Counted from the stretch's first letter, positions 1 to 64,000 are shown. The stretch is 64,000 nucleotides of DNA from Candidatus Nitrosocosmicus agrestis (GCF_008389435.1 NZ_VUYS01000011.1:1-64000), one strand, 5' to 3'. The notes: generated by a model from the letters alone, not told the origin. Program-made: numbers and translations.

Positions 1-104
1 CCCAATCAAAGATTGCTGCAGCAGCCAATATCAATATCATGACTTTGAGAAAGAGGCTATCTGAAACTAGAACCATTCTTATGAACACGCAGTTCTTGAA
101 TTAG
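1..104 (+). CDS. tfb: Transcription initiation factor B, C-terminal end (partial)
   Basis: The reading frame is open from the left edge (first full codon at base 3) and stops at 102-104. The 33 visible residues contain SKIAAAANINIMTLRKRL, which resembles the recognition helix that ends the second cyclin fold of archaeal TFB (family pattern roughly Q-x-E-I-A-x-A-A-x-V-T-x-x-T-x-R-N-R). TFB binds the TATA/TBP complex and recruits RNA polymerase. Only the extreme C-terminus is present, so intactness cannot be judged. The match is a remembered family pattern over about 20 residues, and another helix-turn-helix protein is the alternative. Confidence 0.55.
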   Translation, partial: QSKIAAAANINIMTLRKRLSETRTILMNTQFLN

Positions 105-149
105 ATGTCATGGTCAATTATGGTTAGCACCAAAAAAAAGATCAATTAA

Positions 150-371
150 AAAATAATAGAGTATAATACCCACTATGATTCCCTTTATGAAACTCTAACA
201 TATCTAAGTCAATACCCAGTTCCACTAACCAAACACCGAATCGCAACTAATAGAAAGGTGTTGATTTTATTACTTTCAAAAGGGCTAATTAAACCCGTAG
301 TAAACAAAAATCTTTTAATTAATAGAGAATATGAAAACGTTCCACATTATGTTATATCGATGGAAGGCTAG
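150..371 (+). pseudogene. Winged-helix-like remnant without a start codon
   Basis: A 73-codon open frame between TAA (147-149) and TAG (369-371) has protein-like composition: a segment reading PLTKHRIATNRKVL, then LLLSKGLIKP, then a Y-V-I-S-M-E-G end. This is the order of recognition helix, following helix and wing strand seen in small archaeal winged-helix regulators. No ATG, GTG or TTG near the front gives a credible start, and nothing upstream continues it in another frame. I read it as the tail of a decayed regulator. The family is inferred from pattern only. Confidence 0.35.
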
Positions 372-1545
372 CATATCCAAAATAATGTACAAATCTCTTA
401 ATCAATTGAAGATTCAATATGTTATAGCAGAAAAGATCAAATTTTTGTAAAATTAGTCTGCTCCTACTGTCCATATTAAATACGATTTTATATTAATACA
501 TTTTTAAAAAAAATTTTTCATATTATAGCAATTAACCATATTTAAAAGGTTTTTTACATAAAGCATCACATCTAAAACTGTTACGATCCAGCAATACAAT
601 GGTGTAAACTAATTCACTGTTATTCCTGCTGGCCTTAATATTGACTCTGGGACCAAATGTTATACAATAAATTTGGTTTCACTTTTCTACGGTTGATGAA
701 GAAGATGCCAGAATATACTGCCATTGTATTTAGTAAATAACGAAGAGATTTAAATTTAGCAAACTGATTGTATGAAAAATATTTATTCAAATTTATTTAT
801 CATGATTAAACTATAGGGTGGATAAATATACTATGATAAATATCGCGGTCACTCTATAATAGGCTAACACCACAACCATGGTCTTTGAGCAGCCTATAAC
901 AAGTGGCTAAAACTTTTCAGTGAATTGAGTAAGCATATCTAACAAGGAAAAAAAGAAAAAGTTGAGGCATATGTCCACTAAATGAATATGAACTAATAAA
1001 ATTGTAGAATAAATGCAATAAATTCTGACATGTGGCCAACCAGATGACCGCAATCATAGATACACTTTAAATCAAAAGCCGTTAACCTTCCGATAAGATT
1101 GATGTTAAGGGTGACAATGGAATTTTCTAAAAACATCAGAATTCTCAGACAAAGCACCTTATAATTTTAATTTCAATAAACGAAAATTTGTCAAGGACTC
1201 AACCATATCATTTTAATGAATGTTCAAATAACCATAATTAAAAAAAAGGACAGGTTTAATTTTTACTTTTATTATTTGATGTTACTCAATAACTGTATTC
1301 TGAGTTTGAAATAATTGATTACACTTCTAAAATAGTCAAAGAAAGGCATAATTTTGAATCGCCGTGTTGTTATCGAAATCTTTGTCATCCCGTTACTTGT
1401 TGATTATCTCCAAATTAGTTTAAAACTCTCTTATTTAGTTCCTACTAAAATATGATTTCCTTTAGAGAAATAATGTTAGGGTCCCTAGATTACATTACAA
1501 AATAGTTATTTGACATGCCTTATAATTCACCGACCATAAATCTCT
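372..1545. other. Long intergenic stretch, no gene seen
   Basis: AT-rich DNA with dense stops in all frames. I see no convincing coding segment, structured RNA or repeat. The last part, around 1540-1556, holds a TTTAAATA box that could serve the secreted-protein gene beginning at 1677. Confidence 0.5.
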
Positions 1546-1676
1546 TTAAATACCAAAAAAATTTTGACGATTTGGTTTATTCAATCTTGATTCACATCCA
1601 AGAGGTCGGTCTTTTAAGTACTGCATTTTAAAATCTTCAAAAAATATATTAATTTCAATGATATTTGAATATTGAA

Positions 1677-2189
1677 ATGTTTTTAAATAACAAGAAAGTG
1701 ATTGTAATTACTGGCGTATTATTTGCTAGTTTGTTGACTATTTTGGTGACTGCACAATCTGCAATGGCACAAACCTCAACAACTGGCGATAGTGTAACTA
1801 TGCGAAAGACTGCCACATCTGTACCTGGTGTACCATCACCTGGACATGAAGATCATCAAATTGTTATGGCATTACCATCTAAAGGAGATGATAAAATCTG
1901 GGTAGGAACAGTATCATGGGTTTCAAGCCAACCCATTGAGGTAGGATTCTTAATTGGACATAATCAAAGTGCAGAAGATAAAGAACATAGTAAAGTGGAA
2001 ACTCTAAAGGTTAGTAATTCAAGTGACACTATTTTTGCTTCTACTAATCTGACAGGTTCCACTCCTCAATCGACTTTTGGAAGCACGGATTTCGCGGTTG
2101 ATCAATTAGTATTTCATTCTATCGACAATGTCAAGTTTACTGTGACATATGCGATCGATGCAATTGCTAAGGATGTATCTAATGGTTAG
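1677..2189 (+). CDS. Exported protein of unknown function
   Basis: A 170-residue protein. An upstream in-frame TTG (1665) also exists, but the ATG at 1677 gives a cleaner signal peptide: basic FLNNKK, a hydrophobic run to about residue 27, then an A-x-A type site (AMAQ). The mature part contains PSPGHEDHQIVMALP, a strand-rich region with W residues (IWVGTVSWVSS), and a TDFAVDQLVFHS segment. It has no cysteines and no recognised catalytic motif, which suggests a small beta-sandwich in the pseudoperiplasm. It stands alone, more than 1 kb from other genes on the left. I do not recognise the family. Confidence 0.75.
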   Translation: MFLNNKKVIVITGVLFASLLTILVTAQSAMAQTSTTGDSVTMRKTATSVPGVPSPGHEDHQIVMALPSKGDDKIWVGTVSWVSSQPIEVGFLIGHNQSAEDKEHSKVETLKVSNSSDTIFASTNLTGSTPQSTFGSTDFAVDQLVFHSIDNVKFTVTYAIDAIAKDVSNG

Positions 2190-2953
2190 TATTTAACGCA
2201 GATTCCTTCGATGAAATAGTTGTGATATCAAGGTTCAATTCCCTTATTTTTCCTACTGTATTTTAATATTAAATAGCGAGAATACAAATTCTCGTAACAT
2301 AAGCATATCTCTTATTGTAAATGATTAGTGCACCAATAATTTTGATTATATTTAATATTGAATCTTGTTATCGAGAACACACTCTTAGAGATCCTTGCTA
2401 AACTAGATACATATTGCCTAGAGAATCTAAATCCTCACTTGATTTCTGTCAAACTGAATTTGATTATATTTAAAAAAGACTAGTTGCCCATTCCGATATT
2501 ATTTTAGAACTCGCATGTTACAAATACTCTTATTTACTTGTTATTTTAACTCCGATATAAAAGGAAGTAGTTATTTCTTCGCTATACTTTGTTTTATTTT
2601 CTAAATCAAAAATTATATGAATAGATATAGAAATTGTATTGAAATACTTCCTATGGACAATTTTGGAACGATACTTTCAGAGGGCTGTTGCAAAAATCAA
2701 ATACCAACAATTAGTAGTAGTTGTTGTTGGGAAAAGAATGAGACTCTAGAATGTTTTTCTATATGTCATGATTCTTTATACTCCTTTTTTCAAATTTATT
2801 CCTCATCCTATCCTTTAATTTTGGCTATCGAGCTGCAAAAGTCTGTTCAATCTGAATTTACTCTACACTAATTGTAACTGGGGGATAAGGTTTTCCAATT
2901 AATTCGGAATAAATATCAAAAAAATATTGGGTAGAAAATTTGAGCTATTTGCT
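2190..2953. other. Intergenic stretch with one doubtful Cys-rich frame
   Basis: Mostly stop-rich sequence. An 84-codon frame at 2617-2871 (+) is unusually cysteine-rich (paired GCC and SCC) but has no promoter-like box or ribosome site, and its codon use resembles random AT-rich DNA. I do not call it as a gene. Confidence 0.4.
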
Positions 2954-3592
2954 TTAATGAGTAATTATGATTACTGAACCTGGTCCCATCATGCCACCAT
3001 GACCCATCATGCCCATCTCTGAACCTGGTCCCATCATGCCACCATGACCCATCATGCCACCATGACCCATCATGCCCATCTCTGAACCTGGTCCCATCAT
3101 GCCACCATCTTTACCACCGTGGGCTAGCATCATTAATTCTATAAATGATGTCTTCTCATCCTTTAATACGTTACCGGTGCCAGGATCAACTAGGACTTTA
3201 TGTGGTGTTCCGCTAGAATCAAGTACAATTATTGTATAAACAATGTAATGTTTTTCTGGATGCAAAAATGCTGCTACAGTAGTAGCGTTTTCTCCAACTG
3301 CTCCCTCAGCAGCAGTTACAGCATCATTAATATCCACCTTAATCATTGATTTGAATGCATTAATTATGGGTTGGAAGATAGAGACAGAGCTTGTGAAGTT
3401 GTTATCTTTAGTCTCATGAGATCCCATAAACATCTTATGGTCCATTGGCATTCCCATTGGTTTGTCTGACATTTGAGAATTTGTAGCGTTGGTTGGGATT
3501 TGAGCAAACACGCCTGCTGTCGAAGAAAAAACTAAAATCATGCTAAATACCAAGGCTAAGGGTATTGCAAACAATGAATTATTCATATTCAT
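2954..3592 (-). CDS. Exported PepSY-domain protein with Met/His/Gly-rich tail
   Basis: A 212-residue protein. Residues 1-31 form a signal peptide ending VFAQ. About 85-150 resembles a PepSY fold: VDINDAVTAAEGAVGENATT, then two strands, then HKVLVDPGTGNVLKDE, the usual last hairpin of this domain. The tail from about 155 is built of tandem GHGGMMGPGSEMGMM-type units rich in Met and His, encoded by direct 45-bp DNA repeats. Met/His tails of this kind are typical of proteins that bind copper outside the cell; here that is inference. The start lies 24-31 nt after a TATA-like box, so the mRNA is probably leaderless. Confidence 0.8.
   Translation of the reverse strand: MNMNNSLFAIPLALVFSMILVFSSTAGVFAQIPTNATNSQMSDKPMGMPMDHKMFMGSHETKDNNFTSSVSIFQPIINAFKSMIKVDINDAVTAAEGAVGENATTVAAFLHPEKHYIVYTIIVLDSSGTPHKVLVDPGTGNVLKDEKTSFIELMMLAHGGKDGGMMGPGSEMGMMGHGGMMGHGGMMGPGSEMGMMGHGGMMGPGSVIIITH
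2974..3107. repeat. 45-bp tandem coding repeats in the PepSY protein tail
   Basis: The string CTGAACCTGGTCCCATCATG recurs at 2974, 3019 and 3082. The first spacing is 45 bp. The second is 63 bp, that is 45 plus an extra 18-bp copy of a CCACCATGACCCATCATG segment. All spacings are multiples of three, so the encoded MMGHGG/MMGPGSEMG units stay in frame. Such arrays expand and contract by slippage. Confidence 0.9.
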
Positions 3593-3612
3593 TGTATGTA
3601 AGATAAGAATAA

Positions 3613-3626
3613 AAGTATATAAACTT
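3613..3626 (-). promoter_or_regulatory. TATA box of the PepSY protein gene
   Basis: Read on the minus strand the segment gives AAGTTTATATACTT, an archaeal box A. Its centre is about 28 nt upstream of the ATG at 3592, so transcription would start at or next to the start codon. Confidence 0.6.
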
Positions 3627-4286
3627 AGACAAAAATGTCTATAACAATAACCAAAACTCGTTAGAGTTAGAAGCCTTGTTTATCGTTTCATCTGATAACT
3701 GGCAACTGTGAACGCTTATCCGGTTTTAAAATGAATCCATATTAATTATCTGCGTGACATAATTACCGTTCATCCTCACAGGCTTTACTCATCTCTATTT
3801 TGATATTATTACTAAGATTGACTTTTTTATATAGCCATTCTAATTTACAAAAATTCGATTTTCCAATTATTTGATTTAATTTATTTACATGGTGTAATTG
3901 ATTTGTAATATCAGGCTATTGTTCTAATTTATTGCGACATCTTGTGGTATCTAAAAGTAAGATCTTAAATAATATCAATTATGAGGATTTGGTAACTTTT
4001 ATCAATTGCATCGGATTCTAATTCTAATTCCAGGGATCCTTAACTTTATATTTTTCAATAAATCCGTTCAGCATTGGAATTTAACTTGATAACTGGATTC
4101 GAAAAATTGAAACAAAAAGAATTGTTAGCTCTGAATATGGAGAATACAAGTCATTTTTTTAGTGATTTTGATTAAAGTGAGATCTGAAGGGGTGAAAGAT
4201 ACCAATATCAGAGATAAATTTAAATTCAATTCACAAAAAAAATATTTTTGATAACTATCATATACGTGCTCTAAGATAAAATAATT
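3627..4286. other. Intergenic, nothing evident
   Basis: The stretch between divergently oriented genes contains stop-rich AT DNA. No coding, RNA or repeat structure could be supported. Confidence 0.5.
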
Positions 4287-4655
4287 ATGTCTGAAAGTAT
4301 ACACATCAGAGCTGGATTCACCATCGAAAAAGAAAATGTTGAACAGTATAAAAAATTGATGAAAGAAATGAGCGATAGGGTTGAGACCAACGAACCAAAT
4401 ACTTTGATGTATGAGGCATATTTTAACGTGGATGGGACGAAGTGCATGGTCCATGAAACATACTTAGACTCAAAGGCTGTTCTATTACACAACGAAAGTA
4501 TAGCTTCAAAAACAATTCTACCAAGAATATTTAATATATCTAAATTGGATACGCTAGATGTTTACGGTAAACCGGATGATGAATTGAAAAAGTTGATAAG
4601 TCGTTTTAATTCACAAGTATTTAATTTGTATTCTGGTTTCAATCGGAAAATTTGA
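4287..4655 (+). CDS. ABM-domain protein (putative small monooxygenase)
   Basis: A 122-residue protein with the antibiotic biosynthesis monooxygenase (ABM) ferredoxin-like fold. It has a first strand SIHIRAGFTI, a helix ENVEQYKKLMKEMSDRV, then TLMYEAYFNVDGTKCMVHETYLD, the typical strand-strand-HE-x-Y/W-x-D order, and a helix with LLHNESIA. Members of this family are cofactor-free quinol or small-molecule monooxygenases, and many are uncharacterised. A long C-terminal helix follows the usual 95-residue domain. It is a single gene with no operon partner. A second ABM protein lies at 42793-43125. Confidence 0.7.
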   Translation: MSESIHIRAGFTIEKENVEQYKKLMKEMSDRVETNEPNTLMYEAYFNVDGTKCMVHETYLDSKAVLLHNESIASKTILPRIFNISKLDTLDVYGKPDDELKKLISRFNSQVFNLYSGFNRKI

Positions 4656-4673
4656 ATAAGTGCGTCAGCTGCA

Positions 4674-5107
4674 CTATGATTTAATTTCTTTTATTTGATC
4701 AAAATTATGTCGAAATAATGGAAACAATTTTGATAATACCGCAATTCTTATAACCATTAACACTGAATAAACCAGTAACGATTCCAATTCTGATTCTTCA
4801 AATGACAAATTCCATATCTCCAAAATCTGTAAACTCCTAAAGATATTGTTCACAAGTTTGATGCGCCTAGTCACTAATTGCCAGAAGTAGTTGGGGACGT
4901 GCCAAATTAGAAATTAACCTTATGTGACAATCCTATGAACCTTACTAGGACCAGATGTGAAAGCATTGTCCAAATCCATATACCCTATAGTCACATACTT
5001 TAAGATACTCATTTTCTGGCTTGTTTTATCAGACCGAAAGCCAGGCACTAGCATTGAGAATTCCAAAATCCTAGATGAAATACTCTAAAGATTCCAATAT
5101 CATATGC
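4674..5107 (-). pseudogene. Possible decayed gene, two readable fragments
   Basis: Two stretches on the minus strand look protein-like but lie in different frames. One (4674-4913) has no ATG and reads FLIWHVPNYFWQLVTRRIKL and onward to a KEIKS end. The other, upstream (from about 5107 down to 4926), contains LVPGFRSDKTSQKMSILKYV and ends at TAA. They may be pieces of one dead gene. I recognise no family, and chance open frames are a real alternative. Confidence 0.25.
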
Positions 5108-5112
5108 TTAAT

Positions 5113-6359
5113 CTATACGATGAAGTTGTAATACCCATTTATGGGACAACAAATATCAAATTATTTACTAATCCAAAATAACTGCTAAGACCTTGGGAAC
5201 GGTTCTTCTGGTATTTCTGTAAGAATACTTTATTAAGTATGAGTTACCATTTGACAATGTATTGTCCCATCTATAGAATTTGACATATTTTGTTTTCTGG
5301 TTTTCACTAAAGTAGACTTAAGAATGTCTTTAACTAATAATCTTGATTTCGATAATATCTGTGCAGCAGCGAGAATTTTGTGAAGGAGGTTTTATCTTAT
5401 TCTCTATGTAGAGGCAACATATCAAGTCATAATACCTAGTACCCTGGTAGAAAACTATCCAAAAAATTAATTAAACATGAATCCAACTCTCATTCCTTTA
5501 TTAAAGTAGGATTAATTTTCATAGTAATGATCATTTGTACAATTAAGAAGCGTTTCAGGCATAGAAGAGCATGTACAATCGTGACCACGTTTCAACCGAC
5601 ATATCAAGTAATATCAAGAAATCGAAATCCCAAAATAAAATATCAGTAATTAACTAATTTTTTCAAAAACTTTGTTTGAATTTTTTTTAACTAATTCATC
5701 TAAAAAAATTATTCCATGACAAAGATGGCGATAATAAATAATAGACAATAGTGACACCATACAAGACATGTTAAATTCAATTTGACTACTGAGTTGAATA
5801 AAATACCGTTTTATTTCTAATATTTAATCGATAATAAGAGTCACTAAAATAAGGATTAAAACTGATCTAGATTGAGAAATAGACACAACTTTATTGTTTA
5901 TCATTTTTTCGTCTTAACTGATATCCGATCAAGACCTTCGACAGTGAGGATAATTTCGTTATAAGACAATAATATCTCGTTTGAACCTAAATTTCGCAAA
6001 TATATCCTAAGTTAAAGTAACTATAAAGTTATGTACGGAAAAAAGGAAAATATTATAACAAGACTGTTCTGTGCCAAAACTTTTATCCAGGGTATAGATT
6101 TTGAAAGATTGCATTGTTATATGCCAGAAATGCTTTTTCCCACAATATACATAATGTGCTTTGAAACAAGGTAATGAGCTTCCTATTAGTTTTGCTCCAG
6201 TTTTCCTTCTTTCTTTTTCGGCTGCAATTTTTCTATTGTACCGACAAAAGGATTGGGAATATGGTCAGTGGTCTTACCAAAACGCTTGCTCTTGCAAATT
6301 CTTCTGTATGATACTCTTAAGGAAGAACATGTGTCAGTATTTGATTATACATGGAATTG
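5113..6359. other. Intergenic, nothing evident
   Basis: About 1.2 kb of AT-rich, stop-dense sequence. The open frame at 6161-6370 is short, overlaps the tail of the decayed hydrolase on the other strand and has no supporting features. Confidence 0.5.
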
Positions 6360-7725
6360 TTATTCAGTAAGCAAAGTTCCTACTAAGGAGGCTAAACTAT
6401 TGTTAGCCTTGAAAATAATATTTGAGATGTTGATATGAGAAGCATCCACACCACACAGAATCATCACCTCCCGTTCCTTGATGGGATTAAAAGCTATGAA
6501 AGAATCGTACCCATCAGGAGTTGAACCGCTATGCCACATTATTTCCTGACCGAAATTGGTAATTATCATCCATCCAAATCCGGAATGAAATTCAAGGGTG
6601 TCCGAGTCAAATTTATTAGAGGGAAATATTGCTGGCTCATCATTAGGTAACAGGTGGTTCGTACTATGTCTTATCAACTGCGTATCTTTCTTAACATCAC
6701 CTAATTTTGTCTTCATAAGGACAATAATGGCAGACAAAAATTTTAAAAGATCGCTGGCTGTCGAATCAAGTGCAGTGCCTGGGGTAAGAGGCTTTGATGC
6801 TTTCCATGTTGGTAGTTCTTGGCTACTATTGGAATGTTGGATTGCCAATCTGGATTTCTGTTCGTCTGACAGATCGAAAGTAATACTGTTCATATCTAAG
6901 ATATTTAGTATCCATTTTGATAGAAGTTCATGAAACGATGATGTATTTGATTGCAATGTTATAATTTGACCTAGCAAGCCCATTCCAAAATTTGAATATT
7001 CTAATTTAGTACCAGGATCTCTTGACAAAGTAGTATTTGTTAAAGCTTGATAGGAATTATTAAAGGTGTAAATTTTAGTGCAATCCATTAAATCTTTTCC
7101 AAACTGAATTAAAATTTTGTATGCTATAGATAAAGGATCAAAAGTAGAACTGTAGTTAGAAGGGAATAAGGTGGAGCGGAGGTGTGTGTAGCCAAATCCT
7201 CAAAGGTAATTCTTTGTTTGTTATAACCGGGAGTTTTAATATTAGGTGGAAGAATTTTTCAATAGGATCATCCAGTTTTACGAGTCCTTGATAAACCATA
7301 TCAGCCAAAGGGTTGTGGTAATACCTTGGTAATATAACCAATGACAAATATCTTGTTTTCATCTGCTTTAATACTACTGAAATTGGATATTTTCTCATGA
7401 CTGTAGAACTGGGTTCCATCCGGATCTATTAATCCTAATACTATTGCACCGTTTGTTTAATTCGAATCTACCAGAGTATTTATAATTGATTTTATTTCGT
7501 TTGTTATTCTGAATGTTGGCATCGATGAACTATTTCTCATTTCTTCTGTGTATTATGGGAAGCAGACAGTACAGGTTGAGAAGAAATGTTATTAGCAACT
7601 GTTGATGGAAATGCGGATAATGAGGTTACAGATGTATTTACCATCATGATGATAATCAACATGACAATTACAATGGTGAAATTGGCTTTTTGTGCCATTT
7701 GTAAAAATGCATATTTAAACTCCAA
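6360..7725 (-). pseudogene. Decayed class C beta-lactamase-like serine hydrolase
   Basis: Reading from 7725 downward there is a signal peptide (hydrophobic VIVMLIIIMMVNTSV), a stop TGA after residue 62 and another in-frame stop soon after. Then come family segments IVLGLIDPDGTQFY, FVIGYITKV, ADMVYQGLVKLDDPIEKF and TFEDLATHTSAPPYS, spread over several frames, and an open 242-codon end. The end holds the Y-x-N box (EYSNFGMGLLGQ) and a KTG-box equivalent, MWHSGSTPDGYDSF. At the S-x-x-K box the catalytic serine position is tyrosine (GYITK where relatives have GSITK). At least three frameshifts plus the lost nucleophile show a dead gene. The intact protein would be an exported esterase/peptidase-like enzyme of about 450 residues. 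Confidence 0.85.
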
Positions 7726-8003
7726 AAAACAAATCTATAAAAGGTTTTCCCTTAACAATTGAGAAGAAAATAATCTAATTCCTGATTTGAAAATGAAGAA
7801 ATTATTGGACAATAAAATACTAATACTGATACTAATACGGATAATAGTAAAAATATTACACTAGTGCATTTCACCGTGTTTTTATTCCCGACAATTGCCG
7901 CCGGCATGCAAATAAAGGAAATGATTTTGAGGTATGGATCTGTTTAATTACCTGACTTCTGAATGTATAAATAAGGTCATTTATCATCAAAAGGAGAATA
8001 AAT

Positions 8004-8996
8004 TTGATTTTGAAAGATAAATTAGTATCGTATTTTATAGTGGGATTAGTATTATTTAATTTATTAACTATTAGTAATTTAATATTTCCATTCCAAGTTT
8101 ACGGCAGCACGAAGCTCGAAATTAGTAATCCATTTGGCGCTGCTATTTCTTTCGAATCAAAGGCTGCCATCTTAGATAATATGACATCACACAACGTTAC
8201 TGTAAATGATATAAGCGTCGCATATAAGCAAATGGGTAACCCAGAAGATAAACCGATTATTCTAATCACTGGTGCCAGCTCAACTATGGATATGTGGAAT
8301 CCATTGTTATTGGAGGCTCTGATCGAAGCAAATTATAAAGTAATTATTTTTGAAAACAGAGGGGTTGGCGAATCTACTGCTGGGACAAAAGAGTTCTCCA
8401 TCGATCAATTCACAAATGATACCGTGGGTCTGATCAATGCCTTAAAGATAAACAAAACTGATGTGTTGGGTTGGTCTATGGGTGGATTTATAGCTCAACA
8501 ATTAGCATTAACAAATCCCGACAGAGTTGGAAATCTTATTTTATACGCTACGAGTTGCGGAGGCCTAAATGACAGACCTACACCACCTGAAATAATAGCT
8601 ATTGACAAGAATACTTCAATGTCACAATCAGAAAAAATGCAAAAACTGGCACCTATGTTCTTTGCTCCAGCCCGATGGTTTGAGGACCATCCAAATTACC
8701 AAACTTATTTTCCAATCCCTGTAGAATATCCAATTCCTCAACAAATTCACCAAAAGCAATTAAATGCCTCGACCACTTGGGAAGGCACTTGTAGTACTCT
8801 ATCAAATATTACTCAGCCTACTTTAATAATTGTTGGAAATAACGATGACCCAGCCCCGGATTCTTTGACATTGGCAGAGGGAATACCAGGATCATGGCTC
8901 ATTCGTATAGGAGATGCTGGTCATGCGCTTATGTACCAGCACCCCGACGAATTTAACAAACTGGTATTAACCTTTTTGACTATAAATAAGGGGTGA
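8004..8996 (+). CDS. Exported alpha/beta hydrolase
   Basis: A 330-residue protein. The start is TTG at 8004, chosen because AAGGAG lies 7 nt upstream and no ATG gives the signal peptide (hydrophobic residues 8-30, then VYGS). The fold signatures are in order: oxyanion region ILITGASSTMDMW (about 86-98), strand VIIFENRGVGES (113-124), nucleophile elbow GWSMGG with Ser158, acid region IIVGNNDDPAPDS, and the catalytic His in GDAGHALMYQHP near the C-terminus. The complete triad suggests an active esterase, peroxidase-like or lactonase-type enzyme acting outside the membrane. The substrate cannot be told from sequence. Confidence 0.85.
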   Translation: MILKDKLVSYFIVGLVLFNLLTISNLIFPFQVYGSTKLEISNPFGAAISFESKAAILDNMTSHNVTVNDISVAYKQMGNPEDKPIILITGASSTMDMWNPLLLEALIEANYKVIIFENRGVGESTAGTKEFSIDQFTNDTVGLINALKINKTDVLGWSMGGFIAQQLALTNPDRVGNLILYATSCGGLNDRPTPPEIIAIDKNTSMSQSEKMQKLAPMFFAPARWFEDHPNYQTYFPIPVEYPIPQQIHQKQLNASTTWEGTCSTLSNITQPTLIIVGNNDDPAPDSLTLAEGIPGSWLIRIGDAGHALMYQHPDEFNKLVLTFLTINKG

Positions 8997-9305
8997 GATC
9001 AAATGAAGTAGTAAACTCCTTTTACTGATATCTACTCTGGTATCATATCACCATTGTATTCGGGAACACAAATCTCCTTTACCGGGCACATTCGTAATCG
9101 CCTAGTTTAGAATATTTTTTGGACAAGCATGTGAGCACTTAGGGTGGCTTCTAAATTTTCCATAGGTCTTTGTTACTGAGAACTTGTGAGATTGAAATAA
9201 TAATAATAATAATATCACAAATGTCAATTTCAATTGATAGCCGATTCAGAAAAATTAAAAAAATTGTGATTTCGCTTTAAATAAAAAGTATATGGGATCC
9301 GATAT

Positions 9306-9848
9306 TTATTTGCATAAATTAGGATATTCTACACAAATAAGGTGTTGTGTACCGTAAATAGGAGTTGTTCCAAAGTGATTTTTGGTCATATTGTTATCTA
9401 AAGTAATTGCTATTCCACTATTATCTAACAATTCTATTTTAGTAGGAACGTTTGAAACTGGTCCATCCTTCAATGTAACAGTAGCTGTTCCATTTAGGGT
9501 TGTAGTGTTTGAACTGCTATTAATAATTGGTTCACTTGACAGCTTAAGGTTATATATCGAGTGTATATGTTCTGCTGTACCGTCAACTTTGGTCATGTAA
9601 AAAGAGGCATTGAATATAGGGGATGAGGAATTAAAATCTGAAAATCTATATGTACCCCCTAAAACCCACTCTGAATCTGTTGTATTTCCATTGTTTGAGG
9701 TACTTGTGATCCCTCCTTTTAGAACATTTGAATCTGGATTTGAAGGGTTCTGAGCATAAATTTGTGTCATGTTAACATTCATCAATAAAGAAACCATGAC
9801 CACGATCAAAGAAATAGACAGAATTAGTTCGTACTTAAATTTCATCAT
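9306..9848 (-). CDS. Exported protein of unknown function
   Basis: About 180 residues. A TTG at 9851 precedes two ATGs; the ATG at 9848 is preferred. The signal peptide reads LILSISLIVVMVSLLMNV and ends near IYAQ. The mature part has WVLGGTYRFSDFNSS, FYMTKVDGTAEHIHSIYNL and a late GTQHLICVEYP segment with a single Cys. It resembles a small beta-rich exported protein with a possible His-containing binding site (H-I-H). A TATA box sits about 25 nt upstream. I do not recognise a named family. Confidence 0.75.
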   Translation of the reverse strand: MMKFKYELILSISLIVVMVSLLMNVNMTQIYAQNPSNPDSNVLKGGITSTSNNGNTTDSEWVLGGTYRFSDFNSSSPIFNASFYMTKVDGTAEHIHSIYNLKLSSEPIINSSSNTTTLNGTATVTLKDGPVSNVPTKIELLDNSGIAITLDNNMTKNHFGTTPIYGTQHLICVEYPNLCK

Positions 9849-9867
9849 CAATTATCTAAAACCATAC

Positions 9868-9879
9868 TATATAAATATC
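9868..9879 (-). promoter_or_regulatory. TATA box for the exported protein gene
   Basis: On the minus strand the bases read ATATTTATATAG. The centre is about 25 nt before the ATG at 9848, the spacing expected for a leaderless archaeal transcript. Confidence 0.6.
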
Positions 9880-9894
9880 ACCACTACTAAAAAC

Positions 9895-10150
9895 GGCTCT
9901 GTTCAGTTAACGATAAGCCTATAGCTTGAAGATGCTTTATCTCCTTTATGTTTACCAGAAATAAAACACCTTCAAAGTATGTTTACTATGGGTTGCATTT
10001 GTACTTTTCAGGCCTATCCTTAAGGAAAGCCTCGGAAAGATTATCTCAGATATACAAGAGAAATCACGTTTCCATCTGGAATTGGATTCAAAAGTACAAG
10101 CCTCAAAAGCTGAAGTCAACTAGAAGAAGAGTTCTAGAGTATATCATAGA
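9895..10150 (+). mobile_element. IS6-type element, truncated copy 1
   Basis: The left terminal repeat GGCTCTGTTCAGTTAACG starts at 9895. A transposase reading frame opens with ATG at 9948 and encodes TRNKTPSKYVYYGLHLYFSG and the helix-turn-helix WNWIQKYKPQKLKS. Homology to the other copies ends at about 10150, just before the first catalytic Asp-Glu; the frame then runs into unrelated DNA and stops at 10199. There is no right terminal repeat, so the element is a 5' remnant. Its sequence around 10085-10148 is nearly identical to copy 2, so it is not ancient. Confidence 0.85.
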
Positions 10151-10199
10151 ACGCCCTAAAAACCAAGTCTGTTTAATGTCAGGAACTTTAATACCATAA

Positions 10200-12090
10200 A
10201 TTTTGATTTAACCAAAAATATTGCGCTTGAAAATCACATTTCAAAATTTTTGATAGATCTTTCTGACTCTAAATATGAAAGAAAGTAAGAAAGAGACTCA
10301 AAATCATTGAGAAATGAATCGCAAATAAGGAAAACAAATTGTTACCCCTATATACCATATGAGAATATTATTGTTTGAAATTTAAATAAATATTTTCTCT
10401 TTTCTCTATTCTCTTTTCTCTCTCTCTATCTAATATAATCCATTTTAGTTAATATTATGAAAATGTATCCAAAACCAACTAAAAATAGCATCTTGGTTAT
10501 TTGCCTGATCTCTGTTAACTAGCATTTTCTATAGATTTGAGGAGGCTCATAAATTCATCTTATGTAGAATAAAAGGGCCAACTGGCTGGTTCTGTTATCT
10601 TAAAATATGATGATAAGAATTTTTTGATCTCCTTGTAATAGGAAATAGAAATTGAGGAAAAACTAAAACCACTATATTAGGAAGTACTTCTAATCATGGA
10701 TTCAATCAAACTAAAAAACCTGTCTTCGTAATTTAATAAATTTTTTTATGTTCATTTTATCATCTACCCTTTCAACATATCATCTGATAAAATGATGCTA
10801 ACTCTATAGCTCTCTGGTAAGAAGTATGGCGTTCTGTATTTTATAATTTAAAACTTTATTTCCAATATTGTGAGATCCTAAAGTTTTTGCTAATTCAATC
10901 ACTGAAATTTCGGTTTGCAATATTGAAACAAGAAATTTAGATATTGAACCATTAAACAGGATTAATAGAATTATTTGGTTAAGATATGCATTAATTATTC
11001 GCAATGTTTATTCTTGTCTTGTAGTTTTGTAATCTAAATTACTTTATTGTCTAAACCATCGTTAAAATATACATTTGATCCCAAAAGTACTTCTTTTCCT
11101 TCAACAGTTTATTGAATATTTTACTCTTAAAACTTTAACTACTTGAACTTCCATATCGTTCAAAAAAAATAATATTACTATTAATTCAATTAGTGTATAA
11201 TTCCGTGACCCTTTTAATTTATATGGGTAAATATTTATCGATGTATTTTCTTCCTGATGAGAGAACCCAAATTTAGGAACCATTACGAACTAATTATTCT
11301 TTTGCTAGATTTTTGTCTTCCATCGTTTGATTCTTAAAATAACGTTAATCACTTAGGACTGTGTGTACAATACTTCCTCAGAGAGTTTTTCTAACTCGTT
11401 TATTCTTCGGTTGAGTATAATTATAGAATGCTAAATCTTTAAAATAAGACCTATCTAATCGTAGAAGTAGTGATGCAAGGAAATCTGCTAAGAGAAAGCA
11501 TGGCGATCAAGTATATTTTATAGACCTACCAGGAATGTTACCGTTTCATTCCGCCTTAAATAGGATTGCACATAACAGCATGCTTTATGATAAGATATCA
11601 TCATCTTAGTTTACGGTACAGCGAAAGAAGAGACCGGGATCAAAGATTGCATAGATAATAGATGCAATGCATTTCCGTCAGAGAAATATTCATGATAAAA
11701 TTAATTAAAGAAATCCTGAACCAAGGTTTTAATACCCATGCGATAAATTTGATTATTCATTCATGGGATTGTCTATTCATATCCATGGATAGATCATATT
11801 AGTCAATTGTATGATACTTATAAATTAATCATAACTGAGTGAGAAAAATGGAATTGATCTAATTATTCAGAGAGGTCATATACAACTGTTGTTTATTACT
11901 CCAAACAAGTCTAAAATGGTCATATTTATCATTGGTAACACCTTTTAAATTATTATACGTAAATTTCTAAACGGTTCCATATCGGATTAATCTGTTCAAT
12001 TGCTTTATTTGGTTATACGAATTCAGGGAGACTTTGTGTCAATCATTGTGATATTTGAAATAATCTTAGGTCAACAATCCAAATACAATC
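10200..12090. other. Long intergenic stretch, no gene seen
   Basis: Nearly 1.9 kb beyond the broken IS end. Short frames at 10804-11004 and 11101-11283 (both minus) have low-complexity, Ile/Leu/Asn-rich translations and no starts I can support. A CT-rich run (about 10399-10428) is the only visible simple-sequence feature. Confidence 0.5.
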
Positions 12091-12240
12091 CTATTTATTC
12101 TTTGTACAATCAATGCAAATCCACACACTATCGATGTATTTTCCTTCTTTAACCAGACCTTCTTTTTTCACTTCTGGCTCCACAAGGTCAGTAACAGAAG
12201 CTCCACAGATATCGCATTTGGGTAAGATCTCTTTAACCAT
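12091..12240 (-). CDS. Two-CxxC mini-protein (zinc ribbon-like)
   Basis: A 49-residue protein from ATG at 12240 to TAG at 12091. It starts MVKEILPKCDICGASVTDL and ends WICIDCTKNK. Cys9-x2-Cys12 and Cys42-x2-Cys45 form the two knuckles of a treble-clef or ribbon-type zinc site. The central segment is charged (EPEVKKEGLVKEGKY). Such mini-proteins occur in many archaeal genomes without known roles; zinc binding is inferred from the cysteine pattern. It is too regular to be a chance frame. Confidence 0.7.
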   Translation of the reverse strand: MVKEILPKCDICGASVTDLVEPEVKKEGLVKEGKYIDSVWICIDCTKNK

Positions 12241-12763
12241 GTGAAATATAGGTTACAATAGTTTTTAAAATTAATAATAATATGCATTTCAATGACTATT
12301 GACTTCTGATAGAAGAACTGCATTGATAAGGGTTTTTTTGATAATTTTAATAAGCATAAGAATATAAATTGTCATAGTTTTATAAGTATCAGACCCGCTT
12401 TTTAGCATTTTTAAGGAATTTATCTAAATATCTACATAGTTTTAACCTACAGAATTAAATGAAGGATTATATGATCACTTTGATTTTTTTAACCATTTCC
12501 TTTGTGTAACTAATATGTAAATTGTTAAAGCATATTCAAAATATCGATCTCTTTGGATTAATTAATAATTGATGAAAATTGAGGTAGAAATGAAGGGATA
12601 GAGATTGCTTAAAGAAAAGACTATCTATTTTAATTATGATGAACCCTAATTCTGACAAGTTAAAATTACGGAACAATTTGTTGTCCAAATGATCAGATAG
12701 AAATTTAGAACAGTAAAATCTACAATAAAAGTATTTTAGTTATTTATCTTTAGCTAACATCAA
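12241..12763. other. Intergenic, nothing evident
   Basis: AT-rich spacer between divergent genes. The right end (about 12737-12755) is A/T-rich and probably holds the promoter of the next gene. Confidence 0.45.
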
Positions 12764-13264
12764 GTGAAATCATTGTCATGCATTAGGATATTTGAATTAT
12801 CTTTTATGCTGACAACAATATTTTTAGTATTAGGTCTAAGTTATTTCTATGGTGGTGCATTTGGTCAGGAAAGCGATACCAATAAAAAATATGATATTGT
12901 ATTGTTGAATCACAGGTACAATAATGTAGGATTGTTCTCCGCGGAAATTGCTGGTGAGATACTTAATAATGGAACAGCTACTGTTAAAGCAGTCGAAATA
13001 ACTGCTATTTTTTACAACGATCAAGACGATGTTATAGGCAAAGAGAGAAGTGGGACAAGTCCTTATTCCATTAATCCCGGAGATAAAGCTACATTTAAAA
13101 TTCAAATTTTTGACAATGTAATTAAGGATTCGGTTTCCAGTTATGACTTTACAGCCAAATGGAAGGATGAATATTTATTTAGCAGTTATTTTACTTCCCT
13201 ACCCGAGGCCGAGATTTCAGATGGCAATAGCGGTGGGGGTGACGATGATGAAGATGGATTTTAA
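12764..13264 (+). CDS. Exported FxLYD-like domain protein
   Basis: A 166-residue protein with a GTG start (no upstream ATG in frame). The signal peptide has hydrophobic residues 10-31 ending GAFGQ. The mature domain YDIVLLNHRYNNVG ... AEIAGEILNNGTATVKAVEI ... FYNDQDDVIGKE ... INPGDKATFKIQ ... YDFTAKW follows the FxLYD/DUF3426-like immunoglobulin pattern: V-G-E-I/V-x-N-x-G, then Y-N/D, then L-x-P-G-x-x-x-F. Residues 155-166 are an acidic GGGDDDEDGF tail. The likely role is a surface or pseudoperiplasmic scaffold; no enzyme motif is present. Confidence 0.75.
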   Translation: MKSLSCIRIFELSFMLTTIFLVLGLSYFYGGAFGQESDTNKKYDIVLLNHRYNNVGLFSAEIAGEILNNGTATVKAVEITAIFYNDQDDVIGKERSGTSPYSINPGDKATFKIQIFDNVIKDSVSSYDFTAKWKDEYLFSSYFTSLPEAEISDGNSGGGDDDEDGF

Positions 13265-13446
13265 GTGATTTTTGAACGAGTTTTAAGAGTTATAATTAGA
13301 GGCTGAATGCAGTATATGCTCAACAGTAGACAAGGCCTAAAAATCAGAGGTAATTAATTTTAGAGGTTTGACACAAAGAACAAGATTAACGATATTCAGT
13401 GTTTTGTTAAAATAAGGTTAGAAATTAGACAAAAAAATAAGCAAAA

Positions 13447-13731
13447 TTATTCCTTACTAAAGCCTTCTTTATGAATCCAATAATAAGATACTTTATCCGC
13501 ACCTATCCAATAGGTTTCAGTTCTTGCATCGATGATAATCTCCTGTGAAGCATCATCAAACTTTACGTTGTGCTTGTGTAGTTCAATGCTCTCGTTGTTG
13601 TCTAGTATAATCATCACTTCACCACTTTCATCTAGACATTTCTTTATGTTTTCATAATTTGCTATTGATGTTGTTAAAACAAGACTGCAAAGTTTAAGGT
13701 TTTTGATTTGTATTTGAATTTGAGTCGACAA
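13447..13731 (-). CDS. Paralogue of a 72-residue conserved protein, start codon disturbed
   Basis: The last 72 residues (ANYENIKKCLDESGEVMI ... DKVSYYWIHKEGFSKE) match the protein at 19423-19641 at most positions. In that paralogue translation starts with ATG at MANYENIKK. Here the equivalent bases read AATAGCAAATTAT, lacking the ATGG of the paralogue (AATAGATGGCAAATTAT), so only a TTG at 13731 remains. That would add a 22-residue extension (STQIQIQIKNLK...) with no counterpart. Either a new start is used or the copy is silent. The strand-rich, His/Trp-containing domain is unrecognised and probably cytoplasmic. Confidence 0.55.
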   Translation of the reverse strand: MSTQIQIQIKNLKLCSLVLTTSIANYENIKKCLDESGEVMIILDNNESIELHKHNVKFDDASQEIIIDARTETYWIGADKVSYYWIHKEGFSKE

Positions 13732-13917
13732 ATCTTGATTTTATCTCTGATATACCCAAGAGCAATTTGGAATGCATTTTATATATGAGAATTTGATTTC
13801 AAAAAATAATATTTTCAATTTTTATGCTGCTCATATCGTAATTATTAAGCAAGTATCTACATCCATATGCATTTTTATCAAAATTTAAATCTTGTATAGG
13901 ATAATTTTAATTTATAA

Positions 13918-14985
13918 ATGGTAGATTTTTTTAAATCCAAGCGAAATAGAAGGATCACTCCAGACGGTGAACCACTAGAAGATGTTGGAGGTGGTGGACG
14001 ATTTGGCTTCTCAGGTCCTCTAAAGCTGGCTATTCTGGCTATAATTATCGTGATTGTCATTTTTGTTGTTTTGACTTCAAGTCTCAAGATTGTAGAGGCC
14101 GGTAATCGAGGTGTTTTGCTAAAGTTTGGGGCAGTTGATACATCTGTTTCATTGAGCGAAGGTCTTCATTTTGTGTTACCTTTTAGAGATTCGATTGTAC
14201 CTATGGAAGTAAGAACCCAAAAGTTGGTTGAAAGTACAACATCTGCTTCAAAGGACCTTCAGAATGTTGCGACGGAAGTTGCTTTGAATTATCGTATAGA
14301 CCCTGATAAAGTTCAAATTCTGTACAAGGAAATTGGACTGGATTATTCTAACAGGGTTATAGTCCCAACAATACAAGAATCAGTGAAGCAGGTCACTGCT
14401 CGTTACAATGCAGAGGAGCTGATCACAAAAAGAGATCAAGTCAAATCAGAGATCGAAGAACAAATCGAAGCTAGGTTAACACCCTACAACATATTAGCCG
14501 AGACTATATCTATTACCGATTTCCAATTTTCGGATCAGTTCGTTCAAGCTGTAGAAGCCAAGGTTCAAGCCGAGCAGCGTGCACTTCAGGCTCAAAATGA
14601 ACTTCGTAGAATACAAATTGAAGCCCAACAGACTGAAGCTCGAGCTTTGGGTGAACAAAAAGCTAATATCGCGTCTGCTGAGGGTCAGCGTCAAGCCAAC
14701 ATATTAAAAGCCGAAGGTGAATCCCAAGCAATAAAAATAATAGACACACAGCTTAGAAACAGCACTGAATATCTTAATTGGCTACAAGCTCAGAAATGGG
14801 ATGGCAAATTACCATTAGTCACAGGTAGCAGTGGCGGTGGTGGTGCTGGTGTCGCTGGAGCAAATAACTTGGGAGCTATCCCCTTCATAGAAATCCCTCT
14901 AGGTGGTTCAACTTCAAATTCAGAATCGCCACCAAGGACGACGAATACATCTTCTTCAAACGGTTCAACAATTTCCTCAGGGTGA
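13918..14985 (+). CDS. Prohibitin-family SPFH membrane protein
   Basis: A 355-residue protein. A basic N-terminus (KSKRNRR) precedes one membrane segment at about 35-55 (LKLAILAIIIVIVIFVVLTS). The SPFH/prohibitin domain spans 56-230 and has the family phrases AGNRGVLLKFGAV, EGLHFVLPF, VALNYRIDPDKV and ITKRDQVKSEIEEQI. A heptad-rich helix with EAKVQAEQRALQAQ, AEGQRQANILKAEGESQA (about 220-285) drives ring assembly. The tail is Gly/Ser-rich (SSGGGGAGVAG). Prohibitins form large membrane-attached rings that scaffold membrane proteins and proteases. It is a single gene with a T6 run just after the stop. Confidence 0.9.
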   Translation: MVDFFKSKRNRRITPDGEPLEDVGGGGRFGFSGPLKLAILAIIIVIVIFVVLTSSLKIVEAGNRGVLLKFGAVDTSVSLSEGLHFVLPFRDSIVPMEVRTQKLVESTTSASKDLQNVATEVALNYRIDPDKVQILYKEIGLDYSNRVIVPTIQESVKQVTARYNAEELITKRDQVKSEIEEQIEARLTPYNILAETISITDFQFSDQFVQAVEAKVQAEQRALQAQNELRRIQIEAQQTEARALGEQKANIASAEGQRQANILKAEGESQAIKIIDTQLRNSTEYLNWLQAQKWDGKLPLVTGSSGGGGAGVAGANNLGAIPFIEIPLGGSTSNSESPPRTTNTSSSNGSTISSG

Positions 14986-14992
14986 TTTCCTC

Positions 14993-14998
14993 TTTTTT
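14993..14998 (+). terminator. Poly-T terminator after the prohibitin gene
   Basis: Six T residues start 7 nt after the stop codon within a pyrimidine-rich run, the usual intrinsic stop signal for archaeal RNA polymerase. Confidence 0.5.
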
Positions 14999-16003
14999 AT
15001 ATAGACCACAGTATCAAGTTAAGATAAAAATCTTAGCCATCAATAATGAATTTTTTTAAAATCCTCGATGATTAGAATACACTTAATCCTTTAATTTGTT
15101 ATGCGCAGTATTTTAAATACTCCTTGTCATATGTAAATGGTATATTTATTTCCTGTCGGCTAAAAAAATGAAAGATGTTAAAAACTATTATCTTATACAC
15201 GATCAAGAGGAGTGTTACCTAAAAAGGAACGAGTTGGAGACCCAACTTTAAGGGGGTGAGTCTTTTATATCTTCTGTGTCTCAGGCTCAATCCCGTTGTC
15301 TTTAGAAAAGGTAATTTTAAATGTTTCAGGAAATCATACATCGCCGTTATGCAAGCATTGAAAACTTGAATCGACAAAGATTTGGCCTCATTTTAGTGCA
15401 GAAAAAGATAACGAATTGAATAATGAAACAATTTGATACCGAAGATATATTGCTTCTATAATTATTGCATCATTATTTATTTACAATGTATTTTTAAAAA
15501 AATTTGGGGGTTTAAAAGTTCCTTTTTAAATGATTGGATGCATTACAAGATTTCTATGTCTGTATTTTACATTTTGTCAATGATTACGATATCTGATTGA
15601 TGTTTCAAATTGAGCCAATCTTAAAATCATTTTGTCAATTAATAGGTCTTATGTATAAGATAGAAGAGTATGACTGAAAAATTTTAAACCCTGCCGATTA
15701 TCTGCCTTGCAATATTGTTACACCTTCTAAGTTTCAATTTGTTGATTCTACACTTCAAGGATGTAAACTTGTCTATTACTGATGCGGTATTTAGAATGAA
15801 GAATGACTAGGTTAAGAACCCTTTTTTAAAACATTAGATAAATACAAAGTTTCTTTCCGAGATTACAAGAACAATTTGGTATTTCGTTTATAGAGTATTA
15901 GATTTATTAAAAATAAAATTACATTGTTTGATGATTGGATTCTAATCAAATTTTGAAATAGTAATCCATATACTATTTGAAATGAATAACAAAATGAACG
16001 ATT
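14999..16003. other. Intergenic, one 27-codon frame only
   Basis: A kilobase without a convincing gene. An ATG at about 15168 opens 27 codons (MKDVKNYYLIHDQEECYLKR...) followed closely by AAGGGGGTGAG; its hydrophilic composition is protein-like but it is too short to support. Confidence 0.4.
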
Positions 16004-17110
16004 GTGGAATCAGGCTTCATTAGGGTAGCTGATATTAAGGATATACAACCATCACAGATGAAAGAAGTTCAAGTTGGGGGTGAGAGTGTATGTATTGCTA
16101 ATGTTGGGGGAAAATACTACGCCATAAGTAATATTTGTACTCATGAAGGAGGACCTTTAGCAGATGGCGCTCTCAATGGATACGAAGTCGAATGTCCGTG
16201 GCACAATTCTAAATTTGATGTTAGAACAGGGAAGGTAACTAGCCCACCAGCCGATAAGCCCGAACCTGTCTATGAAGTAAAAATAGAAGGTAATGATATT
16301 TTCATCAAGTTAACAAGTAAGAGCAAAATCTCCCTCCAATTTGAGCTAGAATTAATTGAAAAAACTAATGTGGAGGGAACCGATGTTATGTCTTTTAAAT
16401 TTAGTAAAATTAGTAATGAAGTAGATGATAGTCAACAAACAGGGCTATTAAACTATGCTGCGGGTCAATTCGCCTTTTTTGACATAGGTGAAGTTAACAA
16501 TGATCCAAAGGGTCCGATCAGGCATTTTACCATTTCTTCTTCTCCAACGGAGGACTTTATAATGTTCACGACCCGGATAAGGGATTCGCCATATAAAAAG
16601 AGGCTTTCTGGGTTGGAGAAAGGAGCCAAAGTCAAGGTTAGGGGTCCTGAAGGACAATTTGTGTTACACGACGACTATTCAAAGCCAGCTGTGTTTCTAT
16701 CCGGTGGAATCGGTGTTACTCCCTTTAGAAGCATGATTAAATACGTTACTGATAAACTAATACCTTTAAAAATAGTAGTTTTTGATTCAAATAGAAATCA
16801 GGAAAACATCCTTTTCAAAAAAGAGTTTGATGAATGGACAGCATTGAACAAAAATTTAGAGATTGTCTATACTATTAGTGAAACGCAACATGATGAGCAT
16901 CAATCAAATATTAATCAGAATTGGAATGGAGAATATGGAAGAATAAATAAAGAAATGATTTTAAAGTATCTTGACGATATATCATTACATAATTCAATAT
17001 TCTATATTTGCGGCCCTCCAGCAATGTTAAATGCTATGCAAACCTTATTACAGCAGGAATTAAAAATTTCTAAGGAAATGATCAAGGTAGAGGAGTTTAC
17101 AGGCTATTAA
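16004..17110 (+). CDS. Rieske ferredoxin-FNR fusion oxidoreductase
   Basis: A 368-residue protein with GTG start. Residues 1-105 are a Rieske [2Fe-2S] domain of the ferredoxin type: Cys45-x-His47 (ICTHEGGPLADG) and Cys64-x2-His67 (CPWHNSKFD). Residues 110-368 form a ferredoxin-NADP reductase module: FAD motif RHFTISSSP (173-181), NAD(P)H phosphate loop GGIGVTPFRS (234-243) and YICGPPAMLNAM (334-345). The typical C-terminal plant-type [2Fe-2S] domain is missing. It therefore carries electrons between NAD(P)H, FAD and a Rieske centre in one soluble chain, like the reductase part of a dioxygenase or a nitrite-reductase-like system, but no oxygenase partner is nearby. The role is therefore open. 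Confidence 0.85.
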   Translation: MESGFIRVADIKDIQPSQMKEVQVGGESVCIANVGGKYYAISNICTHEGGPLADGALNGYEVECPWHNSKFDVRTGKVTSPPADKPEPVYEVKIEGNDIFIKLTSKSKISLQFELELIEKTNVEGTDVMSFKFSKISNEVDDSQQTGLLNYAAGQFAFFDIGEVNNDPKGPIRHFTISSSPTEDFIMFTTRIRDSPYKKRLSGLEKGAKVKVRGPEGQFVLHDDYSKPAVFLSGGIGVTPFRSMIKYVTDKLIPLKIVVFDSNRNQENILFKKEFDEWTALNKNLEIVYTISETQHDEHQSNINQNWNGEYGRINKEMILKYLDDISLHNSIFYICGPPAMLNAMQTLLQQELKISKEMIKVEEFTGY

Positions 17111-17423
17111 CAAATTAATTTGAATAACCATTCTGATCTTTTGCAATTAAAAAAGGTAAATATTATTTGGTATAACTTGAGCATGTCCTGTTCCTAAATC
17201 TTTTTTTCAATTATTGTTTTTATAAATTACCCTAAGACAATTACCATTAAAATGATTTATTTAGTCTGCTTGCGATTACTTATGATTCATGACTATCCAA
17301 GATTGAATAAACTCAAGTATGGATGAATATTTTAAACAAATTTACATGTATTTCAGATTCAAAAGATGAAATAGCATATCCTTCCAAGAAATAGGCGAAT
17401 CATAAAAAAAAGTATATTTTGCT
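17111..17423. other. Convergent intergenic spacer
   Basis: AT-rich DNA between the ends of two convergent genes, containing T runs on both strands (for example around 17200) that could end both transcripts. No other feature is seen. Confidence 0.4.
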
Positions 17424-18686
17424 TCATCTCAAGTTCTTTTTATTCACGATAATGTCGTTTGCCTTTTCCTCTCCTTCCTTAATTGAGTTCTTGATAGTTT
17501 CGAGTGAAAAATCCGTATTTTCGGACATATGTGGGTACAACTCCTCGCGTTTTATATGAAATATTTCTTTTATCTCGGCGCCATGTTCTTGTTTATATGT
17601 ATTATATTTTTGGCGTATGCTCTTGAGTTGTTTATCAGCTAATTGTAACCTATCAAAGTTATCATCTACTATTTGATAAAGCTCTTCCATGTATTTTAAA
17701 TACATTGAAACTACTTTTGACATTCTTACATTGTGTTCTGTTTTATCAGAAAATATAATATCTCTTGCTCTGTGATAAACTTCAAAAAGATTCCTTGGTA
17801 GATTATCTACATTCCTGGGATAATTTTCGACTATAAATGCTCTTTTGTTTTTCTTCGGAGAGGCCGCGATAACTTCTCTTAACGGTGTGTTACTAAGAAG
17901 ACTGCCATCCCATGCGTATATTCCTTTTTGTACTTCTATCCAAGGGAAATTGTATAGCGGATAAGCGGATGTAGCAAGGATATGTTTGATAGTTATTTGT
18001 TCTCGATGACTATCAAAAGTAATAGGTCGTGAGTTTAAAACGTTTACCGCGGTTAAAATCAAGCGAATATTTGAATTTGTTTCGGGTCTTAATTTATCAA
18101 AATCGACATATCTATCTAGAATTTTTACTATGGGAAAACGATCATATATAAAGGTCCATTTTTGTGGTATAAAGTACTCCGGGTCCTTTAAAGCATATTG
18201 TGGTGACCATCGGGGGATGAACATTTTACTATTTCCAAAAATGGCAGAACTGTAAAATGACTTCATTTGTTTGACTTTAACATCCATTTCAATTCTGTTG
18301 GAATGATAGACCTCTTTTATCCCACTAATGGCTTCAGATAAAGACGGGATAAATGGATAAAAACTATAGTAAAAAGGGGATTGCAGGCTTTCAATACTCC
18401 TATTTTGACCAAAAAAAATGGAAAAAGTATCGATATCTACAAAGCCTTCAGATAATTCCAACCAAAAATCCTCTAAAATTTCTTCTGAGTGTTCCTTATT
18501 TGTATTACTCGCTATTATTGCGGCGTTAATCCCACCAATGGATGTACCTGCTACTATGTCTAGGTCGATGTTATTTTTCACAAGAGCTTTGTAGACACCA
18601 CAGCCAAAAGCACCTAAGGAACCCATGCCCTGAAGGATGAGCACATTTTCAAAGCCATCTTTAAACATATTCAAATAACCCTTCAT
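17424..18686 (-). CDS. Patatin-like phospholipase
   Basis: A 420-residue protein (ATG at 18686; an alternative ATG at residue 7). The oxyanion region is LQGMGSLGAFGCGVYKAL (18-35), the nucleophile elbow is AGTSIGG with Ser49, and the partner Asp260 lies in WDGSLLSNTPLREV. The complete Ser-Asp dyad predicts acyl-hydrolase activity on (ether) lipids or esters. No signal peptide is present, so it is cytoplasmic or peripheral on the membrane. The C-terminal 120 residues are charged and helical. It shares the TFDSHRE and DGxxLSNTPLRE segments with the larger patatin at 34376-36175. Confidence 0.88.
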   Translation of the reverse strand: MKGYLNMFKDGFENVLILQGMGSLGAFGCGVYKALVKNNIDLDIVAGTSIGGINAAIIASNTNKEHSEEILEDFWLELSEGFVDIDTFSIFFGQNRSIESLQSPFYYSFYPFIPSLSEAISGIKEVYHSNRIEMDVKVKQMKSFYSSAIFGNSKMFIPRWSPQYALKDPEYFIPQKWTFIYDRFPIVKILDRYVDFDKLRPETNSNIRLILTAVNVLNSRPITFDSHREQITIKHILATSAYPLYNFPWIEVQKGIYAWDGSLLSNTPLREVIAASPKKNKRAFIVENYPRNVDNLPRNLFEVYHRARDIIFSDKTEHNVRMSKVVSMYLKYMEELYQIVDDNFDRLQLADKQLKSIRQKYNTYKQEHGAEIKEIFHIKREELYPHMSENTDFSLETIKNSIKEGEEKANDIIVNKKNLR

Positions 18687-19422
18687 TGGGAATGTGATTG
18701 ACTACTATTACCTTTTTAACACTAATCTTGTGTATTCCTAGGATTATCATACCACTGCTTAAAAAAAAGCGACCTAGAGTCAATAGATAAGATACATCTC
18801 TCTTTATTGCTTATAAAATTTATCCATTGAGGTTTTCGAATTCTGCATTCCACAAATGAATATCGGTTTGACCCGATCAATGGAAAATAGATTTTAGCAT
18901 AAACTACTTTCCCAGAGGTTATAATTCTAAGATTGATACTTTCAAGGGTTCGTGTAGTTTAGTATTTCTTACAGGTATCATAAAAGGAATAGTAAGTCCT
19001 TTCATATAAAGAATGAAAAAATATAGTGTAACTATAAGAAGTAGATAAATATATTTTTGTGACCTTGCTTTTCATTCCTGGCAATCGGTTGCTAAAGCCA
19101 TAGCAAACATACTCGATATTACACAATTAAGATCGATTATATAATACCGAAAGTTGATTATCCTATGATCATTCATATTGTTTCTGATACTCTAAGGGAT
19201 GCTATGCGAAGTCATACAGAAAAAGAAACTGAAACTATAACATGATCACTTCGTGGTCATTCATACCTAGGCGGTAGAGAATTCTGATCACATATTTGCT
19301 TGTATAATAAGTAGGAGATAAATAATCATGATTCATCATTTTTGACAGGTCCAAGTGGCGATATATGAGAATTATTGTTAAGTAGTAACAAAGTTTAAAA
19401 AAGCTGGGTTTCACAACAATAG
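18687..19422. other. Intergenic, nothing evident
   Basis: The 736-bp spacer between divergently transcribed genes has no supported frame. The minus-strand frame at 19235-19429 is low-complexity and overlaps the start of the next gene. Confidence 0.45.
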
Positions 19423-19641
19423 ATGGCAAATTATGAAAACATAAAAAAATGCTTAGAACAAAACGGTGAGGTAATGATAAGACTGGATAGCAATGAAAGC
19501 ATTGAATTGCACAAACATAACATGAAATTTAGTGATAGTTCAGAGGAAATCAAAGTTGATGCAGGTACTGAGACCTTTTGGATCAGTGCTGATAAGGTTT
19601 CTTGCTATTGGATACACAAAGAAGGCTTTAGCAAAGAATAA
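19423..19641 (+). CDS. 72-residue conserved protein of unknown function
   Basis: MANYENIKKCLEQNGEVM..., 72 residues with an ATG start. It carries ESIELHKHNMKFSDSS, EIKVDAGTETFWISADKV and an SCYWIHKEGFSKE end. The predicted layout is one helix followed by strands, resembling small SH3-like barrels, with two His in HKHN. A paralogue on the opposite strand at 13447-13731 is about three-quarters identical over this length, which supports both as real coding sequences. No family name is recognised. Confidence 0.75.
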   Translation: MANYENIKKCLEQNGEVMIRLDSNESIELHKHNMKFSDSSEEIKVDAGTETFWISADKVSCYWIHKEGFSKE

Positions 19642-19897
19642 TGACATTTTTTTCCATTTGGATTTGTAAAGGATTAAAGTTGCTCTAAAGCAAGTCGGGA
19701 AGTGAGATATTAATAAATATTGCTCGAACTAGTTAATCTAAGCATAATAAAAGACAAATGATTGAGTTAATTTCTTGTTGCTAGTTTATAATCAATATTG
19801 AATTACAATATAAGACAAGTTTAGTTTAATTTGTGTATGCATGTACTTCGGTTATGTTTTTTAAAAATCTGTTTTAAAGTTCAGGTTCTATATTTTC

Positions 19898-20065
19898 GAA
19901 AAAAACAGATTGAGTTTCAAGTTCGAGTCTTTTGAAACAGAATAGTGGTCTGTCAGGAATATCATTCAGGATCTAAATGATCAAATAGATGAATCATATG
20001 ACAAAATTTTGCAGGCATTTGAGAAAGAGTATATCGTCAATCTAGACAGACAAACTAGACATTAA
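19898..20065 (+). pseudogene. Possible decayed small gene with in-frame TAG
   Basis: One frame reads RLSFKFESFETE, TAG, WSVRNIIQDLNDQIDESYDK, then ILQAFEKEYIVNLDRQTRH and TAA. The residues after the stop form a plausible amphipathic helix and the composition is protein-like. No start codon with upstream signals is seen. The flanking 19642-19897 and 20066-20163 hold nothing recognisable. Confidence 0.3.
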
Positions 20066-20163
20066 TCTATTACGGAAGTTACATAGCCTGTTTCATTTTC
20101 AATAAATAACAAAAAAATATGAAATCTCGGCAAATGATTACGTAAGTTAAAGTAACAAATCGA

Positions 20164-20337
20164 TTATAAAACCTGAATTTCTTTTGATTCTGCTTTAAAA
20201 CCTATTCTTGCATGAGTTCCATCACAATATGGTTTATTCTTTGAGCCACCACATCGGCATAATACGGTAAAGGTTTTGTCATTCACCATTACTATGATAG
20301 GTCCGTTTTCGGTACACTTCATTTCGACTTTAACCAT
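20164..20337 (-). CDS. CDGSH-type iron-sulfur protein
   Basis: A 57-residue protein from ATG at 20337 to TAA at 20164. It contains LCRCGGSKNKPYCDGTH (residues 26-42), the CDGSH signature C-x-C-x2-(S/T)-x3-P-x-C-D-G-(S/T)-H. Cys27, Cys29, Cys38 and His42 would bind a labile [2Fe-2S] cluster. The N-terminal strand region (MVKVEMKCTENGPIIV) and the size match stand-alone archaeal and bacterial mini-CDGSH proteins. The role is redox or iron-sulfur sensing in the cytoplasm. Its neighbours are unrelated. Confidence 0.85.
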   Translation of the reverse strand: MVKVEMKCTENGPIIVMVNDKTFTVLCRCGGSKNKPYCDGTHARIGFKAESKEIQVL

Positions 20338-20476
20338 ATTCTATTACCATGGCATGAATATATAAAGAATATTGTTTCTTCTCTGGATTACAAACAAAGA
20401 ATTCAGAATGTACTAATCATAATAGTTAGTTCTAACTGTCGTATGTCATTTTATGGGTGTAAACCCATATATGCTA

Positions 20477-20792
20477 CTAAATTAAACTATCCAGTTCGCT
20501 GATAGCATCTGGGGCACATTTGCAAAGAATTGCAGCCCTTTCAAAATCTGCAAGGAATTCACCTTCTTTTAAAGTATCGATTGTATGTATCATCTAGTTA
20601 TCCTTGGGGTCCATAGTACCTAAAGCAGCATTAATACTCCCTCTAGCCATTACTGTATGAGGATTTCCCCTTTTACTCTTGCTAATTAATAAAACGTTTA
20701 CACCAGCGTCATGGGCTTCTATAGCGGCCCTAAGCCCAGCGGAACCTCCACCTATAATCAGGACATCCACAGATTGAAAAGAATCTTTTCAT
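20477..20792 (-). pseudogene. sdhA: Fragment of succinate dehydrogenase flavoprotein gene
   Basis: On the minus strand the frame gives SVDVLIIGGGSAGLRAAIEA (the FAD-binding Rossmann motif G-x-G-x-x-G), then HTVMARGSINAALGTMDPKDN, a TAG, and MIHTIDTLKEGEFLADFERA, all typical of SdhA/FrdA flavoproteins. Relatives have Trp at the stop position (TGG to TAG). After about 100 codons the match ends at SELDSLI and a stop, so the remaining 450 or so residues are missing. The ATG at 20792 is in another frame. It is a dead duplicate or recombination scrap; a functional sdhA must lie elsewhere. Confidence 0.85.
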
Positions 20793-21547
20793 TTTGGGTC
20801 AATGTAAATATTGTGACATACTACCACAATTGAACATTTCGGTAGTACCGCAAAATTCTGCAAATCTTTAGATTTAGCGTTTATTGTAAAGGAATATACT
20901 TTTTTAGAGTAAAAAAAGTCATCATATAACTAACAAATCAACTAGTAGTTACTAATTTATGTATCCTTAAAGATGCTGAAATTATAATTTATAGGATCTC
21001 ACTTTAGGTGGTACCACAGTAGGAATTGGACTTGATTTCCTGCAATGGATTTTGCGATGAAAGGCTTAAAAAAAATTCATTACTATAAAATTACCACAAT
21101 CTCGCATTTTCAACTGCCCTAATAATATATATCAGTTTTACCACCATCAATTACTTTTCCATCTTTGAATTTTGGTTTTGTAAATCTTGAGAATACGTTA
21201 ATTACAGAATGTTAATTTGGCCTTACTCGACTGTTCACTATTTCCATTGGATTTTTTAGAATAATTTAAGATGCTAGAAAATTCATCAAAAAAAAGTAAA
21301 TTGTTTTATGATAAACGCAGGAATTAAATGTGATGGTTTCATAGATCTAAATTAGAATCAGGCTTCCATACTTGATCTCTAAAAGTCTTCCATAGGAAAA
21401 TAGACGCCAATAAGGAATTAAATCGGCTAAAGGCAACCTCATCTTGTTAACATATAAAAGGATAGATAGATCCATAATTAAATAAACACTGATTCATTAA
21501 TACCTATTTGTAGAATTATAATAACTTTGTTGACATAAAATACTTAG
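20793..21547. other. Intergenic with a faint minus-strand coding trace
   Basis: Between about 21142 and 21234 the minus strand reads SEQSSKAKLTFCN in one frame and VINVFSRFTKPKFKDGKVID in the next, suggesting an eroded small gene, but start and family are not visible. The rest is stop-rich. Confidence 0.35.
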
Positions 21548-22126
21548 ATGGCCAGCCAAAGGCTCAAGGTCGCTATTATTATTGGCAGCACTAGGCCTAA
21601 TCGCAATAGTGAAGCAGTAAGCAAATGGATATACAGTATTGCAAAGAGACGAAGTGATGCTGAATTTGAGTTAATTGATATTTTAGATTTTAATCTTCCA
21701 CTATTGGATGAACCTATTCCACCATCTATGGGACAATATTCAAAAGAGCATACAAAGCAATGGTCTGAAAAAATCAATTCATTTGATGCATTCGTATTTG
21801 TTACTCCTGAATATAATCATAGTTTTTCCGCTGCATTAAAAAATGCTATTGATTTTTTATTTAGAGAATGGAATAATAAGGCAGCAGGATTTGTTAGTTT
21901 TGGTAGTGCTGGAGGTGTAAGAGCAGTTGAACAATTGCGCTTGGTCATGACAGAAGTTAAAGTTGCTACCGTTAGAGCCCAAGTATATCTTTCCTTGTTT
22001 ACAGATTTTGAATCCTTCTCAACTTTCAAACCCGCACCCTTCCATGAGAATACTGCTAACACTATGTTAGATGAAGTCATAGAATGGGGAAAAGCTCTGA
22101 AGACTGTGCGAACGAAACAGGATTAA
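21548..22126 (+). CDS. NADPH-dependent FMN reductase (flavodoxin-like)
   Basis: A 192-residue protein. The FMN phosphate loop is GSTRPNRNSEAV (13-24), the isoalloxazine loop is TPEYNHSFSAALKNAIDFL (86-104), and GFVSFGSAGGVRAVEQLR (114-131) is the third conserved block of the family. This matches the NADPH-dependent FMN reductase/azoreductase-like group that reduces FMN, quinones, azo compounds or metals as a homodimer or tetramer. It is cytoplasmic, lies on its own, and has the usual length for the family (about 180-200). Confidence 0.9.
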   Translation: MASQRLKVAIIIGSTRPNRNSEAVSKWIYSIAKRRSDAEFELIDILDFNLPLLDEPIPPSMGQYSKEHTKQWSEKINSFDAFVFVTPEYNHSFSAALKNAIDFLFREWNNKAAGFVSFGSAGGVRAVEQLRLVMTEVKVATVRAQVYLSLFTDFESFSTFKPAPFHENTANTMLDEVIEWGKALKTVRTKQD

Positions 22127-22620
22127 CGTATTTATATATTTCCAGGAAAGTCAAATGGATATAGAATTTGTAAAATGAAATAGCAATATGTTAGATTCAA
22201 ATCGATAATGTTACTAAATCAATACTTAATGCTGTTTTATCCAACTCCCATTATTATATCGGATAGTCTTTTTAATAATTAAAAAATTTAATGATTAGAG
22301 TCAAACTGTTTTTTATAGTATACTCATTTCTATGTCCACACTAAAGGAAAGAATTCACACTTTGTATTTTGAAAGTGATCTAATCTTTTCATATGGTAAA
22401 CTATTGTATAGATAAAGTACATGGTGAATTCAGATATCTTAAGATAATATATACCAACTCTTTATTTTCACTCAATTTGAGGACAAAAGGACGATTTGTT
22501 TATGTCTCAGGTTAATAACATACTGAATAAGTATGAATTTAATCTTTTAGTATAAATTCAAAGATGATTGCTCAAATATTCCAATGAATCAATATATATG
22601 TTGTATTATTATAGCAAACA
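22127..22620. other. Intergenic, nothing evident
   Basis: AT-rich spacer upstream of the stress-protein gene, with the last 60 bp (ATATATG, TATTATTATAG) likely to carry its promoter. Confidence 0.4.
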
Positions 22621-23049
22621 TTGTACTCTAAAATCCTTGCTCCAGTAGATGGATCTGAAAACTCTATTAGATCTTTACGACATGCCTTATTTTTAAGTTC
22701 CAAACTGGGGTCTAAGTTATCGGTTTTAAATGTACTAGAAATACTTCCTGTTGGGTATGTTCAATCCCAAATAATCGTCGATTCCATAATTGATGCATTA
22801 GAGAATGAATCAAAAAAAGTTTTTGAAAGGGTTGATGAAGAATCTCGAGAATTTGATGTAAAATACGAACCAGTATTAATTAGAGGGAACCAAGTTGCAC
22901 CTATTATAATTGATCATGCTGATCAGAAAAATGTCGATGTTATAGTTATGGGAAGTAGAGGACGTGGCAAGTTTAAAACAGCCATCATGGGAAGTGTAGC
23001 CCATAATGTATTTCATCACACCAATAAGCCTATGTTAATCATAAAATAA
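22621..23049 (+). CDS. Universal stress protein (UspA family)
   Basis: A 142-residue protein with TTG start. The fold opens with YSKILAPVDGSENSIRSLRH and ends with the ATP-binding motif VMGSRGRGKFKTAIMGSVAH, which fits G-x2-G-x9-G-(S/T), followed by NVFHHTNKPMLIIK. The Asp in APVDGS and this motif suggest an ATP-binding Usp. Such dimers act in dormancy and stress signalling. A single domain of usual length. Confidence 0.92.
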   Translation: MYSKILAPVDGSENSIRSLRHALFLSSKLGSKLSVLNVLEILPVGYVQSQIIVDSIIDALENESKKVFERVDEESREFDVKYEPVLIRGNQVAPIIIDHADQKNVDVIVMGSRGRGKFKTAIMGSVAHNVFHHTNKPMLIIK

Positions 23050-23280
23050 AAATGAGAACCGCGTGAGAGGGTACAAGAAAATGCTGATTTATCTCTCATG
23101 CTCTGTGATTATCTTACTTTTTATTGTCAATATTAAATTTTAAATTTAAACCCTGCTTGTTATATATTATTGTAGTTCTAAATTATGGGGAAAATTATTA
23201 TTTGCTGTCCTATTATTCTCTATCTTTAGACATCATGTACGAAAATTGTAGAATTTGTAGATGCGCAATTACCAATAGAT

Positions 23281-23954
23281 GGCTCTGTTCATTTAACGAA
23301 ATCTTATAGCTTGAAGATGTTCTATCTCCTTTGTGATTACCAGAAATAAAACACCTTCAAATTATGTATATTATACACTACATCTATACTTTTCAGGTTT
23401 TTCTCTCAGGAGAGCCTCCGAAATACTATCTCAACTTTTCAAAAGAAATCATGTTTTATTAGCTAAAAAATGGAACTGGATTCAAAAGTACAAGCCTCAA
23501 AAGCTGAAGTCAACTAGAAGAAGAGTTCTAGAGTATATAATAGATGAGACCATGTTGAAGGTGGGATCAGAGTTTGTCTGGCTCTGGGTTGCAACTGAAC
23601 CCGAAAACAGTCAAATTCTCGCACTGTCTATCTCTAAAGAAAGAAACATGTTTGTAGCTGAAAGATTCATTGGCGGTTTAATAAAATTTAATGGAAAACG
23701 TCCAATTTCTCCGGATGGTGGTACATGGTACCCCATGGCCTGTATGTTCTTGGGACTCAAACATCACAACCATTCCCCTTATGAGAAAAGTATCATTGAA
23801 AGAACAATGCAGTTCATAAAGAATAGGACAGAAAGTTTTGATGATTACTTTTCCTGCAGAGTAAAGAACTGCAAACTAAATCATGTAAGAAATTGGTTGA
23901 ATATGTTTTTGGTTATCATAATAGCGAGATCAAACTTGTCAAATGAACAGAGCC
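23281..23954 (+). mobile_element. IS6-type insertion sequence, copy 2, with 8-bp target duplication
   Basis: A 674-bp element. The left end is GGCTCTGTTCATTTAACG (23281-23298) and the right end is its near-perfect inverse, GTCAAATGAACAGAGCC (23938-23954), with one mismatch. The 8 bp before the left end and after the right end are both CAATAGAT (23273-23280 and 23955-23962), a perfect target duplication of the length IS6-family elements make. The element is therefore complete at its ends and recently inserted. It carries one transposase gene, which is frameshifted near its end. Confidence 0.92.
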
Positions 23955-24067
23955 CAATAGATATTGGGTCTGATATAAATGGCACCATTATATCTGGAAA
24001 ATGGATAGGTTCGCCATTGTCAAACAATATAAAGAGTGGATTTGTCAATTTTGATATTATGAGATGA
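23333..24067 (+). pseudogene. IS6-type transposase with late frameshift
   Basis: The reading frame runs past the IS end and stops at 24067 (244 codons). The N-terminus has a zinc-free HTH (RNKTPSNYVYYTLHLYFSG, WNWIQKYKPQK). The catalytic residues look present: Asp-Glu in IIDETMLKVGS, Asp in PDGGTWYP and Glu in SIIERTMQFIKNR. Compared with copies 3 and 4 there is a 3-codon insertion before WNW (LLAKK for SI) and a 1-nt loss near the C-terminus, so the final NLFVDYHNxEL becomes NMFLVIIIARSN and reads through the terminal repeat. Activity is doubtful but only the last 15 residues are affected. Confidence 0.8.
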
Positions 24068-24951
24068 TAAATTGAAAAAGTATAACTATGAATATAATTA
24101 CTCGAGTAGCAGAATCAAAAAAGTGTTTATCCTATCAATATGTTGACCAAATATGATCCGGTTGTCCATGGTCCTCTGACAATCTATTATATCGATGGAA
24201 AATATAGTAATAGAAATCCCTCGTACCTGTATATAGGATATGTTTTATATAGGAATTAGGGATCAAAGGAACAATTTCCCACCTATACCCGTAACTAAAT
24301 ACCTTGGATCTAAACCTAATCGTTCGAACATTTCCACAGATCTGAGAATTGGTCCTTTTCTGTTGACTAGTAAAAATAATTTCTTGAATGTTTACCTATT
24401 TGAACTAAACAAAGATGATGGTGCTCCATCATATTTATTATTCAGTCTTATAAACACGCTAATAAAATTAATGGGAGCCACTTACAATCTTACATCTCTA
24501 GCGGAGACAACAAATATCATTAGTTCTTCATGACCTGTATTAACTCCAAGGGGATGCAATGGTCTAGTATTCCTTGACAATCAGGTAATATCTGAAGAAC
24601 CATTGAGAAATATATCTGCCTTTAATGGAGAATATAAACAAGAAAAAACTTATACAGGGATAACTAGCCCATCGGGTTGAGGACAACCTTCTCAATATCT
24701 TGTTAACTACCGATAAAAACTCATGAATTATATGGAGTGGTGATGACCAATACATTATTACTAAAACAATTCGAACTTCTTGAATTAGTTCCTAAGTAAG
24801 GACTACAAGTGGTTTGCTTATGACATAATAAAATCCATTATAGATCAACTAATAAGACAAATATATTTACAATGATAAAGATTGTCGCACAAATTGTTTT
24901 TTTTAGAACAGTAAATATTGATATATTATTTACGTAAACAGTCTAATTTTG
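23955..24951. other. Remnant coding DNA split by the IS, unrecognised
   Basis: Removing the element and one copy of CAATAGAT joins an open frame across the site: EFVDAQLPIDIGSDINGTI from the two flanks, continuing to a TGA at 24065-24067. Further right, 24240-24533 is open for 97 codons (FYIGIRDQRNNFPPIPVTKY...ISSS). Together these look like pieces of an older, already eroded gene. I cannot name the family. Confidence 0.35.
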
Positions 24952-25246
24952 TTATGTAGAATTATGGGATGTCATGAATTCAGGGTTGACGCCAATGCCC
25001 GATATAACAGGCGAATTGCGAAAGTGGTAGTCAACGCTTTCCGGATCTGCAGTTATTTTAGATACTTTCCATTGTTTGAATTTTTTTACTGTAGTGGGAA
25101 CATTAACTGTAGGACCTTGTAACAAACTTATTGTATTAGTGCAACTGTAAATATTAGGATTTCGTGTTGGAATTTGGTAATGTATCCGTATCTAAAGAAT
25201 GTGTAAGAGCATGAGGATGTCTATCAACACCTTCGGGTTTTATCAT
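24952..25246 (-). pseudogene. Frameshifted small gene of unknown function
   Basis: From ATG at 25246 the frame reads MIKPEGVDRHPHALTHSLDT and stops in TAA. One base out of phase the reading continues IPTRNPNIYSCTNTISLLQG ... TVKKFKQWKVSKITADPESV ... SPVISGIGVNPEFMTSHNST to TAA at 24952. The two halves together make about 98 residues of consistent composition, so a single frameshift near 25180 is likely. No signal peptide or motif was recognised. Confidence 0.45.
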
Positions 25247-25294
25247 TTTTTAATAAATTGCTCTTATGTAGGCAGTTTCAATCATTTTTACCTG

Positions 25295-25594
25295 TCAATC
25301 TTCAAAAAGGTCATCATCGTCATCATCGTCATCATCATGGATGTTATAAGATGCAATAAAACATTCTCGGATCTGTGGTATTGTAGCAAATCCTGTAGTT
25401 CCAGCTATATTATCAAGGCAATTCTGAAAATTATCATAATTTTGCTTATTTGATTTATTTTCTCCGCCGCCATTGTTTGTTTGGGCCCTTGAATTGGTTT
25501 GGGCTAGTGCTATGGTTAATGCGCTGCCTGAGGAAAATAACATGATCACCAATCCCAAATAAATGCCTGAAATTATCATTTTCTGATTAGTCAT
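25295..25594 (-). CDS. Small exported protein with poly-Asp tail
   Basis: A 99-residue protein. Its signal peptide (IISGIYLGLVIMLFSSGSAL) ends near IALAQ. The mature part has a Gly/Asn linker (NNGGGENKSNKQN), a NFQNCLDNIAGTTGFATIPQ ... CFIASYNIH segment with two Cys able to form a disulfide, and a nine-Asp tail ending LFED. The tail is encoded by a GAT/GAC trinucleotide run. Acidic tails like this often bind calcium or other cations; that is inference. A TATA box lies about 29 nt before the ATG. Confidence 0.75.
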   Translation of the reverse strand: MTNQKMIISGIYLGLVIMLFSSGSALTIALAQTNSRAQTNNGGGENKSNKQNYDNFQNCLDNIAGTTGFATIPQIRECFIASYNIHDDDDDDDDDLFED

Positions 25595-25618
25595 TTTAAA
25601 TAACTATCTATTATAATG

Positions 25619-25628
25619 CTATAAAAGG
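25619..25628 (-). promoter_or_regulatory. TATA box of the poly-Asp protein gene
   Basis: The minus strand reads CCTTTTATAG, centred about 29 nt upstream of the ATG at 25594, consistent with a leaderless transcript. Confidence 0.5.
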
Positions 25629-25759
25629 ATAGTATAAGAATAATACAATATATATCAAACACTTTAAATAAATGAAAGATTTGATTATTTTTTGGTAAAA
25701 ATTATATTTATACTTCAGAAATTAATAAAGTCTATATGCTTTAACTTGTCCTTTTCATT

Positions 25760-26164
25760 ATGCAAAATTCATCTAACTCTATTATCGTAAGAAAAAGAAA
25801 CAATAGGTCTGAGAACTTTGATATAGACAAATTAACATCATCAATCAGTAGAGCTGGTATTCCTTTTACTATGGCAAAAGACATATCTGCATCAATACAT
25901 GAATTTATAAAAATCAACGAAAATAATAATATGATAGGTTCCAATAAAATAAGAGAGTTTGTAATAAATGAACTAAGGAACAGAAATCAAACAACCATAG
26001 CTGAATCGTACTCAGGTTATAGTAAAAATAAAGTTACAAGAATGAGAGAAGAACAAACACATGATATTAAACACGATTCAAAAACTATACCTATTTCGGA
26101 GTCACATCAAAAACAATTCGCAAAGGACAAGGATAACCCAACTGGAAGTGGTGCAAAGAGGTAG
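25760..26164 (+). CDS. ATP-cone domain protein
   Basis: A 134-residue protein. Residues 7-95 follow the ATP-cone pattern: IIVRKRNNRSENFDIDKLTS (first strand, basic turn, D-x-x-K-L), ISRAGIPFTMAKDISASIHE, then IREFVINELRNRN and an A-x-S-Y-x-x-Y motif (AESYSGYSKNK). ATP-cones sense ATP/dATP in ribonucleotide reductases and in NrdR-like repressors. Here no reductase or zinc ribbon is attached and the tail (about 95-134) is polar and disordered. It may be a free nucleotide-sensing regulator; that is inference. Confidence 0.7.
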   Translation: MQNSSNSIIVRKRNNRSENFDIDKLTSSISRAGIPFTMAKDISASIHEFIKINENNNMIGSNKIREFVINELRNRNQTTIAESYSGYSKNKVTRMREEQTHDIKHDSKTIPISESHQKQFAKDKDNPTGSGAKR

Positions 26165-26407
26165 ATTCTGCTGACTTTTATAATTTATACTTGTTAAATA
26201 TCAAACTCATCGTAAGTTATGAAATTTTTTTATGTACTATCAATTTCCTAAGAATCAGCTAGTTTATCAGTAGGTATAATACATTTTATAGTCATGATTT
26301 GATTTACATTTGTAACTCAAATAACAGAATACACTTAGATAAATTGCTATAACTTTTTTAGTATCATGTTAAATACCTAGTATATATTCGTTTCATTATC
26401 TATCCTC

Positions 26408-26768
26408 ATGAAAGTAAAATTAGAAGTAGTCATTGTCATGATGGCATCGGTTCTTGTAGGGGTATCATCAACGACGTCAGTATTTGGAGGTCTCTTAGAT
26501 GGTACTCCAGTTAGCATTCCTGACATCAGGAATAGCAATGGCAGCCTTTTTTTATAATACTCCAGTTAATACTCCAGACGCCAGTAATAGTGATATTGAA
26601 GTAAACAACAACCAAAGTATATATCAAAAAGGTGATTTGATTATAGGCGGTCAAAATTGTGCAGAAATTAACGTTAATTCACAGAATTCAGCAGGTGATG
26701 AAGGGCTCGACTGTCACAATATTCAGGATCAAAGTCCAGAAAATCCATCAGAGGCTAATTCAAATTAG
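26408..26768 (+). pseudogene. Exported protein gene broken in a T7 run
   Basis: From ATG at 26408 the frame gives a signal peptide (VVIVMMASVLVGVSSTTSVFG) and LLDGTPVSIPDIRNSNGSLF, then a stop. Removing one T from the T7 run at 26547-26553 restores reading into YNTPVNTPDASNSDIEVNNN ... SIYQKGDLIIGGQNCAEINV ... CHNIQDQSPENPSEANSN, about 119 residues in total. The mature part resembles the N/Q/S/G-rich units of the repeat protein at 53274. It could be a pseudogene, a phase-variable gene or a sequencing error in the homopolymer. Confidence 0.65.
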
Positions 26769-26948
26769 CGTCCTCAACAGGAAAAAGGATTAAATGAATA
26801 GATAGTACTTATAAGTGATTTATATATGTAAGTCAATACAAAATATTTTCCATTTTTTTAGTATTCATAGTTGTCCGACATCAATGCTGATGTATAATTT
26901 CTTTGAAATAATCATATTTGAATACTCATTTTTCATATTAGTACAAAT

Positions 26949-27658
26949 GGCTCTGTTCAGTTAACGCGTTTTAACTCCTTGTTATGATAATCGACAAAGA
27001 GATTTAACCAGTTGCTTACATGCTTTAACTTACAATTCTTCATTCTACACGGAAAGTAGTCATCAAAGCATTCGGTTCTATCCTTAATATATTGCATTGT
27101 TCGTTCTATCAAGCTTTTCTCCACAGAGGAATGAATGTGATGTTCAATTCCAAGGAACCTACAACCCATTGGATACCATGTACCACCATCGGTAGAAACT
27201 GGATACATGCTTTCCATACTCTCTAACAATACCTGCTAGAAAGTGTTCGGCAACAAACATGTTTCTCTCCTTTGAGATATTGGCAAAATAAGTGCGAGGA
27301 TCTGTTTGTTTTTTTTTTTGGTTCGATAGAAATCCATAGACAGATGTACTCTGAGCCGACCTTCAACATGGGGTCTCATCTATACAATGAATTCTGAAAT
27401 TCTCTTTCGTTTGGATGATATCTTTATGGGATGGTATTCCTGAATCCAATTCCAAATCGATACATGGTTCCGCTTGATAAAACAAGATAGTCTTTCAGAA
27501 GTTCTCCTAAGAGACAGACCTGAAAAATACAAATACAAATACAAATACAAATACAAATACAAACCATAGCATATGTATTCTGAAGGTGTTCTGTTTCTCG
27601 TGTTCATAAAAGAGATGGGATATCTTCAAGCTATAAGATTTCCTTAAGTGAACAGAGC
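26949..27658 (-). mobile_element. IS6-type insertion sequence, copy 3, degenerate, with near-perfect target duplication
   Basis: A 710-bp element on the minus strand, bounded by GGCTCTGTTCAGTTAACG (26949) and the inverse form ending CTTAAGTGAACAGAGCC (27658). The flanks are GTACAAAT on the left and GTACAACT on the right, an 8-bp duplication with one change, so this insertion is older than copy 2. The transposase is in pieces: an N-terminal part at 27380-27607, a disrupted middle with a 2-nt insertion and an A11 run, and an intact C-terminal part at 26957-27229 (STDGGTWYPMGCRFLG, SLIERTMQYIKDRTE, NLFVDYHNKEL). Confidence 0.9.
27525..27560. repeat. Hexamer (AAATAC)6 inside the copy 3 transposase
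   Basis: Six perfect AAATAC units. On the minus strand they encode an LYLYLYLYLY run in place of the single LHLYFSG of the other copies. The expansion is in frame and appears to have arisen by slippage after insertion. Confidence 0.95.
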
Positions 27659-27889
27659 CGTACAACTCGTTGTAACATAGAAATACCATACCACAGGGTT
27701 TATAGAATACGATTATTTATTCCATTGGTATGATTTTAAATCAATAACAATATCAAGACTCATATTCTGCCGAAAATGATACTGAATGTTAAAATTAATC
27801 GTACTTTCAAGTTGTTAAGCAAATACTGCTCTAATAAAGAAATTATGAAATAATAAACTATTTTACATGAATAGTGTTATATTACAACG

Positions 27890-28390
27890 ATGGGTCTCGA
27901 ATCCCTAGCAATCACGAATCTTATGAATAAAAACATAATAGTTGCTGAACAGGATTTAAACTTGATAACCATTTCAAAAATAATGTCAAACAACGACATC
28001 GGTTCAGTGGTTATAGTAGACGATATAAACACCAGAAGACCAATTGGAATTATTACCGAAAGAGATATAGTCAAAACAATTGGGATGATACAGCCACAAC
28101 AACTATTAGTTCCCATACGAGACTATATGAGTCGCCCATTGATAACGCTCTCTTCTAAAGCATCAGTTTATGATGCAATAAAATTGATGTACGAAAAGAA
28201 AATAAGAAGAATACTGATATTGGAAAAAGAGAAACTAGTCGGAATTATTACAGATAAAGATATTTTTAGATCTTTAGTAAATAACAAAGAATTGCTTTCT
28301 ACTACAGTAGGAGCTCATCTTCCTATCCCAGAAGATAAATTGAAAAATGAAATTTCACAATTTTGGTTCAATAATACTTTTATCGAATAG
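27890..28390 (+). CDS. Two-CBS-domain protein
   Basis: A 166-residue protein. The first CBS domain spans about 8-68 (ITISKIMSNNDIGSVVIVDD, then PIGIITERDIVK). The second spans 78-140 (VPIRDYMSRPLITLSSKASV, YDAIKLMYEKKIRRILIL, LVGIITDKDIF). The tail ends SQFWFNNTFIE. Paired CBS domains bind AMP, ATP or SAM and act as energy sensors. The protein at 50110-50610 has the same length and layout and the same ending (FWFSNSFYK), so the two are recent paralogues. It lies alone and its partner is unknown. Confidence 0.92.
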   Translation: MGLESLAITNLMNKNIIVAEQDLNLITISKIMSNNDIGSVVIVDDINTRRPIGIITERDIVKTIGMIQPQQLLVPIRDYMSRPLITLSSKASVYDAIKLMYEKKIRRILILEKEKLVGIITDKDIFRSLVNNKELLSTTVGAHLPIPEDKLKNEISQFWFNNTFIE

Positions 28391-29175
28391 GCATACAATT
28401 AATGTATTGGCTTTCTTTTGAATAGAATCTAATAACGGTTTACATATATCCCACTTATAAATAGAAACGAAATTATGGTTGTTATAGATATTAAATCTCA
28501 ATTCAATCAGAATAATCAAGATGTATGATTAACAACGGCTAATTTACGTTCTTATTGATTATAACAATCAGCAATTAACATATTCTGCTTATTGTCTTGA
28601 ATTGCATCTAAAATTACCATCTATTCAATTTGAACCATCCTCGGCAAAATTTCAACATTGCTTTACATATTATGTATAAGATAATGTAGATATCTAGTTC
28701 ATATCAGTCTATAGGTACCAACCATGAGTAATTTAATATAAAATATGAAAAGCATCTGCCTATTTTCGATATACTTGTATCATAATTAGGAATTAACCAG
28801 CGGTGTGAAGGTTTATAAAATATTACCCGAGATATCCATTGAACTATGCTGTTACATAACTTATGAACGAATACGAATGATCCCATTCGAATACATTGAT
28901 GCTCAATAGTTGCGGCCAGGTTATTTACTTTATAATCAAATATGCATTATTGGTTAAATAGCCTCCAGAATTGCGTTTCAAAAGTCAAGATCAATGATTC
29001 TGATTGTGGGAATCGGATTTTCTTCACTTGATATAATTTATAGCAACATTGAGAATTATAGAGTTAACCTCATGATCTACTCTTCTAGTATTTTCTTGTT
29101 TTATGGTGCTAGACAACCATTATAAAAAATCATATAAAAAACTAATGGTCCTGTATGATTGTGTGGTATGGTGGA
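28391..29175. other. Intergenic, nothing evident
   Basis: A 785-bp convergent spacer. The minus-strand frame at 28704-28886 has unconvincing composition and no supporting signals. Confidence 0.45.
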
Positions 29176-29928
29176 TTATTTTTTCCTGACATCGATTAGA
29201 CTAAATTCACTTAGAAACTTTTCATATTTCTCGCCGAGTTTATTGTAATCCATTTTACCTGATTCTAAATCTTCAAGCGAATTTATCAATTTGTAGAATC
29301 TCGCTGTATCAAGTACAAGACCGTAATAGTCTCTTACCCTTTCTAATGTCGTTTCATAATGTCTTTTGTTTCCCGAAGCTGTTGAATCAGAAACTAGTAT
29401 AACATCATATCCAATATTAAACGCCTCACGTAATGATGTCTCTACGCATATAGAGGTGTCAATTCCACAGAATACAAGAGTATTAATTCCTTCACTTTGA
29501 AGCCACACCCTTAGTTCAGTATCTTGAAATGCACCGTCTCTTCGTTTGATAACTATGTGGTCATTTTCTGTGGGTTTGATTTCATCTATTGTTTGGGCAT
29601 CCCATGTCCCTCTTACTGTGATAGGAACTTTGAGTCTCTCTTCTCTTGCTAAAGGTAAAAGTCTATGAAAACGGGTTAAGAGGTCTATACCAGTTGCCTC
29701 TCTAACTGCTTCTGTATAAAATATTGGTATATTTTTTGTTCTGCAAAACTGAATCAATTCCTTTACTTTTGGGATGACCTTTTGATAGTCTTGGATATTC
29801 ATTCCCAAATGATCATAGGAACCACCTTTGCTTACAAAGCCATTTTGCATATCAATCACGACAAGTCCAAATCTAAAATTTATTGCTTCGATGGAATCTC
29901 GAGACATTATTATAGTTACATGGGGCAA
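29176..29928 (-). CDS. Isochorismatase-family cysteine hydrolase
   Basis: A 250-residue protein (ATG at 29928, alternative ATG at residue 8). The triad is Asp26 (GLVVIDMQNGF), Lys128 (HIVIKRRDGAFQDTELRVWL) and Cys161 (VFCGIDTSICVETSLREAF), followed by the V-x-D-S-x-A/S motif (VLVSDSTASGN). All three residues are in place. Family members hydrolyse isochorismate, nicotinamide, ureido compounds such as biuret, or N-carbamoyl amines; the substrate cannot be assigned here. A C-terminal helix of about 35 residues extends beyond the usual domain. It is cytoplasmic and a single gene. Confidence 0.9.
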   Translation of the reverse strand: MPHVTIIMSRDSIEAINFRFGLVVIDMQNGFVSKGGSYDHLGMNIQDYQKVIPKVKELIQFCRTKNIPIFYTEAVREATGIDLLTRFHRLLPLAREERLKVPITVRGTWDAQTIDEIKPTENDHIVIKRRDGAFQDTELRVWLQSEGINTLVFCGIDTSICVETSLREAFNIGYDVILVSDSTASGNKRHYETTLERVRDYYGLVLDTARFYKLINSLEDLESGKMDYNKLGEKYEKFLSEFSLIDVRKK

Positions 29929-30501
29929 TTAAAAAGAATACTGTATGAAATGACTATGAACTATTAATGGGAAATCTCTAGGCTATTTCTATTTTAATCA
30001 AATCAACAATAATATTTAATAATTAGATGGAAAATGAAAACAAAATAATGGAAAATGAATTTGAATGCATTACGAATTGTGTTTGTAAATATTAACTATC
30101 ATTATTAGTAGAGTACTCTATGATCAGAATCCAAAAACTAGATGTATCAAAATGCTTTTTAACGCAGCAACTAAAATGATGTAAATAAAGTGGAGAGATT
30201 GTAAGACTAAGTTAGTTACCAAAAACTAGTTAATACTGCTTATGGAATAAGGTTTTAGTAAGTCAAAAGGCCTGAGAGGCCTTTGGGTCAGGGATAAAAT
30301 GCAAATGACGAAAATAAAAATATATCTTAGAAAATAAGATCGGGGGTAGACAAGTTGGTTGGTTGGTCTGAAAGAATATATCAAATCAAAGTCCAGAAAA
30401 AGCAACTTTACAAAAAGGAATAACTGGATGTAGATAGAATACTTTTATCTAATTGATGACAATAAAAGGTCAATGTTCGATTAGAAATAGCCATTTATTG
30501 T
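29929..30501. other. Intergenic containing a compact GC-rich hairpin
   Basis: No gene is seen. Around 30350 there is a short TTGG repeat (AAGTTGGTTGGTTGG). The hairpin is listed separately. Confidence 0.45.
30266..30284. other. Perfect 8-bp hairpin, isolated
   Basis: AAAGGCCT, loop GAG, AGGCCTTT. The stem is perfect and GC-rich relative to the surrounding DNA, with no T run directly after it. It could be a protein-binding palindrome, a processing signal or part of a small RNA. No gene is within 200 bp. Confidence 0.6.
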
Positions 30502-30897
30502 CTATGCACCCAAAATCTCTTTTATAATAGGCCTTAAATCTTTAAAATGAAAAGGCTTTTCAAAAACCATATCTATTCCTGCTTGCTTTACCTCATCATA
30601 ATCCAGATTTGACTCTATCAAGAAATTAGTAATTAACAAGATCTTGACTGATTTATTGTATTCGCGTATTCTTTTAGCAAAGTCTATTCCACCTAGAGAT
30701 GGCATTCTCAAATCGGTGATTACTAGACTATATCTGTGATAATTCAGACTAAAGTTGTCCAAAGCCTCTTTGGGATCAGTAAAATACTCGCAATCCAGCC
30801 CACTTAATTCTATGAACCGGCTATAAAGTTCTACAAGTTCTTCTTCATCGTCCACTACCATGACTAATGGTCGAATGGCCGTATTTACAATGACCAT
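30502..30897 (-). CDS. Single-domain response regulator (receiver)
   Basis: A 131-residue CheY-like receiver. The acidic pocket is Asp16-Asp17 (VMVVDDEEELVELY), the phospho-acceptor is Asp62 (LVITDLRMPSLGGIDFAKRI), the switch Thr is Thr90 (ILLITNF) and the conserved Lys is Lys114 (VFEKPFHFKDL). There is no output domain, so it acts by protein contact or in a phosphorelay. No kinase gene is close. A decayed homologue lies directly upstream (31056-31452), so this pair arose by tandem duplication. Confidence 0.93.
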   Translation of the reverse strand: MVIVNTAIRPLVMVVDDEEELVELYSRFIELSGLDCEYFTDPKEALDNFSLNYHRYSLVITDLRMPSLGGIDFAKRIREYNKSVKILLITNFLIESNLDYDEVKQAGIDMVFEKPFHFKDLRPIIKEILGA

Positions 30898-31055
30898 AAT
30901 TAGTATATAAGATTTTGAAAATGTTGACGCAAAATACCATTAAAACTGAGTATTTATATCAAATATTGGAATTAAAATATAATCGAAGTCAATATGTTGA
31001 ATTAATGAAGAATATATTGCAAATTAAATGAATTTTATCCGATTTAAAACCAATC

Positions 31056-31452
31056 TTAAACAGATAGTATTTCACTGATTTTGGGTCCTAGGTCTTTTAA
31101 ACTAAATGGCTTTTGAAGTATTCCGATAATCTGAGCTTGTTTAAATTTGTCACTTTGTAAGCAAGCATCCACCACAAAAGCGGTGATTAAAAGAATCTTC
31201 ACTGTCTCGCTATATTCTGTTACTTTTTATTGCAATCTCTATCTCATTTAGATTAGGCATTCTCAGATCTGTAATAATCATGTTAATTTTATCACGATTC
31301 TTAATGAAGTATTCTAGAGCCACTATAGGATCAGTAAACGAAATAGAATCATAACCAGACCTTTCTAAAAAGACGTTAAATAGATTCACAAATTCTTCAA
31401 TTTCCATCACCATAACGGCGAAAGCAATGGGCAATGGCATTGTTAACATCAT
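31056..31452 (-). pseudogene. Decayed response regulator receiver
   Basis: The first 80 codons (31452 to 31210) read VMVMEIEEFVNLFNVFLERS, where the acidic Asp pair is replaced by Met-Glu-Ile. They go on to MIITDLRMPNLNEIE with the acceptor Asp kept, then lose phase. Deleting one A from the run complementary to T5 at 31224-31228 gives AIKVTEYSETVKILLITAF, then LQKPFSLKDLGPKISEIL and a stop at 31056. Total length is 397 nt, that is 132 codons plus one base. Loss of the metal-binding acids and the frameshift agree that it is dead. Confidence 0.85.
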
Positions 31453-31636
31453 TCATTACTAAATATATATGAATTTTTGGTAAAAGGCTGAAATACTTGT
31501 ACAAAGTCTATCGGTGAATAGGCAATACTGGTTATTATGAATGGATGAATTGACTTGTTGATTTGTTAAAGTGATGGTATTATAACAAAATAGTTTAATA
31601 TAAGAGATAAAAATAAAATGTTATTATATATATAAA

Positions 31637-31811
31637 CTAAGCCTTATCGCCTTCACTTGTTAGTCTTTTTCTATCTTCTTCATCAACATAATGAAGTCCT
31701 CTTTTCTTATGTTGACCTCTTCACTTGCATATGCTCCTCGCTCTCTTGTTTCTTAATCCGCTAGGCTAGGCCTCTATTATAGTTGTTTTTGTTATCCTTA
31801 TCATATACCAT
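31637..31811 (-). pseudogene. Decayed small hydrophilic protein gene (possibly Con-10/KGG-like)
   Basis: ATG at 31811 opens MVYDKDNKNNYNRGLA and a stop. A second frame continues LAD, stop, ETRERGAYASEEVNIR. The third frame carries KRGLHYVDEEDRKRLTSEGD and ends KA-stop at 31637. The three pieces follow each other without gaps, so at least two frameshifts and one nonsense change broke a protein of about 58 residues. Its charged composition recalls small stress-induced KGG/Con-10 proteins, but that is only a resemblance. The rest of 31453-31962 is featureless. Confidence 0.5.
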
Positions 31812-31962
31812 TGTACTTATTTTTGAATTGATACTTGTTAATGACGATGCAATTTTAAAGCAAACTTTGATGTCTAAATTATACTATAAAGACTGCATAA
31901 TTTAGAATATTGAACTAGTTTGTTTTTATTTAATGATTAAATAGTATCTTTTTAGACATGAT

Positions 31963-32202
31963 ATGAACCTAGAATTTGTTAGAGCTTTGGATATTGAGAA
32001 GGTAGAGAAAATTAGAAATAGACTAGAATGGTTTCATTCAAATTACGGATATTTTGAAAAATATTACCCCGGTAATCATTTTGCAATAAAAGATCAAAAA
32101 GTACTAGACTGCGACAGGAGCTTGGATACATTATTAGAGCGGTTACAAATAAGGGATTACAGAGATTCTATTGCTGTTGAATTTGTTTATCCTCGATCAT
32201 GA
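31963..32202 (+). CDS. DUF5678-like small protein
   Basis: A 79-residue protein. After a helical start (ALDIEKVEKIRNRLEWFHSN) come YFEKYYPGNHFAIKDQKVLD and LDTLLERLQIRDYRDSIAVE, then FVYPRS. The order Y-P-G-x-x-x-A-I-K-x-x-K-V-x, a helix with L-x-x-L-L-x-x-L, and a last V-E-F/Y-V strand is that of DUF5678-type proteins, which are common in archaea and of unknown function. It is a single gene, preceded by a T-rich AT box region. Confidence 0.65.
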   Translation: MNLEFVRALDIEKVEKIRNRLEWFHSNYGYFEKYYPGNHFAIKDQKVLDCDRSLDTLLERLQIRDYRDSIAVEFVYPRS

Positions 32203-32527
32203 AATATGGTACCTCAGCGGAATAAGTAACACCATTATCATGATAATCATCAAAACATAAAATTTGGGATGGTTTTGGTTTATAATATGAATATTAAAGT
32301 TTCGTCCGATAGACACCGAAACAATGGTCTTACAATCTGATTGTAATAGGACCATTTTAACAAAAAATAATTTAACTATTGGAATAGTCAATAATTCAAA
32401 AGCGCTTTTATTGAATAAGGCTAAATTTCTTACGAAATTATAGTTTTATTCTTTAAAAGCAATAATGTTTACTTAACATACTATTTAACATGTGATCTTG
32501 GCAGCATTTAGCACATCACATCCATTT
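32203..32527. other. Intergenic, nothing evident
   Basis: AT-rich spacer with no supported coding or RNA feature. Confidence 0.4.
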
Positions 32528-32786
32528 ATGGTTGATTCGTACCTGTATATTGCCGACATACTCTCATTAAAATGGATCCTTATTATGGTTAAATCCTCAA
32601 ACTATCTAACCATTTCAGGATGATTTCTCTTTGTATGACTTTTTCAATCATATTGCAGTAATTATTATAGTACCGTCTATCATTATAATGACAGTTGCAC
32701 AAATGTCTGTGGACAAATCTCCATTTATAACACCAATTCCAGCCACAAATTCAAATACCCGATTTAATAAAAAATTAGTCTCATAG
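32528..32786 (+). pseudogene. Possible frameshifted membrane or exported small protein
   Basis: ATG at 32528 opens MVDSYLYIADILSLKWILIM ... NYLTISG and TGA. One base out of phase, PFQDDFSLYDFFNHIAVIII ... MTVAQMSVDKSPFITPIPAT runs to TAG at 32784. The two halves sum to 86 codons plus one base, as expected of one frameshift. A hydrophobic segment (IAVIIIVPSIIIM) suggests a membrane span. No family is recognised and chance remains possible. From 32787 to 32930 nothing else is seen. Confidence 0.35.
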
Positions 32787-32930
32787 TATGAATAAAATAA
32801 CACGAATTAATTCATTAGTCAGTTTTGGCAATTATCCATATATAGAAATTGTGTCTAATATCACACAAAAAATTATGAACCAATTAATTCAGTCAAAATG
32901 TTTATTATTGGAAAATAGTAAGAAATACAT

Positions 32931-33581
32931 ATGACTCTATTAATTGATCAAATTAATTTCGAAATCGACAAACACAGTCTTTTGAAACATAAATTTTATC
33001 AAATGTGGCAAGAGGGCAAATTAACTTTAGACCACTTGTCCGGATATTCTAAAGAATACTATCAATTGGTTAAAAATGTTCCAAACTTTGTACAAAACAT
33101 ATTAAATAACAATCCTAATCCTAAATACAACAAAATTATCGAAGGTAACTTAATAGAAGAAAGAGAGCATATAGCTCCATGGGAAGAGTTTGCCTCTAGT
33201 TTGAAAATTAAACATAGTGACCTAAAAAAATACGAGGGAGATTCTTTGACTAATAATGCAGTCCAAAGATTGAATGATATTTCAAATTCATCATTTGAGG
33301 AAGGTATAGCTGCGATGTATGCATTCGAGAAGCAACTGCCCAAGATCAGTCAGACGAAAAGAGAAGGATTAGTGGATTTCTACGGTTTAACTGAGGAAAA
33401 TGCTCATAAATATTTCAAAATCCATGAAGAAGTAGATGTGATGCACGCTAAGATTTGGGAGAATATACTAAATGAATGCAGTTCTGATAAACACGAAAGG
33501 ATATTAGATGCAGTAAGAGAATCGATGAGTGCTCAAAATTCGTTGTTAGATGCAGTCCAACAAAAGTATGTCGAAAAATAA
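32931..33581 (+). CDS. Heme-oxygenase-like diiron protein (CADD/TenA/PqqC superfamily)
   Basis: A 216-residue all-helical protein with family phrases HKFYQMWQEGKLTLDHLSGY, EEREHIAPWEEFA, AAMYAFEKQLPKIS and EENAHKYFKIHEEVDVMHAK. Glu133, His165, Asp169 and His172 have the same spacing as metal ligands of Chlamydia CADD, with a further Glu/His in EEREH (76-80). Lys143 and an N-terminal Tyr (Y23) could correspond to residues needed by CADD, which makes para-aminobenzoate from its own tyrosine. A role in a pABA bypass is therefore plausible for a folate/methanopterin user. A TenA-like thiaminase role is the alternative. Confidence 0.8.
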   Translation: MTLLIDQINFEIDKHSLLKHKFYQMWQEGKLTLDHLSGYSKEYYQLVKNVPNFVQNILNNNPNPKYNKIIEGNLIEEREHIAPWEEFASSLKIKHSDLKKYEGDSLTNNAVQRLNDISNSSFEEGIAAMYAFEKQLPKISQTKREGLVDFYGLTEENAHKYFKIHEEVDVMHAKIWENILNECSSDKHERILDAVRESMSAQNSLLDAVQQKYVEK

Positions 33582-33592
33582 TCTTACGAATT

Positions 33593-33620
33593 CAAACAAA
33601 ACCTTTCAAACAAAACCTTT
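33593..33620. repeat. 14-bp tandem duplication upstream of tRNA-Met
   Basis: CAAACAAAACCTTT occurs twice in direct succession, and the second copy runs into the TATA box of the tRNA. Confidence 0.9.
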
Positions 33621-33625
33621 ATACA
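33617..33625 (+). promoter_or_regulatory. TATA box of tRNA-Met
   Basis: CTTTATACA is centred about 33 nt upstream of the mature tRNA 5' end, leaving room for a short 5' leader. Confidence 0.65.
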
Positions 33626-33653
33626 TTCATTTCTATCCTAGACTTAAATGAAT

Positions 33654-33727
33654 GGGCCCATAGCTTAGCCTGGTAGAGCGACCGGCTCATAACCGGTAGG
33701 CCAGGGGTTCAAACCCCCTTGGGCCCA
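33654..33727 (+). tRNA. trnM: tRNA-Met (CAU), elongator type
   Basis: 74 nt. The acceptor stem GGGCCCA pairs with TGGGCCC and the discriminator is A. The D arm is GCTTAGCCTGGTAGAGC. The anticodon stem ACCGG-CTCATAA-CCGGT holds anticodon CAT. The variable loop is AGGCC and the T arm AGGGG-TTCAAAC-CCCCT. CCA is not encoded, and there is no intron. The sequence looks like an archaeal elongator tRNA-Met; a tRNA-Ile with modified C34 is less likely given the acceptor stem. A T6 run follows. Confidence 0.95.
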
Positions 33728-33747
33728 TTATAATTTATAGTAACAGG

Positions 33748-33753
33748 TTTTTT
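33748..33753 (+). terminator. Poly-T terminator after tRNA-Met
   Basis: TTTTTT lies 21 nt downstream of the tRNA 3' end. Confidence 0.6.
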
Positions 33754-33780
33754 GTAAAAAGACCCGTTAATTGTACCTGT

Positions 33781-34059
33781 TTACCTATTGGAACGACACT
33801 CTTCATTGGTTTTTAATGAGAAATAGGAAACTCCGGGGCCAGGGCTGATCTGGGTTCCTAAGACTGCGTCTTTACCAACCTGATTACCTCGTTTGGGGCT
33901 AGGAAAGGCTTCGTTGAGGGTCTTTCCAACAGAACAATCTTTATCTGCACTCACAATTTGTGGTAGGTTTGAATCCATAGCGGCCATCAACATTATTGCA
34001 ATTACTGAGGAGATAATTAATGGTTTTATTGATTTTTTCAAAGTATTAATTTTATACAT
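33781..34059 (-). CDS. Small exported protein of unknown function
   Basis: A 92-residue protein with a signal peptide: KKSIKPLIISSVIAIMLMAA, then a likely cut near IVSA-DKD. The mature part (DCSVGKTLNEAFPSPKRGNQ ... VLGTQISPGPGVSYFSLKTN ... EECRSNR) has two Cys that may form a disulfide. It is small, polar and unrecognised, and lies convergent to the tRNA. Confidence 0.65.
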   Translation of the reverse strand: MYKINTLKKSIKPLIISSVIAIMLMAAMDSNLPQIVSADKDCSVGKTLNEAFPSPKRGNQVGKDAVLGTQISPGPGVSYFSLKTNEECRSNR

Positions 34060-34375
34060 TGAATGTAAACCTTATTTATTATATATTTATGGTATGTATC
34101 ACATATAACTAAAAATTTTACAATTTAATCGAATGGTGTACTATTAGAAGATAATCGTGTGTACTCGTAATATCGATATTACTTTACCCATTAGTATAGC
34201 ATTGCTTCTAGAATCAAAATCATTTATAATGAATTTGACATGTTGTACACAGTTTTTTAATATATATTCTATAATAGTTCTGTTCTAAACTCTATCTAAA
34301 AAAAGTAAATATGTAACTTGGCAATATACTTAAATAGATTTTTATAATACTCATGGGTTATGCAGACTATAGCCA
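34060..34375. other. Divergent promoter region
   Basis: A 316-bp AT-rich spacer between two divergent genes. TTTTTATAAT at 34339-34348 is a TATA box about 30 nt before the patatin ATG; TATATATTTATGG-type sequence near 34080 may serve the minus-strand gene. Confidence 0.5.
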
Positions 34376-36175
34376 ATGATCATAAAAAACGAGAAATCAG
34401 TGATATTCACGAAAAATAAAAAAGGTGAGACTGTTGGCATACCAACCAAACAAAGAGCATTAGTTTTACAAGGGGGAGGTGCTTTAGGATATTATGAAAT
34501 AGGTGTTTTACAGTCGATATGTGAATACCTGTTTAATAGAATAAATTCAGAGAACGAAACTGAAGAGAAAATAGAAGCAAGAAATGTTAAAGGATCAAAC
34601 GCAAAACCTAATGATGAACCTTACAAAATTAATACCATTGTAAAAAATAATCAAGACAGTGAACAACTTTTTGATATTATTGCAGGCGTATCTATTGGTG
34701 CAATCAATGCAGTATTTCTGGTAGATTATGTCTTGAAGAATAATGGAAAATGGAAAGGGGCAGATTCAAAGCTCAAGGAATTTTGGAACAACTTTAAAGC
34801 AAATACATATGCTGAATCTAATCCCTGGTTTACAACAATGTGGGAAGGTCTCAGATTTTTTAATAATGGACTTGCATCAACGGAGGCAGCCCGGCGATAC
34901 TGGTCATTTTATGAACTTGCTTGTTTATCTCCGCCTTTCGGAGGAACTTCACCGAACCTGTGTAATTCTTCTATGCAATTTGATACACGATATTTTAGTC
35001 ATCTTAATAATTTTCTAGCCTATGATTATAAACCACTCATAAACCTAATGGAAAGAAGCATTAACTATCCAATAAAAACAGATTTTGAGAAAAATCAACC
35101 GAGACTTTTATTGATTTCAGTAGACGTTAAAGACTGTTCTACTGCTGTTACTTTTGATAGTTATAGAAGTTACAAAAGTGTATGTGATGTATGTGGACTC
35201 GACCTGAAACAAAATAACTTATTGGCAATGCATATTATTGACCATGTCAAAGAGATTTCTGATACTAATAAAAGTATCAATAATAAAATAATTTATAAAA
35301 GTATTCCTACTACTGAAAATAATAACCATTACAATGATGATACAGACAAGGAGCACATCTGGACTTCTATATATGGAGATGAAGTAGTAGATAATGGTGT
35401 AAGAAAGCATGTCATTTCCTACAATGGTATAGACAATGACATTCTAATGGCTAGTTGTCTGTTTCCATACTCAAACTATCACACAAGTCTCTATGATTTG
35501 GTATCTAAGGAACTTCGGACATTTTGGGACGGAGCATTTTTAAGTAATACTCCTTTAAGAGAACTACTTCAAAAACATAAAGATTTTTGGACCAGTTATT
35601 TTAACGCAAATGACATTGATTACGATAAAATGGGAGAATGCCAAAGTGAAATAAATCAAAATACAAGTTTAGGGCCATCTTCTGTTAAACCAAAAATTCC
35701 TGACCTAGAAGTTTTTATTGTCAACCTTTATCCTGCATTGGAAACAAAGGATGATTCAATTCCAAAAGATAGAGACAAAATTGAAGACAGAATGAATGAC
35801 ATACGTTTTCACGATCGTTCTAAATATGATGAAAAAGTGGCTCATCTTGTAACTGATTATATTGATTTGACTAGACGGTTAATAAGATTAGCAAAGGAGA
35901 CAGGAAAAATAAGTGAGGAACAACTAAATGATATAATGGGGATCACTGGAGAGTCAACCTCACGTGATGTTAAAAAGCAAAGGAATTTTTTAAGCCTTGT
36001 GGAAGATAAATTTTTGGTTAAGGTTTATCGTATAGATAGACAGGACGACATAAATACTATTTATGGTAAAGCAAGCGATTTTACACCTACAACTCTGGAA
36101 AATTTATACAAAGAAGGCGTTAAAGACACTAACAGATTGTTTCATAATTTGTACAAAAAGACAAGCATCATTTGA
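34376..36175 (+). CDS. Large patatin-like phospholipase with inserted C2H2 zinc finger
   Basis: A 599-residue protein. The patatin core has ALVLQGGGALGYYEIGVLQS (28-47) as oxyanion loop, AGVSIGAINA with nucleophile Ser106, and Asp385 in FWDGAFLSNTPLREL. Between TFDSYRS and the strand leading to Asp385, an extra segment of about 85 residues holds Cys270-x2-Cys273-x12-His286-x3-His290 (VCDVCGLDLKQ ... AMHIIDH), an exact classical C2H2 finger. The smaller patatin at 17424 lacks it. The C-terminal 200 residues are charged and helical. The dyad is intact, so an active lipid acyl hydrolase is likely; the finger may bind nucleic acid, protein or zinc for regulation. It is a single gene with its own TATA box. 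Confidence 0.88.
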   Translation: MIIKNEKSVIFTKNKKGETVGIPTKQRALVLQGGGALGYYEIGVLQSICEYLFNRINSENETEEKIEARNVKGSNAKPNDEPYKINTIVKNNQDSEQLFDIIAGVSIGAINAVFLVDYVLKNNGKWKGADSKLKEFWNNFKANTYAESNPWFTTMWEGLRFFNNGLASTEAARRYWSFYELACLSPPFGGTSPNLCNSSMQFDTRYFSHLNNFLAYDYKPLINLMERSINYPIKTDFEKNQPRLLLISVDVKDCSTAVTFDSYRSYKSVCDVCGLDLKQNNLLAMHIIDHVKEISDTNKSINNKIIYKSIPTTENNNHYNDDTDKEHIWTSIYGDEVVDNGVRKHVISYNGIDNDILMASCLFPYSNYHTSLYDLVSKELRTFWDGAFLSNTPLRELLQKHKDFWTSYFNANDIDYDKMGECQSEINQNTSLGPSSVKPKIPDLEVFIVNLYPALETKDDSIPKDRDKIEDRMNDIRFHDRSKYDEKVAHLVTDYIDLTRRLIRLAKETGKISEEQLNDIMGITGESTSRDVKKQRNFLSLVEDKFLVKVYRIDRQDDINTIYGKASDFTPTTLENLYKEGVKDTNRLFHNLYKKTSII

Positions 36176-36235
36176 TCAACTCTGATTTTTATCATACATT
36201 TTCTATTGGATTTAAATATAATAGTGCCAATTTCA

Positions 36236-36907
36236 GCCTCTGTTCATTTAACGAAATCTTATAGCTTGAAGATGCTTTATCTCCTTTATGATTACCAGAA
36301 ATAAAACACCTTCAAAGTATGTTTGCTATGGACTACATCTATACTTTTCAGGTCTTTCTCTTAGAATCTTAGAAAAGCCACTGAAAGATTATCTCAATTG
36401 TTTAAACGAAATCACGTTTCCATCTGAAATTGGATTCAAAAGTATCATGTTAGAATAATCTCGTAGAAAAGAAAAAGGATTTTGGAATTTATCGTCGACG
36501 AGACTTTGCTTAGGGTTGGTTCAGAATATGTATGGCTCTGGGTGGCTATTGAACCTGAAGCTAAGCAAAGACTCTAGCTATCTTTATCTAAAGAGAGAAA
36601 CATATTTGTATTCGAAAGATATCCTTCAGGTTTAGTAAAAATCCACTAGAAGCATCTTGTATCCACAGATGGCGGAACATGGCATCTGATGGTTTGCAGA
36701 TTCCTTGGGTTAGAACATCATATTCATTCTTCAGTAGAGAAGAGCCTTATAGAAATGAAAATGCAGTACATTAAAGACAGAACGGAAAGTTTTGATGATT
36801 ACTTTCCTTGTAGACTAAAGAACTATATACTAAAACATGTAGGTAATTGGTTGAATTTATTTGTTGATTATCACAACAACGAGTTAATCCGTTAAATGAA
36901 TAGAGCC
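36236..36907 (+). mobile_element. IS6-type insertion sequence, copy 4, degenerate
   Basis: A 672-bp element. The left end is GCCTCTGTTCATTTAACG with one substitution, and the right end is CGTTAAATGAATAGAGCC (also one change). No target duplication is visible in the flanks. Internally the transposase starts ITRNKTPSKYVCYGLHLYFS, then a duplicated CTTAGAATCTTAGA and further changes break the frame. First-Asp region VDETLLRVGSEYVWLWVAIE is readable in another frame, and only the C-terminal piece at 36689-36895 (SLIEMKMQYIKDRTE ... LFVDYHNNELIR) is open. Here the catalytic Glu context has drifted. It is the oldest copy in the window. Confidence 0.85.
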
Positions 36908-36966
36908 ATCAATTGTTATGATGCATTTTAAATACCTTGATTCACACTTTTAGATATTGACTGATC

Positions 36967-37206
36967 ATGGTGTGCAAAGGAATATGTATCAGGCACAAAG
37001 CGTCTAAATCTAGGAAGAGTAATTCTCATTATTTATTAAATCATAAACGCTGTCAAATTTGTCAAATATTCCTTGAATGGAAGGCGGGTTTTAAATGTCC
37101 ATGCTGCGGTTCTAAACTGAGAACCAAACCTCGAAATAAAAAATTCAAAAACATGTATCGTGAAGACATGGATAAAAAAGGAACAACAACAAATTCTTTA
37201 CTCTAG
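36967..37206 (+). CDS. Cys-rich small zinc-ribbon protein
   Basis: A 79-residue basic protein, MVCKGICIRHKASKSRKSNS..., with KRCQICQIFLEWKAGFKCPC and CGSKLRTKPRNKKFK. Cys29-x2-Cys32 and Cys44-x-Cys46/Cys47 make a zinc ribbon, and Cys3/Cys7 may form another site. I recall very similar proteins in other thaumarchaeal genomes, where they occur in several copies. The high Lys/Arg content suggests nucleic-acid contact. It starts 60 bp after IS copy 4. Confidence 0.75.
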   Translation: MVCKGICIRHKASKSRKSNSHYLLNHKRCQICQIFLEWKAGFKCPCCGSKLRTKPRNKKFKNMYREDMDKKGTTTNSLL

Positions 37207-38071
37207 ACAGTACCATTTTATTATTGATATATAAAACGAATACTGGACATTCCGGAAAAATATTTACTGCGATAGAGGTTGCATCTAAAATATCAAATTA
37301 AACCACCAATTAATACCTGTAATAATTCCTAAAAGGAACTATTATTAAATGGCCGCTATTAGTATGTAACTAAAAAAACAATCTTTCAATTTTGTACCTC
37401 TACTCTATTAACTCTTTCCAATATTTTTCAGTGGGTGACAACAACAGTTTAACAAGAAAATGGTAATTTTTTTTTGAATCTTTGATGTCATTCTATCATA
37501 ATAGGTAAATGAGTAAAACGGGGAATGGCTTGAGAGTTAGAAGTTCTCCTTCAGATTTTGCTAATAACTAAAACTTGTACTAAACGGCAAATTATTCCAC
37601 TACCTCTCTTTCAAATCTTTTTTGGTCATACTTCAAATAAATAACAATTAACAATGTCTTCCACAAGTTGTCTCTTATCACTATAATTTAGTAACCAGGC
37701 TTGTACAATACAATGCTATATGCCATTAAATCTAGTTGAAATTCAATATTAAAAGTTGTATGACAATGTCGCCTCAGACTTGTTTTATGCTTGCATAGTA
37801 ATCATCATGATTCTTCAATCAAGTTCTTATAGTATGAGAATACATGATTCTTCTATTCAGTTAGCAAATCATAAATCGATTTATTAGTACTATATCTATT
37901 TTAAGTTCCACAAGTCCATTACTATCTTAAGGAACTATCATATTTACCAACATTAATTGACCTTTTAGTTATAAAAAAAAGTCAATTGAGCTCTTTTACC
38001 TACGGTACTCAAACCTCCTTGTACTTCGGTTATGGGATAGTAATATTTTTTAGACATTGCAATTGATTTAC
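37207..38071. other. Intergenic, nothing evident
   Basis: 865 bp of AT-rich sequence. Short protein-like traces (for example GHSGKIFTAIEVASKIS near 37245-37300) are too short to call. Confidence 0.4.
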
Positions 38072-38671
38072 TTATTGGTAACTATGATCATTAAGATCAT
38101 TAACAAAAAATGACTTTTCATAAAAGTGAATAGGTATATTTTTGTCAACATTTTCTTCCTGTGAATCACTCCATATGCCTACTATTACTCTATACTCGCC
38201 TTTTGGAGCAGATTCTGGGATTTTCCATGACCATTCAAACCAATTGGTTTTTACATTGCGACCATGAATCTTTCCTAAATCAAATGGAATATTATGAATA
38301 TTCCAAGCATTCTGTATGTTCCCATTGATGGTCATATCACAAAAAGATGTTACATTGCCACTTGCATCATCTAAATGAATTGTATTGGGTGGAAAAAATG
38401 AATGTTTAGGTGGGATAATTTCTGCGGCAAAATAACTGTATTGTGTATTGCCAAAAAATCGTGATTTAAAAATAACGACATCATTATTTTTGTCATATTT
38501 TTCCTGTTTATTTTTTATTTCACCTTCAAAGATTGAATCGCCTATATAGACAAATCGATTTGTTTTTATATTCTCATCGTCAGTATTCTTTTTTCTCAAA
38601 ATAATATCAATTAATTTAGAAATACTCATTCCACACCGATTATACATTCTTGTCCACCGGAATTGTTTCAA
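38072..38671 (-). CDS. Protein of unknown function, possible Ig-like C-terminal domain
   Basis: A 199-residue protein. The N-terminal 40 residues are basic (RRWTRMYNRCG-like, then IILRKKNTDDEN) with no signal peptide. The rest is strand-rich with many aromatics: VVIFKSRFFGNTQYSYFAAE, NAWNIHNIPFDLGKIHGRNV, WFEWSWKIPESAPKGEYRVI and VGIWSD. The phrase W-x-I-P-x-x-A-P-x-G-x-Y-x-V is typical of immunoglobulin-like or macroglobulin-type beta domains. I do not recognise a family; both neighbours are far away. Confidence 0.65.
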   Translation of the reverse strand: MKQFRWTRMYNRCGMSISKLIDIILRKKNTDDENIKTNRFVYIGDSIFEGEIKNKQEKYDKNNDVVIFKSRFFGNTQYSYFAAEIIPPKHSFFPPNTIHLDDASGNVTSFCDMTINGNIQNAWNIHNIPFDLGKIHGRNVKTNWFEWSWKIPESAPKGEYRVIVGIWSDSQEENVDKNIPIHFYEKSFFVNDLNDHSYQ

Positions 38672-39510
38672 GATTTAATGAATGTAAGATACTTGACTAA
38701 TATAACAATTTTATAAAATCGAACAATTACATTGCATGGTGCTTTGTAATAACGAGTTGAACCTTTCCACTTGGTCAACTTATATTCCCATGGGTATAGA
38801 CGAAATATCCTTTGTTTATATTAGCTCAGTGATAACATATTTCAAAGATAAATACCATCTTTGTTCTCATCCTGGCAACCAATTCTTTACTTAGATAATG
38901 GCAATCTGGCTCCATTTCAGAAATTCATGATGCTTCTGTAGATTCTAAATCTAAAAGAAAGTGTCAAGAAGAATTGTATGGTTTCTTTGATTTTCTTAAA
39001 CTACCTCGCCAGACAGTTAATGAAAAGGTATCTTTGTTATTTAATACAACAGAACAAAAAGAAAAAATTAATTGGAAGGCAAACTCAATTTTTTTTTATA
39101 TCAGAACCAAAGAGATATTTTAAAAGCCAATCTAAAATTAACCTGGAACCTTCAAAAAGGGATCACTCAAATAAACCAATACAAATCTCAACTTTGTTAT
39201 GTCTAATTCTATGTAACTACTTGTGATAACAACCTTAAATGAGGTTTCTAGTGAAACTCTCAACCAAGTTAGAATATTTATTATTTAGGCACGCCATCTA
39301 AAAGGCATGTAAATCAATCAAAGATGAATGAGGATAATAAAACTAAACAAATTACAATTTATGAAAAATTTTTTTAACGATATTGGACTCCAATTAATGT
39401 AATTACAAAGAATCGTCAAGGCATAACGGCAATGTCAGAAGGCTTATGTTTTAATTTCTCACAGCATCTAACCACAATCAAGAAAATGGTTATAATTTAA
39501 TATGATTTGA
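38672..39510. other. Intergenic with one unstarted open frame
   Basis: At 38899-39123 (+) a 74-codon frame without a start codon reads KSKRKCQEELYGFFDFLKLP, RQTVNEKVSLLFNTTEQKEK and NWKANSIFFYIRTKEIF before TAA. The helical, charged composition is protein-like, so this may be the remnant of a gene. I recognise no family. The remainder is stop-rich. Confidence 0.35.
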
Positions 39511-41350
39511 TTAATTCTTCTCTGGATGTTCTTTTGAATCATCATTGTTTGACGGTTCATGTAGCTTTGTATCTGTTGGGTAAGAGAAGTTGAAAAATGC
39601 CATAGGAAGTATTTTTGTGGATAAAATGCTGGTATATATTTTAGTACTAAATTGATTTAAAGTTTCCATGAAATAAATACCTTGAATGGTTAATCTGTAA
39701 ATATCCAAAGTTGATCGTGCTAATTGATTGTCAATATTTTCTTTTTTGATGATTTTTTTGTTAATTTGGGTCTTAATCCCATTTAATTCTGCTGTTTTTG
39801 CCGTCACCTCCACAGACAAGTTTTTTAGATGCTTTAGATTGTCGATGAAAAGTTGCCATCTTTGGGTACTCTTACTACTGGTTTCTAATTTATTACCTTG
39901 TGAATAATAGTTCATAAAGGATTTGTCTGGATGAAATGCAAACTGACCACTTAAGAATCCCTTCATTAATAGGTCAATTCCAATGATATCAAATACAGTT
40001 ACACCATTCTTTTGCAAATATTCCATACTTTGTACTGCAGCAACCTTTATATTTATAAAAGTTCTATAGCCTGGAATCTCCTCTTCTGTTTTTCTTTTCT
40101 CTTCATTGAGGCTATTTATCGTACTCTCAAAGCCAAGTTTACTGTCATACTGGTTTTTAACATCTTAGAAATTTTTGTATGGCTTCATTTTTGTCAATAT
40201 TATTGTCAGATGCAATGTATACTACAAGACTTGATAACTGTTCAAGCTCCTTTGCTCCAAAACCCAGGTCTTCCATCTCTTCAACTTTTTTGATTTTTTT
40301 CTCAAGCTTGTAAACTTGAGCTTTTAACGAAATAGTTTGTTGGTATAAATCATTTCTCGTATCCAATTGGGAATCAATAATTTTCTTTAATGAATCAAAC
40401 TCTTCTTTAAGGCATTCGATACTTTCGTATAGGTTTAATATCTTAACTGCATCAAAATTGTATTTCTTAAAATCATCAATTGCCTTGGCAAATGGTCCAT
40501 ATACTTGTTTGATGTCTATATTATAGTTGTTCATTAAAACTTCATGTTGGCTCGAATACCATCTTAAATATTGTAATGTGAAATTTTCTTTCTTTCCAAT
40601 ATCGTTTAACTGCTTGACCTTTTTATTAATTTGATTCTTTAAATCTACTTTGTAATCGTTTAATAATTTTATTTGTCTTTTAATTATGGTATGGCGTCTT
40701 TTCTCCCTTTCTATATATGTTGATAACTCTGAAACCTTTGGAATGGTGTATGATTTGATATATGGAATTTGTGATTCATCTGAATCTGTGTTAACTTTAT
40801 TAGCCCAGTTCTGGTTGTCTTCAAGATGTGGTGCAAATTCAATCAAGTTTTTGGCCCAATTAACTAGTTCATCGGGAGAGATGCCATAATTTTTACAGCC
40901 TTGATATACCTTGCTTATAAAATCGTATATTTCGTTATTGTTATGATTATTGTTGAACTTTTGGACTGAAAAGTTGTTTGCTTCAATCTTTTCAGTTAAA
41001 TCTGACGAGTTATTGTTGTCATAAAGCGGATTAGAAAGTAGTTGATTTTCTTCGTATTCATCAAAAAAATCACGTTCGAATTCGTCATTTATATCAAATT
41101 TCTTTAACATTTTTGCTATTCGAAATCCTATTAAACAATCATTTATTGAGATATTGGATTGATTCAAACGCATCTTAAATCTCCTCACCTCGTCAACTTT
41201 ATCTTCTCCAATCTCTTTTTTCCATGCTTTGATGGTATTAAAAATCGAACCCTTCGAAAACCCTGTTTCCTCACTAATCTTATCCAGGGTCTTGGAATCT
41301 AGGTACTTTGTAATGATTATTTCTTTTACTTCTTTTGTAATCTTGGTCAT
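39511..41350 (-). pseudogene. HTH/coiled-coil protein, single frameshift splits it in two
   Basis: From ATG at 41350 a 397-codon frame starts with a helix-turn-helix (IIITKYLDSKTLDKISEETG, FSKGSIFNTIKAWKKE) and long coiled coils (about 210-260 and 310-370). It stops at 40157 (QKFLRC). In the next phase the sequence continues without a gap as DVKNQYDSKLGFESTINSLN ... into MEYLQKNGVTVFDIIGIDLL and a helical C-terminus to 39511. Deleting one base of the TT at 40165-40166 joins them as QKFLDVKNQ, giving 613 codons plus one base overall. The intact product would be a DNA-binding, SMC-like or phage-type coiled-coil regulator. It may be dead, or a frameshift error. Confidence 0.75.
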
Positions 41351-41406
41351 TTATAATAGTAGCACAATGGTATATGGGTAATTGTTTATATCTTGTTCAA
41401 AAATCA

Positions 41407-41455
41407 AGTCAAAATAGTCGTAATCCTAGTCAAAAAGTCAAAAATTTAGTCAAAA
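41407..41455. promoter_or_regulatory. Four AGTCAAAA boxes upstream of the HTH gene
   Basis: AGTCAAAA occurs at 41407-41414, 41428-41435, 41436-41443 and 41448-41455, all in the same orientation, 57-105 bp before the ATG at 41350 of the minus-strand HTH gene. Repeated boxes of this kind upstream of a DNA-binding protein suggest an autoregulatory operator; that is inference. The rest of 41456-41956 is featureless. Confidence 0.5.
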
Positions 41456-41956
41456 ATTTATTTTCTTCTACCAATAAGCAATAGGTTTATCACTTGAAAA
41501 TTTTAAATTAATATCCTTCTTAATGTTTTACACTTGCAAAAAATCATTGAAGTCCAAAAAACCGCTTTCGATAAGTACCTTGGATTGATATATTTTATAG
41601 TTGAATTAGTCCATTATTATATTTTATTTTGATAATTTAAGACAATCCTTTTTTGTTCCCTCGGAGATGATTTTTTGATAAATTCAGGTTTCTACTTCAG
41701 CTGGATACAAGAAGTGAGTAAAGATTGTGTTAATTCTTTTTAAAATAAATATTCTGAGAAATAATTGTTTATTGTTGTATATATATTCAATCATGCCTTC
41801 AATGCTAAGAAGGGTGATACAAATTGAAAAATAAAATTAGATGTAGTCTCAATATCTCTATTAAAAAATCGTCACTTCCAATATTAATATCATATATGAC
41901 TAAATAATCGTCTATTATGAAATGCAGGAATTTGCAAAGGGTTAAAGAGATAGTAA

Positions 41957-42580
41957 TTGCATATTAAATCTATTTTGAGTTCAACAAGAAATCTAAAAGA
42001 TGATCATATTGTCATACGAAGAGTTAGGGATATAGCACAAACCTGCTCTTATAAGCTATACAATAATATCTATGTTCCTATCGAACATATTGAAATCATT
42101 TCAGTAATCATAGAAGAATTTGTAGATAATTTTCATCATGGAAAAGAAGAAAAAGCTTATTTTCCTGAAACAAAAGGCAAAAATAATTTTGCCGAAGATG
42201 TACGCAAGTTCCTGATTGAACATGAATTGGGAAGAAGGATAGCAAATATGTTGAGGAGAGAAATTAGAGTATGGAGGGAAAAAGAAAAATCTGGGCTTCT
42301 CAAAAAATACGATACTGGTATTAAAGAATTAAATCAAATGGAACCAATAGCAAGATTTTTGAAGTCATATGCGATTTTCATCGACGATCATACAGGAAAA
42401 GAAGACAAATTCTTTGATTTGATCATGTCTAAAGCGGTTATAACAAATGAAGAAGACAATCATCTGTTAAAGCACTATGAACTGTGCAAAAATCAGGTGG
42501 GAGGAAAGGAACGTATTGAGGAGATGATAAAACTAATAGAATATCTTGAAGTGCAAGATTGGATGAAATCAACTAATTAA
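41957..42580 (+). CDS. Hemerythrin-like HHE domain protein
   Basis: A 207-residue protein with TTG start. The four-helix bundle ligands are visible: His in LKDDHIVIRRV, His-His in DNFHHGKEEKAYFPET (H-H-x-x-E-E), His in LIEHELGRRIANML, and His-x3-Glu in IDDHTGKEDKFFDLI. This fits the HHE cation-binding family, which binds a diiron centre and handles oxygen, NO or iron. A second member lies at 62649-63197. No signal peptide. The chain is about 30 residues longer than a minimal domain because of a helical C-terminus. Confidence 0.88.
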   Translation: MHIKSILSSTRNLKDDHIVIRRVRDIAQTCSYKLYNNIYVPIEHIEIISVIIEEFVDNFHHGKEEKAYFPETKGKNNFAEDVRKFLIEHELGRRIANMLRREIRVWREKEKSGLLKKYDTGIKELNQMEPIARFLKSYAIFIDDHTGKEDKFFDLIMSKAVITNEEDNHLLKHYELCKNQVGGKERIEEMIKLIEYLEVQDWMKSTN

Positions 42581-42792
42581 AATATGAAATTTAGTTGCTT
42601 AAATATAAGAAAGACAATTCTCGGATTTTTTGTTGTTTGAGAGTTATAATGGTTTTTGTAATCTTGATGTATATAATTGGGAATAAGTGAGTTACTACCT
42701 GAGTTAAACATCGTGGCACCACATCTATCCCAAAATCTTTTCATGATTTGATGAACTTTCATTTAAGCTGTCCTTTGGATTTCATAATGCTT

Positions 42793-43125
42793 TCATAAAT
42801 TCGATGAGCCATCGGAGCAAGTACTAATTATTTCATTCCCTGTATCAATCAATTGGTAGATTTCGGGTATAGGATTCCCATGAAATATAGTAGCAGTTCT
42901 TTCATGAATCTTTTTATGAGTATCGCTTTGATGCAATATAGTAAATGAATCCATCGAATCAAACTCTACCGCAGCAACATATCCTCCATTTTTGCACTGT
43001 AACAATCTTCTTGATATTAAACCAGGAGTTTTTTTTAAAAGGTAATTTGACCATTCAAACCATTTAATAAAATCTTTATCACGTCCGGCGTTTATTGTAG
43101 GAAATTTTGCGATTACTATTATCAT
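42793..43125 (-). CDS. ABM-domain protein in operon with zinc ferredoxin
   Basis: A 110-residue protein: IIVIAKFPTINAGRDKDFIK, WFEWSNYLLKKTPGLISRRL, YVAAVEFDSMDSFTILHQSD, THKKIHERTATIF. The strand-helix-strand-strand order with a G-x-x-x-x-x-x-L before a K-x-G-x-Y-x-x-x-x-x-F/W-x-S block is that of ABM or heme-degrading monooxygenase-like proteins. It starts 21 nt after the ferredoxin gene stop, so the two are co-transcribed. The ferredoxin could supply electrons to it, or both may serve a shared oxidative step (inference). Confidence 0.7.
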   Translation of the reverse strand: MIIVIAKFPTINAGRDKDFIKWFEWSNYLLKKTPGLISRRLLQCKNGGYVAAVEFDSMDSFTILHQSDTHKKIHERTATIFHGNPIPEIYQLIDTGNEIISTCSDGSSNL

Positions 43126-43146
43126 TTAATCAGTACCTTCATAAAT

Positions 43147-43713
43147 TCAGTGACTGTGGGGAGGTGGTGCACTACCTTTAGAGAGTGATTCATTGTAGGT
43201 TCTCGATTCTCTTTCATGAAATTCGAGATTAGATTGATCCACTTTAATGGCCAGAGGTGGACATACGGAAACACATGCCATACACCAGATACAATCATGT
43301 TCTCTAATTGGATCCGATTTATCTGAATAATCCTTTCGTCCTTCTCTATCATGGTTTTCGCCTTCGTCGCCACTTGTTGCGTTTACCATCTCAATGGCAG
43401 GAATATCATTTGCTGTTCGATACCATTGAAATACTTGTACAGGACATGCTTCAATACATGCTCCATCTGCTACACATGAGTCCCAGTCGACTGCAACCAT
43501 AGTACCGTGAACGCCTAAAGGAACATAGGTCTCATTTCTTTTTTTATATGCATTTTGTACTTCAGCGTTGGTTGCAGATTCAGCATCCGACCTTCCGGGT
43601 CCCCAAACAAAATGAAAATGTTCATCATCAACATGGTCGTGTCTACCTACTACTTTGTGATTCTTTGGGAAATCAGAATCTATTGGCATGTCATTTTTAG
43701 TCAAGTAAATCAA
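43147..43713 (-). CDS. zfx: Zinc-containing ferredoxin (archaeal Zfx type)
   Basis: A 188-residue protein; the ATG at residue 9 (43689) is the likelier start. Seven cluster Cys: Cys80, Cys86, Cys90 ([13 protein letters not shown], with Asp83 at the usual second Cys) and Cys141, Cys144, Cys147, Cys151 ([13 protein letters not shown]). This predicts one [4Fe-4S] and one [3Fe-4S] or labile cluster. The N-terminal extension carries VVGRHDH and [13 protein letters not shown], matching the His ligands of the isolated zinc site in Sulfolobus ferredoxin, and SDPI supplies the Asp. Between the cluster motifs is an acidic insertion (about 112-132, [19 protein letters not shown]) not in the Sulfolobus protein. 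It is a cytoplasmic electron carrier for 2-oxoacid oxidoreductases. Confidence 0.92.
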
Positions 43714-44514
43714 ATTAAATATGATGTATCCATTGCAAACGTATGCAAATAGGTTTACGATTCAATAAAAAAAAGATCTTAATACGATAAATATGGACAT
43801 GACTAATCATTGGAGTAGATCTTTTTCATTTCAATCAGAAATTAAATTTCAATTAATCAGTATCAATTTTACCTAGTGATTCTTAATGACTTTACACGTC
43901 AAAATAGCTTTCTAATTATAAATAACCAAATGTTTTTTTAATAGATGGTGAATGTGATCACTTTAATTGAATCCAAACAAGATGCATATCAATATACGTT
44001 TGATAAAATACTAATGTTGAATATACAACTACTATTTGAGAAGGTGCGATGGGATAGACGATAATGTACGAATGAAAAATACTTTAGCTGATTTACCCAT
44101 CGACCACCAAAGGCTATGAAACTCAACCGAATATTGTGAATAGCCAATTTATCTTGCATTTTTTTGGTGAGTATTTTTTTAGTCAAAATTGCTTTTGCTC
44201 AGTCAATTTTGTTATTCAGTATGGATAATATATTTTTCAGATATAATAATGTTTCCTTAAAAGATATTGCAATTGAAATGACTGCACTCAATTGCACTAC
44301 AGCTTATTTAAGATCTCATTTAGATAGCCAACATTAAGAGCACAGAAACGAAGTTTAATTTTTTTGAGATAAAAAACTCGAATAGAATTGCGTTGGGAAA
44401 ATAAGAAATATTCTGATATTCGTTATAAACACCATCGCTTGCTTTTGGTTGCATCCAAGGACTTAGTTTTGCACTCAATACTGATCTATTAAATAACACT
44501 GTTATGTACATTGG
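43714..44514. other. Intergenic with one possible 39-codon gene
   Basis: At 43945-44064 (+), ATG opens MVNVITLIESKQDAYQYTFD and continues KILMLNIQLLFEKVRWDRR to TAA. The composition is protein-like but there is no supporting homology. TATTAAATA near 44487-44496 may be the promoter of the oxidase operon, about 23 nt before its TTG start. Confidence 0.35.
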
Positions 44515-45591
44515 TTGATCAGCTTATTGACCATACGAAAGTTACTTAGTTTGAAACTAGTCGTAATCACGATGACTATAGGGTTAGTTATCGCAAATGC
44601 AGTATCATTTGGGAGCATAGGTAATGCAATTGCTCAATCAAACCAAAAAACGGAACAAAGATCTCATCCAAAAAACCATGAAATTCAAATGGGTGTTAAG
44701 GAACTTAGTGATGATAGAATTGCTTACAAAATTAATAAATACATTTTACGAGACCTTGTCGATAACAGTACAACTGATATAACTTCCAATTATGATAATC
44801 ATATTCCGATACCAGGACCTACCATTGTGGCCAACGAGGGTGACAAAATTGAGATAACCTTAATAAACGAGATGGGTTGGGGTTATCCAAGTGTTCATAC
44901 ACATGGCGCTCATTATCGCATAGCTAGTGACGGGACCCTGAAGGATTTGAACAAGGTTTCGGATCAAGCTGCATCACCTTCTCAACCTTATACTTTTGAA
45001 TGGGATGCAGGCAACGGAACTGCTGGGTCGTGGCCATTTCATGATCACACTTTAGGAAGAAACGTCTTCGGAAAAAGCATGGATGGGCTGGAGACTGTGG
45101 GACTGTTTTCTAGCATAATAATAAATCCTGCTAATGGGAAAGTAGATGCTTTAATAGATGGTATCCCGACAAAGGTAAATGTCAAAGATATTGACAAGGA
45201 TTTTATATTGTTTGTAAATGATGATGTCTTTTGGGGCAGTGAAATTGATTATACCAAAAATGGAAAACATACTCAATTGGGTATTAATCCGACTTTGACG
45301 GCAGCAAATAATAGCATCGTCAGGTTCAATATTCAATCTATTGGAAATGAATTTCATAATTTTGAAATGAATAACGTTCATTGGCTTAAACCTGGAACAA
45401 ATACACAAATCAACTCTCACTTGATTGGCCCACTCGCAAATCATGTGTTTACAATCAAAGCAGACTCAAATGCTACTTATTTTGACAATTCCAAGATAAA
45501 CCTTCTTGCAGGAATGAAAGGAAATTTTGTAGTAGCCGATAATAATGGGAAAAGTAGCATGAATCCAGAAAGAGACGCTAATGTAATTTAA
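44515..45591 (+). CDS. Multicopper oxidase paralogue A: domain 1 active-site half only
   Basis: A 358-residue protein with TTG start and signal peptide (hydrophobic 14-31, ending AIAQ). Two cupredoxin domains. Domain 1 keeps all four trinuclear-cluster ligands: His128-x-His130 (VHTHGAHY) and His176-x-His178 (WPFHDHTLGRN). Domain 2 is homologous to that of the next gene (DKDFILFVNDDVFWGSEI, NPTLTAANNSIVRFNIQSIG) but has lost the copper sites: the H-x2-H-x-H box reads FHNFEMN (His281 kept, Glu284 and Asn286 instead of His), and the HCH-x3-H-x4-M box reads FDNSKINLLAGM, with no Cys and no His. It cannot hold a type 1 copper. The stop lies 3 nt before the next start. A partner with the missing half is therefore likely. 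Confidence 0.9.
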   Translation: MISLLTIRKLLSLKLVVITMTIGLVIANAVSFGSIGNAIAQSNQKTEQRSHPKNHEIQMGVKELSDDRIAYKINKYILRDLVDNSTTDITSNYDNHIPIPGPTIVANEGDKIEITLINEMGWGYPSVHTHGAHYRIASDGTLKDLNKVSDQAASPSQPYTFEWDAGNGTAGSWPFHDHTLGRNVFGKSMDGLETVGLFSSIIINPANGKVDALIDGIPTKVNVKDIDKDFILFVNDDVFWGSEIDYTKNGKHTQLGINPTLTAANNSIVRFNIQSIGNEFHNFEMNNVHWLKPGTNTQINSHLIGPLANHVFTIKADSNATYFDNSKINLLAGMKGNFVVADNNGKSSMNPERDANVI

Positions 45592-45594
45592 GGG

Positions 45595-48390
45595 ATGAGA
45601 ACTTTGGTTAAGCATACTAAACCAATCAAATGGGGGCAAATCGGAATGAGAAGGATTCTTCCTATGATTATTGCATCTTTAATCTTAACATCGGCTCTAA
45701 TTCCGGCTGGGGTAATTCAAAGCACCAAAGCATTCATACCTATCCCTCAAGCAAAAAATAATGATGGCAAGGTTTTCGATACACTATCCTCAAATATTTC
45801 AACAAATAATACTGATGCTAACAAATCTCTGACAAGTTCTTCTATACATGATATAACCATTGAAGAACAAGTGTTACCTGATGGCGAACCAGCTTATAAA
45901 ATGTTAAGACATCTGATTAACAATAGCTTAGATGTAACTGGCAACTATAGTAATATTGCAACAATTCCAGGTCCTGCGATCGTAATTAATGAGGGAGATA
46001 CGGTACATGTCAGTATTAAGCATTTAGATGGTAACATAACGCAGGAGGATTTCATTGCACCTCATCCTGGAACATTTGTATATCAAGATGACAAATTAGG
46101 AGACCGGGGTTTGTATGGTGTTGTCATTGTTAATCCGCATCATCAGATGACTGTAGCATTAGTTGATGGAAAAATAACTACGATACCGCTCAGCGAGATA
46201 GACAAAGATATCCTGTTATTTATGGTAGGCTCGACATTTTGGGGACTGGAAATTGCTAAAAATGGCACTCAGACACCCCTTTGGACTAATCCAGTACTCG
46301 TGGCACAAGAGAACCAAAAGGTTCGCTTTCATATAGTAGGCATTGGTCCTTCGTCAAATCCTAGCGGTCATTCTCATACATTTCATCTTCATGCTCACAG
46401 ATGGGTGGATCAAGGTACAAATAATATTATAGATGTGAAGGAGATACACCCAGGAACTAGCCATGTATTCGTTATAGATTCAGGAGACGGTGTAGGACCA
46501 GGAGACTGGCAGTTTCACTGCCATGTTTTCGCTCACATGGAGGCAGGTATGATGTCCACATTCAAGGTATTACCTGCAAATTCTACTTCGGGTGCAAATA
46601 AAACAGTGGTTCAGACAAGCATTCCTGGTGCTTCACCTTACCATAACTTCGCCGCATTTTCTGTTAGTGATGAGCCAGGAAAGTGGTTTAGGAATCTAAA
46701 GGGTGATATATCAGGTACTGGAAGCGAATCACTTGCAATAATCAACAAATCAGGAACAGTTAACTTCATGATGGATGCCACAAATGGGGTTCATACAGTT
46801 TCAAGTATTATTTATCCAAAAAACGCCAATAACATGCCATTTAGCCAGATGATGGCATACAAAGGAGGAGCTATAGTAAAGTTGGAAGATCCTGGTCTCT
46901 ATGTATTTGCATGTAGTCTTCATCCGTTCATGCTAGCAGCAGTCATTGTTGATGATCCAGCGACCAAAGGTTTGGATCTTGGCGCAGAACTAACTTTGGT
47001 TAATGGAGATACCATACCTACAAACAGTGAGTTAGCATTGAGATTGTTAAGAACTTTGTTTATCGTTACCTCTACTTCTAACTGGCAAGACTACTCCAAC
47101 CAAACAAAACCATGGCATGTAACCTATCCAGATGTGGATGTAAGAATTGTTAATGACACAGTGGTAAATGTCAAAAATGTTTTGGAAAAAACATATGGTC
47201 AAAACCAGACACTAACTCCATTGTCAAATCCTGTTACACCAGCCGTAGGTGAAATCTGGATTGATACACAGTTTGAAAAAACATCTGGAAAGACCAAACC
47301 AGGAACTGCTACGGCAATTAACGGCACTACATGGAAAGTCAGCAAAAAAGTATCACTTCCTCAAATAGAAATGAATAATCCTCACAATATGTGGACCGAT
47401 AGAAACCAGGACCTGATCTATCAGACAATGTGGTTTGATAACAGAACTTCTGTGTTTAACCGAACGTCAGGAGAACTCATAAAAGATATTCAAGTAGGCG
47501 ACGATCCCTCCCATGTCATGACAGGAACCAAAACAGATAAACTATATGTTGCTTTAAATGGTGAAGACGGTGTTACAGTATTATCTCCAAATCCAGACTT
47601 TGAACCGAAAAAATTCATACTATTGCAGTCTCCAGCCTCACCATCGACACATCCACATGGACACTGGATGAGTGCAGATGATAGGTATATGGTGACGCCC
47701 GATGCGCTTACCGGCACAACTACCATTTATGATATGCTACAAGACAAAATAATAGGAAAAGTGAAGACGGGTGTTTCTCCAGTCGCAGTTGGGATGTTGC
47801 CAGATGGTAGCAAGTCTTATGTCGCGGACTTTTTTGACAGTAGCATAAGTGTAATAGATACAGCAAATGCGACTCTGTTAAAGAAAATTAACCTTCTTGA
47901 GAACTATGATCCAATAAGTGGTAATAAAACAGGGCCGATGGGATTTCTTCCTATACAAACACCTGTAAGTCCTGATGGCCAATACATGGTAACTGCAAAT
48001 ACTGGTGGCACAATAACTGTATTGGACACGGAAACTGATAAGGTTGTAAAGGAATTACCATGTGATCCCGGGTGTCATGGGGTCAACTTTGGAGCAAAGA
48101 AGGGCGGAGGATACTACGCCTATGTTTCCAGTACATTTTCAAATGAAGTTATAGTTGTGGATGGCGATCCCAATAACGATGGAGATCCAATAGACGCCAA
48201 AGTCGCCGGAAAGGTTTCTTTGGTTGCTTCTGCAAGTACCAAAACAGATGATACAATATCTGGCCTCGAAGGAACAGGAGGTCAAGGTGTCCTAGCAATT
48301 CCAAACGTATATGATGGATGGGTGCAAAACCTGCCTTCCTATTGGAAAGGACTCTTAACTGATGCACAACAGAACCCATCAGGTTTGTAA
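45595..48390 (+). CDS. Multicopper oxidase paralogue B fused to cupredoxin and beta-propeller
   Basis: A 931-residue protein. The ATG at 45595 or Met18 (45646, closer to the signal peptide) starts it. Domain 1 (about 85-200) has lost all ligands: the first H-x-H region is deleted and FHDH has become YQDD (163-166). Domain 2 (200-325) is complete: His261, His264, His266 (HTFHLHAH) and His308-Cys309-His310, His314, Met319 (FHCHVFAHMEAGM), giving type 1 copper and four cluster histidines. Domain 3 (340-455) is a plastocyanin-like fold with His400, Cys440, His443, Met446 (FACSLHPFM). Residues 590-860 form a YVTN-type beta-propeller (for example SPVAVGMLPDGSKSYVADFF). Exported. A poly-T run ends the operon. 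Confidence 0.9.
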   Translation: MRTLVKHTKPIKWGQIGMRRILPMIIASLILTSALIPAGVIQSTKAFIPIPQAKNNDGKVFDTLSSNISTNNTDANKSLTSSSIHDITIEEQVLPDGEPAYKMLRHLINNSLDVTGNYSNIATIPGPAIVINEGDTVHVSIKHLDGNITQEDFIAPHPGTFVYQDDKLGDRGLYGVVIVNPHHQMTVALVDGKITTIPLSEIDKDILLFMVGSTFWGLEIAKNGTQTPLWTNPVLVAQENQKVRFHIVGIGPSSNPSGHSHTFHLHAHRWVDQGTNNIIDVKEIHPGTSHVFVIDSGDGVGPGDWQFHCHVFAHMEAGMMSTFKVLPANSTSGANKTVVQTSIPGASPYHNFAAFSVSDEPGKWFRNLKGDISGTGSESLAIINKSGTVNFMMDATNGVHTVSSIIYPKNANNMPFSQMMAYKGGAIVKLEDPGLYVFACSLHPFMLAAVIVDDPATKGLDLGAELTLVNGDTIPTNSELALRLLRTLFIVTSTSNWQDYSNQTKPWHVTYPDVDVRIVNDTVVNVKNVLEKTYGQNQTLTPLSNPVTPAVGEIWIDTQFEKTSGKTKPGTATAINGTTWKVSKKVSLPQIEMNNPHNMWTDRNQDLIYQTMWFDNRTSVFNRTSGELIKDIQVGDDPSHVMTGTKTDKLYVALNGEDGVTVLSPNPDFEPKKFILLQSPASPSTHPHGHWMSADDRYMVTPDALTGTTTIYDMLQDKIIGKVKTGVSPVAVGMLPDGSKSYVADFFDSSISVIDTANATLLKKINLLENYDPISGNKTGPMGFLPIQTPVSPDGQYMVTANTGGTITVLDTETDKVVKELPCDPGCHGVNFGAKKGGGYYAYVSSTFSNEVIVVDGDPNNDGDPIDAKVAGKVSLVASASTKTDDTISGLEGTGGQGVLAIPNVYDGWVQNLPSYWKGLLTDAQQNPSGL

Positions 48391-48417
48391 CCCGAAACAT
48401 AGACTCAAACATAAATC

Positions 48418-48425
48418 TTTTTTTT
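48418..48425 (+). terminator. Poly-T terminator of the oxidase operon
   Basis: Eight T residues, 28 nt after the stop codon of oxidase B. Confidence 0.65.
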
Positions 48426-50109
48426 GTTAATTAATTAAATTACCTTATTTAATCAGTCTATTTAAAGATGCGCTATTGGAGGTCAGAATAAAAAATTCGT
48501 CAATGCCAAATTCAACCTAAACTTAATATTTTAATTCTTATCCGTACTCTTGACTTAATTTCTCAATTACAAAACAATTGATCTAGGGAATGGGATTATT
48601 TCACAATTCAAAAACTTTCAAGATTCAAGTAACAGCAATTTTCGCCTTGAAACTGTATAAACAAATCCGAGAAAGTGGATAGTTGTTTTTTTTAAAATAC
48701 TAAATCAGGGATTAAAATACAGAAACCTATCTGAAAGTACTAGTTATTCCACTGGAATTTAGGGGTTGAATGGTTGAGTTACTTACAAGATACGAATATG
48801 TACCTTTCCATAATACCAAAAACAATCTTTTCTCTCCTATTTGTATTGGAATCCTCAAAAAAATTATATTTATTCAAAGACCCCAAAAGATTGGCTTCTA
48901 AGCATGATTTGTATGCCGCAGTATTCAATTTGATATCCTTATTTGAAATCAACAATGGAATTTGACATTTTAACCATTTTCTATTGCTCAAACAAGGTAA
49001 AATCGAAAATTTTATCACTAGTAATTTCATTGACTTTTTAGCCAGGTTAATTGCTTTATTGTTTTGATATTATTACGTGAGTCGTTACTTTTGATAATTG
49101 ATTTCTAATATCTTATCTGACTAACTTGAGAAAAGAATATTTTGCTGCCTCTGTTTGCTATCAATTGCAAGTGATTCGTAAGTATTAAGTAGATGAAAAA
49201 CGGGTATAATAGTACTGAAATTGATAAAAGAAAATACACGATGTGAATTATTCGCAGATATAGTCTGTGAATGTGGATATTGCTGCATTGATGGATAATC
49301 TTGAAAATAAAAATACGGCTATTAATAAAAGTATAAAAAATTAATCTAACAGGGTTTGAAACATCAAAAGCCAAATTTACTATTATTAGATAACAAATGA
49401 CATATTCTTCCCCATCAATCGCTATCCTACCATATTTTTTTTGTTAATCTATTCTATCCCTTATAGGTTTGAAACTTTTAAAATCAGTATTTTATTTAAT
49501 CGAATACCATTGACATTTGATAAATCTCCTTTTTCCGAGATGACAATTGATCAGGGGATCTAATTTTCCGAAGAAAAACCAAACTCTACTTTGTACCCTA
49601 GGTTATATATGAAATGCTAGTACAAATACATTAATCGTAATTAGTCAACGAATCATAAAGTAATACTCTCTAGTTTGGTAAGGATTTCGAAGAACTATAA
49701 AAAAAATTAAAATTCAATAACACAAGAGAGAAAAAGTAAGTATGCTAAAACAAAGATTCATGTTCATGTAGAAATTTTCTTCGCCGATTCGATCAAAAAA
49801 AAGAATAAAATTTGCTAAATAAGACGTTATTGATTTAGTAGTATTGGATATGGTGGGACCTAGAGGATTTTCAAGAATGATAGGATAACGAATCATGTGT
49901 CAAGAAATGCCACAAAACTACTGATAGGTTATTTGTCCAATATTGATCGTGTGATAATTGTAACGATAAGCAGTCTTTAGAATATCAACTCATAACATCT
50001 TTCCAATAATAGGATTCTAATTATCAGGTAAACCCAATTGAACGATCTGCATTGATTTATCATCTGTATAATATATAATTTAATATAATAACGACTGTAA
50101 GCATCTTAC
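48426..50109. other. Long intergenic stretch, no firm gene
   Basis: 1.7 kb. A minus-strand frame at 48779-49030 (with NKDIKLNTAAYKSCLEANLL and NTNRREKIVFGIMERYIFVS) has somewhat protein-like composition and could be a remnant; others (49105-49374, 49714-49896) look random. AT-rich TATA-like sequence at 50068-50090 precedes the next gene. Confidence 0.4.
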
Positions 50110-50610
50110 ATGGGGTTAAGCTCTATAAGTATTTTAGAGGTCGTCAATAAAGACATTAAAGTAATAGATCAAGAACAAAATATTTTTGATACATCCAAGG
50201 TTATGATAGACAACAATATAGGTTCTGTTGTAATTATCGATAATAATGATAGCAAGAACCCGGTAGGTATTGTAACTGAGAGAGATATAGTAAGAATAGT
50301 AAGCACATTTTCATTGGCAGACTTGGAGGTTCCCGTAAGAGAACTCATGAGTTATCCATTAATCACACTCTCACAAAATGCATCAGTCCTAGACGCAATG
50401 AAATTGATGTATGAACGTAAAATAAGAAGGATTATTGTCTTGGAAGGAAATAACCTTGTAGGTATTGTTACGGAGCATGATATATTTAAGCTACTTATGA
50501 GCAATAAGGAATTAATTTCCACTGTTATCTCTAGTGATTTTCCAATACCTCAGAAAGACATATACGAAGATTTTTCACGATTTTGGTTTAGCAATTCTTT
50601 TTACAAATAG
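50110..50610 (+). CDS. Two-CBS-domain protein, second paralogue
   Basis: A 166-residue protein. The first CBS domain (IFDTSKVMIDNNIGSVVIID, NPVGIVTERDIVRIV) and the second (VPVRELMSYPLITLSQNASV, LDAMKLMYERKIRRIIVLEG, LVGIVTEHDIFKLL) line up with the protein at 27890-28390 residue for residue, including the FWFSNSFYK end. Ligand-binding T-E-R/H-D-I motifs are kept in both halves, so adenosine-nucleotide sensing is expected. It is a single gene; it precedes the decayed membrane protein by 175 bp. Confidence 0.92.
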   Translation: MGLSSISILEVVNKDIKVIDQEQNIFDTSKVMIDNNIGSVVIIDNNDSKNPVGIVTERDIVRIVSTFSLADLEVPVRELMSYPLITLSQNASVLDAMKLMYERKIRRIIVLEGNNLVGIVTEHDIFKLLMSNKELISTVISSDFPIPQKDIYEDFSRFWFSNSFYK

Positions 50611-50785
50611 AATAGAGATATGATACGTAACAAGACCATCATGAGTTTGAAAATCTAATCGTCAAAACGATGCATAAGAGTAATATTATTTTTAGTTCTT
50701 TTATTTTGATGACAGTCACTATTGGTTTACCAAATAATAGTTATATATCACTCAAATTTTTAAGATGATTTAGGCACCAAAAGAA

Positions 50786-51312
50786 ATGTATAAAGATAAC
50801 AGATTAAACGAATGGTTCGTTCCGAAATTTGGCCCAGTAAGGTTCAGGCTGTTTTGCAGCATGCTCTTCCTACCTTATACAGGAATGTGTATTTCCTTTG
50901 TCAAATGGGGGAATATGATGGCAAACGATTATGGTCACGAAAGGTTAGGTGTAATCGCAATAATTTACTTTGTATCATTGGGAATTGCTGCACATGTAGC
51001 TGATAACATTGGAACAAAAAAAGATCAAACCCTGCAGTCATTCGCTTAGTAAAACTAGTCATGTACAATAGCAATAACAATCTGTTTGGTATTTTAATAT
51101 CTGATGGAGATTTACCATTCTGTATTATTTTCACCGCTGTCAATACTGATTGGACTCGCAGAGGTTATTTTACTATCTGTATGATGGTAATTTTGAAATG
51201 TTTAATGGATCTAAGAACTTTTGTTTTTCTAATTTATTGTCATTGTTACCATTTTTCGGCTGAATTTGTAAATCAAACATATAAAGAAACTCTGGAGGCG
51301 ATATTGATTTGA
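50786..51312 (+). pseudogene. Decayed polytopic membrane protein
   Basis: The first 87 codons are open (WFVPKFGPVRFRLFCSMLFL, then IYFVSLGIAAHVADNIGTKK) and then stop at 51049. Further membrane-type segments follow in changing frames: EIYHSVLFSPLSILIGLAEV with an upstream stop, NFEMFNGSKNFCFSNLLSLL, and FVNQTYKETLEAILI ending at 51312. I recall intact thaumarchaeal proteins with this order (K-F-G-P-V-R-F-R-L-F at the start, A-Y-N-x-E-x-F-N-G in the middle), related in layout to UbiA-type membrane enzymes. At least three frameshifts make it dead, and the second half is shortened. Confidence 0.75.
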
Positions 51313-51556
51313 TTAAAACCCACATTCAAAGTTAATTCCAATTTAGAACCTTTAGACTGTAGTAAAGAAATAAAAGAATAAACAAAATGATTTAATACAT
51401 TTGATATTAAACAATATTGAAGATTCTTTGTACTGGTACCATCTTTATTACTGTCGTATAACTCTAAGTTTCCTTTTTTTTCATACTTCTAGTTTGGGGA
51501 TTCCATTTCAAATAGCTTCTTTGGCTTTGTAGTATATACACTATATAATCCTCTTG

Positions 51557-52306
51557 TTAGATTAGATTACTTGAGTTCTTGACTTTAGTTGTATATACTC
51601 TGTAAGGTTTACCGGTGTGTTTATCAATATATTTCCATTGTCTCTCTTCCAAATTAGCCTCTTCAAAATCGCATTGTGAATTAGGATGCAGTAGCGAATA
51701 AAAGGTCCCTCCTACAGAAATTCGATTGGGGGGTGTAATGGATGTTATTTTGGATGCAACGTTCATGACATATCCTATTAAATCTATTTGGGAACTTTTA
51801 TCTCTGCCATATTGAATAACTACATTTTCTCCTTCTGCTATTCCTATTTTAATCTCCAAATTAGGATAATCATGTCTTCGAAAAACAGGGTTGATATCAT
51901 TTCTTACTGTTGCTAGCATTGAATTGGCACAACGATAGACCTTGTCACAAATTAGATATTTATTGAAACCTGGTGGAAAAAATGATATGATGGCATCTCC
52001 CACATATTTTAAAACGAACCCACCATAACTTTCTATTACCGATGATAACTCGTGAGAGAATGCTTTTAAAATTGTTACGACCTTTTCTGTAGGTAGCATC
52101 ATGCTCATTTTGGTAGATCCGACCATATCCGCATACATTATGACTAGGTCAATTTTGGAATTGACGTATTGAAGCAAGAATTTTTGTCCCCTTTCAATTG
52201 AAGTATAATACTGGTATCTCTCACTCAGGACTCCTTCCAAGCGACCTTGTCGCAAATTGCGAAGGGTACTAAAGTCCAAGATGTTATTTTCTTCAATGTT
52301 TGTCAT
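51557..52306 (-). CDS. Class III adenylate/guanylate cyclase-like protein
   Basis: A 249-residue protein. The catalytic domain (about 50-240) has the two metal-binding aspartates, Asp60 (VIMYADMVGSTKMS) and Asp104 (GGFVLKYVGDAIISFF). The transition-state motif usually reads N-x3-R; here it is Asn182-x3-Lys186 (YVMNVASKI). The closing block is NRISVGGTFYSLL. The N-terminal 45 residues are a short helical lead with no membrane span. Cyclases are rare in this group of archaea; activity is plausible but the Arg to Lys change could lower it. No partner gene is nearby, though CBS proteins that bind adenosine nucleotides are in the window. Confidence 0.85.
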   Translation of the reverse strand: MTNIEENNILDFSTLRNLRQGRLEGVLSERYQYYTSIERGQKFLLQYVNSKIDLVIMYADMVGSTKMSMMLPTEKVVTILKAFSHELSSVIESYGGFVLKYVGDAIISFFPPGFNKYLICDKVYRCANSMLATVRNDINPVFRRHDYPNLEIKIGIAEGENVVIQYGRDKSSQIDLIGYVMNVASKITSITPPNRISVGGTFYSLLHPNSQCDFEEANLEERQWKYIDKHTGKPYRVYTTKVKNSSNLI

Positions 52307-53273
52307 ATTTTCATAATCTGTGTCGTATGAATTACTCCTGCTATCTGCGTTTTTGGGGGAATGATAAAGATTATTATGGATGTTATTATAGATAAATTCC
52401 AGATTCTAAGTTACTCTAATACCGTATAATAACATTATTCTGGTTTGTTGCTTACTTGAATAATTACTTTGCTTTCATTTTTTTTAGTAGCCATTTAATG
52501 GATATAATAAGACTAGATAGTTATTATTTACTACGAAAAGAGCTTCAATCTTTCCTTAACAATGTCAGTGGAGAGGTTAAATTGTATAAATAAAATTGAC
52601 GAGATAGATTGAACTCATTTACCTATTATTCATATACCGTTGCCTATAGTATTTAACTCCTTAAATTGATAGGGACAATTTTAGTTCTATCTGGATCATT
52701 ATTCGCTTTGGCCGACAAATAGATTTATGAGGATGAAAATCATAGTTCCTTTCTATTCCAGGAAGACAATATTCAAACAAAATTTGTCTCATCAATAGTT
52801 TCATAGAAAAACAAACAGCATGCTATTTTGACCATTCCTAGACAAAAATCCAGTTTATTATTCCAAAATAAAATATTAAGTTGTGGAGTCAATCAAGACG
52901 AAGGACTATCACTGCTGTATTAGATTACCTTCAATTAGTGAATGGTTTTATGATCAATTCTGTAATCGGTAGATTCACATTAGCTTTACAATCAAGTTAC
53001 ATTATTTTGCTTTATTATCATTTTTATGTTTCAATATTGTAATTATTCTGGTGCCAATTTATTGAATCACTAGTATCTTTGATTTTAATGTCGGGGAAAA
53101 TTTGTTTTGGCCATGTATTAATTGATAATCCTAAATGAATGATTTTGGTAGTTTTGAAGTAGTGTTGAATATATAAACATAGTAAAATGTTATGATAGTT
53201 TTTTAGATTTAATTTTACCATAAAGATATTTGATACGAGTTATATCGCACATAATTATGTATTAATTGTCAAC
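52307..53273. other. Long intergenic stretch, nothing evident
   Basis: 967 bp of AT-rich spacer between divergent genes. Frames inside (for example 53024-53221, minus) are short and without signals. Confidence 0.45.
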
Positions 53274-53921
53274 ATGAATGGTATTGATAAAAACCAGAAA
53301 ACTTTTCTAGCCATATTCTCGGCTTTAGCTATTATTATGACTTTGTCTCCATTAGGAACTTTTTCTAACTTGAATATAGCATATTCAAGCGGAAATCATC
53401 ATAATAATGACGATGATGATGACGGAAATAGTGCTTCACAAATAATATCTCAAGTGCAACGCTCTTTACAAAATAGCCAAGTAGTATCAGGTGATGACAT
53501 TGAAGATTCTGGCAACAACTTCAACTTCCAGAACCAAGATAATTCCGGTAACAACGCAGCCGCACAAAGAGGTGGAGATAATGACGATGATGATGATGGA
53601 AATAACTCCAACCAAGGTATCGGTCAATCTCAATCTTCACGTCAAAATTCTCAATGTGTGGCTGGAGGTAGTCTGAGTAACTCTTGCAACAATGTCAGTT
53701 TCCAAAACCAAGATAATTCCGGTAACAACGCAGCCGCACAAAGAGGTGGAGATAATGACGATGATGATGACGGAAATAACTCCAACCAAGGTATCGGTCA
53801 ATCTCAATCTTCACGTCAAAATTCTCAATGTGTTTCTGGAGAAGATGCAATTGTTTCGTGCGACAATGTCAGTTTCCAAAATCAAGTAAATAGTGGATTC
53901 AATGTATTAGGACAAAATTAG
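53274..53921 (+). CDS. Exported Asn/Gln/Asp-rich repeat protein
   Basis: A 215-residue protein. Signal peptide: FLAIFSALAIIMTLSPLG, ending near AYSSG. The mature part alternates Asp-rich linkers (NHHNNDDDDDGNSAS, GGDNDDDDDGNNS) with units NQGIGQSQSSRQNSQCV and CNNVSFQNQDNSGNNAAAQR. The unit repeats at 58-residue spacing, two nearly identical and one diverged at each end. Q-x-x-N-S-G-N-N-A-x-x-Q resembles the strand-turn units of curlin-like amyloid fibres. Paired Cys (C-x8-10-C) could form disulfides. Likely a surface or matrix protein; both the amyloid idea and the calcium-binding idea for the Asp runs are inference. Confidence 0.8.
   Translation: MNGIDKNQKTFLAIFSALAIIMTLSPLGTFSNLNIAYSSGNHHNNDDDDDGNSASQIISQVQRSLQNSQVVSGDDIEDSGNNFNFQNQDNSGNNAAAQRGGDNDDDDDGNNSNQGIGQSQSSRQNSQCVAGGSLSNSCNNVSFQNQDNSGNNAAAQRGGDNDDDDDGNNSNQGIGQSQSSRQNSQCVSGEDAIVSCDNVSFQNQVNSGFNVLGQN
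53532..53835. repeat. 174-bp near-identical direct repeats
   Basis: The segment starting AACCAAGATAATTCC at 53532 recurs at 53706, an offset of 174 bp (58 codons). About 130 bp of each unit are almost identical, differing mainly by GAT/GAC in the Asp run. The identity at the DNA level points to a recent duplication or gene conversion. Confidence 0.92.
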
Positions 53922-54253
53922 TCCATTTCTTCTATCATTTTTATGACGTTGATTTTGTTTTACTCGCTCCAACAATCATGGTTAATTCGTTAGACTGAAG
54001 CTATAACTTTGTCAATACAATGTAAGGTTTGTCTTACATGAAAATTTTGATCTATCAAGATCTTTTTACCTAAAGATGAATTAATAAATTCCAAGGAATT
54101 CCATCGTTAAATAAATAATACCACAACTACATCGGTTATATCAATCTGCTATGAGACCACTTGACAACCAATTAACAGATCTAAAAAGATAGTCTTTACT
54201 ACAATTGATAAGAATAATAAGTCAAATAGTTATATAAAAAGAATTATATGTAT
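53922..54253. other. Convergent spacer
   Basis: AT-rich DNA between two convergent gene ends; no feature beyond short T runs. Confidence 0.4.
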
Positions 54254-55033
54254 TTAGGTAACATTATATTCTAATTTTTGACCAAGAAGCATATTAGTAT
54301 AGGCAAAATCTTTATCCATAATTGCATCAGCGTATCTGTTAAACATAGATTTATCTATACATGATCCATGCATTGGAAATACCATATTCGGGTTAAGGCT
54401 TACAAGCCGTTTCGTAGTCTCCCGAACAGGTCTTTCTGAAGCGAAAATGCCTACAGCTCTGTATAGGGAAATCATTGATTCAGATAGATCCTCTGAAACA
54501 ACTGGTTTATTTTGACCGGGTTGAATATACAAATCTGAAGTAAACAAAGACTTTGTATTTTCTTCAAATATCATCATGCTGTCCCAATGATGAACATGAG
54601 GAGTCATAATAAATCTCAATGTTTTTTTACCAGTTTTAAGAACTTCTCCATCCCAAAATGAGATGTGATCTACTGGCATATTATACCATCCTGTGAGATT
54701 TAATTTTGAGCTTAGGTCACTGCAAACCAATCTGGCCCGAGGACTTTTTAGAAACTCCATTCCACCCCACTCATCGCTTTCGAAGTGAAGAAATGCCACA
54801 TACCCGAGTTTGTCAAGTTGTATTACCTCTTTTACCTTCTCTTCAATCAAGGGGTACATTCCCATTGGGCCAGTATGAATTAATGTAGGAGTCTCATCAT
54901 TAATCAGAAATTGGTTAAATGTAATGCCGTAGGTATCAACCAAACCACATATTCTATAAATTCCATCACATATTTCAGAGATAGAAACTTCTACATCTTT
55001 AGGGTTTAGGGTTGTCTTACTCATTTCCTGCAT
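54254..55033 (-). CDS. Flavodiiron-type metallo-beta-lactamase protein without flavodoxin domain
   Basis: A 259-residue protein (ATG at 55033; alternative at residue 4). The diiron site of the oxygen/NO-binding MBL family is visible: His83-x-Glu85-x-Asp87 (FLHFESDEWGG), a His in TPHVHHWDSM (146-149), Asp167 (FTSDLYIQPG) and His222 (FPMHGSCID). The H-x-E-x-D form, rather than H-x-H-x-D-H, assigns it to flavodiiron proteins (ODP group). The FMN-binding flavodoxin domain that normally follows is absent, so an external reductase would be needed; it may reduce O2 or NO, or act as a sensor. Confidence 0.88.
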   Translation of the reverse strand: MQEMSKTTLNPKDVEVSISEICDGIYRICGLVDTYGITFNQFLINDETPTLIHTGPMGMYPLIEEKVKEVIQLDKLGYVAFLHFESDEWGGMEFLKSPRARLVCSDLSSKLNLTGWYNMPVDHISFWDGEVLKTGKKTLRFIMTPHVHHWDSMMIFEENTKSLFTSDLYIQPGQNKPVVSEDLSESMISLYRAVGIFASERPVRETTKRLVSLNPNMVFPMHGSCIDKSMFNRYADAIMDKDFAYTNMLLGQKLEYNVT

Positions 55034-56219
55034 AGAATTCTATTACTTTAGTCACTTAAAAAAACTTTTGATGCTGTACTTCAATGTAGATACAGAATTA
55101 ATTTTGCATCGTATCTAATGAATAAATTTGATACCGATTAAATAGATGAATAATCATTATTTTAAAAAGTATTTGATTTAGAATTTGGTCAATGTAATTT
55201 GATCGAATCTCATCCTCTATCCTCTTTAAAGGTTTTTGGATGCTTGACAAATTTACCTAATGCCGTCAACATGGCTGAAGCAGGACGCTCAAAGCAATCA
55301 GAACTTATCCAACCAATATGGTTAATCAAATTCATTTGAAAAGTGTTATCAACAAGGTATCAGTCTGACCAGCATGACAAATTTTTTTGAAAAAGTGGAT
55401 ACACTAGTAATTTCATTTTGTTAGATGGTAAACTATCTGATAGTTAAATTCAACAACGAACAAGATTTAGTAATGGATATAAATTTCTTTTAACAGTAAA
55501 ATGTTTTATTCAAGGGTGGGTAGACTTATCGCATTGTTATCTTCGATTTCATTATTGATTTTAATGCCCAATTTTTTACATGAACAGATTCCATGTACAA
55601 ACACAAACACTCGCTTCCTATTAAAAACTGTTAACATTGATTTACTATTCTGCTTGTGTTCATTATCTTCTACCTATTTTTTAGTAACCTAATAAAGTTA
55701 AAATATTGAGTTTGGAAAAAGTTTTTATATAATTCGTTATGCACTACCTTGGCAAAATGATACTCCAGTTAATCGCCAGTATATTACTCCAGCACGTCAT
55801 GTATGTTTTTAACTTATTATTGTCCCAGTTAGCATATTATATAACTTTGTCTACTTATTTCATAATACTGAATTATTCAGACATTGTGCGAGTTAGCAAG
55901 GCAAGTCCATAACAGTGAATCAAAATATTTTCCTATATTCTTTGTTAACCCTATGAGGATAGTACCTGCAATGAATCGAGGGTAATTTAACATTTAATGT
56001 GGTAATTGATCTATAAACATTTGATATGATTTAGTGCTTTTGAATATAACCGTGCAACAAGAAATCAGGATTTATCTCAATTTGCTAACTATATAAGACA
56101 ACTTCTTAGATGATATAGTCAAAAATTATACTTTTTAATGATTATTACAACTGTTAGAATAAAATCTACTTGTTACTTCCTTCAAACGCAATATCAACCG
56201 ATTAACTAATTACATAATA
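55034..56219. other. Intergenic with a small unstated open frame
   Basis: At 55210-55335 (-) ATG opens MNLINHIGWISSDCFERPAS and continues AMLTALGKFVKHPKTFKEDRG to TGA (41 codons). The frame is also open 9 codons upstream of the ATG, so it may be the end of a lost gene. I recognise no family. Nothing else in the 1.2 kb is supported. Confidence 0.4.
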
Positions 56220-56414
56220 ATGACTTTTGAATTTGATTTGTCTCTGATAGTTTGCCCAACATGTAATAGGGTTAACGATAATATGCTAATAGTAATAGGG
56301 AAGCACGAATTCTATAACAGCTATATCAATGAGACTCCACTGTACGAAATTCTGTGTCAAAGATGTAAAAAATTATTTATAAAAAGAGTATCACTATCGA
56401 TCACAGAAAAATAA
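56220..56414 (+). CDS. Small zinc-ribbon protein
   Basis: A 64-residue protein. Cys12-x2-Cys15 (IVCPTCNRVNDN) and Cys46-x2-Cys49 (LCQRCKKLFIKR) form a typical zinc ribbon. No other domain. The central strand region (NMLIVIGKHEFYNSYI) contains a possible additional His. Function unknown; such ribbons often bind nucleic acid or partner proteins. The lower-confidence alternative is a chance frame, but two correctly placed Cys pairs argue against that. Confidence 0.6.
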   Translation: MTFEFDLSLIVCPTCNRVNDNMLIVIGKHEFYNSYINETPLYEILCQRCKKLFIKRVSLSITEK

Positions 56415-57234
56415 TCTTAAAATCGAATGTTATTAGGAAATACAGTAACAGGTCACAAGTGAAACCCTGATTAAATTCTACTTTCCTATTTATTATGCAG
56501 CCAATGAAATTTAAATTGTTCCCCTTTTTATTCCTTCTTTTCGCTGTTACATTTTGAAAAATTTTTAAAAGAATATGAAATTCATAGTGTTAATATAGAA
56601 TCGCTTACTACTATGTGCATTCGAGGTTAATTGGTCATTCATTTAATTTTTAATGCAAAATGTATCTTGGATTATCTATTTTGAACTACATCAATATCAA
56701 AAAATAGATCTGAAACCAATGAATGTATTTTAATTTTATCTTCACTCTACATATGGATGATGACTATTTCTTAATCATCATCCAAAAAATACAAACTATA
56801 TGGCATAATAATAACTAAGTATACCCTCTTGCAGATGAATAAAAATTACTAAAATTGATAAATTCACTCATTTAACCATATGTACTGCTTTTCATAGTTG
56901 AAATCTTAAAATCAAATTAGGGTCGGTCTAAATTGGCAAAGCATAGTATAAAAATTACACTAGATCAACCTAAGAATGAATCTATCAAACAAATCGTTAA
57001 TTAGTGTTAATCATGACCATCAACACTACGAACTAATTTTGTGGCAATCTACCTTTATGTGTAGTGGGATAATCTTGTAACTATTCAAATTTGCGGATTT
57101 GGTCAAGAATCTATATTATTTATTGTATTAATAACAAACCTAATTTAACAAAGTTTTTTACAATTACGATGAATGCAGTTTGACATTTTAGCTGGGAGCC
57201 CTCAATCGCTTTTTCCAAACTAGTGAGTGCAGAG
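56415..57234. other. Intergenic, nothing evident
   Basis: AT-rich spacer. A 23-codon TTG frame at 56933-57004 (MAKHSIKITLDQPKNESIKQ...) looks protein-like but is too short to support. Confidence 0.4.
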
Positions 57235-57465
57235 TTAAGAATGATCTCTAAAAATTTCTTCCAATTTGGATATTTTATGTTTACACTTACCACACGTAAT
57301 AAACCAATTTCCAAGTCCAAGTTGCTCTATTGTTTCAATAGGAGTGGATTGGTCTACATACTTATCTGCGACTGTGGGTTGAAAATTTTCCTTCTGACCA
57401 CATTTTGGACAGCCCACAATCATGATTTGACTCACTAAATCACCTATTTTTCCGTTAAAAGTCAT
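57235..57465 (-). CDS. Small zinc-ribbon protein
   Basis: A 76-residue protein (ATG at 57465, or Met15 at 57423). Cys19-x2-Cys22 (IVGCPKCGQKENFQP) and Cys58-x2-Cys61 (WFITCGKCKHKISKL) frame a 35-residue loop with TPIETIEQLGLGNW. The shape is that of a transcription-factor-like zinc ribbon. Function unknown. Confidence 0.65.
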   Translation of the reverse strand: MTFNGKIGDLVSQIMIVGCPKCGQKENFQPTVADKYVDQSTPIETIEQLGLGNWFITCGKCKHKISKLEEIFRDHS

Positions 57466-58798
57466 ATACTCATCCTATTCAATACATCGGACTTATAGTT
57501 TTATTCTTGACCTTAATCTACGAATATCGTTTATAGCAAATTTTGATTTAATTTTCGACTTTTTCACCGAGAATCTCCACAAGGAACTTTATATCAATAT
57601 GCCATATCTATTTGAAATGTTGATTATTGGGTTGTGCTAATGGGTGATGAGAATGTTATGGCCCATTAAATGAAAACATGAACTGCTAATTCAACTTCCA
57701 TATGTTTGAGTCAAAATTCATTTTTTTTGATTTTAACAACTGAGTGCTGTTTAAGGACAGACATCTCGCCCACTACACTTTTCACTTTCGAATCTGTAAG
57801 TCGATGAAAAAAATAATAGGAATTCCAACAGAGGACGAATTTCTTATAATAGTATCTTTGGTTTGTAATACAACTAGACGCTATTTTATGCTATTTGCTT
57901 ATTCTAACCTCTTGTTTTTCTTAATAAGGACATTGTTACATCAATGTGCATCAAATATGTACTGACCTGTTCTAAGAGGGTTTCAAATCTTCAAAATAGA
58001 GGCAAAAAAAGATCGATTATCAATAACAGAAATATTAATGTAGATTCAGGCTGATTGGTTGACTGTAAAGTTCCATTTAATATCTGACCAAAGTTAAAAT
58101 GCAGTTACCACCTTTATAGATTCTTACTGTATTAAAGGTTTTCAATTGTCACTTCTGTTATAAATTGTTTATTTAAGACTCAAGATTATTACATTCTACC
58201 CGATATTTGGTATATTTGTAATGATCGACAGTTTTTTTTCTGAATCGATTACTATGTTGAGTACAATGCCTGCATTTCTAATAAATTTGCTGAATTTCTT
58301 CAGTAAGCTACATAAACTTTACATTCGTCTTATTTTTTGTGACCATAAAACTATTGGTGATTACCCCTTTTAACTAATACTTCTTTGTCGTATTAATAAA
58401 TGACAATCTTACAAAATCTTGCTGAAAACGGGTAGTTCTAACTGTGATTTCCAAATTGTAATTAAATTCCTAATTTCTCATTTGAACCAAGATCGGTATT
58501 CAAAACAAAGATCGCCAAATTATTTATCGCTGTGAAAATCTAAATATGAATCATGAATGTTCTCTCTTATAATATTTACCAGTAGCAAATACAACTCATG
58601 AATTTCCACTCACCCATTAGTTTGTAATTCTCGAATTATAATTGTACGGATGGTACACTTTCAAGGGTCGTTATTTTGGATTGATCTTCACTTTGGTTAT
58701 TATGACATGATCTTTGGCTCGACATAATTCTCCATGATGGAATCTTTGCAGGTGTTAAACAACTAATTACTTTTCTAAATCTTCGAGGGATATTTGTC
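57466..58798. other. Long intergenic stretch, no gene seen
   Basis: 1.3 kb of stop-rich AT DNA. The frame at 57744-57965 is hydrophobic and unsupported; the one at 58636-58905 (-) overlaps the nitroreductase end and shows no family signature. Confidence 0.45.
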
Positions 58799-59317
58799 TT
58801 ACAGGATCTCCTTGATTGACCTCCCATATGACTCGATAGATGATATATCCTCGATTGATTTTCTATTTTTCGTGTTTCCCTTAATCCGATTTTTAGGATA
58901 TCCAAAACCCAATACCGCAGATATATTTAAATTAGATGGTAGATTGAAGTGCTTTCTCATTTGATCTGGAATCACACCGGTGTAAATCCCTGAACCTATC
59001 CCTTCGTCCCACGCTGACAATTGCATATTTTGAATCAGTCTTCCTGCATCCAACAAGTGAAATGAATACTTTGGGTCTGTTAGAATTATTATGGCAAAAT
59101 TTGCTCCGATTATCCATTGTCCACTTGTGCTTGAATCTGATAATTTTTTCAAATTATCTTTTTCTCTAACCAAGATAAATCTCCAATGTTGGGTATTTAA
59201 ACCACTGCCAGTTTTTCTTGCCGATTCCAATATTTCTTTTATGGAATTTGTTGAGACCTCATCAGAACTAAATTCACGGATGTCTAACTTTGTAGCAATG
59301 CATTCGCGGGTATTCAT
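58799..59317 (-). CDS. Nitroreductase-family protein
   Basis: A 172-residue protein. The FMN-binding start reads KLDIREFSSDEVSTNSIKEI, then ESARKTGSGLNTQHWRFILV, then DAGRLIQNMQLSAWDEGIGS, YTGVIPDQMRKHFNLP and VLGFGYPKN, the ordered blocks of the nitroreductase fold. In many relatives the first block is R-R-S-I-R-x-F/Y and the second R-A-P-S-x-x-N-x-Q-P-W; here it is T-G-S-G-L-N-T-Q-H-W. The C-terminus ends soon after IESYGRSIKEIL, about the normal length for the short subgroup. Homodimeric NAD(P)H-dependent reductase. Confidence 0.88.
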   Translation of the reverse strand: MNTRECIATKLDIREFSSDEVSTNSIKEILESARKTGSGLNTQHWRFILVREKDNLKKLSDSSTSGQWIIGANFAIIILTDPKYSFHLLDAGRLIQNMQLSAWDEGIGSGIYTGVIPDQMRKHFNLPSNLNISAVLGFGYPKNRIKGNTKNRKSIEDISSIESYGRSIKEIL

Positions 59318-59816
59318 ATATATAGTAATTCAATAGAACAATATGATTTTAAAGCATTTCATCTATTTCCTAAACTTTAAGAACCTTTCAAAGATTATGC
59401 GCTGTATTTTTTATAAAATCTTTCTTCAACGGTGGAATTGTGGAAACAAGGGGGATCAAATAAAAAGTGACCAGACAAAAAAAACCAATATTTTTCAATT
59501 TATTATTAAAGAGTTCATTTATAGCAAGGTACGAATGAGTTCATTTGAACCATCAAATTATTTTGAATCTTGTCCTGGTTATGCACTCTATACAAGGGAG
59601 ACTAAAAAAATTTTCGACTCCATGGTGATATGGAAGCCGTTATCCTGTGATTTCCCCAGGTAAGGGACCCAAAAATTATAATTATTTATCATGTATAGAT
59701 CAATGATCGGTTTATTTTCCGGGTCTGAATGAGAACTTTATAAGAAAGTATATCTTGAACATGTTAAATTATATCGGTATTTTATGAATTTATCCCTTCA
59801 ATGGTGGGATTTTATT
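59318..59816. other. Intergenic, one doubtful frame
   Basis: A 106-codon plus-strand frame (59343-59663) has a strongly hydrophobic/aromatic first half and a more protein-like end (SSFEPSNYFESCPGYALYTR). No homology or signals were recognised, so I do not call it. Confidence 0.4.
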
Positions 59817-61070
59817 TTACCTTAGATAGATTGTTACGTTAGTACCTGGATTTATTCTCTTTACAGTTATGATTCTTTCATCATAGTGATCACAAATTAT
59901 GTTATCATTCTTTAATTCAATTTTTTTGTCCACTTTGAAGGATACATCTGTTACTGCGTGTTGACTAGATTGGATAGTAATTTTATTACCTGTCTCTGTA
60001 AATTTGATTTTTCTTATGTCTTGTATTCTTTGATACAGATCATAAAAGTTCGTCTTCCATGAAAAGGGTATTTTATCAAGTAAATTCAGAATCAGACTCC
60101 ATTGGGTAAACAAATTGTCCCTAGTTATTTTGTATTGATGCCAATCGTAAAAGTAATGATGGTAATGGTTAAGGATGCAAATTGGATTCCTATATATTTT
60201 ACAGTGTGCAACAGTTCTATATACCCAATTTAAAAATACTTTCGATTCGCTTGCAATTAGTTCTTTTTCATCTTGTGAAATCGGATTAAGTTTGAGCCTT
60301 CTTGGTATGTACAGCGGTAATCCATTCTTGGGTTCGGCCTTAAAATAATCTAAATTTGACATCATAAGAGGTATTATAAAACCTTTGTTAGCAAATTTCT
60401 TAATGATTCTAAGAACAAGATACGATTTTATCTTGCTAGGTATCAGATTTGATCTGAACAATTTATGATATTTCGACTGGCCGTAGACTGGAATCATGCC
60501 TGCACGAGAAATTAAATTAATGTTTTCATAAGAAATATCATCATAAGGGGGAACGAATATTAGCGGATCAATATTAAATGACTTTTTTAAAATATTCCTG
60601 CCGATATTTAAATATGCTTCAAAATTACTTTCATATTTTTGATCTTTATTTACGGGATCGATTATATTATGTATTGGAACCTTTTCCCTTGAATCTTCTA
60701 CAGGGTTGAGTATTCTGGGATAAAACATCTCACTGAATTCTCCTCTGCCGTTAGATAGTTTGTGAGTAAGTCCATGTTGAATAATTTCGACCTGATTCAT
60801 TGCAATTTTTTCCCTTAAGTATGAGCATAACTTATCATTTTTTTCAATAGAATAGCAATTTTTTTGTACATTCCTATAATTTGGTGGGACGCAAGGATCA
60901 TTCATAGAAATTTGGTAGGGGATGATAGAAAAACTCACTTTAAAGCTTTTTTTCCAAGCTTCTGAATATATCAAATTTAGCTTATTATACTGAGTAAAAA
61001 AATTGATGTCATCATCACGTATTAAAATTGGGATCTTACCACAAGGTCCTATTAGTGGAACAATTTTCAA
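59817..61070 (-). CDS. Polysaccharide deacetylase-like protein (NodB/DUF2334 type)
   Basis: A 417-residue protein. The metal and catalytic motifs of the NodB fold are visible: Arg18-Asp19-Asp20-Asp21 (ILIRDDDINFF), His99-x3-His103 (IQHGLTHKLSNGRGEF) and FVPPYDDISYENINLISRAG. A later His motif (LNHYHHYFYDWHQ) matches the DUF2334-type end of the barrel. The C-terminal 70 residues are strand-rich (VSFKVDKKIELKNDNIICDH) and look like a small beta domain. Family members remove N-acetyl groups from surface or extracellular glycans. No signal peptide is visible, so it may act on cytoplasmic lipid-linked sugars. Confidence 0.82.
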   Translation of the reverse strand: MKIVPLIGPCGKIPILIRDDDINFFTQYNKLNLIYSEAWKKSFKVSFSIIPYQISMNDPCVPPNYRNVQKNCYSIEKNDKLCSYLREKIAMNQVEIIQHGLTHKLSNGRGEFSEMFYPRILNPVEDSREKVPIHNIIDPVNKDQKYESNFEAYLNIGRNILKKSFNIDPLIFVPPYDDISYENINLISRAGMIPVYGQSKYHKLFRSNLIPSKIKSYLVLRIIKKFANKGFIIPLMMSNLDYFKAEPKNGLPLYIPRRLKLNPISQDEKELIASESKVFLNWVYRTVAHCKIYRNPICILNHYHHYFYDWHQYKITRDNLFTQWSLILNLLDKIPFSWKTNFYDLYQRIQDIRKIKFTETGNKITIQSSQHAVTDVSFKVDKKIELKNDNIICDHYDERIITVKRINPGTNVTIYLR

Positions 61071-61586
61071 TTGTAATCAGATATAAATACCAAACTTTTA
61101 AATGATATACCTGTACGATCTATACCAAATAGCAAGTTCAGGATGATTCCATACATGTTTGCTCAGAGATACTTGTATATTTCTTAAAAACAAAAATTCA
61201 AAATTTAATAATCTGGTAACTAATAAAATAACAATATTATAGGATGTTATAAAAAAGACTAACAATGTATTTTTTCCTAGCATAATAGCTTTTGCCTAGA
61301 GTGGACATCATATGGCTTTATGAAGCTTTGAAGAGAAGATTAGAATTCTAAAAAAACTAACCCTGGACCTGATAGAATTTGTATCTGTCTGTTTCCAGAC
61401 CCCCTACTTATATTCTCATTTGGTTCTTCCAGTATGATATAATGGTTGAAGTCTGAATTAATTAATTTTCCAACATTTCGAAATACTTTCTGTCTCCTTT
61501 TATCAAACAAATGTCTTGATACCAAATTAAACTATTGTTGAGAATTTTGGAATAATAAATAAACCGGGTCTACTACATTTTACCTT
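61071..61586. other. Divergent spacer
   Basis: 516 bp between divergent genes with only short, unsupported minus-strand frames. Confidence 0.4.
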
Positions 61587-62402
61587 GTGGACCCGTATGA
61601 TGAACTAAAGCTTAACCTTTCTCACAATTCCAGGTCATTTAATTTATCCGATCTAAATCCTGACCTTTCTGGATCAAAGTCAAAGAAAGATTTGGAATCT
61701 GATTTAGATGCGATTTTGTCTAACCTTGCGGACCTTCATTACAAACTATACGCTGAAAATAAACGATCAGTTTTGGTAATATTGCAAGGGGTTGACGCTG
61801 CAGGAAAAGATGGAACTATTCGACAGGTAATGCGGGGCCTAAATCCTCAAAGTTGTAACATAAAGTCATTCAAAAAACCAAATGACGAAGAATTGTCGCA
61901 TGATTATCTTTGGAGGATACATAATTCAATCCCTTCCTATGGACATGTTGGTATTTTTAACCGGTCTTATTACGAAGATTTAGTCGAACCAGCAATTATT
62001 GGATCATTGCCGAAGAAAATATTTAAAAACAGGATTAGACAAGTAAATTTTTTTGAAAGATACCTATCGGAAAATAATGTTACAATAGTTAAAATATTCC
62101 TGTATATTAGTAAAGATGAACAAAAAAAGAGAATACTACAAAGAATACATGATCCCAAAAAGAATTGGAAATTTTCAGAGGCAGACCTGATAAGTCACAA
62201 GAATTGGCAAAAATATATGCAGTTATATTCAAATATCTTAAATCAAACGAACAAGAAATGGGCTCCTTGGTTTGTGATTCCAGCAAATGTAAAGTACTTT
62301 AGAAATTGGGCTGTTTCATCCATTTTACTAAGAATATTTGAAACAATTAATCCTCAATTTCCTAATATAAGCATAGATCCAGATAATTACATCTTTGAAT
62401 AA
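61587..62402 (+). CDS. ppk2: Polyphosphate kinase 2 family protein
   Basis: A 271-residue protein with GTG start. Walker A is GVDAAGKDGTIRQVMRGLNP (68-87), the PPK2 form. Lid and sensor segments ELSHDYLWRIHNSIPSYGHV and the Walker B region VGIFNRSYYEDLVEP (121-135) are typical, followed by FFERYLSENNVTIVKIFLYI and the WAPWFVIPANVKYFRNW C-terminal block. PPK2 enzymes transfer phosphate between polyphosphate and nucleoside mono- or diphosphates. Single-domain, complete length. The window shows no exopolyphosphatase or PPK1 next to it. Confidence 0.93.
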   Translation: MDPYDELKLNLSHNSRSFNLSDLNPDLSGSKSKKDLESDLDAILSNLADLHYKLYAENKRSVLVILQGVDAAGKDGTIRQVMRGLNPQSCNIKSFKKPNDEELSHDYLWRIHNSIPSYGHVGIFNRSYYEDLVEPAIIGSLPKKIFKNRIRQVNFFERYLSENNVTIVKIFLYISKDEQKKRILQRIHDPKKNWKFSEADLISHKNWQKYMQLYSNILNQTNKKWAPWFVIPANVKYFRNWAVSSILLRIFETINPQFPNISIDPDNYIFE

Positions 62403-62648
62403 GGCGTACATTTTAAATGCTGCTTGAAAAAAACTGATAAGGTATATTAGAGGCAAAACAATATGTCTATGTATATAAATCAAAAATTCATTTATAAAAT
62501 ACACTGTTTAATTGAGCAAAAATCTTGGCTAATAGTTAATACTATACGGCTGAGAAATAGGGTCAAAACAATAGATAAATCCACATTAAACTTGATTGTA
62601 GTTCTTTATAAGATAAAACTATTATTCATCTTATCCTTGATCTAGACC

Positions 62649-63197
62649 GTGAGTCCTACTGATTCATTAAGACGTGATCATCTTTTAATTGAAAAAATGA
62701 TAAATGCACTCAAAATTGTTTCTTCTATGCTAAGAGAAGGAAAATCAATTCCATCTCCAATATTAAAACAAGCAATTGACTTTTCAATCAATTTTACCAA
62801 CACCTGTCACCATGGCAAAGAAGAAGAATCTCTATTTCCGGCTTTGGAAAAAAAAGGTATGCCTAAACAAGGGGGGCCAATCGCTAGGATGCTCTACGAA
62901 CATGAAATAACAACGAACCTAGCAAGTGCCATAGTGGCATCTACGGAATCTTATTTACATGGGTCTGAAGCAGATAGATTAGTTTCAGATATTGATAATT
63001 ATGTTGAACATGTTGAAATGCATTTAGCAAAGGAAAATCAAAGGTTATTTGTTATGGCGGACATGATACTGTCCGATCAATCTCTAGATGTTGATCAAGA
63101 ATTAGAGGTAGTTGAAAAGACAAAGCTAGAAAGTATGAATCAATCGCGTCATCATTATGAAAAAATTGTTGATGAACTTGAAGCAATCAATAAGTGA
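62649..63197 (+). CDS. Hemerythrin-like HHE domain protein
   Basis: A 182-residue protein with GTG start. Ligands appear as His11 (DSLRRDHLLIEKM), His-His in TNTCHHGKEEESLFPALEKK, His in MLYEHEITTNL, and His-x3-Glu in YVEHVEMHLAKENQRLF. The H-H-G-K-E-E block is the same as in the first hemerythrin (41957-42580). Short C-terminal helices follow. Likely a cytoplasmic diiron protein handling oxygen, NO or iron. Confidence 0.92.
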   Translation: MSPTDSLRRDHLLIEKMINALKIVSSMLREGKSIPSPILKQAIDFSINFTNTCHHGKEEESLFPALEKKGMPKQGGPIARMLYEHEITTNLASAIVASTESYLHGSEADRLVSDIDNYVEHVEMHLAKENQRLFVMADMILSDQSLDVDQELEVVEKTKLESMNQSRHHYEKIVDELEAINK

Positions 63198-63503
63198 AGT
63201 GCCAGGTTAAGAATGTACAAGATTGAGAATCCCTTTTTTTTCTTGAGTATAGTCAAATTAATTAGAATTGGTTTTTCCCTTATTGTTATAGGTCTCTGAT
63301 TCTCCAATCAATTCAAATCAATTGACGATTTATTAGGCAAGACTATCAAGTAATAATTTGAATTTGGTTAGATTAAGAGCAACATTACCCCTTTCGTCAG
63401 TCAATAGACATTTTATCTAACCTAAATCAAGAGATGTTTCCCTTTATCTTAACACCTACCAATACAAGTGTAATTTATTTTTTGTAAAAAAATCAAAGGT
63501 TAT
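63198..63503. other. Convergent spacer
   Basis: 306 bp with T runs near both ends (63234-63241 and 63476-63485, the latter read as A run for the minus-strand gene); likely termination signals for both flanking genes. Confidence 0.45.
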
Positions 63504-64000
63504 CTAATGAAGGCCCGCTTCTTTGATTTTTGGATACTGGTACCAGCTTGGGCCCTCCTTTATTGGAATGATGTTTAGTTTCTTTCTAACTTCTTCTAGG
63601 GGCATTTCGACCATTTCCTCAAATTTAACAGGAAACAATGGTTTGCTCTCTTGTGCCATCTTGATACCTTTAGACAAGGTTTCAAAAATGGTAGATGAGT
63701 GAATTTTTTCTGAAGCTGGGATGCTCGCCAATCCTGGGAAGCAAGCTGAACCTACCGCAACTAGGTCAATTAACATAAATGCAGGATAGGAATACTGCGT
63801 AACGTTCAGAGCAATTACGCCTATTTCTCCAATGGCCATATTGAATCCACTTATTGTATGGTACATGTCATGAGTCTTTCTAACACGCATAGTTACATAA
63901 TCAGTGTCATTCTCTAAAGATACTCTGTCTCTGGCGCGATAAAAATGTGGTTCAAAGCCCATAGTTTTCATAATTAACGCATATGTGTAACCTAAAGAAT
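63504..64000 (-). CDS. Coq4-like protein, N-terminus beyond window
   Basis: 155 residues from the ATG at 63971, but the frame stays open to the window edge (LGYTYALIMKTMG...), and Coq4 proteins are longer, so the true start is probably outside. The zinc motif H-D-x2-H-x11-E is clear in RKTHDMYHTISGFNMAIGEI. The context TMRVRK before it and PLEEVRKKLNIIPIKEGPSW at the end also fit the family. In eukaryotes Coq4 acts in ubiquinone synthesis by oxidative decarboxylation of the ring C1. In an organism using menaquinone-like or other quinones the substrate is unknown. Confidence 0.78.
   Translation of the reverse strand, partial: SLGYTYALIMKTMGFEPHFYRARDRVSLENDTDYVTMRVRKTHDMYHTISGFNMAIGEIGVIALNVTQYSYPAFMLIDLVAVGSACFPGLASIPASEKIHSSTIFETLSKGIKMAQESKPLFPVKFEEMVEMPLEEVRKKLNIIPIKEGPSWYQYPKIKEAGLH

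Follow-up and report, generated by a model that had tools for sequence, protein, structure and literature searches.

Two-domain laccases (SLAC, Ssl1 and the type-B two-domain multicopper oxidases) consist of two cupredoxin domains, with HxH/HxH copper-binding motifs and a type-1 copper in domain 2. The known examples are homotrimers containing three identical composite clusters, and the solved two-domain oxidases are described as trimers (PMC13151041). Ceruloplasmin, a detectable relative, is a ring of six cupredoxin domains in one chain, with no propeller, and has just one trinuclear cluster, placed at a single interface. Heteromeric multicopper oxidases are also found in bacteria, as in the Mnx complex of MnxG with MnxE3F3; MnxG carries its own oxidase sites, and the accessory subunits are unrelated 12 kDa proteins. 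In the archaeon N. franklandianus, NFRAN_2029 and NFRAN_2030 were published as "two copies of MCO3", both genes being among the most upregulated in biofilm, and the authors suggest cell-surface modification as their role (PMC12448741).

The window analyzed here is a stretch of 64,000 nt from Candidatus Nitrosocosmicus agrestis, an ammonia-oxidising soil archaeon of the family Nitrososphaeraceae. It contains, on the plus strand and in the same frame, the genes for protein A (44,515–45,591; 358 aa), a two-domain multicopper oxidase subunit, and protein B (45,595–48,390; 931 aa), separated by 3 nt from the stop codon of A to the start of B, exactly as originally delimited. Gene A could start at the TTG at 44,515 or at a downstream ATG (44,572), and the choice does not affect the argument. 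Pfam detected Cu-oxidase_3 in A (1.5e-10) and Cu-oxidase_2 (4.9e-9) and Lactonase in B, with YNCE under its cut-off. By phmmer, the best PDB relatives of A were two-domain laccases; the top match of B overall was a YVTN propeller, and two-domain laccases were best or nearly best for its oxidase part. Together with the secondary structure of the models, these matches place a two-domain oxidase core in both proteins, with two-domain laccases as the solved structures nearest both to A and to the first half of B. Protein A, like the A-B oxidase as a whole, is probably secreted. Two divergent neighbors on the minus strand encode a ferredoxin-type protein (43,147–43,713) and an antibiotic biosynthesis monooxygenase-fold (ABM) protein (42,793–43,125). 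Genes of both types likewise adjoin the pair in another genome (G004), as described for NFRAN_2029-2033, where NFRAN_2032 and NFRAN_2033 are the genes to compare (PMC12448741); NFRAN_2029/NFRAN_2030 are thus very probably the orthologous pair of A and B.

The distribution of copper ligands over the two proteins is complementary. In A, the four domain 1 histidines of the trinuclear cluster are retained, His128-x-His130 in the HTHG box (44,896–44,904) and His176-x-His178 in the FHDH box (45,040–45,048). Of the domain 2 ligands of A, just two type-1 remnants are left, His281 (45,355–45,357) and the axial Met334 (45,514–45,516), which are His in 63 and Met in 68 of 70 A proteins, respectively; the position of the type-1 Cys is occupied by Asp in most of them. 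In B, the first box of domain 1 is deleted and the counterpart of FHDH is a degenerate YQDD (46,081–46,092), while domain 2 is intact: the HTFHLH box (46,375–46,392) supplies His261 to the type-1 site and His264 and His266 to the trinuclear cluster, and HCHVFAHMEAGM (46,516–46,551) supplies His308, Cys309, His310, His314 and Met319. The eight trinuclear histidines are therefore complete only in the pair, with the domain 1 four in A and the domain 2 four in B. The assignment of these residues in the original prediction was reproduced in full in our ligand table, as was the division of exactly eight cluster histidines between the two chains; its count of a single type-1 site for the pair was not, because B contains a further cupredoxin with a second type-1 ligand set (see below).

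Our preferred reading, to which we give a probability of roughly 83%, is that A and B are obligate partners in a heteromeric multicopper oxidase of two-domain type, with a single cluster between domain 1 of A and domain 2 of B. From the known architecture of two-domain oxidases, we strongly infer that the shared cluster would lie at the A-B interface.

A scan of genomes and searches of whole genomes retrieved about 70 A-B pairs from Nitrososphaeraceae, Nitrosomonas (including Nitrosomonas europaea), Nitrosospira and Nitrosovibrio; B lies directly 3′ of A in the pairs, with overlapping or closely spaced ORFs. All four domain 1 histidines were present in the 69 A proteins with a readable domain 1, and none of 70 A proteins had the type-1 cysteine or more than one domain 2 cluster histidine. 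Reciprocally, the full domain 2 set was found in 70 out of 70 B proteins, save for one change of the axial Met to Ile (Met in 69/70), and more than one domain 1 histidine in none. This complementary loss is far beyond chance. We rejected pseudogenes or sequencing errors as its cause, since identical losses occur in about 70 pairs, closed genomes among them. It also weighs on the possibility that A and B form separate homotrimers, both dead as oxidases and with structural or cell-surface roles, as might be thought from the half-site missing in each and from the link of the N. franklandianus homologs to biofilm growth (PMC12448741). Invariance of opposite halves in about 70 pairs and constant co-occurrence would not be expected of dead enzymes, and we regard this explanation as extremely unlikely.

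The original prediction had named A-type proteins occurring widely without B as evidence against it; instead, A was always accompanied by the oxidase half of B. Among 125 genomes of the Nitrosomonas europaea family, 72 contained A, and B oxidase sequence was found in all 72, a few of the B genes having a frameshift or running off the end of a contig; in a search of 350 genomes of the archaeal class, B was likewise present in every Nitrososphaeraceae genome with A (11/11). These counts refer to species-representative genomes, many of them MAGs. Fourteen other genomes of the N. europaea family with a match to the B family have only a stand-alone cupredoxin-propeller protein, and no A. There were two exceptions in the arrangement of the genes: one genome (G024:C14) has a B without adjacent A and two A genes elsewhere, and a MAG labelled Nitrosopumilus (L145/L171), in which no A was found, encodes a B-like protein with a degenerate domain 1 and a change of the axial Met to Ile. 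In the Nitrospira family we found the propeller unit only, with no A-type genes at E ≤ 1e-40 in 147 genomes, in a search that had no internal positive control.

Relatives encoded by a single oxidase gene serve as natural controls, and both half-sites were present in all 21 of them (12 fused chains and nine stand-alone proteins). Nitrosopumilaceae-type archaea (family f9) have one long gene, in most cases for 1055–1215 aa, in which a two-domain oxidase is joined to the cupredoxin-propeller unit, and each of the 12 fused chains examined had both half-sites. The complete stand-alone oxidases comprise two archaeal proteins (about 360 aa) and seven from gammaproteobacteria in the order to which Methylothermaceae belong; in the gammaproteobacteria, a separate gene for a cupredoxin-propeller protein of about 600 aa comes after that for the complete oxidase. 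Therefore, half-site loss occurs only where there are two oxidase copies, and it is always reciprocal. These controls bear on a different explanation, in which A is a copper carrier or chaperone whose four histidines hold the copper to be delivered, and B is an electron-transfer protein only, with structural domain 2 histidines and without any trinuclear cluster. Such a division of labor would agree with the absence of any type-1 site from A and with the additional, electron-transfer-like domains of B. However, in archaea and bacteria alike, none of the eight cluster histidines varies and the exact HxH/HxH pattern is kept, both in the 22 paired rows described below and in the larger set; the same eight occur in one chain in the one-gene relatives, and delivery of copper has no need of the four histidines of B, so that we consider this explanation very unlikely.

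A tree built from 87 oxidase regions separated the A proteins from archaea and bacteria from the B proteins of both domains of life with SH-aLRT values of 99 each, and the undivided oxidases fell on the A side of the midpoint root. A and B remained apart after deletion of the ligand-motif columns (SH-aLRT 96 and 91), and we rejected the possibility that the A rows, or the B rows, were pulled together by their degenerate motifs. The A and B subtrees mirror each other, with a correlation of distances of r = 0.92 overall, 0.76 within bacteria and 0.94 within archaea (permutation p = 0.0002). Since vertical inheritance alone also leads to mirrored trees, we take them as support for, and not as proof of, an interaction between A and B. 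In the simplest history, a single duplication would have been followed by loss of opposite half-sites in the two copies, and the pair would have passed as a unit from archaea to bacteria or the reverse.

For structure prediction we used a tethered A-B model, in which the stop codon of A was read through into B, with an alignment of 21 in-frame homologous pairs. This alignment was restricted to in-frame read-through pairs, as the A rows slid onto domain 2 of B in a mixed alignment of paired and unpaired sequences; in the resulting 22 paired rows, from archaea and bacteria, the eight cluster histidines are invariant. The model had 125 disordered residues out of 656, including the linker, and a pTM of 0.78, which we read as indicating that A and B probably take up a defined position relative to each other, whichever faces meet, because independently placed halves would be expected to score near 0.5 (a threshold of our own judgment). 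The nearest structures in the sequence and structure searches were two-domain laccases, ceruloplasmin and MnxG (9bxa, a structural match). In Foldseek, ceruloplasmin and factor V/VIII aligned in sequence over all four domains, with about half or less of the model superposed; as no solved structure superposed on more than about half of it, this result counts against the proposed assembly.

The composite cluster of the original prediction is thus favored by the co-occurrence of A and B in two families, by their reciprocal clades and by the completeness of the undivided relatives, but the strict A-B alternation that accompanied it is not supported: the known two-domain oxidases are trimeric, and a ring with an odd number of members cannot alternate. 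For this reason, AB, A2B or AB2 assemblies, each with one active interface, are at least as plausible and may fit the ring geometry better, although we propose them with less confidence than the shared cluster itself. An even alternating ring (A2B2 or A3B3) with the same composite cluster, in place of AB or a pseudo-trimer, would have the merit of leaving every A-B pair active, and alternation is known for the accessory subunits of Mnx, MnxE3F3 (PMC5622069). Nevertheless, the solved two-domain oxidases are trimers (PMC13151041), a ring of three has no room for alternation, and the large C-terminal module of B may crowd a ring; we hold this arrangement to be unlikely, while taking it seriously.

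The last 590 residues of B, which the original prediction did not mention, make up two further domains. The first is a third cupredoxin, plastocyanin/pseudoazurin-like, at about residues 345–455 (46,627–46,959), and the second a beta-propeller at about residues 545–900 (47,227–48,294). An AlphaFold model of the cupredoxin-propeller unit (m79d0116730e6) was very confident (pLDDT 94.4, pTM 0.93). The type-1 set of the third cupredoxin (H400, C440, H443 and M446) is identical in 89 of 89 homologs, and His597, 640, 688, 690 and 828 of the propeller are conserved in 85–89 of the 89; four distant archaeal proteins also keep H400, C440, H443, M446, H597, H640, H688 and H828. According to a DSSP analysis of the model, H597, H640, H688/H690 and H828 fall within or close to the first of the four strands of a repeat, and this position suggests that they face the central channel, where they could possibly form a metal site.

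The fold of the C-terminal domain is shared with YVTN/YncE-type beta-propellers, hydrazine synthase beta and L-NosZ, but the matches of B to these families are generic and far under curated cut-offs, and its plastocyanin-like domain is N-terminal to the propeller. The model of L-NosZ did match 60 of 73 homologs, with a best E value of 1e-19, and this, with histidines in or near the inner strands, might indicate that the propeller-cupredoxin half is an enzyme similar to nitrous oxide reductase (clade III L-NosZ) and that the oxidase half is secondary. We rejected this interpretation of the propeller, which appears hardly tenable: the window protein scored 47 bits against a curated cut-off of 700 for L-NosZ (NF052460), a score similar to those of generic-propeller matches; Foldseek with the cupredoxin-propeller model returned generic propellers; NosZ was absent from the PDB structure and sequence matches listed; and the cupredoxin of B has a type-1 rather than a CuA site (CxxHPxM).

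Under the preferred reading of a heteromeric oxidase, the gene for a ring-forming two-domain oxidase would have been duplicated; copy A would have stayed free, retaining only the domain 1 half of the cluster, and copy B would have joined a cupredoxin-propeller module, retaining the domain 2 half and the type-1 copper. By analogy with known enzymes, O2 would be reduced at one trinuclear cluster where domain 1 of A meets domain 2 of B. Electrons may enter the cluster via the domain 2 type-1 copper of B; as a guess, that copper would most likely be fed by the plastocyanin-like third domain, which in turn may receive them from a substrate site located in the propeller. Given the occurrence of these proteins in ammonia oxidisers, in Nitrospira and in gammaproteobacteria close to methane oxidisers, a function in the metabolism of nitrogen oxides or copper is conceivable. 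More speculatively, and we regard this as decidedly improbable, the composite trinuclear cluster, the two blue coppers and a histidine-lined metal site in the propeller could constitute one electron chain oxidising a nitrification intermediate (NO, HNO or hydroxylamine) with O2, encoded by two genes in ammonia-oxidising archaea and bacteria and by one in Nitrosopumilaceae and in relatives of methane oxidisers among the gammaproteobacteria.

If the preferred reading is right, A and B would show how, in nature, an assembly of identical subunits can become one that requires two different subunits, once each copy has lost the opposite half of the active site; the undivided relatives that persist act as controls. 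Either protein expressed singly should then be inactive, and neither likely works alone; considered separately, each is prone to annotation as an ordinary or dead laccase. The organisms concerned drive nitrification, the model bacterium N. europaea among them, and the idea is directly testable, as both N. europaea and N. franklandianus are cultured. In the open-access literature we found no prior account of an oxidase whose trinuclear site is divided between different subunits, and an earlier description may exist elsewhere.

Compared with the systems described above, A and B share with two-domain laccases their domain structure and copper motifs, but a half-site is missing from each, and B carries two additional domains. 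They would resemble ceruloplasmin in having one trinuclear cluster at a single interface of a cupredoxin ring, although distributed over two chains, with two and three cupredoxins, and with a propeller. The pair would be heteromeric like Mnx, yet both of its proteins are incomplete, and A, with its two domains, is a paralog of B instead of a small unrelated subunit. The MCO3 genes, very probably the orthologs of A and B, are also adjacent and beside ferredoxin-type and ABM genes, as in the window; the accessible part of their description mentions neither complementary half-sites, nor the extra domains of B, nor bacterial pairs (PMC12448741).

The cupredoxin and His-rich beta-propeller that occupy positions 46600-48387 of the window, within the domain-2 partner B, also occur as a stand-alone protein of about 600-700 aa in Nitrospira, Nitrososphaera, Rokubacteria and ammonia-oxidising bacteria (loci L131, L142, L146, L148-L151 and L153-L156). 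The propeller histidines are conserved, which suggests that the stand-alone protein carries a putative, undescribed metal site in its propeller. Genomes with this protein often carry B as well. At L183, L184 and L187, gammaproteobacterial loci from the order of genome G106, the two-domain oxidase gene is complete, and the cupredoxin-propeller is encoded by a separate gene about 15-40 bp downstream; several gammaproteobacterial loci also show a divergent ArsR/HTH-type regulator upstream of the two genes.

The dead type-1 site in domain 2 of A, the subunit that keeps the domain-1 half-site, lies at 45460-45520. Most A proteins carry Asp in place of its Cys, whereas the type-1 His and the axial Met are mostly retained; judging from these residues, the site may therefore serve a new purpose, either structural or in metal binding. 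A Nitrosopumilus-labelled MAG (L145/L171) encodes a B-like protein with a degenerate domain 1 and an axial Met->Ile change; no A gene for it was found in this MAG, which also encodes a fused oxidase with both half-sites.

In the loci from Nitrosomonas europaea (L093) and Nitrosospira (L094), A has response-regulator genes upstream of it, and one response-regulator-like ORF family is recurrent (26 of 54 bacterial loci). Near the A-B pair in the window is a gene for a hemerythrin-domain protein (41957-42580); according to the biofilm study PMC12448741, MCO4a of N. maritimus has a hemerythrin neighbour.
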